This document shows positions 1 to 64,000 of a stretch of DNA of 64,000 nucleotides, piece after piece; positions within the stretch are counted from its first letter, which is position 1, and every line of letters starts with the position of its first letter. The stretch lies in NCBI GenBank assembly GCA_005222125.1, contig CP029202.1, positions 1,240,001 to 1,304,000 on the forward strand, read 5' to 3'. The notes below the pieces were generated by a model. That model saw only the letters and a program-made list of their open reading frames with translations, was not told where the DNA came from and ran no database searches. The DNA comes from Spiroplasma melliferum (lineage in GTDB: Bacteria > Bacillota_I > Bacilli_A > Mycoplasmatales > Mycoplasmataceae). The position numbers and the translations under genes were made by a program.

Positions 1-967
1 TAAAAGCTTTATAAACAACATTTTTTACTTTTTCAATGGCATGATCTTGACCAATAACTCGTTTTTTTAATTCTTTTTCAATAGTTGCTAATTTTTCATA
101 ATTCATTTCTTCTCATGGTGAAACTTTATCCCCATATTGATAAGAATTTAGTAACTTTTCAAATGGTAACCGTTCTGAAATATTATTTGAAAATTTAATT
201 AATTGATAAACTTCTTTCAAAGTTCATCCTTCCATCGTATCATAAATATCTTGTAATTTTAAAATATCAGTATTTAAATCTTCGGTAATTTTAAAAAAAT
301 TCTTATTAGTTAAAATAAACTTTTCTCGTTCTTCACGATTTGGTTTTGTTAAAGTAATTGTTATTACATCTGGATTATGCAAATAAAATGATGTTGGCAA
401 TTTTCCAACACTATTAGTAATAAAAATAATAGCTGTATCAAAATCAATTATTTCTGATTGATCAAATTTTTTATCGCGAAAAGCTTTACTTAATGAAATT
501 AAATTAACACGTTCTTCTTCGCTCAAAGTTTGTTCATTAGAAAATAAATAATCAGAAAAATCAGCAATAAAAGCAACTTTTTTAGAACTTGCAACTAACA
601 TATTACGACGAACAATAGCAAAAAATTCTGCTAAGGTTGGAAACTGCCCCGTTGGACCACTTTTTTGTTCATTTGCATTTTTAATTACTTCTTGGCCAAA
701 ATCATATGCTTCCCCTTCTTTACTTTTCTGTTGTGTTTCTGTCGTTAATGTTAAATTTTTCAGATTTCCTCCGCTTAAACCATCAATCCGGTCTCACATA
801 AAAATATCATTAAAACCCTTTTCTCTTAATAACCCAAATAATCGGTCTTTTAAACCAACATAGCAATTATTTGCTTGATAAATATCATTAACATTCCCTT
901 CAAGAATAACACATCGTTTAATTCCAATTTGGTTTTTTAACTTATCTAAATTACTTTTTACACTCAT
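1..967 (-). CDS. AAA+ ATPase, Clp-like (partial, runs off left edge)
   Basis: About 322 N-terminal residues are visible; the C-terminal part lies outside the window. The start at 967 follows a good GAGGTGGC ribosome site. The visible part begins with a helix and a strand reading VILEGNVNDIY, holds an AAA-like stretch (AIIFITNSVGKLP at about residues 185-197), and ends with RVIGQDHAIEKVKNVVYKAF, which resembles the entry into the second AAA+ module of ClpA/ClpB-type unfoldases. I see no Walker A motif in the visible part, so the active ATPase module is probably the one outside the window. It is the last gene of a co-oriented four-gene cluster with a 58-bp gap to the gene upstream. The family call is an inference from this boundary motif. 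Confidence 0.6.
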
Positions 968-1025
968 TTATAGCCACCTCTAACTATTTCTTTAATTATA
1001 ATGTTTTTTAACCTAAAAATGTTAA

Positions 1026-2123
1026 TTATTTCTTTTTTGATTTACTATCAATTTGAGCCTTTGCCTGATTCATAATTTTATCAGGATTTAAATAAGATTT
1101 TTTCATTTCTTTTGATAAAGAAACATCATACATTGATAAATCATTAATAAACGGTTGTTCATCAGTATCATGCGCATGACCTTCATAACCTTCAAATTTA
1201 TATGTAAATCGCCCATCTAAATATACTTTAAAAATTGCTTCTTCTCCTGTTACTTTCTTTGCATAAACAATAACTAAACTATCTTCATTTTCTTTCGTAA
1301 TACGAATATCATTACTATCAACAATAAAACCACGTTTTTGAATCGCTTGTAAAATTGATGTAATAGCATGTTTCCGCGCTGATTCATCTAATTGTTTATT
1401 AATAATTTTATTTTGTAATGCTAAAGCTTTTTCATTTAAAACAGTGATATCAGTTGTCGAAATTTGATCAAATTCTTCTAATGCTGGAGTTAATTCTGTA
1501 TTAACAAATTTATCATCACTAATTTGTTTTTTAAAACTACTAAGATATTGTTTTTTCAAAAAATCAGGTGAAGTATGATAATTTTTAACTTCTGTTTGAA
1601 CAAGTTCAGAAATAGTCTCTGGTTTTAAATTACTGAAGTGATTCTTATTTGTTTTAAAAAAATTCATAATAAAAGCTTTTGATTCATTATCATCAAACAT
1701 TGCTATTAATTCATGTTCTAATTGTTGATAATTTAAATTAATCCGGTTTTTTAAATTAACTAACCGTTGTTTTGTTTCATCTTCAATTACTTTTATTTTC
1801 AAGACTTCAATTTTTTGTTGAATTTCTGCTAAACGAAGGCTTTTTTGTTCTAAGAAAAAATTAACCCTCTTTGCTAATTCTAATTCAACATGTTCAACTT
1901 TAGTAAATTCTTTCACCAACGGATTATTTTCTAAATCAACTAAAATTTGATCTAACTCAACTAAATATTGTTCAATTTGTTGACAATTTAATCCACTAGC
2001 ATCAATTCCTTGTAATTGTTGTAGTAATAATTTTAAATTATTTTTAACAAAATTAATATTTAAATTTAATCGCTCAATCTTTTTTTGGTAATTATACATT
2101 ACTTGTTCAACACTCATACTCAT
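1026..2123 (-). CDS. Coiled-coil protein of unknown function
   Basis: 365 aa. The first 240 residues are rich in Leu, Lys, Glu and Gln with heptad-like spacing, consistent with long coiled coils. The last 100 residues look like a small alpha/beta domain (RITKENEDSLVIVYAKK, then a Gly/His/Asp-rich stretch YEGHAHDTDEQPF), ending in a Lys-rich tail. No signal peptide or membrane segment. The start overlaps the upstream stop in a TAATG arrangement, so the two are probably translationally coupled; an alternative start lies two codons in. I do not recognise the family. Its place between an unknown 790-aa protein and an AAA+ ATPase suggests a structural or adaptor part of the same complex. Confidence 0.7.
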   Translation of the reverse strand: MSMSVEQVMYNYQKKIERLNLNINFVKNNLKLLLQQLQGIDASGLNCQQIEQYLVELDQILVDLENNPLVKEFTKVEHVELELAKRVNFFLEQKSLRLAEIQQKIEVLKIKVIEDETKQRLVNLKNRINLNYQQLEHELIAMFDDNESKAFIMNFFKTNKNHFSNLKPETISELVQTEVKNYHTSPDFLKKQYLSSFKKQISDDKFVNTELTPALEEFDQISTTDITVLNEKALALQNKIINKQLDESARKHAITSILQAIQKRGFIVDSNDIRITKENEDSLVIVYAKKVTGEEAIFKVYLDGRFTYKFEGYEGHAHDTDEQPFINDLSMYDVSLSKEMKKSYLNPDKIMNQAKAQIDSKSKKK

Positions 2124-4495
2124 TATATTAACACCTCTTCTAATTCAAGTTTTAATTTTTTTAAAGCATCGCGATTTTTATTATCATTGTGTTCATTTCG
2201 TGCTTTTTCACAATATAAATATAATGTTAATTCTTGATAAAGTTGCATAATTTGTTTATATTTATTTTTATCAAAAACATCTTTTAAAACAAATAATTTT
2301 TCGTTAATATGTTGTATAAATTGATGTTTTGTTTTTAAAAGCGGAGTAATTTTTTCTTCCATTAAATTTATTAAATATAATGCTGCCTTATCAAAAGAAC
2401 ATAAATTAAGATATTCTTGAAATTTGCTTTCGGAATTAAACATATTTTTAAATTTAATTGCCTTATATTTTATTTCTAATTGTGATAAAGAATAAAGTAA
2501 TTGGATTATTAATTCATTACTATTGTTAATATTTTTGCAACGTTCTATAATAACCTCAACTTTATCTCATATTTCTTGCCAATGTCGTTGTAAACCACTT
2601 GTTTCTCGCTTTTTCATTTCTTTACAATATTTAATATATTCTTCAGCATAACTATACAAATTAATTAATAAAGTGTTACTTTTCCCCAATGTTGCTGTTG
2701 TTACTGCTTCAAATAATTCACGGTGTAAATCATTATTATTAATTGCAAAAAGAAATTTATCTAAAATTGCAAACAGATTTTGATTTCAAATTTTTTCAAT
2801 AATTGATGAGTTTGCAATATTAGTCAATGTTAATAATTGGTTTAAAGAAACATCATTTTTGTCATAAAGTTCTTGTAACATATTTAAAACTTCTTTATTT
2901 GATAATAAATTATTATTAGTTAATACTTGATAAGCTTTGATAATATTTTTTTGCAATTTTGCTTGTTGTTTCATTAACATAATTAAAGTTTTATGCATTT
3001 TATTAAAATAATTTGGTTTTAAGTTTAAATTACTTAAAATTTGTTCAGATTGATATAAAACATTAACTTTATTATGAAAATCACTTATGGACATACTTTT
3101 TAATATATTATCAAAAGCTTCTTCACTATTATTTAAAATATCAATTAAATAGCAATAAATAAAAAGATTTTCAATTTGGTTATTATGAATTATTTCATAA
3201 ATATTTGCTTGTTCATTATTTATTAAACTTTTTAATCCATCTAAAATTTTTTTAAATAACATCTGACTATATTTCGGAAGAAATTTTTGTGCTGTTATAA
3301 TATTACGATTTAGCATAATAAGTTCTGTTGGCTGTAATACATAAAGCTCCGTGTCATTTTTATCATTAATGAATAAAGCTAAAAAATTATCATTAATTGA
3401 TAAAACCTCACTAGTTAAATAAAAAATTGGCATTGGACCATTTAAATTAGGCATTGTAGTTGCCTGATCAGCATTAACAAAAATAATACAACTAATATTA
3501 TTATCATAATAATATTTATTAGCTAAGACTGCCTTTGGTTTAACACTTGCTGCATTAATAATTACAATTTTTGGATTTACTAGCGTAGAAGTAATATAAC
3601 GCGGATCTTGCTGATAATCACTTTCTAATATATTTGTTGCTACTTTTTGAAGATTTAAATTAAAATTATCTGTTAAAGTTTTGGTCATCTCAGTTAAAAA
3701 ATAATCAACAATTTTTGTTTTTAAATTAACATTGTCTTCAATAATTTGTTGCAATTGTTGGTCATTACCAATTTGAATTTTAATATCTTTAAAAGTAGTT
3801 AAGGATAGTATAACTTCTTTTTCTTCATAAACATCAATTAATAAATTGTTAATTTGATTACTATTATAGTAGATTTCTTGTTTTTTAGTGCGAATTGAAG
3901 TAAATGTTGTATCATCATTAAAAATATTATTTTTATTAATATTTAGCTTATACTTTTCTAACAAATGAAATAAATCTTCACCAGTAATAATTGGCTCTTG
4001 TTCTGGGATAATAATTAAATCGTTGTTATTTTTTTCTAATAAAGATAATTGTTCGTTATTTATGTATTTTTCACCCGAAAAAATATTAAAATCAAAATTA
4101 ATAACTGCTTCACGATTACTATTTTTACTTAATAAGTAACCCTGTTCTAATGCCATTAAAACTTCTTTTGAAATGTAAAAAATGCCAATTGGCCGATCAA
4201 TTCAATCTTGTTCAGCAGAACTATTTGCTAAATAATTTAATGATGTTTGCTTATTAATTTCAATAATATTTTCTTTTTCAATTAAGTCCTTTAAACATTC
4301 TGCATAAATTTTAAAATTAAAAATTTGTAATTCATTATGTAAAATATCAGCTAATGATTTTTCTTTATTAGGGTAATTAGTAATAGCATTTAAAATTACA
4401 TATTGAAAAAAAGCTAGTTTTTTTGGCGTTTGATAACTAACTATTGCTTTTAATTTTTTCCAGTTTTTATAAACTTTTACCATTCCTAATTTCAT
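2123..4495 (-). CDS. Conserved-looking hypothetical protein, 790 aa
   Basis: One continuous frame when TGA is read as Trp; with TGA as stop it would falsely fall into three pieces. The start at 4495 (MKLGMVKVYKNW) has an AGAGG site seven bases upstream. Residues 1-110 resemble a small winged-helix-like segment. The central part is alpha/beta (VIINAASVKPKAVLANKYYY near residues 290-320, IIFVNADQATT after it) and the last 280 residues are helical. No signal peptide, no convincing membrane segment and no Walker motif. The gap to the upstream helicase is 20 bp and the stop overlaps the next start, so it belongs to the same transcription unit. Function not recognised. Confidence 0.75.
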
Positions 4496-4515
4496 GTTTT
4501 TACCTCTAATTCTTA

Positions 4516-7500
4516 TTATAATAAATCTTTTGCTCTCCAAACAAGACCATAACTGTCAATAATTCGTAAAATTTCATAATATGCTTTGATTGTTTTTGTA
4601 ATATTTGGGTTAGCAATTGTTGGAATTTCAACATCAATATTAGTAAAAAAACTAACTGCGCCAATAATAATTAACATATTTTTTGCTCTTGAAAATGCAA
4701 CATTTAATCGTTCATATTTTTTAATAAATTCTTTATTAGCACTTAATTGCTTATGCGGATTTCGGACTGTATTAACAATAACAATTTCTGTTTCTCGCCC
4801 TTGATAATCATCAACTGTTGAAACTTCTACTTTAATATTTTTAAATTTTAAACTATTAATCGCTTTTCGTAATTTTTTGACATGGAGACTATAAAAACTA
4901 ATAACTGCAACTTTAGGCTGTTTTTTTAATTTAACAGTTAAATTATTATATCCTGCTTCAATTAATTCCAATGCTTTTATTGTTAAGTCAATTTCTAATC
5001 AATTAAAAAGACTCGTACTGCCACTTTCACCTTGTTCATAAACAAAATTCATATTAGTTTTATCTTTTGATGAATCAATTCAATAAATTGCTTTATTACT
5101 ATCAAAAATTTTTAATCCCTCTTTATTTTCAACAGTAATATAATGTTGTTTTTCATTATTTTGATTAGTCTTATCACCTAATTGTAGTTGATTTTCATAA
5201 AAAACATTTACAATTCGCATAATATCTTCATGACTACGATATTGATTAACTAAAATTTCTTTTACTGAATCATCACATTTTGAGATAATTTTTTTAAATA
5301 ATGAATTAGTTACTAATTCTAAAAAATTATGGTAACTATAATTTTCCTCATAAATTTCATTAATTAATGCAACATCTTCTTCTTGATATGGCATAATTGG
5401 TGGCAATTGCCGATAATCACCAACTAAAATAACAGTTTTACCATATACTAATGGCATAAAAATTTCCATTGGTGTCAACTTACTTACCTCATCAATAACG
5501 ACAACATCAAAAGCAAATTTTTTAATATCAATATCAGAAATATTATAATCTCGTAAAATTTTATTTTTACTTTGTGCATATGATTGATTTGAAGTTGCAG
5601 TCATTGCAACAACATTAACACTATCTTGTAAAAATTGATTAGCATAACTAATTGTATCTCGTTCCATAGCCGACGTGAAATGATTAGTTTCAATATTCTC
5701 TTGTGTTAAAAAATCTGATATTTTATAATTTTTATTTAAAAAGGTAATCATATTATTTACAAAATTAAACTTTGTTGCTTTTTCTTGAAGCATAAAATTA
5801 AGGTTGTGTTCAATTTTATTAATTTCTTTATCAATTTCATTAATTGTTCCACTAATATCTTTTACTACTAAATTTAAATTAAAAATTGTATTAATACTAT
5901 TAACAATATTTTCAACTTCAACTTTTAAAGCATTAATTTTATAATTTAATGTTCCCGTTTCAATTTCTAAATAAGAAATTTCTTGTTCATATTTATTTTC
6001 ATTAATTTCACTAATTTTGTTTTGAACAATAGCACTTTGTTCTTCATATTGCTGTAATAATTGCTCAAGATCATTTTTAAATGCTTCTTGTTCTTTTTGA
6101 AAAACAATGTTTTCTTGCTTCAATGTAAATTGATTCTTTAATTCTAAAATTTCACTTTGAACAACAGTTAACCTTTCCATTCAATCATCATCGCGTAATT
6201 CTTGACTAACTTGTTTTAACTCTGCTAATTCTATCTCTTTATCCTTTAGTGCCTTATTATCAGTAGTAATTGTTAATAGCTTTTTGTATGTTTCTATTAA
6301 TGAATATGACTCATCAATTTGAAATCCAAATTTCGCTTGCAATAATTTTCCAAAATGTTTGTTAAATAGTTGTACAAGATCAGGTGTTGAAGTGACAATT
6401 CCATCTCAATTAATATTACCTAAGAAATCTAATAGATTGCGAATATTATTAATATTAATTGTTAATTTTCGATTATCAGTTTGATATTGTAATTTTTGAT
6501 TAATGATTATTTCTCGCTCAGCAACTAATGTATTTAACTTTTGAGTATAATGATTGTAATCATTAATTTCTTTTTCTAACATTTTCGCATTTGCTTTTAA
6601 TTTTTGTAATTCATATTTTTGATTTTCATAATCATTTCCAATTCCAGTTCATTTTGTTAAATATTGCCGTAATAAATGAGCATAAATAAAACGATAATTA
6701 TTAAAAATTAATTTATCCGGATTAAAATCATTAAAACGATTTTTTTTACGAACTTCTTCTCCTGTTAAGCGTAAAGGAACCAACAAAGGTGTTTTAGCTA
6801 GTCTTGTTAAAACATTGTCAATTGCAACATGATTTTGTGAAGAAATTAAAACTTTTTTTCCTAATTTAGCATATTGATAAACTAATTCCGCAATAAATTC
6901 GGTTTTCCCTGTCCCTGGTGGTCCTTGCAATAGAAAAATATCTTGTGAGTTTAAAGCTTTTGCTATTGCTTTTTGTTGATTTCCATTTAAATTATTTGAA
7001 GCAAAAGTTAATTGTTTTTCCGTAATTAAGTTAGATTGTGTCTTTAACTTAATATCTTCAATATTGAAGATATAATTAATTAAGTAGGGATTTGCAACAT
7101 CATTTTTACTAATCTTATCTAAAATAACATTACTACGTCGAAGTAAAGTTGAGTCTCCTTTGCCAATATAAGTTAAATAACCATAAGGAGGTATTATTTT
7201 ATTTAATTCATTAAATGATATTTCATCCTCATTTTTTATTTCATAAAAACAATTAACAATTTGATACTGTTCTAATTGATTAATAGTTACTTTAATCGTT
7301 TCATGGTCAATGTCACTTTCTTGCTTAATATCATTTTCAAGCATATATATTTTGATTAGCTCTTTTTTAAAATCATAGTTATCTTTCTGTTGCATTTTTG
7401 TTTCAGGAATATTAACCGCTAAATCATAAATATCTGCTCCATCTTGAACATAATTTTCACTAAAATTAAAAGAAAATAGCGTTAATGGCACATCTTTTTG

Positions 7501-8388
7501 ATATGTACGATTAATTTGTAAATTAGCGAGACTTAAATTATTTAATTTTTTTAAGATTGAATATTTATTTAAATTATCTAATAATAGTTCTAATTCTACA
7601 ATAATTATTTCTTCAAATAAATTACCAATTGTTAAATTCTTATTAGTAAAATTTTTCTTATCAACATATCAAAAATTATGAGCTAAAAATCTTGTGTCAT
7701 GCATCTTTTCCCCGATTGGAACTGTTTTTGGAATTTTAATATATTCTGTTAATTTCCGTTTTAAATATAAACAAGAATTATTACGCTTGTATTCTAAGTT
7801 TTGTTCTTGAAAGCGTAAGTATTGTAACCACCGTTCTTTTTCTTCAGCAAAAGATGAAGTTAAAAATTTCATATTTGCCATAACATTTGAATCAAAAATA
7901 GTTCGTAATTTTGCTTCATCAAGACGAAAATTATCAGCAACTTCAAGCACTACTCCTGTTGCTAATGTTTCAAATTCTTGCTTTTCCTTTTCCATTGCTG
8001 TTAAAAAAATATTTTTAACATTAACAATGCCAATTTCTGGGTCAATATCGCCTAGTATTGTTAATGATAAGTTTGAATCTAACATTTGATCCAGTAAAGT
8101 AATTGATTTAAAACGAATTAAAATATCATAAAGTTTTTTCTCTGACCCTTTTTTATCTTTCTTAATTTTTGCCTGATCATTAATTAAAGAAACAAAAAAA
8201 TCAGAAATACAAATATTATGCTTTAAAAAAGTGTCTAATCCTTGAACTGTTGTAATATCTTTTAACCGAAGGTTTTTAACATCATCATCAGTAAATTTAC
8301 TTTTTGGATTTGTTAAAAAATACAAATTTAATAATAAATTTTTATTATTAAATTTATCGCCCTGAATTGTAAATTCCATCAATGTCAT
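4516..8388 (-). CDS. Superfamily 1 helicase, Upf1/DNA2-like, with long coiled-coil insert
   Basis: 1290 aa, open throughout with TGA as Trp. Start at 8388 follows GAGGGTGAACAA. Residues 1-470 form an N-terminal region with no motif I recognise. Walker A (QGPPGTGKT) is at about residues 487-495; motif II (VVIDEVSK) near 966; motif III (VGDYRQLPP) near 990; motif V (STVDDYQGRE) near 1190; motif VI (ERLNVAFSRAK) near 1228. The order and the DYQGRE and NVAFSRAK signatures are those of the Upf1/DNA2 branch of SF1 helicases. Between motifs I and II lies an unusually long insert (about residues 590-890) dominated by coiled coil, reminiscent of the stalks of some nucleic-acid motors. First gene of the four-gene cluster. 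Nucleic acid substrate (DNA or RNA) cannot be told from sequence. Confidence 0.85.
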
Positions 8389-8460
8389 TTGTTCACCCTC
8401 TTATCTACATAATAATTATACTAAACTTATATTAGATAACAAATTAAACCTACCAAATTA

Positions 8461-8497
8461 AAAAAAAGTACATTGCAAAGCAAAATGTACTTTTTTT
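8461..8497 (-). terminator. Rho-independent terminator after rpsI (bidirectional)
   Basis: Stem AGTACATT / AATGTACT with an eight-base loop, A-run on one side and T-run on the other, placed right after the rpsI stop on the minus strand. It separates the ribosomal protein unit from the helicase operon. Confidence 0.8.
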
Positions 8498-8502
8498 GAA
8501 AT

Positions 8503-8904
8503 CTATCTTTTTGAATATTGCGGTGCTCTTCTAGCCCCATGTAACCCATATTTTTTACGTTCTTTAATACGAGCATCACGAGTTAGCATGCCAGCATGTC
8601 TCAATAAAGTTTTATAATCTTGTGACGCTTCGACTAGGGCTCTTGCAATTCCTAATCTTGTTGCGCCAGCTTGTCCGGTAAAACCACCACCAGACACTTT
8701 AACACGAATATCAAATTCTGATTTTGAACCAGTAATCTCTAAAGGTTGTTCCAAATCTTGCACTAATGTTGCGTATGGGAAAAACTCTAATGCTGGTTTC
8801 CCATTAACAACAACATTTCCTTTACCAGGAGTCAATACAACTTGGGCAATAGAAGATTTTCTTCTTCCTGTACCGCGATATATAACTTCTTGTTTTTTTG
8901 CCAT
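8503..8904 (-). CDS. rpsI: 30S ribosomal protein S9
   Basis: 133 aa, typical length for uS9. The N-terminus carries [14 protein letters not shown] and the C-terminus ends in the diagnostic [10 protein letters not shown] tail, whose basic end reaches the P-site tRNA in the small subunit head. The start at 8904 has an AGGAG-type site. It lies 11 bp downstream of rplM, the normal bacterial rplM-rpsI pair, and is followed by a terminator. Confidence 0.98.
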
Positions 8905-8915
8905 ATTTTCTCCTT

Positions 8916-9356
8916 TTATTTATTAGTTAATTCTAATTTAATTGGTTGTTGTGCTTCATGTGGATGTTCATTACCAGCATAAACAAATAAATTACGGAAT
9001 AATTTACTTCCTAATTTATTTTTTGGTAACATTCCTTTAATTGCGTGTTCAACTGGATAAATTGGTTTTTTTACTAACATATCCTTTGCTGTTGTTCTTT
9101 TTAATCCCCCTGGATGTTGTGAATGATGATAATACATTTTACCCTTTAATTTATTTCCTGACAAATTAATTTTATCTGCATTAAGAATAATAACATTATC
9201 ACCACAATCAACATGTGGAGTATAAGATGGTTTATTTTTTCCTCTTAAGATCATTGCAACTTTACTTGCTAAACGTCCTAAAACTAGACCTTGAGCATCA
9301 ATCACATATCATTTTTTTTCAACTTTAGTTGAATTTAAGATAGTTGTTTGTCTCAT
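8916..9356 (-). CDS. rplM: 50S ribosomal protein L13
   Basis: 146 aa once the TGA at about 9309 is read as Trp. The start at 9356 ([20 protein letters not shown]) matches the family N-terminus and has a strong GAGGAGG site. [15 protein letters not shown] and the GMLPKNKLG motif are typical of uL13. First gene of the rplM-rpsI operon, with a clear promoter upstream and a short leader of about 50 nt that could host autoregulation, although I cannot fold a convincing L13 leader. Confidence 0.98.
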
Positions 9357-9410
9357 GTCACTGCCTCCTCACATCATTCCGTACCAGGGTCTAATGTATA
9401 AAGCAATAAT

Positions 9411-9440
9411 ATTATAACTAAAAATAATAGGATAATCAAT
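9411..9440 (-). promoter_or_regulatory. Promoter of rplM-rpsI
   Basis: Minus-strand -35 TTGATT (9435-9440) and -10 TATAAT (9411-9416) with an 18-bp spacer, about 55 bp before the rplM start. Near-consensus primary sigma factor site. Confidence 0.75.
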
Positions 9441-9482
9441 ATTTTAATTTGATATTTCCAAATTTAATTACTCTTGTAATTT

Positions 9483-10709
9483 TCAAGTTGAGTAAATTGG
9501 GAAATCATTTAATAAGGTTTTTACTTCTTTTTGATATTTAACAATATTATTTTCAGTTGGCTCTTTTAAAACATTATAAATTATTTCTCCGATGTGTTTA
9601 AATTCTTTGTTTCCAAAACCACGTGTTGTCATAGCTGCTGTTCCTAATCGAATTCCGCTAGTAACCATTGATGATTCTTTATCAAATGGAATCATATTCT
9701 TGTTACAAATAATACCAATTTTTTGCAAAATCTCTTCCGCCATTTGCCCCGAAATCCCTAAACTACTTTTAACATCAACCATTAATAAATGGTTATCTGT
9801 GCCATCAGCTACTAAACGCAGATTATTTGCTTTTAATGTTGCTGCTAATGCTTTCGCATTATTAATAATTTCTGCTTGATATGCTTTAAAATCTGGTTGC
9901 AAAGCCTCTAAAAAACATTGTGCCTTTGCAGCAATAACATGCTCTAATGGTCCCCCTTGATTGCCTGGAAAAACAGCACTATTAATTTTTTTTGCTCATT
10001 TTTGCTTTGATAAAATTAAGCCCCCACGAGGTCCACGCAATGTTTTATGTGTTGTTGAAGTAACAACATCTGCATAGGGGATTGGAGACTGATGTAAACC
10101 AGCCGCAATTAATCCTGCAATATGGGCCATATCTACCATTAATAAAGCTCCAACTTTATCAGCAATTGCGCGGAACTTTTTAAAATCAATCTCACGTGAA
10201 TAAGCACTAGCCCCAGCAACAATTAATTTTGGTTTTACTTCAATTGCAATTTTTTCAATTGCATCATAATCTAACATTTCGGTTGTAGGATCAACTTGAT
10301 AACTATGAAAATCATATAATCGACCAGAAAAATTAACATTATGACCATGAGTTAAGTGACCACCTGCTGCTAAATCCATTGCTAAAATGGTATCACGTGG
10401 TTGTAGCAAAGCATAATAAGCAGCAGCATTTGCTTGGCTACCCGAATGTGGTTGAACATTAGCATGTTCAGCTTGGAATAACTCCTTTACCTTATCAATT
10501 GCTAATTGTTCAACTTGATCAACATATTCACATCCTCCATAATATCGGTGAAACGGATACCCTTCAGCATATTTATTAGTCAAAATTGAGCCTGTAATAG
10601 CTAAAATTGCCTCACTAACATAATTTTCTGACGCAATTAACTCAACATGATCTTGCTGTCGTTTTAATTCCAAATCAATTAATTTTTTAATTTGTGAATT
10701 TACTTTCAT
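9483..10709 (-). CDS. glyA: Serine hydroxymethyltransferase
   Basis: 408 aa. PLP enzyme that interconverts serine and glycine with transfer of a one-carbon unit to tetrahydrofolate. The PLP-lysine motif [15 protein letters not shown] is present at about residues 222-236, as are the N-terminal [10 protein letters not shown] and [14 protein letters not shown] motifs. One TGA(Trp) codon (WAKKIN) breaks the frame under the standard code. Three in-frame ATGs lie at 10724, 10718 and 10709; the last is chosen because GGAGA sits eight bases before it. The next gene upstream encodes an ECF-type S component, which may supply folate; that link is an inference from position. Confidence 0.97.
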
Positions 10710-10758
10710 TATTTTCATCTCCATTCTATAATTTCTAATATCATTATATAGAGATAAA

Positions 10759-10790
10759 TAAAAAATAACTTGAATAAAAGTTATTTTTTC
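10759..10790 (-). terminator. Terminator after the ECF S-component gene
   Basis: Inverted repeat AAAAAATAACTT / AAGTTATTTTTT between the stop of the transporter gene and the glyA start, followed by a U-run in the minus transcript. It implies glyA has its own promoter or depends on read-through. Confidence 0.7.
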
Positions 10791-10796
10791 AGGATT

Positions 10797-11753
10797 TTAA
10801 TATTGTAAATTTGCATTAGTATCTTTATGAATTAATGGGGAAACAGCTCGATATGTAATATAAATAATTGCTGAATTAAATAAGACTTTAATTGGTGCCA
10901 TTGCTAACCGCGTAATCATAGTTACTCCATAACCATCTGTTCCAACATTTTTATTTTGTGAAACCGTTAAAAAGGCGATATCACCCCAGGCGGATATCAA
11001 GGTGGTGACTCAATATTCATTAACAACGGCAAGCATAATAATAGCAACTAAATCTCAATAACGTTTTTTTGTTTTATCAAAATGGCGATAAACAAACATA
11101 ATAATTCATATAATAATAATGGTTCCGCCAGTACCAAAACCAATAATGTAAATTAAAACAATTTTGCTAACTTCCAATCCAGCAAATAATGTAATGGTTT
11201 CTAATGGTGAATATCATGTCATTACTCCGGCAAAAGTTCCAAAAATTAAAATAAAAATATTTGTTAACATAAATAAAACTCATTTATGCTTACCAACGGC
11301 ACGATTAATTGAAGATGCACAACCCGATAAAAATCCATATGAAGCAATCACAATAATATATGCAACATGAAGATAAGAAGGAACAAATAACATTACAATT
11401 AAATCAGTAACAACACCTGATAAAAGTCCTACAATTGGTCCAAAAATAAAGCCACTAATTTTAACCATTAAACCTTCAAAAGCAATCCTAACAGGAGGAA
11501 AGACTGTAATTGGTACTGTTATTGAAATAATAATAGTAACTGTTGCAGAAACTGCTGACAACATTGTAATATAAGCAATATTTTTTGTTGTAAAACGAAT
11601 ACCATGATAACGTTTAGGATTAATTAAATAATATAAACCATTATAAATACAATAAATAATAAAAAGAGCGCCAATAACACCACTAGCAATATATGCCATT
11701 TTATTACTATATAAGATTTTTGATATATCACTAAATGATGTTAGTAGACCCAT
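10797..11753 (-). CDS. ECF transporter S component (possibly folate)
   Basis: 318 aa, six or more hydrophobic segments. The core VRIAFEGLMVKISGFIFGP followed by IVGLLSGVVTDLIV is the pattern of the ECF-type S components of the PF12822 group, the membrane part that binds a vitamin and works with the shared EcfA/EcfT module. The start at 11753 is preceded by GGGGAT; a longer TTG start at 11801 has no comparable site. The protein is longer than most S components, with an extra N-terminal membrane hairpin and a C-terminal extension. Folate is suggested only by the neighbouring glyA. Confidence 0.75.
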
Positions 11754-11825
11754 AATATCCCCACAATCTATATTAATAAAATAAATCCTTTGTCCTGTCA
11801 ATATTTTACATATATCAATTATACA

Positions 11826-12488
11826 TTACATTTTTCAATCAATTATGTTTTTTTTATTTTTTAAAAGTAAATTATTAATTTTTACAAAAAATTGTTGATC
11901 TTTAAATAAATTGTAACTAAAAGGTGATGGATGTGCTCCCTTAATAATATTACTTTTATTCAAAATATATTCACTATACTGCTTTGCATAATTACCTCAT
12001 AAAACATAGACAATATCATCCCGAATTTCATTTAAATAAATAATTAAATTTTGACTAAAATTAGTTCAACCAATATCCTTATGACTTAAAGGGGTTTTAG
12101 CAACAACACTTCCAATTGTATTATATAAAAAAACACCTTCTTTAGCTCAATGGTCTAAATTACCACTAGCATGATGATCAATTCCTAAGTCCTTTTTTAA
12201 TTCATGAAAAATATTAACTAAACTTGGTGGATTTTTAATACCATCATTAACACTAAAAGCTAAACCATTTGCTTGACCAGGGCCATGATATGGATCTTGC
12301 CCAATAATAACAACTTTAATATCATTTGGCTCAATTAATGTAAACAAACGAAAAATATCTGTTTTTGTGGGATAGCAAAGTTTATTTTGATACTCATTAT
12401 CAATATTTTTTAACAATTGTTTAAAATACGGCTTTTTAATTTCATTATCAAAGAATTCTCCTCAACCAACTGCGTACTTTATTCACAT
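11826..12488 (-). CDS. ung: Uracil-DNA glycosylase
   Basis: 220 aa, family 1 length. GQDPYHGPGQANGLAFSV holds the catalytic Asp and the water-activating loop; the C-terminal GAHPSPFSYNLF is the minor-groove loop with its His. It excises uracil from DNA in base excision repair. Reading TGA as Trp joins the two halves (DHWAKEGVFLYN). The start at 12488 is preferred over 12494 because AGGAGA has proper spacing only to the former. Divergent from the YigZ-family gene. Confidence 0.95.
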
Positions 12489-12623
12489 TGCCATTTCTCC
12501 TGTTACTTTCTTTATTATAGTAAATTTATTAATTTCCGTTTTTTGTAAAATAATTATATCAAAAAAAGAAAAAAAAGATAATATAATGAAAATAAAATAA
12601 AGATGAAAAGGAAGGTGAAAGAG

Positions 12624-13226
12624 TTGCAACAGTTAAAAGAAAATAAATTAATTACAAATGAAATAAATATTAAAAAATCACGCTTTCTTTGTCTCTTACA
12701 AAAAGTTACTTCCGAGCATGAAGCACTTGAATTTATTAAAACAAATCAACAAGTAAACGCTACGCACAACTGTTACGCTTATATTATTGGAAAAAATCAA
12801 AATATTATTCGAAAAAGTGATGATGGTGAACCAACTAATACTGCTGGAAAACCAATTTTAGACATTTTACTTCATCATAATTTAACTAATGTTGTATGCT
12901 TAGTTATTCGTTATTTTGGAGGAATTAAATTAGGTGCTGGCGGATTAATTCGTGCTTATGCTAATAGTGTTAAAACAAATTTAAAAAAAGCCGAATTAAT
13001 TCCTTTTTTTGAAACAAAAGATATTATTATTAAATTTCCAATTAATAAAATTAAATTAGTTGATGAATATTTAACATATCATTATCAAAATTTAGCAATT
13101 AATAAAAATTTTACCGAACCTATTAGTTATCAATTTTCGCTGCCTAGTGAACAAATTTATCTTTTTACTTTATGAGCCAACAATAATAAAATTAATGTAA
13201 TTATTTCCGAACATATAAATAATTAA
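12624..13226 (+). CDS. YigZ/IMPACT family protein
   Basis: 200 aa. Signature motifs HNCYAYIIG, RKSDDGEPTNTAGKPIL and VIRYFGGIKLGAGGL define the UPF0029/IMPACT domain, followed by the short C-terminal domain. A TTG start at 12624 is chosen because AAGGAAGG lies eight bases upstream and the N-terminus then matches the family (IKKSRFLCLL about 15 residues in); an ATG at 12603 in the same frame has no ribosome site. The only host gene on the plus strand in the first 22 kb. Its 3' end overlaps the trmB 3' end by 26 bp. Precise function unknown; relatives are linked to translation stress. Confidence 0.9.
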
Positions 13227-13842
13227 TATTTTTCCCAAGTTTAACAAAACGTTGTTCATATTCAGTTGGAATATTATTTTTCAAATACTGACTTTGATAT
13301 AGATTTGTTGTATAATCAACAATTTTTCAATTATTTTCTTTAAATGATTCTAATGAATAGTTAAATAATTGATCATTATCTGTTTTAAAATGAATTTCAC
13401 CATTATCCTGTAAAATAATTTGATAAAAATTTAAAAATATTTTATTTGTTAACCGACGTTTTTCATGACGGGCTTTAGGCCAAGGATCAGAGAAATTTAA
13501 ATATATTTTATTAATTTCTTTAGATGCAAAAATTTCTGGCAAAAAAATAGCATCAAAAACAATTATTTTTAAATTAGGTAAATTTTCGGCAATAATTTTT
13601 TTTAAAGCTAACACTAAAACTGAAGGATACCGTTCAATTGCTAAAAAATTTTGATTTGGATATTTCTTTGCTAATGCTATAATAAAATCCCCTTTTCCCG
13701 AACCAATTTCAATATTTAAGGGATTATTATTTTTGAAGATCTTTTTCCCCCATTGCCCCCTATAATATTCTGGATTTTGAATTGCAAAGGTAGAATTTTC
13801 CATAATATATTTTGTTGCTCAAGGTTTATTTCTTAGTCTCAT
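13201..13842 (-). CDS. trmB: tRNA (guanine-N7-)-methyltransferase
   Basis: 213 aa. The N-terminus MRLRNKPWA is the family start, reached only with TGA as Trp. SAM-binding loop IEIGSGKGDF at about residues 43-52, then NFSDPWPKARHEKRR, the TrmB catalytic and substrate motif. It methylates G46 of tRNA variable loops. The start lies inside the end of the GGDEF/EAL-like gene (17-bp overlap), so translation is probably coupled; convergent with the YigZ gene. Confidence 0.97.
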
Positions 13843-15865
13843 CTTTAAATCCTTTCCGACTGTTTTTTAATAAAGCTAATTTTATCTCATTACCAATTTC
13901 ATTTTGTGGTTCATCATAAGTTCCAAATAATGAACCAAACATATAATTGATTTTTAGTTCTTTTAATTTACTATATCCTAAATAACTATTAACTTGTGGT
14001 GCAATTAAAATAATATCAAGTTTTTCTGCCAAAATAATATATTCTTTAATTAAATTTTGATAATGAGAATGAATAAACATTTCTCGAATACTCGTCGATG
14101 AAAAAACAGCATAATTAGGTTCATAATAATACAAACTATTTAATTCTGTGTCAATTGCCCCAAAATTTTTAACAGCAACTTCAATACCAATATTTTTAAT
14201 TGTATTTAAATTTTTTTTAAATTTTTCAGGATCAAATCCAGTTTCCATTAAATCAAAGGTTAAAATTAAATTACCCGGTTTTACTTTTAATTCAATTAAT
14301 TTTGTTGCAAATTTTTTTAAATTAAACTGCTCACTAGCAATAAAACTAGCTGGATAAGTAATAAATAATTTTTGTTCTAAATAATTATCTAATTTACGAA
14401 AATTTTTAATATTTAGTGCAGCATTAAAACGAACTAGCATTGTTTCATGCGCAATTCCACCAAAAACATTACTATCTTTTGCAAATATTAAATCACTATC
14501 AACCCCATCAACTAAATTACTACTATAATGATACGCTAATTTAAGACCATTATTCACATTTATAATTGGAGAATATAAACTAACAATTTTTTCTAGCTGA
14601 ATATGCTCATTTAAAGCTAAAATACTACGTTTTTGGTTTGATAATTCTTTAATATTTTCAGGGTCAATAAAAATAATTTGATTTGAATATTCAAGATTTA
14701 ACCGATTATCTGCTGTTGCAATATTATATTCCTTTAACTTATTTAAATTATTTGATTGTAAGCCATATAATGAAGCATATCCTTGCAATTTAACAATTAT
14801 TTTATAATTTTTTAAAATAAAAGTAGTATTAACTTGTCGCAATAAAATTTCAAATTGTTTTAATAAATCAGTTTCTGGCCGTAACTTACTTTTATTATGC
14901 ACTAAGATACTACTAATATCAGGTTTCTCATTTTGATCAAGTGGAAGAAAAATGCCAAAATGATTTAAACTTGCTTTAAAAAATAAAACATTTTGTTCTT
15001 TTCATAATGTAAAAACTTGATGAGAAATAAGATCAATAATTTTATTTTTAACATTACTATTTAGAAATTTATCTAGTTTTTCAATATTATTAATCATAAA
15101 AGTAAAATAAATTCCACGACGGATTTTATTTTTATGAATTAAATTATAAATAGCATCATGTGCTAAAGCTTCACGAACATAACTATTACGATCGTATTCA
15201 ATAATATTTTGTAATTTTATCGCATGAACATAAATTAATTCAACAATCCCACAAATACTATAAGCAAAATAAGTCATTGCAATTCAAACTAAAACATATA
15301 GTTCACTTACAAAGTTTTCTGACATAGCCATTCTTTTTGATTGTGCTAAAACAATAATTGAGGCCGTAATAAACCCTGTTAATGTCAATAAAGACCATCT
15401 AGTTCATTTTGTTCATTTAAAATGCCAACTCACAAAAACAATTAGAAGGGTTAAAGCATAAAGCACTGAAATCATAATAATATTAGGAGTACCTGTTAAA
15501 GGCAAAAAATAGTTATTATTTAAAAATGGTAAAATTCCAAAAAGAAAAGTAAAAATAATAATCGTATATAGAATTGTGGCAAAACAAGAAATAAAAACAC
15601 CTATCATTCAACAAACTATTATTGGTAAAAAAATATTAATAGCAATCATTGTATTGGTTTCCCCAGTTTTTGGCGGTACAAAAACTGGGATTAATCCTTG
15701 TGCAATAATAACCAAAATTGCAAAAACACCATCAATAACAACTTGATAATAAATTGAAAAACGAGCAAAATAATTACGAACTAGACCTCATGTAAAAATA
15801 TAAATGACAGAAAAAATAATTATAAATAATAGATATACAAAAATAATATTTAAAATATTACTCAC
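13826..15865 (-). CDS. Membrane protein with degenerate GGDEF and EAL domains
   Basis: 679 aa, continuous with TGA as Trp. GTG start at 15865 after GAGGTG. Residues 1-190 contain about six hydrophobic segments. Residues 200-310 resemble a GGDEF fold (EALAHDAIYNLIHKNKIRRG, then a strand where the signature would be, reading NHFGIFLP instead of GGDEF). Residues 430-670 resemble an EAL domain (YSPIINVNNGLKLAYHY where the family has EALxR; later FDLMETGFD and VAVKNFG in the positions of the ELTE and DDFG motifs). The catalytic Glu of EAL and the GGDEF signature both appear lost, so a role as a receptor or scaffold rather than an enzyme is likely. Upstream of and overlapping trmB. Confidence 0.7.
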
Positions 15866-15940
15866 TTATTTTCACCTCATTTAACAAACCTTATACTTTT
15901 TTTATTATATCATTCCTTTTAAAAATATTTTTTAATTAAA

Positions 15941-16015
15941 AAAAGAAACTAAAATTCTCATAAATAATTTCTTAAACCGAGTAATTTATTTATGACAAGA
16001 CAAGTTTCTTTTAAT
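15941..16015 (-). terminator. Long hairpin terminator after tmRNA
   Basis: Outer stem AAAGAAACT / AGTTTCTTT closed over an inner stem CATAAATAA / TTATTTATG; the U-run lies on the minus-strand exit side. It ends the tmRNA transcript about 30 nt past the CCA end. Confidence 0.6.
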
Positions 16016-16044
16016 TTCTGACTTATTTTTATAAAAATAAAAAA

Positions 16045-16468
16045 TGGTGGAGATGGCGGGAATTGAACCCGCGTCCACAAATAATGTTCTAATACCTTCT
16101 ACAGTTTAGTCTAATCATCTTTCTTTCATTATTTAATAATAGGACTAGACAACTAATTAAATAACTAGATAATAAGATTTTCAAAATTCTAACATTATCA
16201 ATTAGAATTTCTATTAGATTAAGACTTGAGATACGATAATAGTTAATAATCTATAATTAACTATTATTACGGCTAGCAATCCTCTAACAACGAGGAATTA
16301 AGCTGCTAACATTGAACCTGGTAGTTGATTGTTCATCAACGAAACTGGAATTTCAATTTTGTCTTCTTTTTGTTTTTTGTTTGCGTTTCTTCAAACCTAG
16401 TAGCATTATAGTCTGCCAAACTACTGCCAATATTAGTAGATCATTCCTGTCGAAACCGGAACATCCCC
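16045..16468 (-). ncRNA. ssrA: Transfer-messenger RNA (tmRNA)
   Basis: About 424 nt. The 5' end GGGGATGTTCCGGTTTCGAC pairs over seven bases with the 3' end CATCTCC followed by A and encoded CCA; the TGGCGGGAATTGAACC block on the plus strand is the T-arm. The tag frame runs from a GCA resume codon at 16384 down to TAA at 16298-16300 and encodes 28 residues, beginning ANKKQKEDK and ending SMLAA, the C-terminal AA degron type. Together with SmpB it rescues stalled ribosomes and marks the product for proteolysis. Confidence 0.95.
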
Positions 16469-16476
16469 ATAGGTTC

Positions 16477-16505
16477 ATTATACTCTTAAATTATTAAATA
16501 GTAAA
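16477..16505 (-). promoter_or_regulatory. Promoter of tmRNA
   Basis: -10 TATAAT (16477-16482) and -35 TTTACT (16500-16505), 17-bp spacer, with the mature 5' G nine bases after the -10. Confidence 0.7.
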
Positions 16506-16553
16506 TAAGGACTATTTCTTACATTTTTTTTGAAATAACTGCTTAAAATGATA

Positions 16554-17780
16554 TTAATAACTAATTTCTTTTCCAATTTTTAAACCTAAAGTAATTCGAA
16601 TTAAAGCATAATAATCCATCATTAAACTAAAATTACTAAAAAATAAGGTAAATAGTAAGAAAAGCCCCATACCTAGAATATAATCCTTTTGTAGTCAAAA
16701 TAATAATCGTTCAACAATTAAACTAGGTTTTGTAATTAAATTATTATTTTTTAAATTTAAATATTCAACATAATGACTTAAACTACTAAAAAAATAACTA
16801 AATAACCCAAGACTAGTAATTAGCATTATAAGTTTTAAAAAATTTATTGCAATTACACTATCATTTTTATTAATTCAATTTACCAAGTATATAATACTTT
16901 GCAATAATATTTCAATTATCAAACAGATAATAGTAAGAATACTTAAAATATAAATAATGTTATTAGAATCTAAAGAATAATTTGTTCCATTATAATAATA
17001 AACTATTCAATCATTGGGGTTTCATTGAAAAATACCTGATAAAAAAATATAAAAAGTTAAAAGAATTTGAATAGTTTTAAAAACAATTAAAGTAATATTA
17101 ATATTTTTTTCAAACACTAACCATGTTCAAAATTTTTGAAAATCATATTTTTTTGTTAAGAAAAAATTAATTTTTTTGGGTGAATAATATTTCAATCGTA
17201 ATATTCTCATTTGTAAAATTTGTAAATTATTATTATCGTGAATTTTACAATTAAAGAAAGTCGTAATTTCATTATAAAATTTACTATTTGTTTTACAAAT
17301 TAAATACTTATCTAGAAACTGAAACAAACTAATGTTATTAAAAATAGATACTTTAACTTGATTATCATCCAAGTCATATTCACTAAAAATACTTTTTAAT
17401 GTTTGGTGATTAAAATAAATAATTGTTTTTCACTGATATGAGTAAGTTATTATAAAAAATAAAATAAAAGTAAAAATACTAGCAGCTGTTGTAATAGCGT
17501 AAAAAATCTTTCGTGACAATAACCTTCATTCTGGTAAATAATTATTGCTAAAAGTGAAATCTGATGTTAAAAATAATAAGAATAATTGTAATACATTTAG
17601 AATTAAACCAATATTAATAATAACTAATAAAAAATAAAATAATTTATTAGCACTTCAACTTTCACTATTTTTTTTATTTTTAAAATGTTTTAATAAATAA
17701 ATTCCTTCCCAACTACTACCAAAAAGAAAAACCAAAACATTTAAAACAATAAAATATTTTAAAGAAACTAAATCTGTCAT
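16554..17780 (-). CDS. Polytopic membrane protein of unknown function
   Basis: 408 aa, about eight hydrophobic segments: roughly four in residues 1-140, then a soluble domain (about 145-225, basic, with a Cys-containing CKIHDNNN stretch), then four more. The start at 17780 has GGAGAAAAAAT just upstream. Last gene of a four-gene operon; 15 bp separates it from the lipoprotein gene. Family not recognised; the arrangement suggests it anchors or energises the surface proteins encoded upstream. Confidence 0.75.
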
Positions 17781-17795
17781 ATTTTTTCTCCTTCC

Positions 17796-18980
17796 TTAAG
17801 CAATTTTAAAAGAAACATGTGTACCAACAGTTCCGGCTGCATGATTAATTTTAAGATAATTTTTATTACTGCTTTTAAATCAAGCAAAAACATATGGTAA
17901 TCCCCCATGGTCAGCACTCTTTCATAAATTTTTTAACTGAGTTGTTGGTGGTCATAAATCTAAGTCATTTGGCTGTGCTCCCTTTTTTAAAACAACATTT
18001 ACATCAGTTGCTTGCATAAAATGTGAATTATGAACATGCGCTGATCATTTAATTAAATAATCAGTTACATCGTTAATGACTTCTGCAATGGTAGTTGTTC
18101 CATCATATGTTTTGTTAGCAATAGGTTTTCAATCAATATTTCGTCAGTCCTTAGCATTAAAATCATTACTTTCAATTGCAACATTTCAAACTGACAAGAA
18201 TTCTGGTTTTTCATAAAAACCAAATCCTTTACTTTCTAGCATTACTTTATAATTACTTTCAATAACTGTGGGATTAAATATTAGCATTGCTTTTGGAGCA
18301 TCAAATTTAATAAAGTTACTATTGTCTTTTTTGGCATTAATTTCCAAATTAAAGAAACCAACTGGTAATGGGTTATTGTCATTTCACATTTCTTTTTTCC
18401 TATAGTAGGTTACAATTTCCTCATATCCTTCTTCAGTTTGTAAAATATTATTAACATTTTGTATAAATCCCGCCATTAATTTAGCATTATCCATTGGGAC
18501 TGGATTATTAGAATAAAATAGTACACTATTTTTTAAAATATTTAATTCAGTTAAATCAACATTAGTATTAATTGTAATTCATTTTTCCTTTTGATAATGA
18601 CCATAATTATTTGGCGTAATATGAATTGAAAAATAAGTAATTGGTAATAAGTTTCGAACAACACTAAAGTCAATTAAATAATCTGGATTAGGCGTTGTAT
18701 GGTAACCATAATAAATATCAACATTAATTTTAAAAAGATCGATTTCCTTAAAATTAATTTGAATAATTTTGAGAACAGTACTTCGTAAAGTTTGAAACCC
18801 ACCAAGTTCACTACCCAACATTTGATCAACTGTTCACTGATAATTTTGAAATACTGTCTCATTAATTTGTGTTAAGTCAAAATTAAGACTCTTTTCTTGT
18901 GCAGTTTTACAAGCAATAAGCGGGCTAATATTTCCAAATAAAATAGTTCCTGCTAATAATGATCCTAATAACTTTTTCAT
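17796..18980 (-). CDS. Lipoprotein, paralogue of the first gene of the same operon
   Basis: 394 aa. Signal peptide with lipobox LIAC (Cys at residue 24); start at 18980 after AAGGAGG. Residues 55-125 contain the block LRSTVLKIIQ, then VDIYYGYHTTPN, which aligns with LRVDIYYGHVDDSN in the exported protein at 21210-22373 at a similar distance from the N-terminus, so the two are probably diverged duplicates. No enzyme motif seen. The gap to the upstream gene is nine bp. Confidence 0.75.
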
Positions 18981-18989
18981 AATCCTCCT

Positions 18990-21194
18990 TTATAAGGAAT
19001 TAACATACATAAATAATTCATAAACTTGTTCTCCTATTGTTTTTCCATAATTTAAACTTGGTTGTTCAAACACAACATCATTTAATGTAAATTGTTTTGG
19101 ATATCACTTATATTTATTATCTCTTGTTGTTGAAGCAGGAAAACCAATTGCATTTAGAGCGCGATTTAAATCATATTTTTTATCTGGATATATTTCCATT
19201 AACATCATCATTTTATGAACCATTTCTATTCCATCAATATAATTTTTAAAACGGACACTATAACGTGGACCATTAATATTTCCAACATAAACTAAATTAT
19301 CATCTCCTGATTCAAATTGACCATCCATTTCTTTTTTAGCATAATAATCATCACGATATAAATCATATGACCATCTTACATAACCATTTGCACCTAATTT
19401 ATAAGCCATTAAAGGTCCTCAAATTTGTTCACTATTATCAGATTGAATATACGCTGCTGGAAAATTATTTCAAGAAGTATAAATCATGGTTGCATTACCA
19501 AATGTTTGACGACGAAGGATATTACTTCGTAACTTATAAATATTAATATTATTAAATTTTTCTACTATTTCACGGTATTGCAAAATCATTTGGTCATATT
19601 TATTAACAAAAATATTTTGAATATCATCTTCATCAAATGGATTATAACGGAAACGTCAGCCAGCAAAAATACTAGATTTAATAACATTATACGGGTCATT
19701 TTCAACTACATTTTTCATTGTTAATTCATTAGTTTTATCTGCTAATTCATCAAATGATTCATATAAAGTAATTTGTTTACCATTTGGTGTTAAGTACTCT
19801 GGCTTGTTTCGAATTGAATTTCAATGGTTTGATAATGCTTTAATAAATTTACTATGAATTGTTTTTAAATAAGCATCAAAGTTTTTCCCAGGCATACCAT
19901 TACTTGACTTTACTAATTCAGCATTAAATGTTCGTTGAGGACCCTTTTTAGCACCATTTTTAAGGTAAAAAAAGGTAAAGTCTCCTGGTTCCATTGCTGA
20001 AAACATAAACTCCGTAAATCCTAATTTCGCAACAACTTTTAAGTATTCATCAAATGCATTAAAATCAAATTCTCATTCTCAATCTGGATCATTAAAAACA
20101 GCATTTAAATCACTACTTTTAATATAATTTTCATATTCTTCATCACTTCATCCTTCTGATGATTTATTTAATTTTCCTGCTCATTGAATTAATTGGTAGT
20201 TTCATCCTGGCCCATATAAATAAAATGTATTAGATTTTTTTAATGCTTCTAAATGGGCTAATAAATATGGCCGCATTTTTGGGGATAAATAACTTGGTAA
20301 ATTGTTATCAAAAGGACCAATTTTGTCATCAAGTTCCTTTACATTTGCTCTTTTCTGTCTTAAATTATCACCAGTATCAATATATTTCATACCATTTGAA
20401 GGAAATGATGTTGCACTAAACCCAAAGCGTTCATGCATTGGTTTATTTGAATCATCAGTTTTTAAAAGATAATTTTTAACTTCAACACTAAACTTGCGTT
20501 CAATACTAGTTTTAACTTGGCTATTAAAATGAAAACTTAATTTTATCGTAAAATTTTGAATTCCTAGTTTTGCTTGTGGACCAATGAAAAGACTAACTCA
20601 AAGCGGTTGAACATCATATGTTAACTCAGACAATGTGTTTTCTCCTAGCGCATCAGGCATATATTGTACTCCTGGGTAAATATAACGATCAGAACTTGCT
20701 GCATTTGGAAAAGCTTTAATATAAGTTAAAAAAACAATATCACTAATAATAGCGGCGTCCTTATTATCATTTACAATTGATATTTGTAAATCATGATATT
20801 TAGTAATGTCTTCCTTATTTAATAAAATTAACTGTGTATTAAGATGTTGATTTCTTCATGCTGTTAACCGTGGGCGATCATTTGTACATTTTAATAAATC
20901 TTTGCGATTTCCATAAAAAAATGGATTGCCATTTTCATCTTCATTATAAGCACTATAAGTAAATTTTGAATCACCAAAAAAAGTATGGAAATATGAATTA
21001 TCATCTGATTGCGGATTTTTATTATTGCCACAACCATATTGAAAATTAAACTGGTTATCATAACGACCACCACTGCCACCACCAGGATAATTCCCTTCAA
21101 AACGACTACAACTAACAACCATCATCACAAAAGGAGGAATTAAAACAATAACTAATAAAATTTGAATCATATTTTTAAACGATATTTTTTTCAT
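18990..21194 (-). CDS. Large lipoprotein with DUF4091-like (glycosidase-like) region
   Basis: 734 aa. Signal peptide with lipobox MVVSC; start at 21194 after GAGGAG. A Gly-rich linker (PGGGSGGR) follows the lipid anchor. A C-terminal block GANGYVRWSYDLYRDDYY, then DNLVYVGNINGPRYSVRFKN and GIEMVHKM, matches the pattern of DUF4091, a domain found C-terminal to glycoside-hydrolase-like barrels (W-x-Y, GD/YP and GxED motifs in the family). The middle has Trp-rich stretches compatible with a TIM barrel. Inferred role: surface carbohydrate binding or hydrolysis on host tissue. Confidence 0.65.
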
Positions 21195-21209
21195 TTGTTT
21201 ACTCCTCAC

Positions 21210-22373
21210 TTAAACCATAAATCCTAAATGCACACCTGGCAAGGTGCTTAAATCTAGTGAAGTATCCTTTGCATTAATTAATTCTAATCATACCCAATGT
21301 TTTTTCTTTCCGCCTGAAGAAAAAGTATATAATTTATCTAATGTTGTTTCCTCCTCAAGTAAATTAGGATCAGAATATCCATTCTTACGAAATTGTAATT
21401 CAAAAACACTCATCGCCAAATTATAATGGTATATTGTATCAATTGCCTTAATAACAAATAATTTTATATCATCATATAAACTAGCTAAGGTACTATTTAA
21501 AGTGACATTTTTATCTAAAATTGCATAATCAAAATTATGACTTTTAAAATCCTTACTTGTAATTTTAATAGTTGCTGCCGTATTCATTGTAAAATTTTCC
21601 TCAGGAAGTTTAAATAATGATGCTTGCAATCGTTCTGGAATATATTTAAATAAATCATCGGTAATTGTTAACATATTATCTTTCTCAGGAATAAATTTAT
21701 TACTTAATTTTATAAAAAAACTAATATCCTTATTTAAGGTCATTTGTCCTGGTTGTAATTCCATCCCCGCGGTAATATCTAATCCCATTTTTTGAAATTG
21801 ATTATTAAAATTATTAAGAATTATTTGATTACTTAATAATTTATTTCAACTATCCACAAGTTTATCTTCACTATTAATTTGTCCCTTTGAATTATCAAAT
21901 TTAATAAATTGATTATTAATAAAATTTCAAGTTGGGCGATAATCAAATTGTAAAAAACTATGTCCATAAAATTCACTTTTTTCTGTTGCAAAAATTCCAA
22001 CAGTAAACCAAAAAATATAATTAGTATTAGTAAAATCAGCAAAATTAATTGCTTTGGCATTATAAAAGTTACTATCATCAACATGACCATAATAAATATC
22101 AACTCTTAAATTTTTGACAATATTTAATCCTAAGTTATTTTGTAAACCCAGCATAACATTACTACGAATGGATGGCATTAATCCATCATCGTAACCTCGA
22201 AGGCTATTTAAACCTCATTTGTTATTAGTCATAATTGATTGTGGTTTTAATAAAAGACCTAAATTTTTTGTTTCTTTTCATCATAGATTAGTTGAAATTA
22301 AACTAAAACTTGTAGCAATAGGAAAAATAAATATCATTAAATAAAATAATTTTCGCAATTTTATTTTCTCCAT
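21210..22373 (-). CDS. Exported protein, first gene of the surface operon
   Basis: 387 aa with an N-terminal hydrophobic signal (LFYLMIFIFPIATSFSLI) but no lipobox Cys, so secreted or anchored by the signal. The block NLRVDIYYGHVDDSN relates it to the lipoprotein at 17796-18980. The ATG at 22373 has little ribosome site; a TTG at 22358 has GGAG upstream and may be the real start. The prophage 1 terminal repeat begins only 37 bp upstream of 22373, so the native promoter has probably been displaced; a TATAAT occurs at the junction (22402-22407, minus strand). Confidence 0.7.
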
Positions 22374-22410
22374 TTTATTTTTTGGTTTATAGTTTCAGAT
22401 TTAATTATAT

Positions 22411-22441
22411 TGTAAATTGTAATATGAAGCAGAAAAAAATC
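22411..22441 (+). repeat. Left terminal inverted repeat of prophage 1
   Basis: Starts TGTAAATTGTAATATGAAG and ends AGAAAAAAATC; matches the reverse complement of 28017-28047 at about 26 of 31 positions. The same sequence occurs inverted at 56589-56619. Confidence 0.85.
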
Positions 22442-22466
22442 AACTTTGAAAGGAGTTGATTTTTTA

Positions 22467-22580
22467 ATGGAAAGAAAACATTATTTTATTTTGCGGTCCT
22501 TAGTAACTAAGTATGGAAAAGATAATGTTATTAATACTGTTAATAAGATAGTAACTAATAATGTAAAAGAAGATGAATAA
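22467..22580 (+). CDS. Small plectrovirus protein (37 aa)
   Basis: MERKHYFILRSLVTKYG..., preceded by GAAAGGAG. A nearly identical copy lies in prophage 2 (56449-56562), with one visible difference near the C-terminus (KEDE versus KENE). Basic and partly amphipathic. Function unknown; first gene after the terminal repeat in both elements. Confidence 0.65.
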   Translation: MERKHYFILRSLVTKYGKDNVINTVNKIVTNNVKEDE

Positions 22581-22658
22581 ATTATCCGCGTAATTTATTA
22601 GCGGTAATTTATTCAATAGTGTTTATTTTGAGCGTAGCGAACACGCGGAGCGTGTCGC
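22581..22658 (+). other. Two hairpins including a GC-rich one, candidate packaging or replication signal
   Basis: First hairpin 22581-22608 (stem CCGC / GCGG with AT flanks). Second 22637-22658: GCGAACACGCGGAGCGTGTC with GC content far above the surroundings. The GC-rich hairpin is kept in prophage 2 at 56371-56392 with loop GAA instead of GGA. Filamentous phages use a hairpin for packaging, so that role is a possibility, not shown. Confidence 0.5.
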
Positions 22659-22688
22659 GCAAGCTAAATTTTTAGGAGGAATTAAGTT

Positions 22689-22838
22689 ATGCCAGTTTGA
22701 TTAACGACAATATTTAGTGTTGTTATTATATTAGGTATTTTTGCTTGAATTGGTTTATCGATTTATCAAAAAATTCGCCAAATTCGAGGGAAGAAAAAAG
22801 ATAAGAAAGAGATTAAAAATAAGGAGGAAAATAAATAA
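22689..22838 (+). CDS. Plectrovirus small membrane protein (49 aa)
   Basis: MPVWLTTIFSVVIILGIFAW, one membrane segment, then a Lys-rich tail (QIRGKKKDKKEIKNK). TAGGAGGA upstream; stop overlaps the coat gene start as TAATG. Orthologue in prophage 2 at 56191-56340. Topology (short N-terminus, TM, basic tail) resembles small filamentous-phage virion or assembly proteins. Confidence 0.75.
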
Positions 22839-23086
22839 TGTTAGGTATGTATTTAACAACAGCTGTTAATTTTCTAGCTGCAGATACTCCTACTATTTCA
22901 GGTGGAATGGATTCTATTTGAAGTGGTTTAGGACAAGCTATGACAAAAGTTAAAGATGCTGTTTATGCTGTGTTACCACAATTAATGACCTTTTTAGGTG
23001 ATGCGTGAATTATTTTAATTCCATTTGGAATTTTTGTAATTATTAAGATTTTAAACTTTTTCCGTGTCATGGTTAAAGGATTTTAA
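22838..23086 (+). CDS. Major coat protein, plectrovirus type
   Basis: 82 aa. Hydrophobic N-terminus ending in FLAADTP (a possible leader cleavage after Ala), an amphipathic central helix, a membrane helix (WIILIPFGIFVIIKIL), then a short basic end FFRVMVKGF that would face DNA, the layout of inovirus major coat proteins. Overlaps the upstream gene by one base. The prophage 2 copy (55943-56191) differs at only a few residues (for example SGLGQAMTK versus TGLGNAMMK). Confidence 0.85.
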
Positions 23087-23582
23087 TATTTATTATAATC
23101 GATTATATATTTTAGCTGTGGCACACTAGCTTTTATGTGAGTTGATTAAATAATTTTGTTGTTTATTTTTGCACTATATACTGTCTACAATTAATAAATT
23201 TAGTTATATCGCTAATTTATTGTTTATAATATTGAGTCTATTATGAAACATATTTTTTTAGTAGGATTTAATAGAAATAAGAATATTTCTATTAAAGGTC
23301 ATAATAATAACAGTTTTAAACCAAAAATTTTTATAATATTTTTTATAAATATACCTACTTTCTTTTAAAAACTTGTAGGCAGTATATAGTGTAAAAATAT
23401 CAACTTAATTATAAACATATAATTTTATATTTTAATAGCTATTAGTTAAAACTAAGTAGTTATTTTCAGTGTGCCTTAATTTTTGATTTTATATATTTAA
23501 CATTGTTATTACCAATGTTTATTTAACAAGAATTAAGTTACATTAGTATACCAATGTTTATTACAGTAAGGAGTTTTTAATT
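23087..23582 (+). other. Phage intergenic region with nested inverted repeats and direct repeats
   Basis: No convincing gene in 496 bp. Outer repeat GGCACACT (23120-23127) / AGTGTGCC (23468-23475); inner 27-bp repeat with two mismatches (23164-23190 / 23373-23399) whose core is CACTATATACTG. The 182-bp core between the inner repeats differs from that of prophage 2 although the repeats are conserved. A palindrome TATAATCGATTATA follows the coat gene. At 23505-23570 the motif ACCAATGTTTATT occurs twice with a third diverged copy, just before the next gene. A 41-aa frame at 23243-23368 is not conserved and is not called. Confidence 0.6.
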
Positions 23583-24062
23583 ATGTTAAATAAAATTAAT
23601 AATGCGTCATTTGGAACATATGAATATTTATATTATGATGCAAGAGGATTTAGAAAAAAGAATTGAAATCAAAAGTATTCTGATGAATTTATTGTTTGTT
23701 GTATAAAAGATGTTTATTTTAATAGGTTAACTTCTTTTGAAGTTGGTAAAAAATATAATATTTCATCGGGTAGAGTTCGTTTATGAATTCATTATTTTAA
23801 ATATCGAAAAGGTTATCGTTTTTATTGTGAAGGTGGAATTTCTGATCAATTAGATAAAATTATTAAAGTGTCTGAATATAATTTGAAATCCAAGAATTTT
23901 TTAAAATGAGAAAAAATGAAAGAAATGTATTTAAAAGGTTGCTCGTATTTACAAATAAAAAAAGAGTTAAATGTTAGTGACGCAAATATTGCATATTGTG
24001 TTAATAAATTTAATTTGCCAAGAAGACGACCAGTTATAATTTCTAAAAATCATATGTGATAA
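23583..24062 (+). CDS. HTH-like DNA-binding protein unique to prophage 1
   Basis: 159 aa, start after AAGGAG. Contains two segments that look like helix-turn-helix units: SFEVGKKYNISSGRVRLWIH (about residues 59-78) and SYLQIKKELNVSDANIAYCV (about 130-149). Basic overall; ends RRRPVIISKNHMW. The two units suggest a diverged resolvase/transposase-type HTH tandem without a catalytic domain, or a phage repressor/initiator. Absent from prophage 2, where an unrelated 143-aa gene takes the same place after the repeat region. Direct repeats upstream may be its operator or iterons. Confidence 0.6.
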
Positions 24063-24074
24063 ATATTTTTTAAG

Positions 24075-24199
24075 TTACTTTTGTTGTTAACTGGTCATAT
24101 TTTAAAAATAAAATAATTTGTAATAACTTGTTGTAGCTAATGTAACCATGTTGTGGAGGTGATATGTTATTTAATATGGCCAGTTAACAACAAAAGTAA
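24075..24199 (+). repeat. 27-bp inverted repeat (26/27) around a 71-bp loop
   Basis: Arms 24075-24101 and 24173-24199, core TTGTTGTTAACTGG / CCAGTTAACAACAA, one mismatch. The loop contains GGAGGTGAT followed by ATG and a six-codon frame MLFNMAS that ends within the right arm. Found only in prophage 1 at the point where eight or nine genes of prophage 2 are missing. Could be an attenuator for the tip protein gene, a MITE-like remnant, or a single-strand folding signal. Confidence 0.7.
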
Positions 24200-24220
24200 T
24201 TGTTAGTTAGGAGAATTTAT

Positions 24221-26473
24221 ATGAAAAAATCTTTATCTTTATTTGCAGTTGTTATTTTAGGTATTTTAAGTTTAGTTATTCCTTTGATTACATTAACTGC
24301 ATTTAAACCCTTAAATCAGCAAAATTATACTGTTAAGCAACAAGCAACCGGTATCAATGAAACAGATTTTATTAATACAATGTTTTTACGTAGTACTTTT
24401 TTTGAAAACTGGTCAGAAACAAATTATTTTATTAATCCAACTTTAAAAACATCACAAACATTAACTTACAATGATAAATGATATTTAGATTTTTTAAAGG
24501 ATAGTTATTCTACCGGAATTTCATTCGATAAGCCCAGTGATGAGTTCATGGACTTATATAAAAATTGAGATACTTATGCTAAACAATATAACATTGATAA
24601 ATTTTATGATGTTGATAAAAAACAATTTTTAAAAGAATTAACTAATTTTTCTTATTCTTTTGCAAAATATTTTAATACTGTTGAAGTTATTAATAAATTT
24701 GAAAAAAGTGTTGATAATTTACAAATTGTTGATATTACTTCAAATTTTGGAAATTGGAAACAAGTTTATTGATATGATAAACCATTTGCTGATATTGATA
24801 ATAAATATTATATTGTTATTTGAAAAGGCTTAAATTTAGAAAAATGAAATATTGTTAAATTTAATAATAACAATGAAAAAATAGAAATTCAGATAGATAG
24901 TGGCCAAGAATTATGAAAATTTGATAAACAATTAATGCTTGATGTTGGTAAAGGAATTATTTTATGAAATAATGATTCGACAGGAAAAATTTTTAAATCA
25001 GTTTATCGTTGGAATGGAGATACTGAACCACAAATACCCGAAATAGACAAAAACGGTAATTTAAAATATTTTTCAGAATATTGAGAAAGTGTTCGTAATT
25101 TTTTATTAAAATATATTGATATTATTATTCAAGAAAATATTCGAGTTCAGCAAGGTGGTAACCCTGATTATGATGATCCAAATTTAGGTAGTCAAAGAAT
25201 AATTTTTGATTTTGAAATTATTAATAATTTAGATAAAGTTAATACTAGTACAATTTTAACTAAGAAGTCAATTTATCGAATGATTTTAACGATTGATGAA
25301 CGAAAAAATATTATTGCTGGGAGTTTAGAGTTAACACACCTTAAGCAATATTGGAATGGATATGATTATAATAATTATCGGTATACTGATGATTTGGGTT
25401 TTTTATTTTCTTTTATGAAGGATAAAGAAAATACATTTAATTTTAGTGCTGAAACATATAATTATTATCAAGGTAATACTCCTAATACTGGTAAAGAGAT
25501 TTTTGAACAGATGAAAGGACAAATTGATATTAATAAATTTTTAAAAGCCTTTTTTGCGCATGCGTTGGTGCCAGTGTTTCAAAATCGTAGTAATTTTATT
25601 GAAAGTGGTTATATTGATAATTTACAATATGATACAGTTTTAATTAACTTTTTTGGTTTAAAATTAGTTAATTTTAGAGATGTTTTAATTGATGAAAATA
25701 ATACTAATAAAACTCAATTTGAAAAGTTATTAAATAGTATGTTTACGGTTTCTCAAAATTTTTATAAAGATTATTTACGAACCATTTTTGATTTAGAAAA
25801 TAACACTTATGTGCAAGGATATAACAAGAAATATGGTTTATTAGCGAACAATGGTTTTAAAATTTATCCACGTTACTTTTATTTTTCTGATAAATATAAG
25901 CAATTAGATATCAAGTTGTATTCTGCTTATAAAAATCGTTTTTATAGTACTAATTATGGTAATGTATTTAATTATGATTTTTCAGTTTCAAATGATTATA
26001 ATATTAATCAAAATGAGGGTTATGTTTTTGAAGGTGCTTTAAAAGACAAATATGGTTTAAAATATAAAAAAATTGAAGAACAAAAAATTGGTTATAATGT
26101 TTTTGAATTACAAGCTCAAAAAGAAAATGATATGTATCGTTATTATGATTTTAATTTTGGTATTTATAATTGACAAGAAATTAATAATGGTGGGTTGTTT
26201 CCTGACGGTCAATGATGACAAGCACAATATGAAAGTTGCAGTTGATATAATTTAGCATGTCATATTAGAAATGCAGCAATATGAATTGTTAATAATATTC
26301 CTGGTGTTAAGCAAGTAAATGAATTAGCAAGCGGAGTTGGTAAAATATTTCAAACAATATATAGTTTTTTTAATCAAACATTTGAAGTATGAAAATTTAG
26401 TCCAGCATTATATAATACAATAACAAATATATTCCTATTAATTATATTTATGAAATTTGTACGATTAATATAA
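24221..26473 (+). CDS. Plectrovirus tip/adsorption-type protein with variable domain
   Basis: 750 aa. N-terminal signal (SLSLFAVVILGILSLVIPLI), large extracellular part, C-terminal membrane segment (YNTITNIFLLIIFMKFVRLI), the layout of inovirus pIII-like proteins. Residues 1-175 and 290-750 are nearly identical to the prophage 2 protein; residues about 176-285 are not alignable with it. Within this segment residues 191-278 (24791-25053) are the same as a segment of the convergent lipoprotein. Start at 24221 after TTAGGAG. The three phage virion roles (adsorption, capping, release) are inferred from size and topology. Confidence 0.8.
24791..25053 (+). repeat. Variable-domain block A, copy in tip protein gene
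   Basis: 263 nt that by eye read identical to the reverse complement of 26527-26789. Both copies are translated in the same frame (DIDNKYYIVIWKGLN... to ...EPQIPEIDK). Flanks on both sides diverge, so the identity has sharp edges. Confidence 0.9.
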
Positions 26474-26497
26474 AAAAGGAACTATTAAGTTCCTTTT
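26474..26497. terminator. Bidirectional terminator between tip protein and lipoprotein genes
   Basis: Stem AAAAGGAACT / AGTTCCTTTT with a four-base loop, U-runs in both directions. The equivalent in prophage 2 is at 49284-49305 with a compensated stem (AAAAGGACT / AGTCCTTTT). Confidence 0.8.
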
Positions 26498-26948
26498 ATT
26501 CTTTTCAATCAGTAATTTTACCAGTATTTTTGTCTATTTCGGGTATTTGTGGTTCAGTATCTCCATTCCAACGATAAACTGATTTAAAAATTTTTCCTGT
26601 CGAATCATTATTTCATAAAATAATTCCTTTACCAACATCAAGCATTAATTGTTTATCAAATTTTCATAATTCTTGGCCACTATCTATCTGAATTTCTATT
26701 TTTTCATTGTTATTATTAAATTTAACAATATTTCATTTTTCTAAATTTAAGCCTTTTCAAATAACAATATAATATTTATTATCAATATCATTAAATGATG
26801 AATCGTTGTAACATTGTTGTTTTCAATTTCCGTGGTCTTGTTTTTCACAAGGAATATTTTTATTATTTGGTTTATCACAACTAATTAATGTGGTTGTACT
26901 TGTTGCTGTTAATCCTATTGTTCCTAAAATACTTAGTAATTTTTTCAT
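26496..26948 (-). CDS. Phage-encoded lipoprotein carrying the tip protein's variable domain
   Basis: 150 aa. Spiralin-type signal MKKLLSILGTIGLTATST with lipobox LISC (Cys 25). After a short linker, residues about 54-141 equal the variable segment of the tip protein (DNKYYIVIWKGLNLEKW onward); the last residues TGKITDWKE are shared with the prophage 2 lipoprotein. Opposite to all other genes of the element. AAGGAAGGA lies about 12 bases before the start. Expected on the outer face of the single membrane. Proposed role: occupying the receptor for phages with the same adsorption type (inference). Confidence 0.8.
26527..26789 (-). repeat. Variable-domain block A, copy in lipoprotein gene
   Basis: Inverted partner of 24791-25053; same length and, by eye, no mismatch. 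Confidence 0.9.
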
Positions 26949-27020
26949 TTGGCTAATTGTTCCTTCCTTTATTAAACTATGTAATAATTATAACAAAAAA
27001 TTTTAGAAAGGTATTTAATA

Positions 27021-28016
27021 ATGAATTATAAGCATTTCAATATTGATGAACGTGTTATATTAAGTCAGTTATTAGTATCAAAACTATTTCAAAAGAAAAA
27101 TGGCAAACCAAATTTATTTAAAATTTCTAAATATATGGAAAGAAGTGTCTCTACAATTTGAAATGAAGTTAAACGTTTTCAAAAGTTAAAAGAATATAAT
27201 CCTATTAAAGCTCATAAAAAGTATCTTAAAAATCGTAAAAAATCAGTTAAGCATATTAAATTTTCATATCAACAATTAATGTGATTAGATGAAAAATTTA
27301 ATAAGTTTCATTGGTCGCCCGAGATTATTTGTTATGCATATAAACGTGAATTTGGTATTAAATTTCCGGTATGTTTTAAAACTTTATATAAGTATGTTTT
27401 TCTTGGTTTATTTGGTTTAAATAAACGTAATTTGTATTTTCACGGTAGAAAAAATAAGAGTAAACAAAATATTGATAATCGTGGTAAATTAAGTAATTTT
27501 AGAACTATTGCAGAGTCTAAACATAATAAAAATGAATTTGGTTGATTTGAAATGGATACAATAGTTGGCAAAGATTTTAAATCTGTTTGTTTGGTTTTAA
27601 CTGAACAATTAACTAAATTTGAAATTGTAAAAAAATTAAAAGATAGGACACCAAATGAAGTAATCAGTGTTATTAAAAATATTTTTAAAACTAGTGTTTT
27701 AAAGAAAATAGTTAAAGGTATTATAACTGATCAAGGTAAAGAGTTTTCAGAATGAAAACAAATTGAAGCTTATATTGATACTAAAGTTTATTTTTGTGAT
27801 AAAGGTAAACCTACTCAAAAACCTATTGTTGAACGAATTAACCGGGATTTAAGGCATTGATTTCCTAAAGGAATAGATTTAGATGTTTATTCACAAGAAT
27901 ATTACGATGAAATAGTTAATATTATTAATGAAAGACCACGACAGTGTTTAGGTTGAAATTCAGCAAAAAATTATTTTGTCAATTTTATTAAAAAATATGT
28001 TAATATAAAAATATAA
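27021..28016 (+). CDS. IS30-family DDE transposase of prophage 1
   Basis: 331 aa, intact with TGA as Trp. N-terminal HTH region (KISKYMERSVSTIWNEVKRF), then the DDE core: Asp in WFEMDTIVG, Asp in IITDQGKEF, Glu in KPIVERINRDLR, and the IS30-type end INERPRQCLGW. Start after AGAAAGG. It lies just inside the right terminal repeat and is expected to catalyse integration of the circular phage DNA. Divergent from the lipoprotein gene with a shared promoter region. Confidence 0.93.
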
Positions 28017-28047
28017 GATTTTTTTCTACTTGCATTTACAATTTACA
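28017..28047 (+). repeat. Right terminal inverted repeat of prophage 1
   Basis: Ends ...GCATTTACAATTTACA; partner of 22411-22441. Immediately followed by TAT and an A16 run (28053-28068). Confidence 0.85.
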
Positions 28048-28103
28048 TATTAAAAAAAAAAAAAAAAACAAGTGACAACCAAAATTTCAAAAATAACTTA
28101 AAA

Positions 28104-28138
28104 ATAAAAATCTAAGCTTTGCTTAGATTTTTATTTTT
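28104..28138 (-). terminator. Terminator of the FtsX permease operon
   Basis: Stem AAAATCTAAGC / GCTTAGATTTT with a TTT loop, seven bases past the permease stop on the minus strand. Confidence 0.8.
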
Positions 28139-28144
28139 TTAGTT

Positions 28145-31100
28145 TTATACTTCGTTTGCAGTAACTTGTTCTTGAATACTCATATGATTAATTTTATAAG
28201 TTGAAATTCAATATGTTATTAAATAGATTCCTGCCATTAAAATAAAAGTAATTGGAATTGTAATTCATGGGAATCCAAATGGAATAATTACTTTAGCAAT
28301 TGCAATAAACCCATAAACACCTAGTCATAATGTTAATCACATTATACCAACACCTAAAATTCATGCTAGAAAAGCAAACGGAGTAAATATCCCTAATGTT
28401 AAACTATTAATTTCACGATTTGAATATCCTAAAGCTTTCATTACAGCCATAAATTTTAGGAAAGAATTAACAAAGGATTCTGTCATAATATATACAATAA
28501 TAATAGCGGTTATAATCGTAATAATAACAAAGATAATCGATAAGATACTTGAAATTCAAGCAAGTTTTTCAATAACTTGCGATTTAATAATTAAATAATC
28601 TGTTCCCCCAACTCCACTAGTTAATTGGCCATTCATAAAATCATTCATTGAATACGAACCATCTGGGGAAGAAAGATTAAATCGTGTTGTTTGATCAACT
28701 TGATCATTATATTTACTAAACTTACCATTAAATCATAACATCGGATTATCATCTTTGTCATCATATAGTTCACTAGAACTTGTATTAAAACCAAGAATTT
28801 TATTAGCAATAACTTGATTTACATATGCCCTCGGAACATCATATGAATTTTGAATTCCAACAACTTTATATTTAATATTTTTAGTAATTTTGCCAATTTT
28901 TAATAATCCTTGCCGTAATGCTTCTCGATATCAATTAGTTGGAAAGCCCGTTAAATCACCAATACCATTAATTTCTTTGTCAAATTTATTATCAAAAGGA
29001 TGAATAACATAATAATCACCTTCTGCAGTTACTTCTTTAGTGACTACTCTCTGATCAGGGGGGCTATTAAGGTCTAGCAACCCTGGTAAACGGCGTCCTG
29101 TTGTTGCAGAAATTGTTGAATTTTGAAATTCCCCTGGTTTAAAAGCAGAAACTGGTAATTTTAAAACAAAATTTTTAATATTATAATAATCTTGAACTTT
29201 ACCATTTTTATTTTCAAAACCAACACGTGTTTTGTTTCCAATTGTTAATTTCGTTAAATCAAGGGTAAAAGGATTAAGATTATCATCAGTAAAACCACTT
29301 GGTAACTCATATGACCATGCGGCTTGGTCCACAGCACAATGCAGTGCATCATCACAATACTGTAATTGTTGAACATTAGTAGTAGTTTCAACTATTTTAT
29401 TTAACAATAAATTATATTTACTTTCTGCGGCTTTATTTACAACCATTGGAATTTCATCTGCCCCAATATTTAAATTTTTACTATCATCTAAGATTTTTTT
29501 AACCGTATGATTTGGAAAAATAATTGTTTTATTATTTGCATTAATTCCATATGTTGGAAGAATAAAACTTGAATTTGATATATTTGTTGTATATCCGGTA
29601 TAAACATCTTCATTTTTTGAATTATAAGTTGAAGTTCCAAAAGTAAAATTAAATTGTAATTTCGCCAAATCATCTTTTAACCACATTGCTCGAATTTTAC
29701 CTGGCATAATATCACTTGTTGCATATTGTGCACAATAAGTCCAACGATCAATAATATTTGGGTCTGTTGGGTGGACTGGTGGTTTTCCAAATGCACGTGG
29801 CATTGTTGAACATAATAAAGTATCAATTTGATTTCGAATATCAACATTTTCACCATAATGTTTATACATATCATAAAAAGTACCAATTGATAAACTTGCT
29901 CCTTTTCCAACCATAAAATTAAAAATAATCATATTATTTAATTGTTGTGCGTATAAATGAGCATTTTTAGCACTAATATCAGTTTTTGTTGATAACCATT
30001 TTCCATTATATAAATAATCACTTACTAAAGAATTTTTAGTTAATGGATATGCTGCCTCAGTCGAAAAACTAGGACCATTTCAGTCATACATTTCATAGCG
30101 ACTAAATGGAATATTACCAATAACATTCGTATATTCGTATTCATTATTATAATTTAAATTGGCATAATAATCTTTACTAAACTTATTGATTGCTGTTGGA
30201 ATTAAAGTTGCTAACGTTAAAGATAAACTAGCAACAAAAAATGTTAAGAAAAATCAACCAATTTTTTTCATTGAAACGGCCATCATCACAAAACGAAATT
30301 TTGTTGTAAACTTTTTAAAACGAAAAACATTGCTAATAGAATATACTAATTTTGAGGTTTTAATATTTTTATTCGGATTTAATAAATCTAACGGACTAAT
30401 TATTAATTGTCGAATTGCTGTTACTAAAATTGACAAACTACTAACAAGACCAATAATCCCAAAACAAATTGCAAATGGAATCAATGAAAATGAAAAGTTA
30501 ACTGGAATAACAAAGTAACTATTAAAAACACTCATAATAGGGAGTTGCAAACAGACACCAATAATTCATCCAAGTGGAACTCCAATTCCAGTTACTACAA
30601 TTGCATGCGCTAAATAAGAACTAGCAATTGTTAATCCACTATAGCCGTTTGCTTTTAAAATTCCATTTTCAATTTTTTGTTGATTAATAATTTTTTTAAT
30701 TAAAATTATTAATGTGAAAATTAAAATTATTAAGAAAATAATGCATAAAACGATTGTAATCGTACGATAAAATCTAATTGTAGTTCCCAATAAAGAATAA
30801 CGTAAGTAAACCAACTTTGTTTCATCGCGACTTTGTAGTGGAGCATTTTTATCACTTGGATTATTTAAACTTCAAAAATCAGCTGCTAAATATTTTTTAA
30901 AATTTTCAAAGTCTGTTCCTTTATTTTCAGATAAACCAACATGATTAATATATAATGTGGAATTTTCTTCAATATCAGTGTTGGCAGCAATAGACTCACT
31001 ACGATAAACTTTTTCAGAAACATAAATAATACCATCTGTTTTTGGATCTGGAAAAACATCAGTATCATAAATTGTTGGATAAATATTAGCCGGATCTCCA

Positions 31101-32389
31101 CCAATAGCACCAACAAAGAAATTTGAATTTTCACCAATTGTAAGTTGATCTCCTACTTTTAATTTTTGACTCCGTGCAAATTGTGGTGTAATAACAACAT
31201 ATACATCATTAATTGGATTAGTTGGGTCAAAAGAATCATATTTTTTAATAAGTTTTAATTTATTATCTTGTAATAATTGTTGTCAATTAATAATTTTATA
31301 TTTTAAATTTGATGTTAAGTCTCAATATGCATATTGTTCACGTAACTGAACTGAAAAATTTGAAGCTTTAGCAACTAAAGTATAATAGGATTTTGTCAAT
31401 CCATAAGGTCCATAAGGTTGATTCCTAAAACTACTATTCTTATTATTTTGATTATAAAAATCATTAACACTAAAAACGGCATTTTCAATATTATTATTAT
31501 AACCAACATCAAGATTATTATTAACAGTTGGTGAATAATAAAGACTAATTTTTGTTAAAGGCTGTGATGTATCTTTTACTAAAAAACTTAAATCACCATT
31601 TAATTTTTCCTCAAATAATCTATTTTCAATGCTAGCTTTAGTAGGAATTTCATCTACGCTCCCTCGTAAATCAACATCTTTTTTTCATTTTGTTATACCA
31701 TTATTAACAAAATCAATAACTGCATCCTTTAATTTTTTTCTATCTGTTATCCCAGGATATTTTTTATTTAAATATGCAATAATTAAATTTACTGTATTCT
31801 GTGAAATATCACTATGCGTAAAATTATTCATAAATTCTTCAATTAAAGGTAAATTATCTTGATTAAAAAGATAACCTTTCTGATCATATAATTGTCCAAT
31901 TACAGAAGTTTGAAAAGCTTTGCTATTAAAGTTAAAACGATATAAACCATTATTTAAAAAAATTGGAGCAGTTTTATCAAGATCAGTAAAAATAATATTA
32001 CTTACTTTATTTGTTCTAGAATCAAAAGTAAATTCTATTTCAACATTATTATCCAATGCTTTTAATGCTCCATCTTCACCTAAATGAGCATAAGGTAATG
32101 TTCACTGTTCACCATTAACATCAGTAATTAAATGATAATCATTGCTAAAAGCATATCAGGGGGTAATTGTTTCTACATTTTGTCCTGTTTTCTTTTTACT
32201 ATCAAATCTTAATAAATAATCATAAGCAAAAGTTCCTTCCCCCATAAATGAATATGCATTAGTTAAACGTGTATTAACAATTCACGAAGAAGTTGTTAAT
32301 AATGTTAAAAGCGCAGCTAATATTATAAAAATAATTAACTGTGCTTTTTGCTTAAACATACTTTTTAATGTTTGTAAAAACAGCAACAT
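28145..32389 (-). CDS. Very large FtsX-like ABC transporter permease
   Basis: 1414 aa, continuous with TGA as Trp. Start at 32389 after GAGGAG. One N-terminal membrane segment, a large extracellular domain (about residues 40-530), a cluster of membrane segments (about 540-715), a second extracellular domain (about 720-1270), and a final cluster (about 1275-1405) with the FtsX-type pattern (FLKFMAVMKALGYSNREI then IPFGFPWITIPITFI; the first cluster has KKIINQQKIENGILKANGYS). This is the MacB/FtsX architecture. No ATPase subunit is encoded in the window. The 774-aa lipoprotein gene ends 29 bp upstream, so they form one operon and may act together in export or surface remodelling. Confidence 0.85.
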
Positions 32390-32418
32390 TTTTAGATCTC
32401 CTCTTTTTCAATTAACTA

Positions 32419-34743
32419 TTAATAATAACGAGTATTGTTATAGTATCAAACAAAGTCACTTAATAAATATGAATTTTTTGTTAAATCATCTTTAATCCCT
32501 GGATTATATAAAAAACGAGCTTGATTATTAAATTCAACAACATAACTATATTTAATTTTATCACTATTTGTTAAATATTCATTGCCCTGTCCATCATAAT
32601 CAACTCAGTCTTGACTATTTCATGTTTCGCCCTCTGGTGCAATATTATGACGTTGTTTTGGGTCTTTTTCTTGTTCAACATATGAAGGAGAATTTCCTGA
32701 AGCAGGATCAGTATATCCTAATGGTTTTTTATGACGTTCTAATTTAGTTGAAGCATCTTTGGGACCATAATAATCTAATTGGTAACGAACACCAGTTACA
32801 GAACCATCAGTTACAATTGCACCTAATTTTGAACCATCTACGCCAGTTCCTGAGGCTGTAATATATCATTTTCGATCTAAAAAGATATTATCAAATCAAT
32901 CCTCGGCCATTACTTTATTAACTTGATTTGTTAATTCACCAATATAACCATTTTCTGAATCTAATATTTGTGTAATAAATTTATGCATTGATTCATAATC
33001 AGGATACGTATTATTACCTCCATGCGCTCAAATATTAATGACATCAAATAATGATCCTTGTTTATATTGACCTGTTTCATCAACAAAACCATAACTATTT
33101 AAAATAAACTTAGCATATTCGCTATTAGGATCAACTGCCATTAAGTCCTCTTTAAAACCGTTTTTTTTCGGTCCTTCATTATAAACATTATCAATTGTTT
33201 TAACATTATTAGTATTTAATTTATAATGTCCTTCACTATCACTAGTGTAAAATCAATTTGCTAACCCCGCAATTCCTTTTAATAAATTAAACAAATCAAA
33301 GTTTGGTCCGTTCAAAATTTGCAATAATGTTCGAATTAAAGCAACAACACTATCTTCAGCAAAATTCCCAATTAAGCCTTGGAATTTTAAAAGACCTTCA
33401 TAAACTGTCTTTGACATTATACGGTTAAATTTTTGGACATCAAAGTTTGAACCTTCTTTTGCTAAAGCTTCTGTAAATCAGTTTCCTAAAACAGAATACC
33501 ATTTTAAAAAGGCATTTTTATGTTCTTTATTATCACTTGTTAAATCTAAATATTGCTTCTCCTCTTGCAAAATTACGCTCAGAGATTTTGCCACAACTGG
33601 ACTGCTAAAAATATCATAAAGTTTCATATTTTTAATTGTTTTATCAGGTTCAGCCACTTCACCATCACTTTGATGTTCAACTTTAAGAACCGTATTTTCA
33701 ATCGTATCACGACTAAATATTTCTAATAATGGACTGTCCAATTTAACATTACCTGAACTGTCAAAAAACTGATTTTTTATTTGCATTAAAATAAAAAATG
33801 GTGCTGCTAAGAAAATTCCTGCAGTTTTTTCGCCATAACGATTATTTTGAATAAATGGTAATAACTGTGCTAATGAATATAAAACTGGTAATTCTAATCC
33901 CGGTCCAAATTGACCTAACATGGTAATTGCTTCATCAAAATATTTTAAACCAAATAAATCATATAATGAACTTGATTGGTTCGCCACACTCTTTCCAAAT
34001 TTAATTTCTTCACCACCATCGTTATAAGACAATGTTGACTTTGTTGGCGGTGTTGAAAGTGAATTATGATATAAAATATTTGATACATAAGGACCTGATG
34101 ATGAATCATAATAATTACTTCAACCGGCAGTTCTCTTAATATAATTAAGAACTGATTCTGATTTTTGTGATAATGTATTTGCTAAAGCTCCAGTATCATA
34201 TTGAGCTCATGCTAAATTTGGATTTGCAACAAAATCTGTATAACGCCCTGATGCATCTGTTTTATTGCTAGGATGTCCTTGGTTAGCTTCTGTATTTCAT
34301 TTTGAAAAATCACTCATTGCAACAATTGATGACATTAAATTATAAATATTTCGTTCTGGTTGATAAGTACTATCCGTTGCTCTTCAAGGATTATAATAAA
34401 GATTATTTAATTTTTTATATTCTTCAACATAATCTTTAATTTTAATTTCTTTTCCACTTTTAGTAGTAAAAACTCCTTTTAAGTTTCTTCCAACATTATT
34501 TAAGAAATATTGTAATGTCGGAAACCCATAAGTATTCATATTTTCATGACGACTAGCAATTAAAATTTTAGCAATTGTACTAGTATATTTAACTAAATTT
34601 CGAATTGTCGGGTCGATCTTATTAAGTTCACTATCAAAATAATCGTCATTTTGACTATTTTTTCCTTTTGCACAAGAAACTACTCCCAGCATACTTGCTG
34701 ACATTAAAGTTGTAGATCCTAGTATAGAAAGTAATTTTTTCAT
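32419..34743 (-). CDS. Large lipoprotein upstream of the FtsX permease
   Basis: 774 aa. Signal MKKLLSILGSTTLMSAS with lipobox VVSC (Cys 24). The start at 34743 lies after AAGGAGTGAAGG. Long soluble region, Asn/Tyr rich, without a motif I can name. Such lipoprotein plus FtsX-like permease pairs are common in Mollicutes. It is separated from the upstream membrane protein by 68 bp. Confidence 0.8.
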
Positions 34744-34811
34744 TTCCTTCACTCCTTTTATATTTATTAAATTTTTATAAAAATCATTAATTTAAAAGTC
34801 AGCAGATAACA

Positions 34812-35660
34812 TTAAATTTTCATTACCCGCTTATAACCATTAATAAAAATTGTTGTATATTTAATTGGTTTATCCATAATCAAACAATTATTTTTAATTA
34901 CTAAAACAAACAAATTTAAATCCTCATTGTTCTTTTTTTTATTCTGTGTTTTAGTATTGTTTTTATTTATCAAAACAACATTTCAAACATAAATTCAAAG
35001 TAAAATAATCATAAAAATATTTTTAAAAATTGTTGATAATTTAATATCATTTGTATTTTCAATAAAATATAAATTTAAAATTAAACACAATAATAACAAA
35101 ATAAAACCAAAAGATAATTTCCGAAAAATTTGCTTTACTTCCATTACATTATTGTTAATTACAATAGTGCTAATTAAACTTCCATAACCAATCACTCATA
35201 AAATTAAATGAAATAAGTTGTTTTCTGTTTTTAAAAATGCATCAAAAATAACTGGAGCAAAAATAATTAAAAAGAAAATAACAATTAATTTATTAAATAA
35301 GACAATAAAATTAAAATATTTTGTTTTTGTTGCACTAAAAAAAATAACGAATAGTAAAAAAATAAAATTTAATAAATTAATTGTCGATCTTTCTATTCAT
35401 TCAAAAGAAAATTGAATAAAGATATTAAGAACAAGTAAAATTGATAAATTGCTAATAAAAGTAAAAATAAAGCTGATAATTGCAAGTTTAGTAAAATTGT
35501 TACTAATATTTTTAATAGATTTTGTTTTTAAAAAACTAATGCGGATTAAAATACTAATAATGAAAAAAATAAAAATTCAAATAAAAATTGATGAAAAGAT
35601 ATTATTTATAAAGTTAATAAATCTATTAAAAGTGATATTAGATAAAGAATTTATTAACAT
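34812..35660 (-). CDS. Polytopic membrane protein
   Basis: 282 aa, six or seven hydrophobic segments, very Ile/Asn/Phe rich, basic C-terminus (INGYKRVMKI). Start at 35660 follows AGGAGCGG. No family recognised. Heads the unit that continues with the lipoprotein and FtsX permease. Confidence 0.7.
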
Positions 35661-35700
35661 TTTTTTCCGCTCCTATATTTTTACATAGTAATATTTTACA

Positions 35701-35742
35701 AAAAAAAAAAAAAAAAGCAAAGGTCTATTTTTGCTTTTTTTA
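35701..35742 (-). terminator. Terminator after rplL
   Basis: Stem AAAAGCAAA / TTTTGCTTTT flanked by a long A-run and T-run, just after the rplL stop on the minus strand. Confidence 0.75.
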
Positions 35743-35753
35743 AGAAAATTAAA

Positions 35754-36119
35754 TTATTTAAGATCAACTGAAGCTCCAGCTGCTACTAATTGTCCTTTAA
35801 TTTCTTCTGCTTCTTCTACTTTTACTTTTTCTTTAATTACTGCTGGTAATTTATCAACAATCGCTTTTGCTGCCATTAATTCTTTTCCAGTAATTTCTTT
35901 AACTAATTTAATAATTGCAACTTTACTTGGTCCTGTATCTGTTAACACAATATTAACCTCTGAAGGCCCCGCTGCTGCTGATCCTTCTGCTGGAGCTGCG
36001 GCAACTGCTGCGGCAGCTACAACACCAAAATGATCTTCAATTGCTTTTACTAATTCATTTAAATCTGATAATTTCATTTCTTCTAATGCTTTAATAATAT
36101 CATCTTTTGATAATGCCAT
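35754..36119 (-). CDS. rplL: 50S ribosomal protein L7/L12
   Basis: 121 aa. N-terminal dimerisation domain, an Ala/Gly/Pro hinge (AAAPAEGSAAAGPS), then the C-terminal factor-binding domain (VIKLVKEITGKELMAAKAIVDKLP). It recruits translation factors as the stalk of the large subunit. 55 bp downstream of rplJ with an AGGAGG site. Confidence 0.98.
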   Translation of the reverse strand: MALSKDDIIKALEEMKLSDLNELVKAIEDHFGVVAAAAVAAAPAEGSAAAGPSEVNIVLTDTGPSKVAIIKLVKEITGKELMAAKAIVDKLPAVIKEKVKVEEAEEIKGQLVAAGASVDLK

Positions 36120-36174
36120 AATATTTTCCTCCTCATTAAGATTTTTTTATAAAATGTTTGAATAAACTAACTAA

Positions 36175-36666
36175 TTATTCACTTCTTGTTTTAGCAATTT
36201 CTTTAACTGCTATTGCAAACATACGTAATGGGTATAATAAACTTGCTCCAAACATTGATAGTAACTCGTCTTTTGTTGGTAACGCTGCAATTTCAACAAT
36301 CGCTTTTGTGTCTAAGACTTTACCCTCATAAATTCCAGCTTTTAATTTTATTGCTGGATGTATTTTTGCAAATTTTGCTAAAGTTTTTGCGGCAGCCATC
36401 TGTTCACCTGTACCAAACGCAAAAGCATTAGGACCTGTTAAAAATTGGTCTAATTCAGCAAATCCTGCTTCTTTAGCAGCCAAACTTACTAAGTTATTTT
36501 TATATACTTTAATGTTTACATCTTGTTTTGTAAGCATTCTTCTTAGTTCTGTAAATTCAGCAACCGTTAATTTTTGATATTCGACAATAACTGCTGAATT
36601 AGCAGTTTTAAAGTTATTAACAATTTCATTAACAACTGCTGTTTTAATTTTCATTGCTGGCTTCAT
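36175..36666 (-). CDS. rplJ: 50S ribosomal protein L10
   Basis: 163 aa. N-terminal rRNA-binding domain (VNEIVNNFKTANSAVIVEYQ, LRRMLTKQDVNIKVYKNNL) and the C-terminal helix that carries L7/L12 dimers. Start at 36666 (MKPAMKIK) has GGGAGGCG upstream. Preceded by a long structured leader expected to bind the L10-L12 complex. Confidence 0.97.
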   Translation of the reverse strand: MKPAMKIKTAVVNEIVNNFKTANSAVIVEYQKLTVAEFTELRRMLTKQDVNIKVYKNNLVSLAAKEAGFAELDQFLTGPNAFAFGTGEQMAAAKTLAKFAKIHPAIKLKAGIYEGKVLDTKAIVEIAALPTKDELLSMFGASLLYPLRMFAIAVKEIAKTRSE

Positions 36667-36689
36667 TCTTCGCCTCCCTATAATAATTT

Positions 36690-36858
36690 TAAAAGCAAAG
36701 GCAATTAATCCATTTGGTTAATTGCCTAAAACATTATTTAAATAATATAAAAACATGTCATTGTTCTATATCTCAATAATGCCTCGGCAACATAATTAAG
36801 ATTTAATAAAATCCGTTGCTGTCTATGGTATTTTGATGACTATGGTACAATACCAAGT
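36690..36858 (-). promoter_or_regulatory. L10 (rplJ) leader RNA
   Basis: About 190 nt between promoter and rplJ. The minus strand reads ...AGACAGCAACGG... and GTTGCCGAGGC, the kink-turn and loop motif of the ribosomal L10 leader, followed by a strong hairpin AGGCAATTAA / TTAATTGCCT before the ribosome site. Known role in the family: autogenous repression by L10(L12)4. Confidence 0.75.
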
Positions 36859-36861
36859 AAT

Positions 36862-36890
36862 ATAGTATTATAATTTTTGTTAAAAGTCAA
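36862..36890 (-). promoter_or_regulatory. Promoter of rplJ-rplL
   Basis: -35 TTGACT (36885-36890), 17-bp spacer, -10 TACTAT (36862-36867) on the minus strand. An overlapping TATAAT has the wrong spacing. Confidence 0.6.
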
Positions 36891-36892
36891 AT

Positions 36893-37504
36893 AAAAACTT
36901 TATTTTATTTAATTTTGATGGGATGAAATAATTGGAACTTTTAAAAATAAATTTTATAGGGAATAATAAAAATTATCCATACAACAAAAGACTAAAAAAA
37001 TTTTTCTTATTTACCTATTTTTTATTTTACCCATTTTATGACTTTATACAACAACAAAATAATAATATTTTGTAAAAACCATAGACATTTTAGACCACTT
37101 AAGTTTTTAAAATAAATTTAGGAAAAATAAAATGACAAGAAGCATCATCTCAGAAAATGAATTATATAAACTTCAACGAGAGTTTAAAAAAATGATATGT
37201 TAAATTAGTTGATTAAATTATTTTATAAAGCAAAGCAAACATTTTATGTATGATCAAAGAAAGATTAGAAAATTCATTAATAATTCTTATGATTTTGAAT
37301 GGTTTAACAAAAATCTATATGTCCAAAAACAATTCATTATGTTTACGAGAAAACATATAAAATTAAAGTAGCAAAAATGATTAAGCAATATCGCCAATTA
37401 TATGATACCGATGTTCATGAATTTTATAATTTAACATTAACTGAACTTTAAAAAATATGTTATCTATTTCTTCCTAAAGTTGTTAGACAATTCATCCACT
37501 TCCT
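36893..37504. other. Gene-free stretch with decayed coding remnants
   Basis: About 610 bp without an intact gene. Short broken frames on the plus strand (near 37132-37200, 37243-37370 and 37376-37451) have gene-like composition but no start, ribosome site or common frame, suggesting a pseudogene worn beyond recognition. No transposase motif or tRNA found. Confidence 0.4.
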
Positions 37505-37846
37505 TTAATCTTTTTTCTCATTTGTTCTTTTAATTTTATAAAAGTAAATTATTCATTGACTACAAACTAAAAATAAAATTAAAAGAAGAACTATAATTTT
37601 AATTACATTATATGACAATCACATAAAAAATGGAGTAAAACTTGTTAAAAAAATAAAACAGATTAAAAATATTACTAAACCATAACTAAAAATATTTAAT
37701 GAAAATAAACTATATTTTTTTCATTTAATGCTTTTAATTTCTTCGTTTTTTAATAAAACATATTGAAAATAAATACTATTAATTAAACTAAAAAGAATTA
37801 TCGTACTTATTATAACAACATCAATAATTTCATATGTACTTCACAT
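37505..37846 (-). CDS. Small membrane protein
   Basis: 113 aa with three hydrophobic segments and a basic tail (YKIKRTNEKKD). Starts one base after the deacetylase stop with GGTGA upstream, so it is co-transcribed and probably coupled. Possibly a membrane partner of the deacetylase; family unknown. Confidence 0.65.
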
Positions 37847-37847
37847 T

Positions 37848-38600
37848 TTAATTCACCAAATTTCCATAATTTCCATAATAACTAGCATTATTTTGATTAA
37901 ATGATGCAAATTGATATCCCTGTTGTTTTAATCAAACAATTAAATCTTTTAACCAGCTTTGGGCATATGCACGTGTATGTGCAACAAAAATGATTCCTGG
38001 TTTCAAATGACTTTTATATTGTTTTAGAATAAGATCTTTGCCAGCTTTTTCTTCATCATAATCTGTCCCAAGATATCCACGAATTCAATATGGAATATTT
38101 AGTTTCTTTTGAACATAATCTAATCCTCGATAATATTGCAAATATGGCATTCGAATGGGAATATTGATATCCGAAATTGAAATATTATTTGCTTTATAAA
38201 CTTTTTTTATTAAATTATTTGTTGCTTGCAATTCGTTTATTAAGGTTTTTTGTTTTGTCATATATTTTTGATGAAAATATGAATGATTACCAATGGCATG
38301 CCCTTCGTTAATAATACGATCCAACACATGTTTAATTGTTGGCTCACTATCATAACGAGCAATGTTTTTACCTGTCTGGAAAAAAGTAGCTTTAATATTT
38401 TCTTGTTTTAAAATATCCAAGATTTTTTCATCAGCAACTGTTGGGCCATCATCAAAAGTTAGCATAACGATTTTTTGTTTAGTATTAATTCGATTTACTT
38501 CATAGTTGCTTGTTGTCATAAAAATATTTAAAATTATTGTAGCTAATAACAACAAACATCAAGTAATCATATTTCCAATTATAATTTTTTTTCTTAACAT
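37848..38600 (-). CDS. NodB-type polysaccharide deacetylase
   Basis: 250 aa. N-terminal membrane anchor (residues 10-30), then the NodB domain: VMLTFDDGP (motif 1, metal Asp), HAIGNHSYFH (motif 2, two metal His), IPIRMPY (motif 3, in which the usual RxPxG is changed to RMPYL), WIRGYLGTDYD (motif 4) and IIFVAHTRA near the C-terminus. Start at 38600 after AAGGAG. Predicted to act outside the cell on N-acetylated glycans. Spiroplasmas have no peptidoglycan, so the substrate may be a host glycan such as chitin or a capsule; this is inference. Confidence 0.88.
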
Positions 38601-38730
38601 TTTTATCTCCTTATAAACTTTAAATCTAATTATGCTAATCATAAGTTAATTAATTTAATAGTATCATTTTTTTAAAATACTAACTAGTCATAAATGTGTA
38701 CGGTACCTTACAAAAAACTTTATTTTAAAG

Positions 38731-38775
38731 TGTAAATTGTAAATGCAAGTGCAACAAATCTATTAATTTAATAAT
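38731..38775 (+). repeat. Solo end of an IS30/plectrovirus-like element
   Basis: TGTAAATTGTAAATGCAAG followed by TGCAACAAATCTATTAATTT. The outer 19 bases match the right terminal repeat of the prophages; the inner part instead matches 46661-46686. No transposase or partner end lies nearby, so it is a remnant. Confidence 0.6.
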
Positions 38776-38781
38776 ATTCTT

Positions 38782-39921
38782 TTAGTTTCGGCCTATTTTC
38801 TTATAACGGTATTTATTCCATAATCAAGTGCCCAAGCAAGATAGCCCAACTGCACCAGAAGAACTTAAAAAAACATATCCTAAAACTTCAATAGCTAAAG
38901 TATCTTTTTGTTTTCCTATAGGAGGAACAACAGGTGCTTCGTAAACTTGAAAAATAAAAGGACCTTCATTATTATTAATAAAAATATTATCATTTTGATC
39001 AATAGTAATGGCATGGACAGAAGTTCCAAAAACATTAGTTTTTTCAAGCTGTTTTGTTCTATTTTTTAAAAAATACATTCCCGCAAGTACTGTTGAATAA
39101 TAAACATTATTATTTGTATCAATAGCAATAGACAACGTTGTTTTATCTAATAAACCAACGTCGTTTCTTAATTCTTTTTTAATACTTGAATACACATGGT
39201 TACCAAAATAAATATTATTCTCTTGATCAACAGCAAAGGCATAAATTAATTCATTTAGTTGATGTTCATCAACTAAAATAGGAATTTTTAAATTTTGAAT
39301 TGAAAAAAATTTAGCTTCATTAGTAGTAAAATATAAATTATCGTTATGGTCAATAACTAAAGCAAAAACTTTTCCATCAAGTTTATTATTAGTACCTTCT
39401 TCATCATTAACATTAAATTTTTCAACTCTAGTTGAGCCTGATAATAAATAATAAATTCCAGCAAAAGTTCCTAAATACAAAGTATCATTGCTATCTAAGG
39501 CCAGAGCAGTAATATGATTATCATCTAATTCATCATTTAAACCCTCAATTTTAACAATTGAACCATTATTATAATAAATATATGCTTGATAATCTTCGGT
39601 TGCATAATAAATATTATTTTCTTTGTCAACTGTTAAAGCAATAACATTATCATCAATCCCATTAATTTTTTTTACTTTTGTTGCATCATTAGGTAAAAAA
39701 TAAATTCCTTGTGAAGTTCCAAAATAAACTATATTATTATTAGAAATTTTAATTGCATTACGAGAAATATTACCAAGTCCTTCAATTCTTGTTTTAATAT
39801 ATTGCTTTTCATTAAAACTGAATGGAATATTACGACTATAATAATTAGTAACTTGACTAAAGGCTAGATTTTGAGCAAAAATAGAACTTGCAATAATACA
39901 GAAAGTATATATCTTTTTCAT
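38782..39921 (-). CDS. Exported beta-propeller-like surface protein
   Basis: 379 aa. Signal peptide (FCIIASSIFAQNLAFS), then about seven repeats of roughly 40 residues with the pattern A-(x)-(x)-V/I-D-x-N-(D/N)-x-(L/I)-Y-(F/Y)-x-T, for example ALALDSNDTLYLGTFAGIYY and AFAVDQENNIYFGNHVYSS, typical of two-component-regulator-like or NHL-type propellers. A Pro-rich linker (EAPVVPPIGKQ) leads to a C-terminal membrane segment and a basic tail reached through a TGA(Trp). Start at 39921. Likely a surface-anchored adhesin or ligand-binding propeller. Confidence 0.75.
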
Positions 39922-40034
39922 TGTTACCTTTTCCCACTTCCCTAGCAATTAATTTTACTTATCATAAATTAGGCTAACATAATAACTATATATTTAGTTT
40001 AACAAAAAAGTTAATAAGAAATTAATAAATTTTT

Positions 40035-40068
40035 AAAAAAATGTTGTTTAGTTAAACAACATTTTTTA
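40035..40068 (-). terminator. Terminator of the second FtsX permease gene
   Basis: Stem AAATGTTGTTTA / TAAACAACATTT with a two-base loop and A/T runs at both sides; it starts within the permease stop codon. Confidence 0.75.
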
Positions 40069-43000
40069 TTCCATAGTAATATTTATTAATTTATTCTTTT
40101 TAATTTTTCAAATCCCTACTCCAATTACTGAAATCAAAATAAAGCCAATTGCTAATGTTGCTATTGAAACAACATACGATGAGAAGGAAGGAATTAATAA
40201 CATTCCGGTACTTTTAAAGACAATATTAGCAATAACATTCCATAACAATTGGGCAATAACATAACTTAAGACATAACCTAGGATAATTGCAAATAAATAA
40301 AATCCTAAGACAATTGTAATAATTTTTCATGTTGGATACCCAAGCACTTTTAAAGTTAAGATTGTACGGCGATTTTCATCAAGCACCATAGCAATTAAGA
40401 CTGATAAAATTAAAGCAACAATAACAATTGTTAAACCCTCTAAAACATTAAGAACATCACGAACAGTTCGCATTCCTTGTGAATAATTTTCTCGTAAAGT
40501 ATCAAATGGTCATATCTTATTAAGGCCATTTAACAATTTTAAATTTGTTCTTAAATCTAACGCATTTTTAAGATCTAGCTTTTTATTATTATCAAACATT
40601 GTAAAATCATAATTATCAGTTAAAGAAAACGATGAGATAATACGATAAGGTTGTAATGTTACTCCTAATGGACTAGCTCGCGATGCAACAACATTATAAT
40701 AAGAATTTGGTAAAAATTGTTCTCCTTTTTTAGTTAAATTAACCAATTGGTTCATAACTGTAACTAATGAATCTTGATTCATATAAATATTTCCCGAACT
40801 AATATCAGCATCATTTGAACCAATCACTTTAAAAGCAACTGGAACATACCCAATAGCATTTGTAATTCGAACATTTAATTTAAAAATATCACCTGAAACT
40901 AAATTCATAGATTGATAAACCCGTTTTGCTAAGAGAACTGGTATTGGTTCATTAATTGGAGCATTTGGAGCATTACCAGTAGGCTCTTCACTAATTTTAT
41001 AACCAAAGACTTCTTTTTGTGCAATATCACTTGGTGTTGTTTTCGAACGATAATTCAATAATTGATTTCGCTCTGTTTCATCACTTGTTAATCCAACAAC
41101 ATTTAATTGTGAAACCGGATTTTTTGAATTTTTAGTATCATCTGAACTTCAACCCGCTGCTAAAAGATAATATGGAAAATCATAATTTTTATCATAGACC
41201 ATATATGGTCCTAAATAAATATCTGGATATTGGCCATTAGTTATCGTACTTAAACTATTAACTAAATTAATTTCACTAATAATTGTTTGAATATCAGCTT
41301 CACTTATTATCCCTTTTTCAATTAAAACTGGTTTCATAAGATTAATAATTTTTACTAAATTATTTCATCCATTAATTTCATCTCCAGACTCATTATCCTC
41401 AACTTTATAATTAACAATTGCCTTAACTGTTGCTGAACTTATATATGGGTATGTGTTTGTTTTGTCATCATAATTAATCTTACTTCGAACAAGAGTTGGG
41501 CCGCTTGGATCCCCAATAATATTTGATAAATCACCACAATTTTTTTTCATATTTTTTGAATCTGAACCAGATAAACTTAAAAGACATTTTAATGGATTTG
41601 GAAAGTTAAATGTTTTATTATCATCAAGAATTTTTACCTCATGGTAATAGTCCTTGCGCTTATCAGCAGTAATCCACAGATAAGGTTTACCATTGCTAGC
41701 TTCTTGAGCAATATCTTGTTGATCATAACTAGCAATTAAATATGATTTAATATCATTCTTAAAATAGCGGAAAGAGTCTTCAACAATTCCTTGTGCCATT
41801 ACCCCTGCATCCAACTGGAAAATTAATAAAAAGGATGAAAAAGCTAAAACAACTAATACCATAATTCATTTTCCTAAAGATTTTAGAGCAAAGGTAAATG
41901 ATAAATGAACATTAAATGTTAATCCAAAATGAGCATATTTACGACCTTTTTTTATTTTTTTAGGACGAAAACTTAAATTAGAACCTTTTAAATCATAAAT
42001 CAAATCTAACGCTGTCCGACTCAAAAGAACAAAGGAGATTAAGAAAGACATCCCAATGAAAATAAGTGGAATAAAAATTGTTGCTGAAACAAAAATTAGT
42101 GGATTAAAATAAAATGATGATAATGGTAATCCTATCGAATATAAATTTGAGCCAGTGAAATACATTTGGAGAGGAATACTTAAAACTCATCCTAATAAAC
42201 AGCCAATTAAAGTTGTAAAAATAATGCTAAAAGTAAAAATAAATGATAATTCAAAACGATGATATCCTAATGATTTTAAAACTCCAATTTGTCGTTTTGA
42301 ATTAGTGATATCTTTTTTAATGAAAAAAGCAATAATAAATAAAATAATAATTGAACAAGCAACAGCAATTGAAGTATTAATAATAAAAACAGTATTTGTT
42401 AACATCACTACTTGTTCCGGCAATGATGCTTCAAAAGCAACAATTGCATTATCAGGCGCTACAAAATAATTGCTTAAAACTTTTCGTAACAAGGTTATTT
42501 TTTGTGGTTCAGTTAAATTACCAGTAACATTAATAAAACCAGTAATTTTTTCAGTTCCATTTGAAAAATTTTGTTTGATAGCATTAAAATTAATATCATT
42601 CATAAACAATACTGAACCATTTTTTAAATCAATAATTTTATGACCCGTAGCAAGAGTTGATAAACTTACTAAATCTGGATAAATATTACTATACTTAGCC
42701 CCATAACCAATAATATTAAATTGTAAATTTTGGCTGTTTCCTAAATTAAAGTGTCCACCAAGTTTTAAATGATTATAATCAGCATATTGTTTATTTAAAA
42801 TAATATTATTTTCTGTTAAATCACTAATATGTTTTCATTTCGTTACTTCAAAAAGACGATTAAACGGAGTATAAAAAATATTATTACCTCGTCAACTATC
42901 GCCGTTATATAATAAATTTTTGTTTTTGTTAATAGCAGTAGCATTAAAATATTGAGTATCTTTTGCTAAATTATTTGCAGTAAATTGATAACCAACATTA

Positions 43001-43557
43001 AAACTAAGTTCTAATCCAGCCTTGTCACCATTAATTAAATCATTTAAACGACTTTCACTAGGATTATTAATAATATAACTTAAAAAAGTTGCAGTAAGAC
43101 TGTTATTAAAGTTTTTAACTAAGGCAGTAAAAGAAGCTGTCCCAGTTTTTGGATTTAAATATGATGGTTCTTTTGTTCATTTACAAATTTCATTATTAGT
43201 TAAATCACAATTTAACCCTAAAGCATCAGCACGAATATTATTAAATGTTAAATGCTCAGCATCAATTTTTGATTCATCATAAAACTGAGCTAAGAAGGCA
43301 CGATTATTTTCATTTATTTTTCAATCAGAATTTCTTTTTCACACATTATTATCAATATTTAAACTATCTATTCGGATTTCATATTGATAAGGAAGGCTAT
43401 TTTTCTTAATATCATTTAAGCCATTTTTAACTTGAAAAACAGTTGAAAAAAGAGCTGTAAAGGTTAAAACTGCTCCAACAATAAACAAAATTAACCCAAT
43501 AAATTGAGTTATTTTTTTTGTAAACCCTCGCGTAGCCTCTTTTGCAAGATTTCACAT
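40066..43557 (-). CDS. Second large FtsX-like ABC transporter permease
   Basis: 1163 aa with TGA as Trp. N-terminal membrane segment after MWNLAKEATRGFTKKITQ, large extracellular domain, membrane cluster around residues 390-590 (IKKDITNSKRQIGVLKSLGY is the FtsX-type cytoplasmic loop), second extracellular domain, and final cluster around 1030-1150. Start at 43557 (ATG TGA). Shorter than the permease at 28145-32389 but the same plan. Neither has an ATPase partner in the window. Confidence 0.85.
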
Positions 43558-43625
43558 AGTATTTTCACCCACTTCAAGAATTATTAAGTTAATTATATAA
43601 GAAAAATAATGAATTTTAAAAAAAT

Positions 43626-43672
43626 ATTCAAAAACTTTAATTGCTTAATAAACAAATTAAAAGTTTTTGAAT
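43626..43672 (-). terminator. Terminator-like hairpin after the P-type ATPase
   Basis: Stem ATTCAAAAACTTTAATT paired with AATTAAAAGTTTTTGAAT across a 12-base loop, between the permease start and ATPase stop. Confidence 0.6.
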
Positions 43673-43751
43673 TTACTTAATCCTTGGATTCATTACCTTT
43701 TATTCTTTTCTTGAACAAACTTAATAAAATAATTTTCAATTTTTATTTTTT

Positions 43752-46412
43752 TTACCGTCTAATTAATTTACGAAATGCATCATATCCTAATAACATTAAT
43801 AATGGAAGCACCATCATTCCTAATGATACTACCGTCATTTGCCAAGATAACAGTGGTGATGTATCAAATTTATGCTCTTTCGTTGTTGTTAAAAAAATTA
43901 AGTTTAAGCCCGGCGTATACACCATCAAGAAATTTAATATTAAGGCAATTAATGAAGCACCTAATAAATAATAATTAGTTGGAGCCACATTATACTGTGT
44001 TTTAATTCGATAATTTGGTAATTGAATTGCAAAAGCAAAAATTACTGGTGAACAAGCCATCACTAAAATTGTCGCAATTTTAGCATCTTCAATATTGTGG
44101 AAAATATCTTTACCAATGAAAAATGTACCAATGACAGTAGCAGCTGTCACAAAAGCTAAATATAGAATTGTAACTAAACTATTGGTAAAAAAAGTTTCTT
44201 TCTTACTTCGTGGTTTTTCCAACATTAATCCATTATCATTATTTCCTAACCCGATTGGAATTGACATTAATGTTTCAATAACTAAGTTAAATCATAAAAT
44301 GTTAACAGAATCAAATGGTTTAATTTTAGTTATAACCGAAATAATAATAAAGGCTAACACATTTGCTAATTGTGCAATACAAACAAAAGCAATCACACGT
44401 TTAATTTTATGATACACATTTCGTCCCTCTTCAACACCGCGAATAATTGTTGAAAAATTATCATCTTGTAAAATAATATTTGCAGCTTCTTTTGAAACAT
44501 CTGTTCCTGTTATTCCCATTGCAACACCAATGTCAGCTTTACTTAAACTTGGAGCATCATTAACCCCATCACCTGTCATTGAAACAACATAGTTCATTGA
44601 TTGCAAACACTCAACAATTCTTGTTTTGTGATCAGGATTAACTCGTGCAAAAACTGATACATCACGCAGTTTTTCTTGTAATTTATGATTATCCATTTTG
44701 TCAATTTGATGACCAGATAAAACATTTGCTTCTGAAACTGCTAATCGCAATTCTTTAGCAATAGCTAAAGCAGTTGCTTTATGATCTCCAGTAATCATAA
44801 TTACTCTAATCCCTGCTTCATGCGCCTTTCTAACCGCTTCAACAGCCTCTGGACGGGGTGGGTCAATCATGCCAACCGCACCTAAGAAAATTAAATTAGT
44901 CTCAATTTCTTGCTGATCTTTTTTCTTAAAAGCAAAGGCTAAAACGCGTAATGCTTGACTTGATAAATCTAATGCTTCTTCTTGAATTTCTTCCTTCATT
45001 GCTTCAGTTAATGGGACAATTTCATTATTTAAATAAATTCAATTACACTGCATTAATAATTGGTCAAGAGCACCTTTTGTATAAACAAATTCTTGCTTAT
45101 CAACATGATTAACAGTTGACATTAATTTTCGGTCAGAATCAAAGGGAACTTCTAAAACACGAAGATATTTTTCACGATATTCTATTTCACTAATTGTAAA
45201 TCTTCTTGTAAAATCAATTAAAGCAATTTCGGTTGGATCACCAATTCGTTCATTTTTTTGATTAATAGCATCATTACATAAAGTTAGACAATTAATAAAA
45301 TGAAAAGCTGCCTTATTATTTTGTTGATAATTAAAATCATTTTCTTTAAAAATTTCATTATTGAAAATAATCTCTTTAACGGTCATTTTATTTTGCGTCA
45401 AAGTTCCTGTTTTATCTGAACAAATAACATTAACTGAGCCTAATGTTTCAACGGCATCTAACTTTTTAACAATAACATTAACTTTTGTCATTCGCTTTAC
45501 TGATAATGATAAAATAACTGACACAATGACAATTAAGGACTCTGGGATAACAGCAATTGCAATTGTAACCGCTGTCATCAAATTAATTGGTCAACTATTT
45601 TCATCAGTTAATAAAAAGAAAACAAAAACAAAAATTGCTAATAAAACCGCAAAAATACTGACAACTTTTGTTAATTTTGTTAAGCGTAACTGCAATGGTG
45701 TTTTTTCTTGTTTTGTTTTAACAATAGCAGCAGCAATTTTGCCAATTTCACTATCAACAGCATTTGCAACAATAATCCCAACTGCTCGACCATTTGTAAT
45801 AAAAGTTGACATAAAAGCCATATTAGTCTGTTCTGCTAACACTAATTTTTCTTTTAAAATTATTTCACTATTTTTTTCAACAGGAACTGATTCACCAGTT
45901 AAGGCAGCTTCATCAATTAATAAATTATTTGCTTCTAAAATGCGAATATCCGCTGGAATATATTTTCCTGCTTCTAAAATAACAATATCCCCAATGACTA
46001 ATTCATCGACTGGGATTTCAAAAATTGCACCATCTCGTTTAACAATCGTTACTGGAATTGTCATTTTTTTTAAAGAATCAAGGGATTTCCTTGCTTTAAT
46101 TTGTTCAAGTGTTTGAATGAAGGCATTTAATAAAACAATACATAGAATCACAATGAAATCTATCACATAAATTCGATTATTAACAACTTTTTCAATAATA
46201 ACCGAAGTAACTCCTGCAATAATTAAAATAAGAGATAATGGATCTAATAATGAAACTAAAAAAATTAAAATTCAATGTTTGTTTTTAGGTTTTGGTAATT
46301 CATTTTTTCCATTTTTAATTAGTCTTTCTTTAGCCTGCTTTGAAGATAAGCCAACATTTAAATTGCTTCTAAATTCTTGTTCTAATTCTTTATCTGATTT
46401 ATTAAATCACAT
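43752..46412 (-). CDS. Cation-translocating P-type ATPase (P2-like, probably Ca2+)
   Basis: 886 aa with TGA as Trp. Actuator motif LTGESVPVEK near residue 171, phosphorylation site CSDKTGTLTQNKMTV near 330, MITGDH and MTGDGVNDAPSL (about 608-620) for the P-domain. Membrane ion-site motifs AIAVIPESL (M4, usual PEGL) and WFNLVIETLMSIPIG (M6) fit the PMR1/SERCA branch with one acidic residue changed to Glu. Predicted to export Ca2+ or a related cation. Start at 46412 after GAGGGC. Confidence 0.9.
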
Positions 46413-46564
46413 CTTTTTATAATGCCCTCACTTTCTAAATTTATTATTTATTATTTAAAAATTTAATTTCATAGTTTTTAATTTACTTTACATATTAATT
46501 TTATAATATAAATGCTTAAATTACTAAATTTATTTTAAAAATATAAATTATTAAAATATAATTT

Positions 46565-46595
46565 TGAAAATTGTAAATGCAAGTAGAAAAAAATC
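46565..46595 (-). repeat. Transposase-side terminal repeat of prophage 2
   Basis: TGAAAATTGTAAATGCAAG...; one visible change against the prophage 1 right repeat (TGTAAA to TGAAAA). Confidence 0.75.
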
Positions 46596-46641
46596 TTATA
46601 CTTTTATATTAACATATTTTTTAATAAAATTGACAAAATAA
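46596..46641 (-). pseudogene. Displaced 3' end of the prophage 2 transposase gene
   Basis: The minus strand here encodes YFVNFIKKYVNIKV and a stop, the tail seen intact in prophage 1 (YFVNFIKKYVNIKI). It is now cut off from its gene by the insert at about 46642-47846. Confidence 0.8.
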
Positions 46642-46686
46642 TGTAAACTGTAATATGAAGTTCAACAAATCTATTAATTTAATAAT
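46642..46686 (+). repeat. Terminal-repeat-like end of the inserted toxin-antitoxin segment
   Basis: TGTAAACTGTAATATGAAG then TTCAACAAATCTATTAATTT. The outer half matches phage-type terminal repeats; the inner half matches 38751-38775, indicating a second family of ends. Confidence 0.6.
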
Positions 46687-46748
46687 AACTTATTTGCTTA
46701 TAATTGATATATTAAAATAACATAAAAAGACATAAACGATGTATAATT

Positions 46749-46762
46749 ATATTAATTAATAT
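46749..46762 (+). promoter_or_regulatory. Possible operator of the toxin-antitoxin pair
   Basis: 14-bp perfect palindrome ATATTAATTAATAT between a TATAAT (46742-46747) and the ribosome site. The low sequence complexity makes this only suggestive. Confidence 0.3.
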
Positions 46763-46781
46763 TAAATTGGAGGAGCATAAT

Positions 46782-47414
46782 ATGATAAATAAAAAATTAG
46801 CAGAATATTTAGATATTTCTAAAATACAAGCAACAAAAATTGAGATGTCTATTTTATTTTTACTAGTTGAAGCAAATAAAATTAATCGTACAATTTATAA
46901 AACTTATGTTTTAAAATTTATGTCATTTTTAGAATGAAAAATGGCGCAAAAATATGGAGAACATTTTTTTAGAACTGATTTTATAGCTTTAGAAAATGGA
47001 CCAGTTCCAGGAAGTTTTATGGACTATATTGATAATAATCCAAATTGTAAATTCAATTATTTTATGTGCAAAAATATAAATATAAATAATAATAATTCAA
47101 AAACTAAAATTTTTTATTTAAAAGATTTGAATTCTGAAAAATTCATAAATTTAGATTACTTTTCAGATGTTGAAAAACCTTTATTAAAAGAAGCAGTTAA
47201 TTGAATTTTTTCCTTTAATAAAGTTGGAGAATTAAGTGAAGATACTCACTTAAAAATGAAATCATGAAAACAAGCATGAACTAAAGCTCAACAAGAAGGA
47301 AAGAAATCAATAATTTTTGATTTTGCATTAGACATATCAAAAAATGAAGATGATGAAACATATGAAATTATTAAATTGTATAAAGAACTAGGATACAAAA
47401 AAAATGGAAATTAA
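46782..47414 (+). CDS. Panacea/DUF4065-like protein (candidate antitoxin)
   Basis: 210 aa. Start after GGAGGAGC. The pattern KFMSFLEWKMAQKYGEHFF, then DFIALENGPVPGSF, is that of Panacea (SocA/GepA, DUF4065) domains, where a Leu/Tyr helix precedes the ENGPV turn. Known family members act as antitoxins for many unrelated toxins. It overlaps the next gene by 11 bp, a layout usual for toxin-antitoxin pairs. Lies in prophage 2 on the strand opposite to the phage genes. Confidence 0.65.
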
Positions 47415-47814
47415 TAATATTATAGTTTCATTCCTTATTGATAATGCAGATATGACAACAACCGAAACAGGAGCACCTCATCCTTCAATTTGTATACCAA
47501 TTTTTAAAGATGACAAAGATATTCATGTAATAAGACTTACTACACAAAAACCAAAAGAATATGAAAAGCTTGTAATTAAAATTAATGGTAGACCAGATAC
47601 AAAATTATATAAAGATTGTTATGTTAGATTAGACGGAAGTAAAAGTAACTTTCATATAATTAAAGAAAATAATTGCCTCAATTATAAAAGTATTTATTGT
47701 CAAAATATTCATGATAAATATAGAAAAAAAATTTTACAAGCTTGCTTAAATTCAAAATTTATACCACGAATTTTTCATCCATTAATACAAATAGAAATAA
47801 ATAAATTTAAATAA
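47404..47814 (+). CDS. Candidate toxin partner of the Panacea-like protein
   Basis: 136 aa. Alpha/beta with strands ICIPIF, IHVIRLTT, LVIKING, CYVRLDG and a helical end (KKILQACLN). The alternation of strands around a VRLDGSKS turn recalls small beta-barrel toxins of the MazF/PemK type, but I see no diagnostic residues and cannot assign a family. Its start overlaps the upstream gene, so translation is coupled; its 3' end overlaps the transposase 3' end by eight bp. Confidence 0.5.
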   Translation: MEINNIIVSFLIDNADMTTTETGAPHPSICIPIFKDDKDIHVIRLTTQKPKEYEKLVIKINGRPDTKLYKDCYVRLDGSKSNFHIIKENNCLNYKSIYCQNIHDKYRKKILQACLNSKFIPRIFHPLIQIEINKFK

Positions 47815-48790
47815 AATTTTGAATTTTATTAACAAACAATTTTTTAGCTGAATTCCAACCTAAACACTGTCGTGGTCTTTCATTAATAATATTAACTATT
47901 TCATCATAATATTGTTGTGAATAAATATCTAAATCAATACCTTTAGGAAATCAATGCCTTAAATCCCGGTTAATTCGTTCTACAATAGGTTTTTGAGTAG
48001 GTTTACCTTTATCACAAAAATAAACTTTAGTACCAATATAAGCTTCAATTTGTTTTCATTCTGAAAACTCTTTACCTTGATCAGTTATAATACCTTTAAC
48101 TATTTTCTTTAAGATATTAGTTTTAAAAATACTTTTAATAACTCTAATTACTTCGTTTGGTGTTCTATCTTTTAATTTTTTTACAATTTCAAATTTAGTT
48201 AATTGTTCAGTTAAAACCAAACATACAGATTTCAAATCTTTGCCAACTATTGTATCCATTTCAAATCAACCAAATTCATTTTTATTATGTTTAGCTTCTG
48301 CAATAGTTCTAAAACTAGTTAATTTACCACGATTATCAATATTTTGTTTACTTTTATTTTTTCGACCGTGAAAATACAAATTACGTTTATTTAAACCAAA
48401 TAAACCAAGAAAAACATACTTATATAAAGTTTTAAAACACACCGGAAATTTGATACCAAATTCACGTTTATATGCATAGCAAATAATTTCTGGGGATCAA
48501 TGAAATTTATTAAATTTTTCATCTAATCACATTAATTGTTGATATGAAAATTTTATATGTTTAACTGATTTTTTACGATTTTTAAGATACTTTTTATGAG
48601 CTTTAATAGGATTATATTCTTTTAACTTTTGAAAACGTTTAACTTCATTTCAAATTGTAGAGACACTTCTTTCCATATATTTAGAAATTTTAAATAAATT
48701 TGGTTTGCCATTTTTCTTTTGAAATAGTTTTGATACTAATAACTGACTTAATATAACACGTTCATCAATACTGAAATGCTTATAATTCAT
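47807..48790 (-). CDS. IS30-family transposase of prophage 2 with altered C-terminus
   Basis: 327 aa. DDE residues present (WFEMDTIVG, IITDQGKEF, KPIVERINRD). Nearly identical to the prophage 1 enzyme through RQCLGWNSAKK, after which the last 10 residues differ (LFVNKIQNFI instead of NYFVNFIKKYVNIKI) because of the insert. The catalytic core is complete; whether the new tail works is unknown. Confidence 0.88.
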
Positions 48791-48862
48791 TATTAAATAC
48801 CTTTCTAAAATTTTTTGTTATAATTATTACATATTTTTAATAAAGGAAGGAATAAGTTAAAA
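48791..48862. promoter_or_regulatory. Divergent promoter region, transposase / lipoprotein
   Basis: 72 bp between divergent genes with TATAAT at 48819-48824 on the plus strand and ribosome sites at both edges (AAGGAAGG for the lipoprotein, AGAAAGG for the transposase). The same layout is found in prophage 1 (26949-27020). Confidence 0.5.
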
Positions 48863-49285
48863 ATGAAAAAGTTATTAAGTATTTTGGGAGCAATCGGATT
48901 AACAGCAACAAGCACAACATCATTAATTAGTTGTGAAAAACCAAATAACAATGAAAACGGGGGGGGTAATAAACCAGAACCTTGAAATCCACAACAACCG
49001 CCAATTGGAAGTAATTGAAAGTTAATCCCATTAGACAAATTGAATAGGAATCCAGATAATAAATGATATATTGGAATTGTAAAAAAGAAACAAAATGATA
49101 ATTTTTCTATTATAAAATTTAATTTTTCAAATAAATCAATTTGAGATAATAGTGGTGTACCTTATCATATTATTAATGATGTATGATATCTTTTTAAATC
49201 ATATTACTGTTGATATGGCAATAATGAACCGGAAATACCAACAATTGATAATAAAACAGGAAAAATTACAGATTGAAAAGAATAA
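48863..49285 (+). CDS. Phage-encoded lipoprotein with matched variable domain and G8 tract
   Basis: 140 aa. Spiralin-type signal with lipobox LISC (Cys 25). Codons 33-35 are GGG GGG GGT, part of a run of eight G (48959-48966) in an otherwise AT-rich gene, then a Pro-rich linker (KPEPWNPQQPP). Residues about 51-118 match the variable segment of the prophage 2 tip protein (NWKLIPLDKLNRNPDNKW onward). Ends TGKITDWKE as in prophage 1. In frame as read, so the ON state. Confidence 0.8.
49014..49213 (+). repeat. Variable-domain block B, copy in lipoprotein gene
   Basis: 200 nt matching the reverse complement of 50769-50968 with one visible difference (AATGATG versus AATGGTG); beyond 49213 the match decays (TGATATGGCAATAATG versus TGAAATGGTAATGATG). 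Confidence 0.88.
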
Positions 49286-49305
49286 AAGGACTAACAAGTC
49301 CTTTT
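49284..49305. terminator. Bidirectional terminator between lipoprotein and tip protein genes
   Basis: Stem AAAAGGACT / AGTCCTTTT, four-base loop. Covariant with the one in prophage 1. Confidence 0.8.
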
Positions 49306-51494
49306 TATATTAATCGCACAAATTTCATAAAGATAATTAATAAAAATATATTTGTTATTGTGTTATATAACGCCGGACTAAATTTTCACACCTCAAACGT
49401 TTGATTAAAAAAACTATATATTGTTTGAAATATTTTACCAACACCACTTGCTAACTCATTCACTTGTTTTACACCAGGAATATTATTTACAACTCAAATT
49501 GCAGCATTTCGAATATGACATGCTAAATTATATCAACTACAACTTTCATATTGTGCTTGTCATCATTGTCCGTCAGGAAATAATCCGCCATTATTTATTT
49601 CTTGTCAATTATAAATACCAAAATTAAAATCATAATAACGATACATATCATTTTCTTTTTGCGCTTGTAATTCAAAAACATTATAACCAATTTTTTGTTC
49701 TTCAATTTTTTTATATTTTAAACCATATTTGTTTTTTAAAGCACCTTCAAAAACATAACCTTCATTTTGATTAATATTATAATCATTTGCAACGGAAAAA
49801 TCATAATTAAATACATTACCATAATTAGTACTATAAAATCGATTTTTAAACGCTGAATACAATTTAATATCTAATTGCTTATATTTATCAGAAAAATAAA
49901 AATATCGTGGATAAATTTTAAAACCATTATTCGCTAATAAACCATATTTCTTGTTATAACCTTGCACATAAGTATTATTTTCTAAATCAAAAATGGTTCG
50001 TAAATAATCCTTATAAAAATTTTGCGAAACCTTAAACATACTATTTAATAACTTTTCAAATTGAGTTTTATTAGTATTACTTTCTGCAATTAATACATCT
50101 CTAAAATTAACTAACTTTAAACCAAAAAAGTTAATTAAAATCGTATCATATTGTAAATTATCAATATAACCACTTTCAATAAAATTACTACGATTTTGAA
50201 ATACTGGCACCAATGCATGCGCAAAAAATGCTTTTAAAAATTTATTAATATCAATTTGTCCTTTCATCTGCTCAAAAACCCGCTTACCAGTATTAGGAGT
50301 ATTACCTTGATAATAATTATATGTTTCAGCACTAAAATTAAATGTATTTTCTTTATCTTTCATAAAAGAAAATAAAAACCCTAAATCATCAGTATACCGA
50401 TAACTATTATAATCATATCCATTCCAATATTGCTTAAGGTGTGTTAACTCTAAACTACCAGCAATAATATTTTTTCGTTCATCAATCGTTAAAATCATTC
50501 GATAAATTGACTTTTTAGTTAAAATTATACCAGTACTAGTTTTATCTAAATTATTAATAATTTCAAAATCAAAAATAATTCTTTGACTACTTAAATTTGG
50601 ATCATCATAATCAGGGTTACCACCTTGTTGAACTCGAATATTTTCTTGCACAATAGCATTAATATACTTTAGCAAAAAAGAGCGAGTATTTTGATATTCA
50701 TTATCAGTATAAAAAATTATTTCACCTGTATCTTTAACTTCTGGTGTTTGAGGTTCATCATTACCATTTCAACAGTAATATGATTTAAAAAGATATCATA
50801 CACCATTAATAATATGATAAGGTACACCACTATTATCTCAAATTGATTTATTTGAAAAATTAAATTTTATAATAGAAAAATTATCATTTTGTTTCTTTTT
50901 TACAATTCCAATATATCATTTATTATCTGGATTCCTATTCAATTTGTCTAATGGGATTAACTTTCAATTTTGAAATTTTAAATTAACTTGTTGTAAATTA
51001 TCAACACTTTTTTCTAATTTATTAATAATTTCAACAGTATTAAAATACTTAGCAAAAGAATAAGAAAAATTAGTTAATTCTTTTAAAAATTGTTTTTTGT
51101 CAACATCATAGAACTTATCAATATTATACTGTTTAGCATAAGTATCTCAATTTTTATATAAATCCATAAATTCATCACTAGGTTTATCAAATGAAATTCC
51201 GGTAGAATAACTATCTTTTAAAAAGTCTAAATATCACTTATCATTATAAGTTAATGATTGTGATGTTTTTAAAGTCGGATTAATAAAATAATTTGTTTCC
51301 GACCAATTTTCAAAGAAACTACTGCGTAAAAACATTGTATTAATAAAATCCGTTTCATTAATTCCCGTTGTTTGTTGATTAACAGTATAATTTTGCTGAT
51401 TTAAGGGTTTAAATGCTGTTAAAGTAATAAAAGGAATAATTAAACCTAAAATACCTAAAATAGATATTGCAAATAAAGATAATGACTTACGCAT
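49305..51494 (-). CDS. Plectrovirus tip/adsorption-type protein, variant B
   Basis: 729 aa. Same plan as the prophage 1 protein: N-terminal signal, C-terminal membrane anchor. Conserved flanks, but residues about 172-265 are unrelated to the other copy (WKLIPLDKLNRNPDNKWYIG, IVKKKQNDNFSIIKFNF). The start overlaps the upstream 89-aa gene in TAATG fashion (51494). Part of a co-transcribed morphogenesis block. Confidence 0.82.
50769..50968 (-). repeat. Variable-domain block B, copy in tip protein gene
   Basis: Inverted partner of 49014-49213. Confidence 0.88.
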
Positions 51495-51763
51495 TATTCT
51501 TTACTACCTTTAACTATATCTTTATTAATTTTTTTCTTAATTCATAATATTAAATCAATAATTCCCGCAGCAGTTAAAATTCAAAAAATTATATATCCAA
51601 TACACATAATTGAAGAAACTGAACCAAATTTACTCAAAAACAATTGAAATTCTTTAATATCAATATAAAGAAAAGGTACGAACATTCCTAAACTAATTAC
51701 CAAAAAATATAATAATATTTTTCATCATTTTTCTTTTAAAAATTTTAAAATTTTACTTTTCAT
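51494..51763 (-). CDS. Plectrovirus membrane protein (89 aa)
   Basis: Two membrane segments (ILLYFLVISLGMFVPFLY and SIMCIGYIIFWILTAAGII) between basic ends. TTAGGAG ribosome site; overlaps the tip gene start. Absent from prophage 1. Confidence 0.75.
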
Positions 51764-51774
51764 AAATTCAACTC

Positions 51775-52011
51775 CTAACTATACAGTGTTTTTGAAACAA
51801 TAAACCCAACAATATATAAACTTGATATTGTTAACATTAACGGATGACTAAACAAAATTGCCATTTTACCAAACAACGAAAGTAAAAAAGTATCAGAATT
51901 ATATAAATCCATAATGATATTTTTTGCTGATGTCAACTGATTAATAATAACTGTAATAAATCCTGTTCCAAAAATAGCAATTGCCGCAACTAATAAAACT
52001 AATCTAATCAT
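51775..52011 (-). CDS. Plectrovirus membrane protein (78 aa)
   Basis: Two hydrophobic segments ([20 protein letters not shown] and [15 protein letters not shown]). Start overlaps the upstream stop as TAATG. Comparable in size and layout to the minor virion or assembly proteins encoded next to the adsorption gene in filamentous phages. Confidence 0.75.
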
Positions 52012-52421
52012 TATTTATGCACTCTCCGATATCCTTGTTCTCTTGTTTTTGCTTGTTTTGCTAAACTTGATAATTGTTGTTTATTACGATTAATTTTAAA
52101 TTGTTTACGTTCTTTAAAATGTGCTTTTACACCTTTGCCAGTGTTAACAGCGCCACGAGCGCCACGAGCTGTTGCAGAATATAATTTTGATGTACTATTT
52201 TGAACAGTTGAACCTAATTCATTATATTGTGTTGATGTACCATGAATAGCATAAATTGATAATTTAATAACCATAAAAAAGATTATAAAATAAGCAATCG
52301 TTGTATTTGTCATTGGCAATTTAGTATTTCAAATCACATCAAAAATAAACAAAAATACATCAAAAATAAAACTAAAAATTTTGTCTCAATTACTATTATT
52401 CTCAGCAAATAAATTAATCAT
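52011..52421 (-). CDS. Plectrovirus membrane protein with basic C-terminal domain
   Basis: 136 aa, not 102: the true start at 52421 ([16 protein letters not shown]) uses two TGA codons and overlaps the ATPase gene by eight bp. One or two membrane segments, then a strongly basic region ([20 protein letters not shown]) suited to binding phage DNA. Confidence 0.75.
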
Positions 52422-53427
52422 CTTTACCACTTCCTTTTTCTTTTTTAGGTTTTAAATTTTTCTTTAAAATATCAATGTCTAACAATTCTAAACGTTCTTT
52501 TATTGTTAAATCTTTAAGTTGTGTTCAATAGTACTCTTTAGTAACAGGAACATCATCATTTTTTAGTTCACGAACAAATGACAATCATTTACTTTCATAC
52601 TTTTGGGCGATTTCTAATGGGATAATTATTTTAAAAAACCGAATTCCTAATCCAACATCAGATCTATGTTTTGCATGTTTACCTTCGGCTGTACGTTTGA
52701 CAGACTCGGTTTTTCAAATTTCATAATCAGTAATATCTTGAAAAATACCAATTCGCATAATAAAGAATCTATTAAAAAAGTTAAATCCTTTTTTAACAAT
52801 TGGTTTTTTCAAAGAAATAGGAATAATAATACCACTAGCTAATTGGCGAATATTATTTCAAAGCATACCTTCGCGTTGTGCAGTAAATAAAGCACGATGT
52901 CCAAAATGTCTTGCCAACACAATTCAAGGAATTTTGCCACGGTGAGTTACTTTTTCATCGTGCGGGCTTGTCCCATCGATATATAAAAAACTTTCATCAA
53001 ACAAAATTAAACTATCATCTGGGGGAACTGGTTTTGTTCTATCTGTAAAGTCTAAATTTTTAAATGTTAAAACTTTAACTTTGTCATCTTCTAATGGATA
53101 ATTACTATAAATTTTATCTGTTAATAATTTCATTGTTTCTGACAAATAAGTTAAAAGTAATGTTTTCCCTGTTCCTAATTTACCGATAATAACTGATAAA
53201 GGATTATCTCAAACAAAATTAACTAACCTAAACGCATTTAACTGATAAAAAATATTTTTTCATAATCACCAAAGAAAATAAATACATTGCAAAGCAAATA
53301 ATAATCAAAAAACTAAGCCGGTATAATTTAAAGAAATAATTCAAAATAATAAATCAACTAAACTAAACAAAAGCATTGAACCGCTAATATAACAATAATT
53401 TTTTAGAAAAAATATAAACTTTTTCAT
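52414..53427 (-). CDS. Zot/pI-like phage morphogenesis ATPase
   Basis: 337 aa. Two N-terminal membrane segments, then Walker A VIIGKLGTGKT (about residues 80-90) and Walker B SLILFDE (about 140-146), followed by ARHFGHRALFTAQREGMLWN, the conserved sensor-like block of Zonula occludens toxin/pI family proteins. Drives assembly and extrusion of filamentous virions. Start after GGAGG. This gene is missing from prophage 1. Confidence 0.85.
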
Positions 53428-53460
53428 TTTACCTCCAATAGTTATTTATAATTAAACTAG

Positions 53461-53774
53461 TATTATTATGGTTTTCTCTCCCCACAAATCAAAAAGGAGA
53501 GTGATAAAAATACTTAGTATTTTTTTATCAATACTACGGACATTCACACCAATAATGCCCTATATATTATTATTTTTAGGTTTTAATCCTTTTGGAAAAG
53601 AATTATTCATATTAGATAAAATAATATGATTATTCAATACAATAGAAATTAATAACCCATCATTTATTTGATTTATCATTATTTCAGTTTTAATAGGAGC
53701 AGGAATAATAATAATCAAAAGAATAATATCAATATTTATATAAAAATTTGTGGGGAGAGAAAACCATAATAATA
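53461..53774. repeat. Cassette flanked by a 29-bp perfect inverted repeat
   Basis: Arms 53461-53489 and 53746-53774, core GGTTTTCTCTCCCCACAAAT, no mismatch by eye, 256 bp apart. The sole gene inside runs opposite to its neighbours. The C-rich arm is unlike the AT-rich surroundings. Confidence 0.85.
53501..53743 (+). CDS. Membrane protein inside the inverted-repeat cassette
   Basis: 80 aa, GTG start with AAGGAGA directly upstream (tight spacing, so the start is uncertain; an ATG at 53555 is an alternative). Two or three hydrophobic segments (MPYILLFLGFNPFG, PSFIWFIIISVLIGAGIIII); two TGA(Trp) codons sit in membrane context, supporting coding. Oriented against the phage operon on both sides. 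Confidence 0.5.
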
Positions 53775-53785
53775 ACAAAATTTAA

Positions 53786-53989
53786 TTATTTAAAACAACT
53801 AACTATTTTAAAAACCATTCACAACAAAAACCAAGTTAAAAATAAAATAACAATTCAAATACCAATCATAAAAGTTAAATATTCATTTTGAGTTAAATTT
53901 CATGTTGTAATACTTTCAACATTAGATTTATCTATAAATAAAAATACATGAATAAAAAACTCTTTTAATTTTTCTCAATCTTTTATCAT
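53786..53989 (-). CDS. Plectrovirus membrane protein (67 aa)
   Basis: MIKDWEKLKEFFIHVFLFID then a membrane helix (MIGIWIVILFLTWFLLW). Starts three bases after the upstream stop. Function unknown. Confidence 0.65.
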
Positions 53990-53992
53990 AAT

Positions 53993-54142
53993 TTAAAAGC
54001 TTCACATTTTTTGAATGATTTTAAAAAACATTCCAAAAAATAAGACTATAAATAATACAAAAGATAATATATATAGAAATTCGGGGGCATTTGAACCAAT
54101 AATATAACTAACAAATTGAACTCAGTAATCATATAAACTCAT
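53993..54142 (-). CDS. Plectrovirus membrane protein (49 aa)
   Basis: MSLYDYWVQFVSYIIGSNAP then one membrane helix (LYILSFVLFIVLFFGMFF) and a short basic end. Starts directly at the upstream stop (TAAATG). Confidence 0.65.
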
Positions 54143-54586
54143 TTAATTTAAATCTTTCAAATCATTAATTAATTCTTGTTCTTTTTCAACACTTCAACTT
54201 GTTAAATTATTATGGTTATTTGTTTTTACTTTTTGAGGTTCACCCGGAAATAATGCTTTTTTCATTTGTGTAAAATAATTTTGTTTATATTGATTATACA
54301 AATTGATTAGTTCTGTTCCAGTTAAATATTTTCACACATGACGTTTTAAATTTTCATTATATTTTACAATAGGGTAAGAATTATCATAAATTAAACCAAT
54401 AGCAACTTGATCAGAATGTTTTTCACTAAAATAAATAAATCTATTGCTTAATCAAAAACCAATATGTTTATTGTGATTAGGCAAATTTATAAATGAAGCT
54501 TTATCTGTTCTAAAAACTATAAATTCTCTTCGAATAAAGTAATTTTCTACGTTAATATTCTTCTTATAACTTGGTTTCTGATACAT
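54143..54586 (-). CDS. Plectrovirus soluble protein (147 aa)
   Basis: [20 protein letters not shown]..., no membrane segment. N-terminal alpha/beta part ([25 protein letters not shown]) and a helical charged C-terminus ([14 protein letters not shown]). Overlaps the Cys-rich gene by 23 bp. Possibly a replication or DNA-binding protein; no motif recognised. Confidence 0.65.
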
Positions 54587-54728
54587 TATTCAAATCAACT
54601 CGCTTTCTATTGCACTGCATTGAACAAACATTTAACTTAAAATACAAACTACCAACAAATTTTTTATTCAAAATAGAATGACAAATTTGACATTTACGTT
54701 TAATAAAAAATATTCAAATTCCTAACAT
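54564..54728 (-). CDS. Cys-rich zinc-finger-like small protein
   Basis: 54 aa. CQICHS near residue 13 and CSMQC near residue 36 form two Cys pairs spaced like a zinc ribbon. AGAAAGG upstream. Too small for an assigned function; a regulatory or DNA-binding role is plausible. Confidence 0.55.
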
Positions 54729-54790
54729 AATTTTTTCCTTTCTCTTAATTTTTGATGAAAAATTCAATGACAATTATCACAATATTCCTT

Positions 54791-54970
54791 TTATAATTTG
54801 CCATTTTTATTCATTTCACTTTCTAAATGTTCTGCGATATGTTGATAAAAACTCATTTCTTTTCGAATAATATTAACGGATTCATGATGAATTTCATATT
54901 CATTTAATTGAATTAAAGTAGCTTGCATAGTTTTAATTTTCATTTTAATTTCATCTAATAAATCTTGCAT
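54791..54970 (-). CDS. Plectrovirus small helical protein (59 aa)
   Basis: MQDLLDEIKMKIKTMQATLI..., entirely helical with heptads. GAGGAG site; begins three bases after the upstream stop. Unknown. Confidence 0.6.
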   Translation of the reverse strand: MQDLLDEIKMKIKTMQATLIQLNEYEIHHESVNIIRKEMSFYQHIAEHLESEMNKNGKL

Positions 54971-54973
54971 ATT

Positions 54974-55405
54974 TTACTCCTCTAAACTTTCTATTTTTTC
55001 TTTGAATTCAGATTTTATAACATAAGCACCTTCTGTTCCAATAATTAATGATTTCCCTTGAATATATACAAAATCACTTTTCTTTAATTGATTTTGTTTT
55101 AATTTTTCAATTAATTCATCTCTTAATACAATTTCACTTGATATAGTATTTTCTAAAAAAGTTATATGATTATCTTTTTCAACAAGTTTATTTTCATAAA
55201 AACTTTTTACTTTTTCTAAAATTTGTTCACGATCACTTTCAGAAAATATTTCATCCACTTCATGATGATTTAATCGTTCTTGATATTCTTTTAACATTTC
55301 ATAAGTTGCTTTTAAAACATCTGGTGCCATTTTATTAGGCCACTTTGCAAAATCTTGACCACAAATCGAAATTACTTGTTCGATACTATCTATAATTTTT
55401 TTCAT
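54974..55405 (-). CDS. Plectrovirus early-position protein (143 aa)
   Basis: Start at 55405 after AAGGAG. Helical and coiled coil in the middle (ILEKVKSFYENKLVEKDNHI), short strand-rich end (DFVYIQGKSLIIGTEGAYVI). First gene after the nested repeat region, the slot held by the HTH-like gene in prophage 1. Possibly replication related. Confidence 0.65.
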   Translation of the reverse strand: MKKIIDSIEQVISICGQDFAKWPNKMAPDVLKATYEMLKEYQERLNHHEVDEIFSESDREQILEKVKSFYENKLVEKDNHITFLENTISSEIVLRDELIEKLKQNQLKKSDFVYIQGKSLIIGTEGAYVIKSEFKEKIESLEE

Positions 55406-55942
55406 ATAAATACTCCTTAACATTTACTGTAACAAACATTGTTATATCTAATGCTTAAATAATGTATATGTATTGTAATAAACACTGTTAATAACATTGT
55501 TAAATATATAAAATCAAAAATTAAGGCACACTGAAAATAACTACTTAGTTTTAACTAATAGCTATTAAAATATAAAATTATACGTTTATAATTAAGTTGA
55601 TATTTTTACACTATATACTGCCTACAAGTTTTTGAAAAAAGAAATACTTTTTACAACATTATTTCTATTAAATACTACTAAAAAAATATTTCATAATAGA
55701 CTCAATATTATGAACAATAAACAATATAAATGTAACTACTATTGGCGATATAGTCATATTTATTTCCACAACAGGATTTTTCATCTTGTTAACATTATCA
55801 ATAATAACCAAAATAATTAAATTTATTTAAAAATAAATTTGTAGACAGTGTATAGTGCAAAAATAAACAACAAAATTATTTATTCAATTCACATAAAAGC
55901 TAGTGTGCCATAGCTAAGATATATGATCGATTATAATAAATA
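55406..55942 (-). other. Phage intergenic region with nested inverted repeats
   Basis: Same plan as 23087-23582 in mirror image: outer GGCACACT / AGTGTGCC (55525-55532 / 55902-55909), inner 27-bp repeat (55601-55627 / 55839-55865). The core between is different in sequence and 30 bp longer. On the minus strand it contains a 38-codon frame (55668-55784, MKNPVVEINMTISPIVV...) with a membrane-like segment that is frameshifted in prophage 1. Repeats resembling AACAATGTTTGTTACA lie before the 143-aa gene. Confidence 0.6.
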
Positions 55943-56191
55943 TTAAAATCCTTTAACCATAACACGGAAAAAGTTTAATATTTTAATAATTACTCAAATT
56001 CCAAATGGAATTAAAATAATTCAAGCATCACCTAAAAAAGTCATTAATTGTGGTAACACAGCATAAACAGCATCTTTAACTTTCATCATCGCATTACCCA
56101 ATCCAGTTCAAATAGAATCCATTCCTCCTGAAATAGTAGGAGTATCTGCAGCTAGAAAATTAACAGCTGTTGTTAAATACATACCTAACAT
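55943..56191 (-). CDS. Major coat protein of prophage 2
   Basis: 82 aa, near-identical to 22838-23086, with SIWTGLGNAMMKVKD and IPFGIWVIIKIL as the visible changes. Overlaps the upstream gene by one base. Confidence 0.85.
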
Positions 56192-56340
56192 TATTCTTTA
56201 TCCTCCTTATTTTTAATTTCTTTTTTATCTTTTTTCTTTCCTTGAATTTGACGAATTTTTTGATAAATCGATAAACCAATTCAAGCAAGAATTCCTAAAA
56301 TAATAACAATACTAAATATTCATGTTAACCATACTGGCAT
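56191..56340 (-). CDS. Plectrovirus small membrane protein (49 aa), prophage 2 copy
   Basis: MPVWLTWIFSIVIILGILAW, single membrane segment and Lys-rich tail. Orthologue of 22689-22838; AGGAGG site. Confidence 0.75.
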
Positions 56341-56370
56341 AACTTAATTCCTCCTAGAAATTTAGCTTGC

Positions 56371-56392
56371 GCGGCACGCTTCGCGTGTTCGC
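56371..56392 (-). other. GC-rich hairpin, prophage 2 copy
   Basis: Counterpart of 22637-22658; stem kept, loop GAA, one weakened pair. Confidence 0.5.
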
Positions 56393-56448
56393 TACGCTCA
56401 AAATAAACAATATTGAATAAATCACCGCTAATAAATTACGCGGATAAT

Positions 56449-56562
56449 TTATTCATTTTCTTTTACATTATTAGTTACTATCTTATTAACAGTATTAATA
56501 ACATTATCTTTTCCATACTTAGTTACTAAGGACCGCAAAATAAAATAATGTTTTCTTTCCAT
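56449..56562 (-). CDS. Small plectrovirus protein (37 aa), prophage 2 copy
   Basis: Orthologue of 22467-22580 with one visible residue change near the end; same ribosome site. Confidence 0.65.
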   Translation of the reverse strand: MERKHYFILRSLVTKYGKDNVINTVNKIVTNNVKENE

Positions 56563-56588
56563 TAAAAAAATCAACTCCTTTCAAAGTT

Positions 56589-56619
56589 GATTTTTTTCTG
56601 CTTCATATTACAATTTACA
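56589..56619 (-). repeat. Coat-side terminal repeat of prophage 2
   Basis: Identical by eye to 22411-22441 in opposite orientation; outer end at 56619. Confidence 0.85.
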
Positions 56620-56630
56620 TTTTAAATAAA

Positions 56631-56666
56631 AAATCTTAAAGTTCTTAATTAAGAACTTTAAGATTT
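56631..56666 (-). terminator. Terminator after budA
   Basis: Perfect stem AAATCTTAAAGTTCTT / AAGAACTTTAAGATTT with an AATT loop, ten bases past the budA stop. Confidence 0.85.
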
Positions 56667-56675
56667 AAGATAATT

Positions 56676-57401
56676 CTATTTTTTGGCATTTTCTGCTAAT
56701 TCAATTTCCTTTTGTAATTCAAAAGCCCGTAAATTTTTTTCCAAATATTCTTTATTTGTGGGTAATTCTAAGTTAATTTTTGAAAAATAGCATATCTCAA
56801 CAGTACCTGAATCTAATTGGAAATCAAAAACATGACCCCCAGTATTTTTTTCAATATTAATAAAATGACAATGGAAACCATTAACTCCCAATGTATTGGC
56901 AAAAGATGGGGTTCAAAAACCAACAATATCACCATTAATATTTTTAACATTAAGAATTACTTGCTGTTCTGATGCTTTTACTAAGGTTGGATATGGTTTT
57001 TCTTGTCACGAAACAGTTCTTGTTTTTATTTCTGAAAATAAACCATTAATTTTAATCCCATAAAATAAATTTAAACTTGGTAAATTTTCAACAATAATTT
57101 TTTGAATTTCTTCATAACTAGTTGGTTGTGAGATATTAATTTTTTGATGTTCTTCAAAAAATGCCATAACAGCAAATGGACTTGTCATATTCGCCGTAAC
57201 TTTATTAACTGTTCCATCTGATTTTAATTGATACCCCTCACCATCTAGAACAATTAATTCACCATCCAAATGGTCAAAAGTTCCTAATCCAAAATTACCT
57301 TGCTTTAATAACGCTTCAAACTTAATCATACCGTCAAAATTTCCAGCGGCTAAACTTGTTATTGTTGAAAATTGATAAACATTACTAAATTTTTGAACCA
57401 T
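56676..57401 (-). CDS. budA: Alpha-acetolactate decarboxylase
   Basis: 241 aa. GNFGLGTFDHLDGELIVLDG is the family N-terminal signature; GFHCHFINIEKNTGGHVFDF carries the three zinc-binding His residues. Converts acetolactate to acetoin with loss of CO2, an overflow route from pyruvate. One TGA(Trp) lies in the middle (VSWQEKPYPTL) and one in FWTPSF. Start after AGAAGGAG. Downstream of the fba terminator, so independently expressed. No acetolactate synthase gene is in the window. Confidence 0.93.
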
Positions 57402-57478
57402 AACTAATAAAACTCCTTCTTCTAATAAACTTTATATTTAAATTGTTTATTAACATTATTTAAACATAAAGTTAAAGA

Positions 57479-57508
57479 AAAAAACATTTCATTCTTGAAA
57501 TGTTTTTT
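57479..57508 (-). terminator. Terminator after fba
   Basis: Stem AAAAAACATTTCA / TGAAATGTTTTTT directly after the fba stop. Confidence 0.8.
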
Positions 57509-58397
57509 ATGCCTTACCTTTGCATCCAAATCATGATGTTAATTCATCAAATGTTGTTTTAATTGCTTCATATCCAGGTTTTAATAATTTTCGTGGGTCA
57601 AACCCTTTTCCATTTTCTGGTTTGTCTTTTCCCTCTTCAATATATTTTCTTGTGGCAACAGCAAAAGCAATTTGTAATTCAGTATTAACATTTATTTTAC
57701 TAATTCCTAATGAAATCGCCTTTTTAACTTGTTCTTGTGGAATTCCACTACCACCGTGTAAAACCATTCCAATTTTTGCAGCAGCTTGAATATCTTCTAA
57801 AGCTTGAAAATTTAAACCTGGTCATCCTGTTGGATAAGGACCATGAATATTTCCAATTCCTGCAGCAAGGAAATCAATTCCTGTTGCTACCATTTCTGCA
57901 GCTTCTTTTGGATCACCAATTTCACCAGCACCAACTACACCATCTTCTTCTCCACCAATTGTGCCAATTTCAACTTCAACTGATACAGCATTTGTTTTTG
58001 CATATGCTACTACTTCTTTTGTATTTTTTAAATTTTCAGCAAATGGATGGTGACTACCATCATACATTACTGAGGAAAAACCAGCATCAATTGCCATTTT
58101 ACAACTTTCTACTGATTGACCATGATCTAAATGTAATGCTACTGGAACCGTAATGTCTAATGAGTCTAATAACGCATTAACCATTGCAACAACTAAATTA
58201 TAACCTCCCATATATTTAATTGCTCCTTCTGAAGCTCCTAAAATAATTGGTGTTTTTGTTGCTTGTGCAGCTTCTAATAAAGCTTTTGTTCATTCTAGGT
58301 TATTAATATTAAAATGACCAACAGCATATTTATTTTGATGTGCTTTTTTAATTAGTTCACTAGCATTAACTAATCTAGCATGATATTTTTGTCCCAT
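57507..58397 (-). CDS. fba: Fructose-bisphosphate aldolase, class II
   Basis: 296 aa. Zinc-binding HLDHGQSVE, SVEVEIGTIGGEEDG, GIGNIHGPYP and VLHGGSGIP, followed by SKINVNTELQ, are the class II aldolase motifs in order. Cleaves fructose-1,6-bisphosphate in glycolysis, the main energy route of this organism. Start at 58397 (MGQKYHARLV) after AAGGG. The upstream 340 bp contains a possible regulatory or independent RNA. Confidence 0.97.
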
Positions 58398-58582
58398 AAT
58401 TCTTTTTCCCTTCTAATATAAAATATTACGTTAATATTATAAACTTTTTATTTTAAAAAATAGTATAAAACAAAGGAATTTATTAATATTTGTCTAATTT
58501 ACCAAAATTTACCAAAAAGAAAGAAAAAAAATAGAATTTTTAGAATTCTTGTTCCCTTTTTTAAAAATCCCGTGTTATAAAT

Positions 58583-58741
58583 AAAGTACTATATGGCAAC
58601 ATATAGTAAACAAACAGAGCTTATCATTACCTGATGGATGGGCCTCCTAAAAGGTAATACCCAAAGATAGGTATCCGTTAGTAAATAGTTTTTTCATAGT
58701 TTTTTCTAAAGGGCATTTCTACTCAAGAGATGCCTTTTTAT
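58583..58741 (+). ncRNA. Candidate structured non-coding RNA
   Basis: In the 340-bp gap between fba and mutM. Plus-strand reading: hairpin TACTATATG-GCAA-CATATAGTA (GNRA tetraloop), then ATTACCT paired with AGGTAAT around GGATGGGCCTCC, then ATACC / GGTAT, then an intrinsic terminator GGCATTTCT...AGAGATGCC with a T-run (58709-58740). An extended -10 TGTTATAAA lies just upstream. On the other strand it would be a leader for fba followed by its own terminator-like hairpin (58533-58548). Not matched to any family I know; strand favoured by the tetraloop and terminator. Confidence 0.45.
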
Positions 58742-59571
58742 TTTAATTTTTGGCAATAATTACAAAAATAAGTTCCACGTCCATTAATAAAAATTTTATC
58801 AATTAATTGATGGCAATTAAGGCATTCCATTTTATTTCGCCCATGTACTTTTAATTGTTGTAAAAATTTACCATCCATCCCTGGTTCAGGATGGTAAGTT
58901 GCAATTGTTGTCCCTCCTTCATCAATAGCTTTTTGCAAAACTAGTTTTGTATTCTCAATAATATTTTGATAATCTTGATCAACTAAATTTTTTGTTCTTT
59001 CACCAGGATGAATTTTAGAGGCAAATAAAATTTCATTGGCATAAATATTCCCAATTCCAACAATAACATTTTGTTCCAATAATGTTGTTTTAATTGGCTG
59101 CGATTTATTTTGTCAAGCATTCTTCAAATATGAAACTGTAATCTTTTCATCAAATGGTTCATATCCTAACTTATTCAATGGTGCTTGTTGTAAATAATCA
59201 TTTTTACTATATAAATGCATTGTTCCAAATTTCCTTGTATCATGATATCGCAATTGAAATTGATGATCAAGTTCAAATAAAACCATAATATGTTGTCATT
59301 CGCCAGGTTCATCTTTTGATGTAAAATAATATTTGCCTTCCATTCGTAAATGACTAATTAAAACATAATCATCCAATATAAATAATAAATGTTTTCCCAT
59401 TCGATCAATTCGATTAATTTTTTGTTTAACAATCTCTTTTATAAATTCCTTTGAATCAAGAGGATATTTTATTATTTTATTTCAAAAAATTTGACAATCA
59501 GTAATTGTTTTTCCAACAACATGTTTTGTTAAAATACAACGAACCGTTTCAACTTCTGGTAATTCTGGCAT
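58738..59571 (-). CDS. mutM: Formamidopyrimidine-DNA glycosylase (Fpg)
   Basis: 277 aa. Starts MPELPEVETV with the catalytic Pro2 and Glu3; central GIGNIYANEILFASKIHP; zinc finger of the CxxC type at the end (CLNCH...CNYCQ). Removes 8-oxoguanine and related lesions. Lies 105 bp downstream of polA, a common pairing in Mollicutes and Firmicutes. Confidence 0.97.
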
Positions 59572-59676
59572 ATTGTTCCTTCTTTCTTAATTAATAATTT
59601 AATTTTATTTTTATATCTAATAAAAATCAAGATGCTAATAAGTAATCAAAATTATAAAAAATAATATAATTTAATC

Positions 59677-62286
59677 TTATTTTAAATCATATCAGCTTAA
59701 ACCAGTTTTCATATCAACTATTAACTTTACATCTAATTTAGTAGAATCTTCCATTAATGTTTTAACAATTTTTTGCACTTGAATTAATTCAACTTGCGGA
59801 ATTTCAAAAATTAATTCATCATGAATTTGTGCAATAATTTTTGCTTTTAAATTTAATTTTAAAAACTCTTGGTCAATATTTTTTAAAGCAATTTTAATAA
59901 TATCTGCCGCACTACCTTGAATTGGCATATTCATTGCAATTCGCTTTCCAAATTCACGTTGCATATAATTCCGATCATTAATTTCTGGAACATAACGTTT
60001 TCGATTAAAAATTGTTGTAACATAGCCATTTTGTTTACAAAACTCAACTTGTTTATCAATAAAAGCCTTAATTGTTGGAAATTGCTGATAATAATTATTG
60101 ATTATTGCTTTTGCTTTTGCAACAGAAATATTTAAATCAGTTGCTAAACCAAAGTCACTAATTCCATAAATAATACCAAAATTAACAGCTTTTGCACTAC
60201 GACGAATATTTGGAGTAATTTCATCTTTTGATAAATTAAAAATTTTCATTGCAGTATTAGTATGAATATCTTCATTATTATTAAAAGCAGCAATTAAATC
60301 TTGGTCTTTTGACATATGTGCCAAAATTCGTAATTCAATTTGTGAATAATCACAAGATAATAAAATATTATCTGGTGATGAAACAACAAAAATTTTTCGT
60401 ACCTCTTTTTGGATATCATCACGAATACTAATATTTTGCATATTAGGTTCCACAGATGAAAGTCTGCCAGTATTTGTTAAGGTTTGTTTATAAATTGTAT
60501 GAACTTTCCCATCAGCAAAAATATATTTTTCCATCCCTTTTAAATAAGTTGAATATAATTTTTGATATTTTCGATAATCTAAGATCTTTGGAATAATTAC
60601 ATGGTTATTTTTTATTTCTTCTAAAGTTTCTTGTGCTGTTGATCCTTTTTTCCGATCAGGTAAGGAAAAATCTTGAAATAATAATTCTGAAATTTGTTTT
60701 GGAGAATTAGGATTAATTTCTTTTTGTGCAATATCATTAATTTCATTATTTAATTCTTGAACAATTTTTTCAATTCGTAAGGTTTGTGTTGTTAATTCAT
60801 ATTGGTCAACTTTAACACCATTAATTTCCATTCGTGCTAATGCAAAAGCAGTTGGTAACTCAATATTATGATACAAATCATATTGTTGATTAGTTTTTAA
60901 TAACTCAATAATTTTTGGTCTTAATTTATGAATATATGCTGCTTTTTCGCCAATAAAGTGACCTAATTTAATTACATCAGCAGGAATTTGTTTTTTAACC
61001 CCTTTTCCATAAAATAATTCATCAGTTAAAATTTGTTTTTTCTCAAATAAATTAATATAAGTATCTAAACTATTTTTTGCATTTGAATTATAAACATAAC
61101 CAGCCAACATCATATCATACTCAATATTTTGAACAAAAATATTATCACGAGCTAGAGCAACAATTAAACTTTTTGCATGATAAGTTAACTTTTGATATTT
61201 ATTATCATTTAAAAATTGATGTCATAGTTTATCATGCTTTGCATGAATATAATCAAAATAAAAAACGCCTTTGGAATTAACAATTCCAAATCCAATAATT
61301 TCCGAAGTATGATAATTTTCATCTAATAGTTCTAAATACACAGTAGTATTGTTTTCATTAAATTCAGAACGTCATTCTTCAATAATTTTTACTTTTATAT
61401 TTGAGTTTTGGATATCATTATCTTGATTATTAAATAGTTTTGTTACAAATGAATTCATATTATATTTTAAATAAAATTGCATTAATGTTTCCTGATTTGG
61501 TGAAAATGGAGTGAAAGTAAAATGCTCTAAATTAATATCACAAAAAATAGTAGCTATTTTTTTGCACAATAATGCACTTTCTTTATGATTCAATAAATTT
61601 TGTTGTAAAGCACCCTTAATATGTTCAATATTATCATATAAATTTTCAATTGAATGATATTCCTTAATTAATTTTATTGCTGTTTTTTCGCCAACTTTTG
61701 GAACACCCTTTAAATTATCGGAAGGGTCACCCATTAGCCCTTTTAAATCAGGAACTTGTAATGGTTTAATTCCCCATTTTGCTATTAAAGCAGCTTCATC
61801 AATAACATCAGCACTATCGCCTTGACGTGGCACTAAAATATTTGTTTTATTAGTAATTAGTTGGTATAAATCCTTATCACTGGAAAAAATATCAACATAA
61901 AAATCTTCTTTTTCAGCCAACATTGCTAAACATCCTAATAGATCATCAGCCTCATATCCTTCTTGCTCTAAATATGGAATTTGATAACTATCTAAAAATT
62001 CCTTTACAATTGGAAATTGTACAATTAATTCATTTGGTGTTTTGCTCCGACCATCTTTGTAGTCAACTAATAAATCATGACGAAAATTCTTTTTTCCTTT
62101 ATCAAAAGCAACAACAACACTATAGTAGTTATTTGCTTTTAATATTTTATTTAACATATTGGCAAATGCATAAACAGCATTTGTTGGTGTTCCATCCAAA
62201 CTTTTTAACATCTCGCCATTATAAGCTGTGGCATAAAATGCTCTAAAAAGCAAAGAATTTCCATCAATTAACAATACTTTTTTCAT
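59677..62286 (-). CDS. polA: DNA polymerase I
   Basis: 869 aa with TGA as Trp; true end is five residues past an internal TGA. Residues 1-290 are the 5' nuclease (LLIDGNSLLFRAFYA, GYEADDLLG, SSDKDLYQL, GLMGDPSDNLKGVP). Residues about 300-470 keep the fold of the 3'-5' exonuclease domain but I do not see its metal-binding acidic motifs, so proofreading is probably lost. The polymerase part has motif A (LSCDYSQIELRILAHM), motif B (RRSAKAVNFGIIYG) and motif C (QIHDELIFE). Repair and primer removal enzyme; upstream of mutM. Confidence 0.97.
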
Positions 62287-62354
62287 TTTACAATCTCCTC
62301 ATTTATGTCCAATTATAGCCTAATTTAATTTTAAAATATACTTTAAAACTTAAA

Positions 62355-63101
62355 TTATCAAACCAAAAAAGCACCACCACTACCAGAAAGCATTACATTT
62401 GAATACTCTTTCTTTAATGTAAGATAAAATTGCTTTAATTTTGGATTAATTTTGAAAGCGGGCTGTTGTAACATATTAAAATAAAGATTATTAATTATTT
62501 TTTTTGTTTTATAGTATTGATAATTATGGTCAAATTCTTGATAAACATCTTTTGTAATTGATGAAATTTTTGAATCAATAATTTTAAGATTTGAAATTTG
62601 ATAGTTATTAATTTGATGGGTTGTTAAATACTTAATTTTATGGCCATAACCTGAGACTATTGCTGGCTTTTCTAAATAAAAAAATAAGGCATCAGAACTA
62701 AGATTTTGAATTAACTTTTTAATTTTTCAAGAATAATAATTAATATTAAAAAATTGACAAATAAGTTTAATCATTGCAACAGCATTACTAGCAGAATAAC
62801 CAAGACCTGAACCAATAGTTGTATTTTTAATTAAATTAATATGAACTGGAATTGATTTAAACTTCGGGAACATAACAATAAATTTATGATAAGCTTCCAA
62901 AATAGTATTATTATTTGAATCTAGTTCTTTTTTATTGCAAGTAAAAATTGTTTGTTGACCTTGATAAGGCAATAACTCAACAAAATCATATTCTTCCTTA
63001 TAAGGAAAAATAATACTTTTAATACGGTGCATTTTTTTAAATTTATGTTTATGAAAAACTTCTAAGGTTAAATTAAACTTACCATATGATCTAATTTTCA
63101 T
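62355..63101 (-). CDS. ispE: 4-diphosphocytidyl-2-C-methyl-D-erythritol kinase (IspE-like, short)
   Basis: 248 aa, GHMP kinase. KFNLTLEV near the N-terminus, ATP loop TIGSGLGYSASNAVA (usual AGLGGGSSDAA, changed), and C-terminal MLSGSGGAFLVW. The last residue is Trp from TGA. Fits IspE of the non-mevalonate isoprenoid pathway, though it is about 30 residues short and has a diverged ATP loop, so another GHMP substrate is possible. Starts two bases after the rsmA stop. Confidence 0.8.
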
Positions 63102-63103
63102 TC

Positions 63104-63952
63104 TTATAGTTCTCCCTTAATTTGTTTAATTTCATTATATAAAAGATAAAAATCATTTAAACTTAAATTTTCTGAACGTAAATTTAATGCATAATTTAAT
63201 TTTAATAAGATATCTTCTGCTAAAGTTTTATTATTAACAATAATTGCTAAGTTATTTAAAATTGTTTTTCGCTTTGTTGCAAACATCATTCGAATAAACT
63301 TAATAAATTCTTTATCATTTATTAGCGCAGGATATTTTTTATTTAATTTAAATTTTAAAACAATACTATCAACTTTTGGTACTGGAACAAAATTATTACG
63401 GCCAACTAAAGAAACTTTTTCAATATCACTATAAAATTGACAAACAACAGAAAGACTATTATAATTTTTTGAATTTGGCTGCGCCATAATTCGTTCACCA
63501 ACCTCTTTTTGCATCATTAAAATAATTTCTTTTACTTTTGGGTTCTTTATTTTTAATAATTTAAAGATAATCGGTGAAGTAATATAATAAGGAATATTGG
63601 AAATAATACTAATTGGATTATTATCTAAAAATTCTGTTAAAAATAATTTTTCTAAATCAAGGGTTAAAATATCTGCTTGAATAATAGTTAAATTCTGATC
63701 TTTAAATTTTAATGTTAAGTATTCCACTAAAGTTGAATCAATTTCAACACAAACAAGTTTATTTGCTTTTAATAAAATAGAACTTGTCAAAGCCCCCATT
63801 CCTGGACCAATTTCTAAAATATTTGTGTTTGGTAAATCAAATGCGCTATCAACAATTAAATTAATAAAATGAGTATTTGTTAAAAAGTTTTGTCCTTTGC
63901 TTTTTTTAGCAACTATCCCTTCGGTGCGCATTTCTTGGTTTTGTTTCTTCAT
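63104..63952 (-). CDS. rsmA: 16S rRNA dimethyladenosine transferase
   Basis: 282 aa. SKGQNFLTN, SAM loop ILEIGPGMGALT, VCVEID, ISNIPYYITSPII (the NIPY adenine-binding motif) and MMQKEVGERIMAQP are typical of RsmA/KsgA. Dimethylates A1518 and A1519 in the small subunit. Start at 63952 overlaps the upstream stop as TAATG; AAGGAGAA in the upstream gene serves as ribosome site. Confidence 0.97.
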   Translation of the reverse strand: MKKQNQEMRTEGIVAKKSKGQNFLTNTHFINLIVDSAFDLPNTNILEIGPGMGALTSSILLKANKLVCVEIDSTLVEYLTLKFKDQNLTIIQADILTLDLEKLFLTEFLDNNPISIISNIPYYITSPIIFKLLKIKNPKVKEIILMMQKEVGERIMAQPNSKNYNSLSVVCQFYSDIEKVSLVGRNNFVPVPKVDSIVLKFKLNKKYPALINDKEFIKFIRMMFATKRKTILNNLAIIVNNKTLAEDILLKLNYALNLRSENLSLNDFYLLYNEIKQIKGEL

Positions 63953-64000
63953 TATTTCTCCTTTAAAATATCAATTAAATCTTGCTTTTTAACATTCATA
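63952..64000 (-). CDS. 3' end of an upstream gene, perhaps rnmV
   Basis: Only the last 15 codons or so are in the window (NVKKQDLIDILKEK and stop). Overlaps the rsmA start. In many Firmicutes and Mollicutes the gene before rsmA is rnmV (RNase M5); that guess rests on position only. Confidence 0.4.
   Translation of the reverse strand, partial: MNVKKQDLIDILKEK

Follow-up and report, generated by a model that had tools for sequence, protein, structure and literature searches.

The 64,000-nucleotide stretch of Spiroplasma melliferum DNA analyzed here (contig CP029202.1, henceforth the window) carries on its plus strand, at positions 58586-58745, a predicted small RNA gene, the reality of which is highly probable given its fold, the covariance-model matches and the identity of its body among relatives. 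The sequence features of this locus point to a genuine, new, lineage-specific structured RNA gene, the product of which is most likely a regulatory small RNA (sRNA); the kind of sRNA is a known one, but Rfam has no entry for this family. The best overall explanation, to which we give a probability of about 0.5, is that the locus is an independent gene for a trans-encoded sRNA, whose tail would act as an antisense element at the start regions of mRNAs. Regulatory RNAs seem to have been described only rarely in Spiroplasma, whose cells have few transcription factors and no recognizable Hfq or CsrA. A strongly conserved sRNA would offer an entry point into post-transcriptional control in these insect- and plant-associated bacteria.

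The predicted RNA is approximately 150 nt long. It opens with a GNRA hairpin at its 5' end, continues with a compound hairpin in its center and closes with a U-rich tail and a terminator, and it is preceded by an extended -10 element, TGTTATAAA (58573-58581). This element, already read from the sequence in the first-pass annotation, lies at a constant offset in all 14 main copies of the RNA (13 nt before the start of the covariance model in 13 and 14 nt in one), and also precedes the second copies present in two genomes (G016 and G018, see below). It agrees with the core promoter of S. melliferum given in PMC5138195 (strain KC3), in which 240 transcription start sites are mapped and the promoter consists of the extended element and TAWAAT, most often 6 nt from the start; the same study counts 23 conserved transcription factors in this species. 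Transcription is predicted to begin at 58586-58588, slightly downstream of the position 58583 from which the RNA was originally taken to extend, while the original end at 58741 stands. At the 3' end, the intrinsic terminator proposed earlier was recovered as a stem-loop of 13 pairs (58708-58738) followed by a T-rich tract, in which the transcript is predicted to end after 58738. It is the only one found between 57000 and 60500 by a scan that requires three G-C pairs, as against an average of 0.8 in shuffled sequences, and the hairpin is retained in diverged copies (G016/G018 and G014/G026) in which its sequence has been replaced.

The RNA lies between two minus-strand genes which, following the first-pass annotation, we take to be fba (fructose-bisphosphate aldolase, 57507-58397) and mutM (58738-59571); the former is transcribed divergently from the RNA and the latter convergently with it. 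Several genomes show that this neighborhood can be altered with the RNA remaining whole. In G025 fba and the RNA are separated by a 1.3-kb gap containing transposase-like reading frames, and both the RNA and its promoter are intact; the inserted frames are in two pieces (L055:2389-3700). In G024 a transposase-like frame directly follows the unbroken RNA, and in G016 and G018 the intact RNA is followed by a gene other than mutM, so that mutM is not the downstream neighbor in any of these three genomes. Because insertions separate the RNA from fba in one case and from mutM in another, it appears to be a gene of its own. Thus, in silico, the locus has its own promoter and terminator and is separable from its neighbors, as is the case for genes of trans-encoded sRNAs.

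These observations also bear on an earlier suggestion that the same DNA could serve, when read from the minus strand, as an fba leader that senses a metabolite. The element lies close to fba in the genus, and on the minus strand a hairpin at 58533-58549 is followed by T8. This hairpin, previously described as terminator-like, is indeed an A+T-rich inverted repeat, but it is absent from the terminator scan requiring three G-C pairs. The minus-strand fold of the 353-nt fba leader region is ordinary (z -1.35, with 9 of 100 shuffles as good), and the conserved promoter and terminator serve the plus strand. Moreover, a TATAAT near 58436-58441 places the predicted fba promoter between the element and fba, and would leave a leader of only about 30 nt that excludes the DNA of the RNA; the transposase-like frames of G025 further part the two. 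A leader function is therefore highly improbable, and the minus-strand hairpin probably ends transcripts arriving from mutM before they reach fba. The gap between fba and the RNA also contains a tandem direct repeat, two units of AATTTACCAA at 58496-58515 (GGTAAATTTNGGTAAATT on the minus strand). Allowing at most one mismatch, this repeat is found in 11 of the 14 genus genomes, always in this gap, and at only six other places across all 14. It is a candidate operator common to fba and the RNA.

The phyletic pattern of the RNA is restricted to the genus Spiroplasma. Of the 14 genus genomes among the 60 family genomes searched by blastn, 10, the window's own included, gave almost complete copies at 84-100% identity, and the other four gave only pieces. 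A covariance model built from 14 sequences, after inspection of the four genomes with pieces, places the RNA beside fba in all 14 (E 2e-38 to 5e-17). An fba homolog is present in all 60 family genomes, but the 46 outside the genus yielded no RNA with this model (best E 0.024), and no convincing homolog was recovered from 284 further genomes of the order search, a set that includes family genomes (best E 0.022), or with laxer filters from 32 of the 46 (best E 0.0185). By eye, the weak matches at 12 loci outside the genus, along with weak ones in G017 and G023, were seen to be coding sequence or unrelated terminators, this reading covering the matches other than L109, G259, G152, G282 and weaker ones. 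Nor was the RNA found by eye in the region upstream of fba at 16 loci of other genera. Its presence in the genus only implies that it is clade-specific at this search sensitivity.

A scan against Rfam 15 gave no match at the locus at gathering thresholds; at a relaxed threshold the best match there had an E of 1.3, far below its gathering score, and none was relevant, in keeping with the first-pass annotation, which had not recognized a family. Elsewhere in the window, Rfam matches the tmRNA (16045-16468) and a ribosomal protein L10 leader (36739-36846), both on the minus strand. An origin or target in phages or plasmids was considered and set aside: blastn returned seven phage records and one plasmid record over short stretches with E of 0.04 or worse, and none of the matches was from Spiroplasma.

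Among the ten close copies, the body of the RNA is 95-98% identical and the flanks 78-86%. Hairpin 1 has a mean pairwise identity of 0.984, hairpin 2 one of 0.953 and the tail one of 0.970 (22% of the cells of the tail are gaps due to an 11-nt unit). The value drops sharply toward the promoter and the terminator, to 0.790 for the -10 stretch and 0.818 for the terminator, and the spacer on the fba side has 0.778-0.860.

The strong plus-strand stems noted earlier are borne out by the predicted fold (-43.2 kcal/mol, z -3.90), which was equaled by none of 200 shuffled sequences; seven other copies folded singly gave z of -3.5 to -9.7. Hairpin 1 (58587-58608) has the nine base pairs and GNRA loop originally described, with GCAA closed by 58587-58595/58600-58608. 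Its loop is GUAA in G016 and G018, and in G014 and G026 a C-G pair has become U-A with pairing maintained. Hairpin 2 (58610-58682) consists of an outer helix (58610-58625/58666-58682), a 3' bulge (58659-58665), a middle helix (58626-58632/58652-58658) followed by an internal loop, and an apical GGA(UGGGCC)UCC (58636-58647). The same plan of apical GGA...UCC, internal loop, middle helix and 3' bulge is common to the citri group and G016/G018, and is realized with a different sequence in the latter: the middle helix is AUUACCU/AGGUAAU or CCAGG/CCUGG, and the bulge has 7 or 6 nucleotides, the second of each pair being that of G016/G018. There are unpaired positions within the middle helix in G017 and G020, and in G020, the one exception, this helix is missing from the predicted fold. 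Across the diverged copies as a whole, the GNRA hairpin comes first, and the free tail and an intact terminator hairpin of replaced sequence come last. The loop of hairpin 2 at 58641-58649 reads GGCCUCCUA or nearly so, with ACCUCCUUU in G018, and resembles the 3' end of 16S rRNA (the anti-Shine-Dalgarno); no such loop is present in G014 and G026.

The covariance search across Spiroplasma genomes called for in the first-pass annotation thus returned compensatory changes in addition to the matches: in the 14-row alignment both sides have changed in 10 of the 32 pairs. The covariation score of 0.207 was matched by none of 500 shuffles and fell to 0.032-0.114 when the pairing partners were slid. 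This signal stems from comparing three diverged groups, namely the citri group, G016/G018 and G014/G026; within the ten citri-group relatives alone no significant covariation was seen, with 146 of 500 shuffles scoring as high.

The conservation of the locus could in principle reflect a short mRNA, given that 8 of the 10 copies in the citri group have an open plus-strand frame of 25 codons (MATYSKQTELIITWWMGLLKGNTQR) beginning inside hairpin 1. However, this frame is shortened to 13 codons in G020, to 8 in G023 and to 6 in both G016 and G018, and is replaced by an unrelated 18 codons in G014 and G026. It has no Shine-Dalgarno sequence, and its start codon is buried in the hairpin a few nucleotides from the predicted 5' end, making such a reading very unlikely. 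On the minus strand the tail contains a frame, MKKLFTNGYLSLGITF, which reads AGAAAAAACUAUGAAAAAACUAUU like the start of a lipoprotein, raising the idea that a leader peptide is the reason for the conservation of the tail. Given that the six main copies with a single unit in the tail lack such an ATG, and that the frame differs in G017, G016, G014 and G026, this has the slightest of chances. Frames on both strands are therefore broken or unrelated between groups, as is typical of non-coding RNA.

The most conserved part of the RNA across the diverged copies is the mostly single-stranded, U-rich tail CCGUUAGUAAAUAGUUUUUUCAUAGUUUUUUCU (58675-58707), the first residues of which, CCGUU, are able to pair at the foot of hairpin 2. 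In the window the tail includes two 11-nt units (58685-58695 and 58696-58706). The unit, ATAGTTTTTTC, occurs once or twice per copy and is one T shorter in G014 and G026; in 6 of the 14 main copies it is present only once and CAU is lacking. On the fba tree the number of units must have changed at least five times among the 14 genomes, with four of these changes being forced by well-supported branches, and it is as scattered as shuffled labels. Two genomes possess a second copy, shorter than the main one and upstream of it (L031:2284-2387 in G016 and L032:2506-2609 in G018). In each of these, the extended -10 is followed by a single simple hairpin, which takes the place of hairpins 1 and 2, by the retained tail and by a terminator of its own. 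The survival of the tail in copies so reduced suggests that it is the working part of the molecule.

Candidate targets of the tail were sought with a custom gene finder and a custom signal-peptide rule, both of them simple and crude. Among the weak blastn matches of the tail in the genomes, 21 were inspected. Of these, 13 are antisense to the ATG of an open reading frame with 60 aa or more, and each of the 13 frames begins with MKK and is signal-peptide-like; another three matches resemble genes of this kind that have been truncated. For the window's own genome (G000), 464 kb with 362 gene starts were sampled. Here the ten best duplexes between tail and starts have a mean of -24.87, while shuffled tails average -20.25 and none of 169 reaches so low a value, and the tail prefers signal-peptide genes more strongly than any of the 169 shuffles. 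One gene of G000 has a perfect complement of 22 nt in its start region. When the tails of other genomes were tested in the same manner against their own genomes, shuffles equaled the top-ten duplexes in 32 of 100 cases for G016, 74 for G014 and 7 for G022, and the signal-peptide preference in 5, 3 and 1 of 100, respectively. A test confined to the region upstream of the start codon, which excludes an effect of codon usage, found permuted seeds as low in 15 of 60 cases for G000 and G016, 1 of 60 for G014 and 2 of 60 for G022. Along the RNA, the preference for starts over gene interiors, measured as top-ten difference, peaks in the tail in G000 (-6.26) and G016 (-4.38); the tail windows of G014 show a small preference (-0.65 to -1.59), and in the one-unit G022 the greatest lies at the junction of tail and terminator (-3.15). 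When the more 5' portion of the tail was used as a search pattern over the whole genus, its complements were in no excess over a reversed control. A near-perfect complement (one mismatch) at position 673446 of G000 was rejected as a target, being located inside a coding frame and having no counterpart in G015 at up to two mismatches. On the whole, the target preference is significant in G000 and weak or absent in G016, G014 and G022. The bias toward the lipoprotein class may reflect, perhaps solely, the complementarity of UUUUUUCAU to any ATGAAAAAA (U6-CAU against ATG-AAA-AAA).

This uneven target signal leaves some room for the RNA being a scaffold or decoy, one that captures an RNase or RNA-binding protein through its structured body and U-rich tail and does not pair with mRNA. 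The conservation of the tail sequence without a clear excess of targets over controls outside G000, and the persistence of the architecture while the sequence changes, would fit such a role. However, the second copies retain just a simple hairpin and the tail, and the best-known partners are missing: models of Hfq and CsrA detected neither protein in any of the 14 genus genomes, with control matches in 5 and 3, respectively, of 14 well-known genomes. We accordingly consider this alternative rather unlikely. The absence of detectable Hfq and CsrA also speaks against an Hfq-dependent sRNA and a Csr/Rsm-type decoy RNA, and implies that pairing, should it take place, would need no chaperone or would rely on a different protein.

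Antisense action at translation starts remains the favored mechanism. Layout, conservation, structure, the conservation of the tail and the variation of its units are seen directly in the sequence, and from them we infer an RNA that would be transcribed from its own extended -10, from the base of its first, GNRA-capped hairpin to its own terminator. This RNA would be stable, with the hairpins protecting and presenting the single-stranded tail, which as the working part could pair with A-rich mRNA around start codons and block translation; the length of pairing would depend on whether one or two 11-nt units are present. Action of the RNA as an antisense through its tail falls somewhat short of even odds in our estimate. 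The likeliest targets would be mRNAs of lipoproteins and secreted proteins starting AAAAAACUAUG-AAAAAACUAUU (MKKLL...), since the best genomic matches of the RNA fall there in antisense. That lipoprotein starts are its main targets is doubtful at present, though directly testable. A more speculative extension, for which the chances are slimmer still, is that of an Hfq-free, genus-specific sRNA whose tail is antisense to the whole class RBS-AUG-AAA-AAA-CUA of signal-peptide and lipoprotein genes, globally damping the synthesis of surface proteins, with slippage of the 11-nt unit (one turn of the RNA helix) as an evolvable switch of pairing strength.

In the small-RNA literature on Spiroplasma no title appears to describe this RNA, in a search that mostly leaves subscription papers outside its coverage and many results of which lack the word Spiroplasma. 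Among known systems, RsaE/RoxS are trans-encoded base-pairing sRNAs of Firmicutes, and Rfam holds such families. The present RNA resembles these in being a short intergenic RNA with its own promoter and terminator, a C-rich loop (CCUCC) and a single-stranded pairing region. It differs in showing no sequence or covariance match in Rfam, and in having a U-rich tail whose complementarity extends to start regions and is not confined to Shine-Dalgarno sequences. The MCS4 RNA of Mycoplasma capricolum has been described as U6-like, the U6 motif being ACAGAG. It is likewise a small RNA of a related mollicute, and the citri-group copies of our RNA contain ACAGAG. Compared by description, the two differ in that this motif is lost in G022, G021, G023, G016, G018, G014 and G026, and in that no homolog of the Spiroplasma RNA was found in the other 46 family genomes; the U6-like lead was dropped as ACAGAG is not conserved among the genus copies. 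Finally, PMC5088518 reports predictions of putative trans sRNAs for Mycoplasma hyopneumoniae and its relatives. The RNA described here comes from a different lineage and has no convincing homolog outside the genus in the 284 further order genomes, and shares with those predictions the standing of a computed sRNA candidate in Mollicutes.
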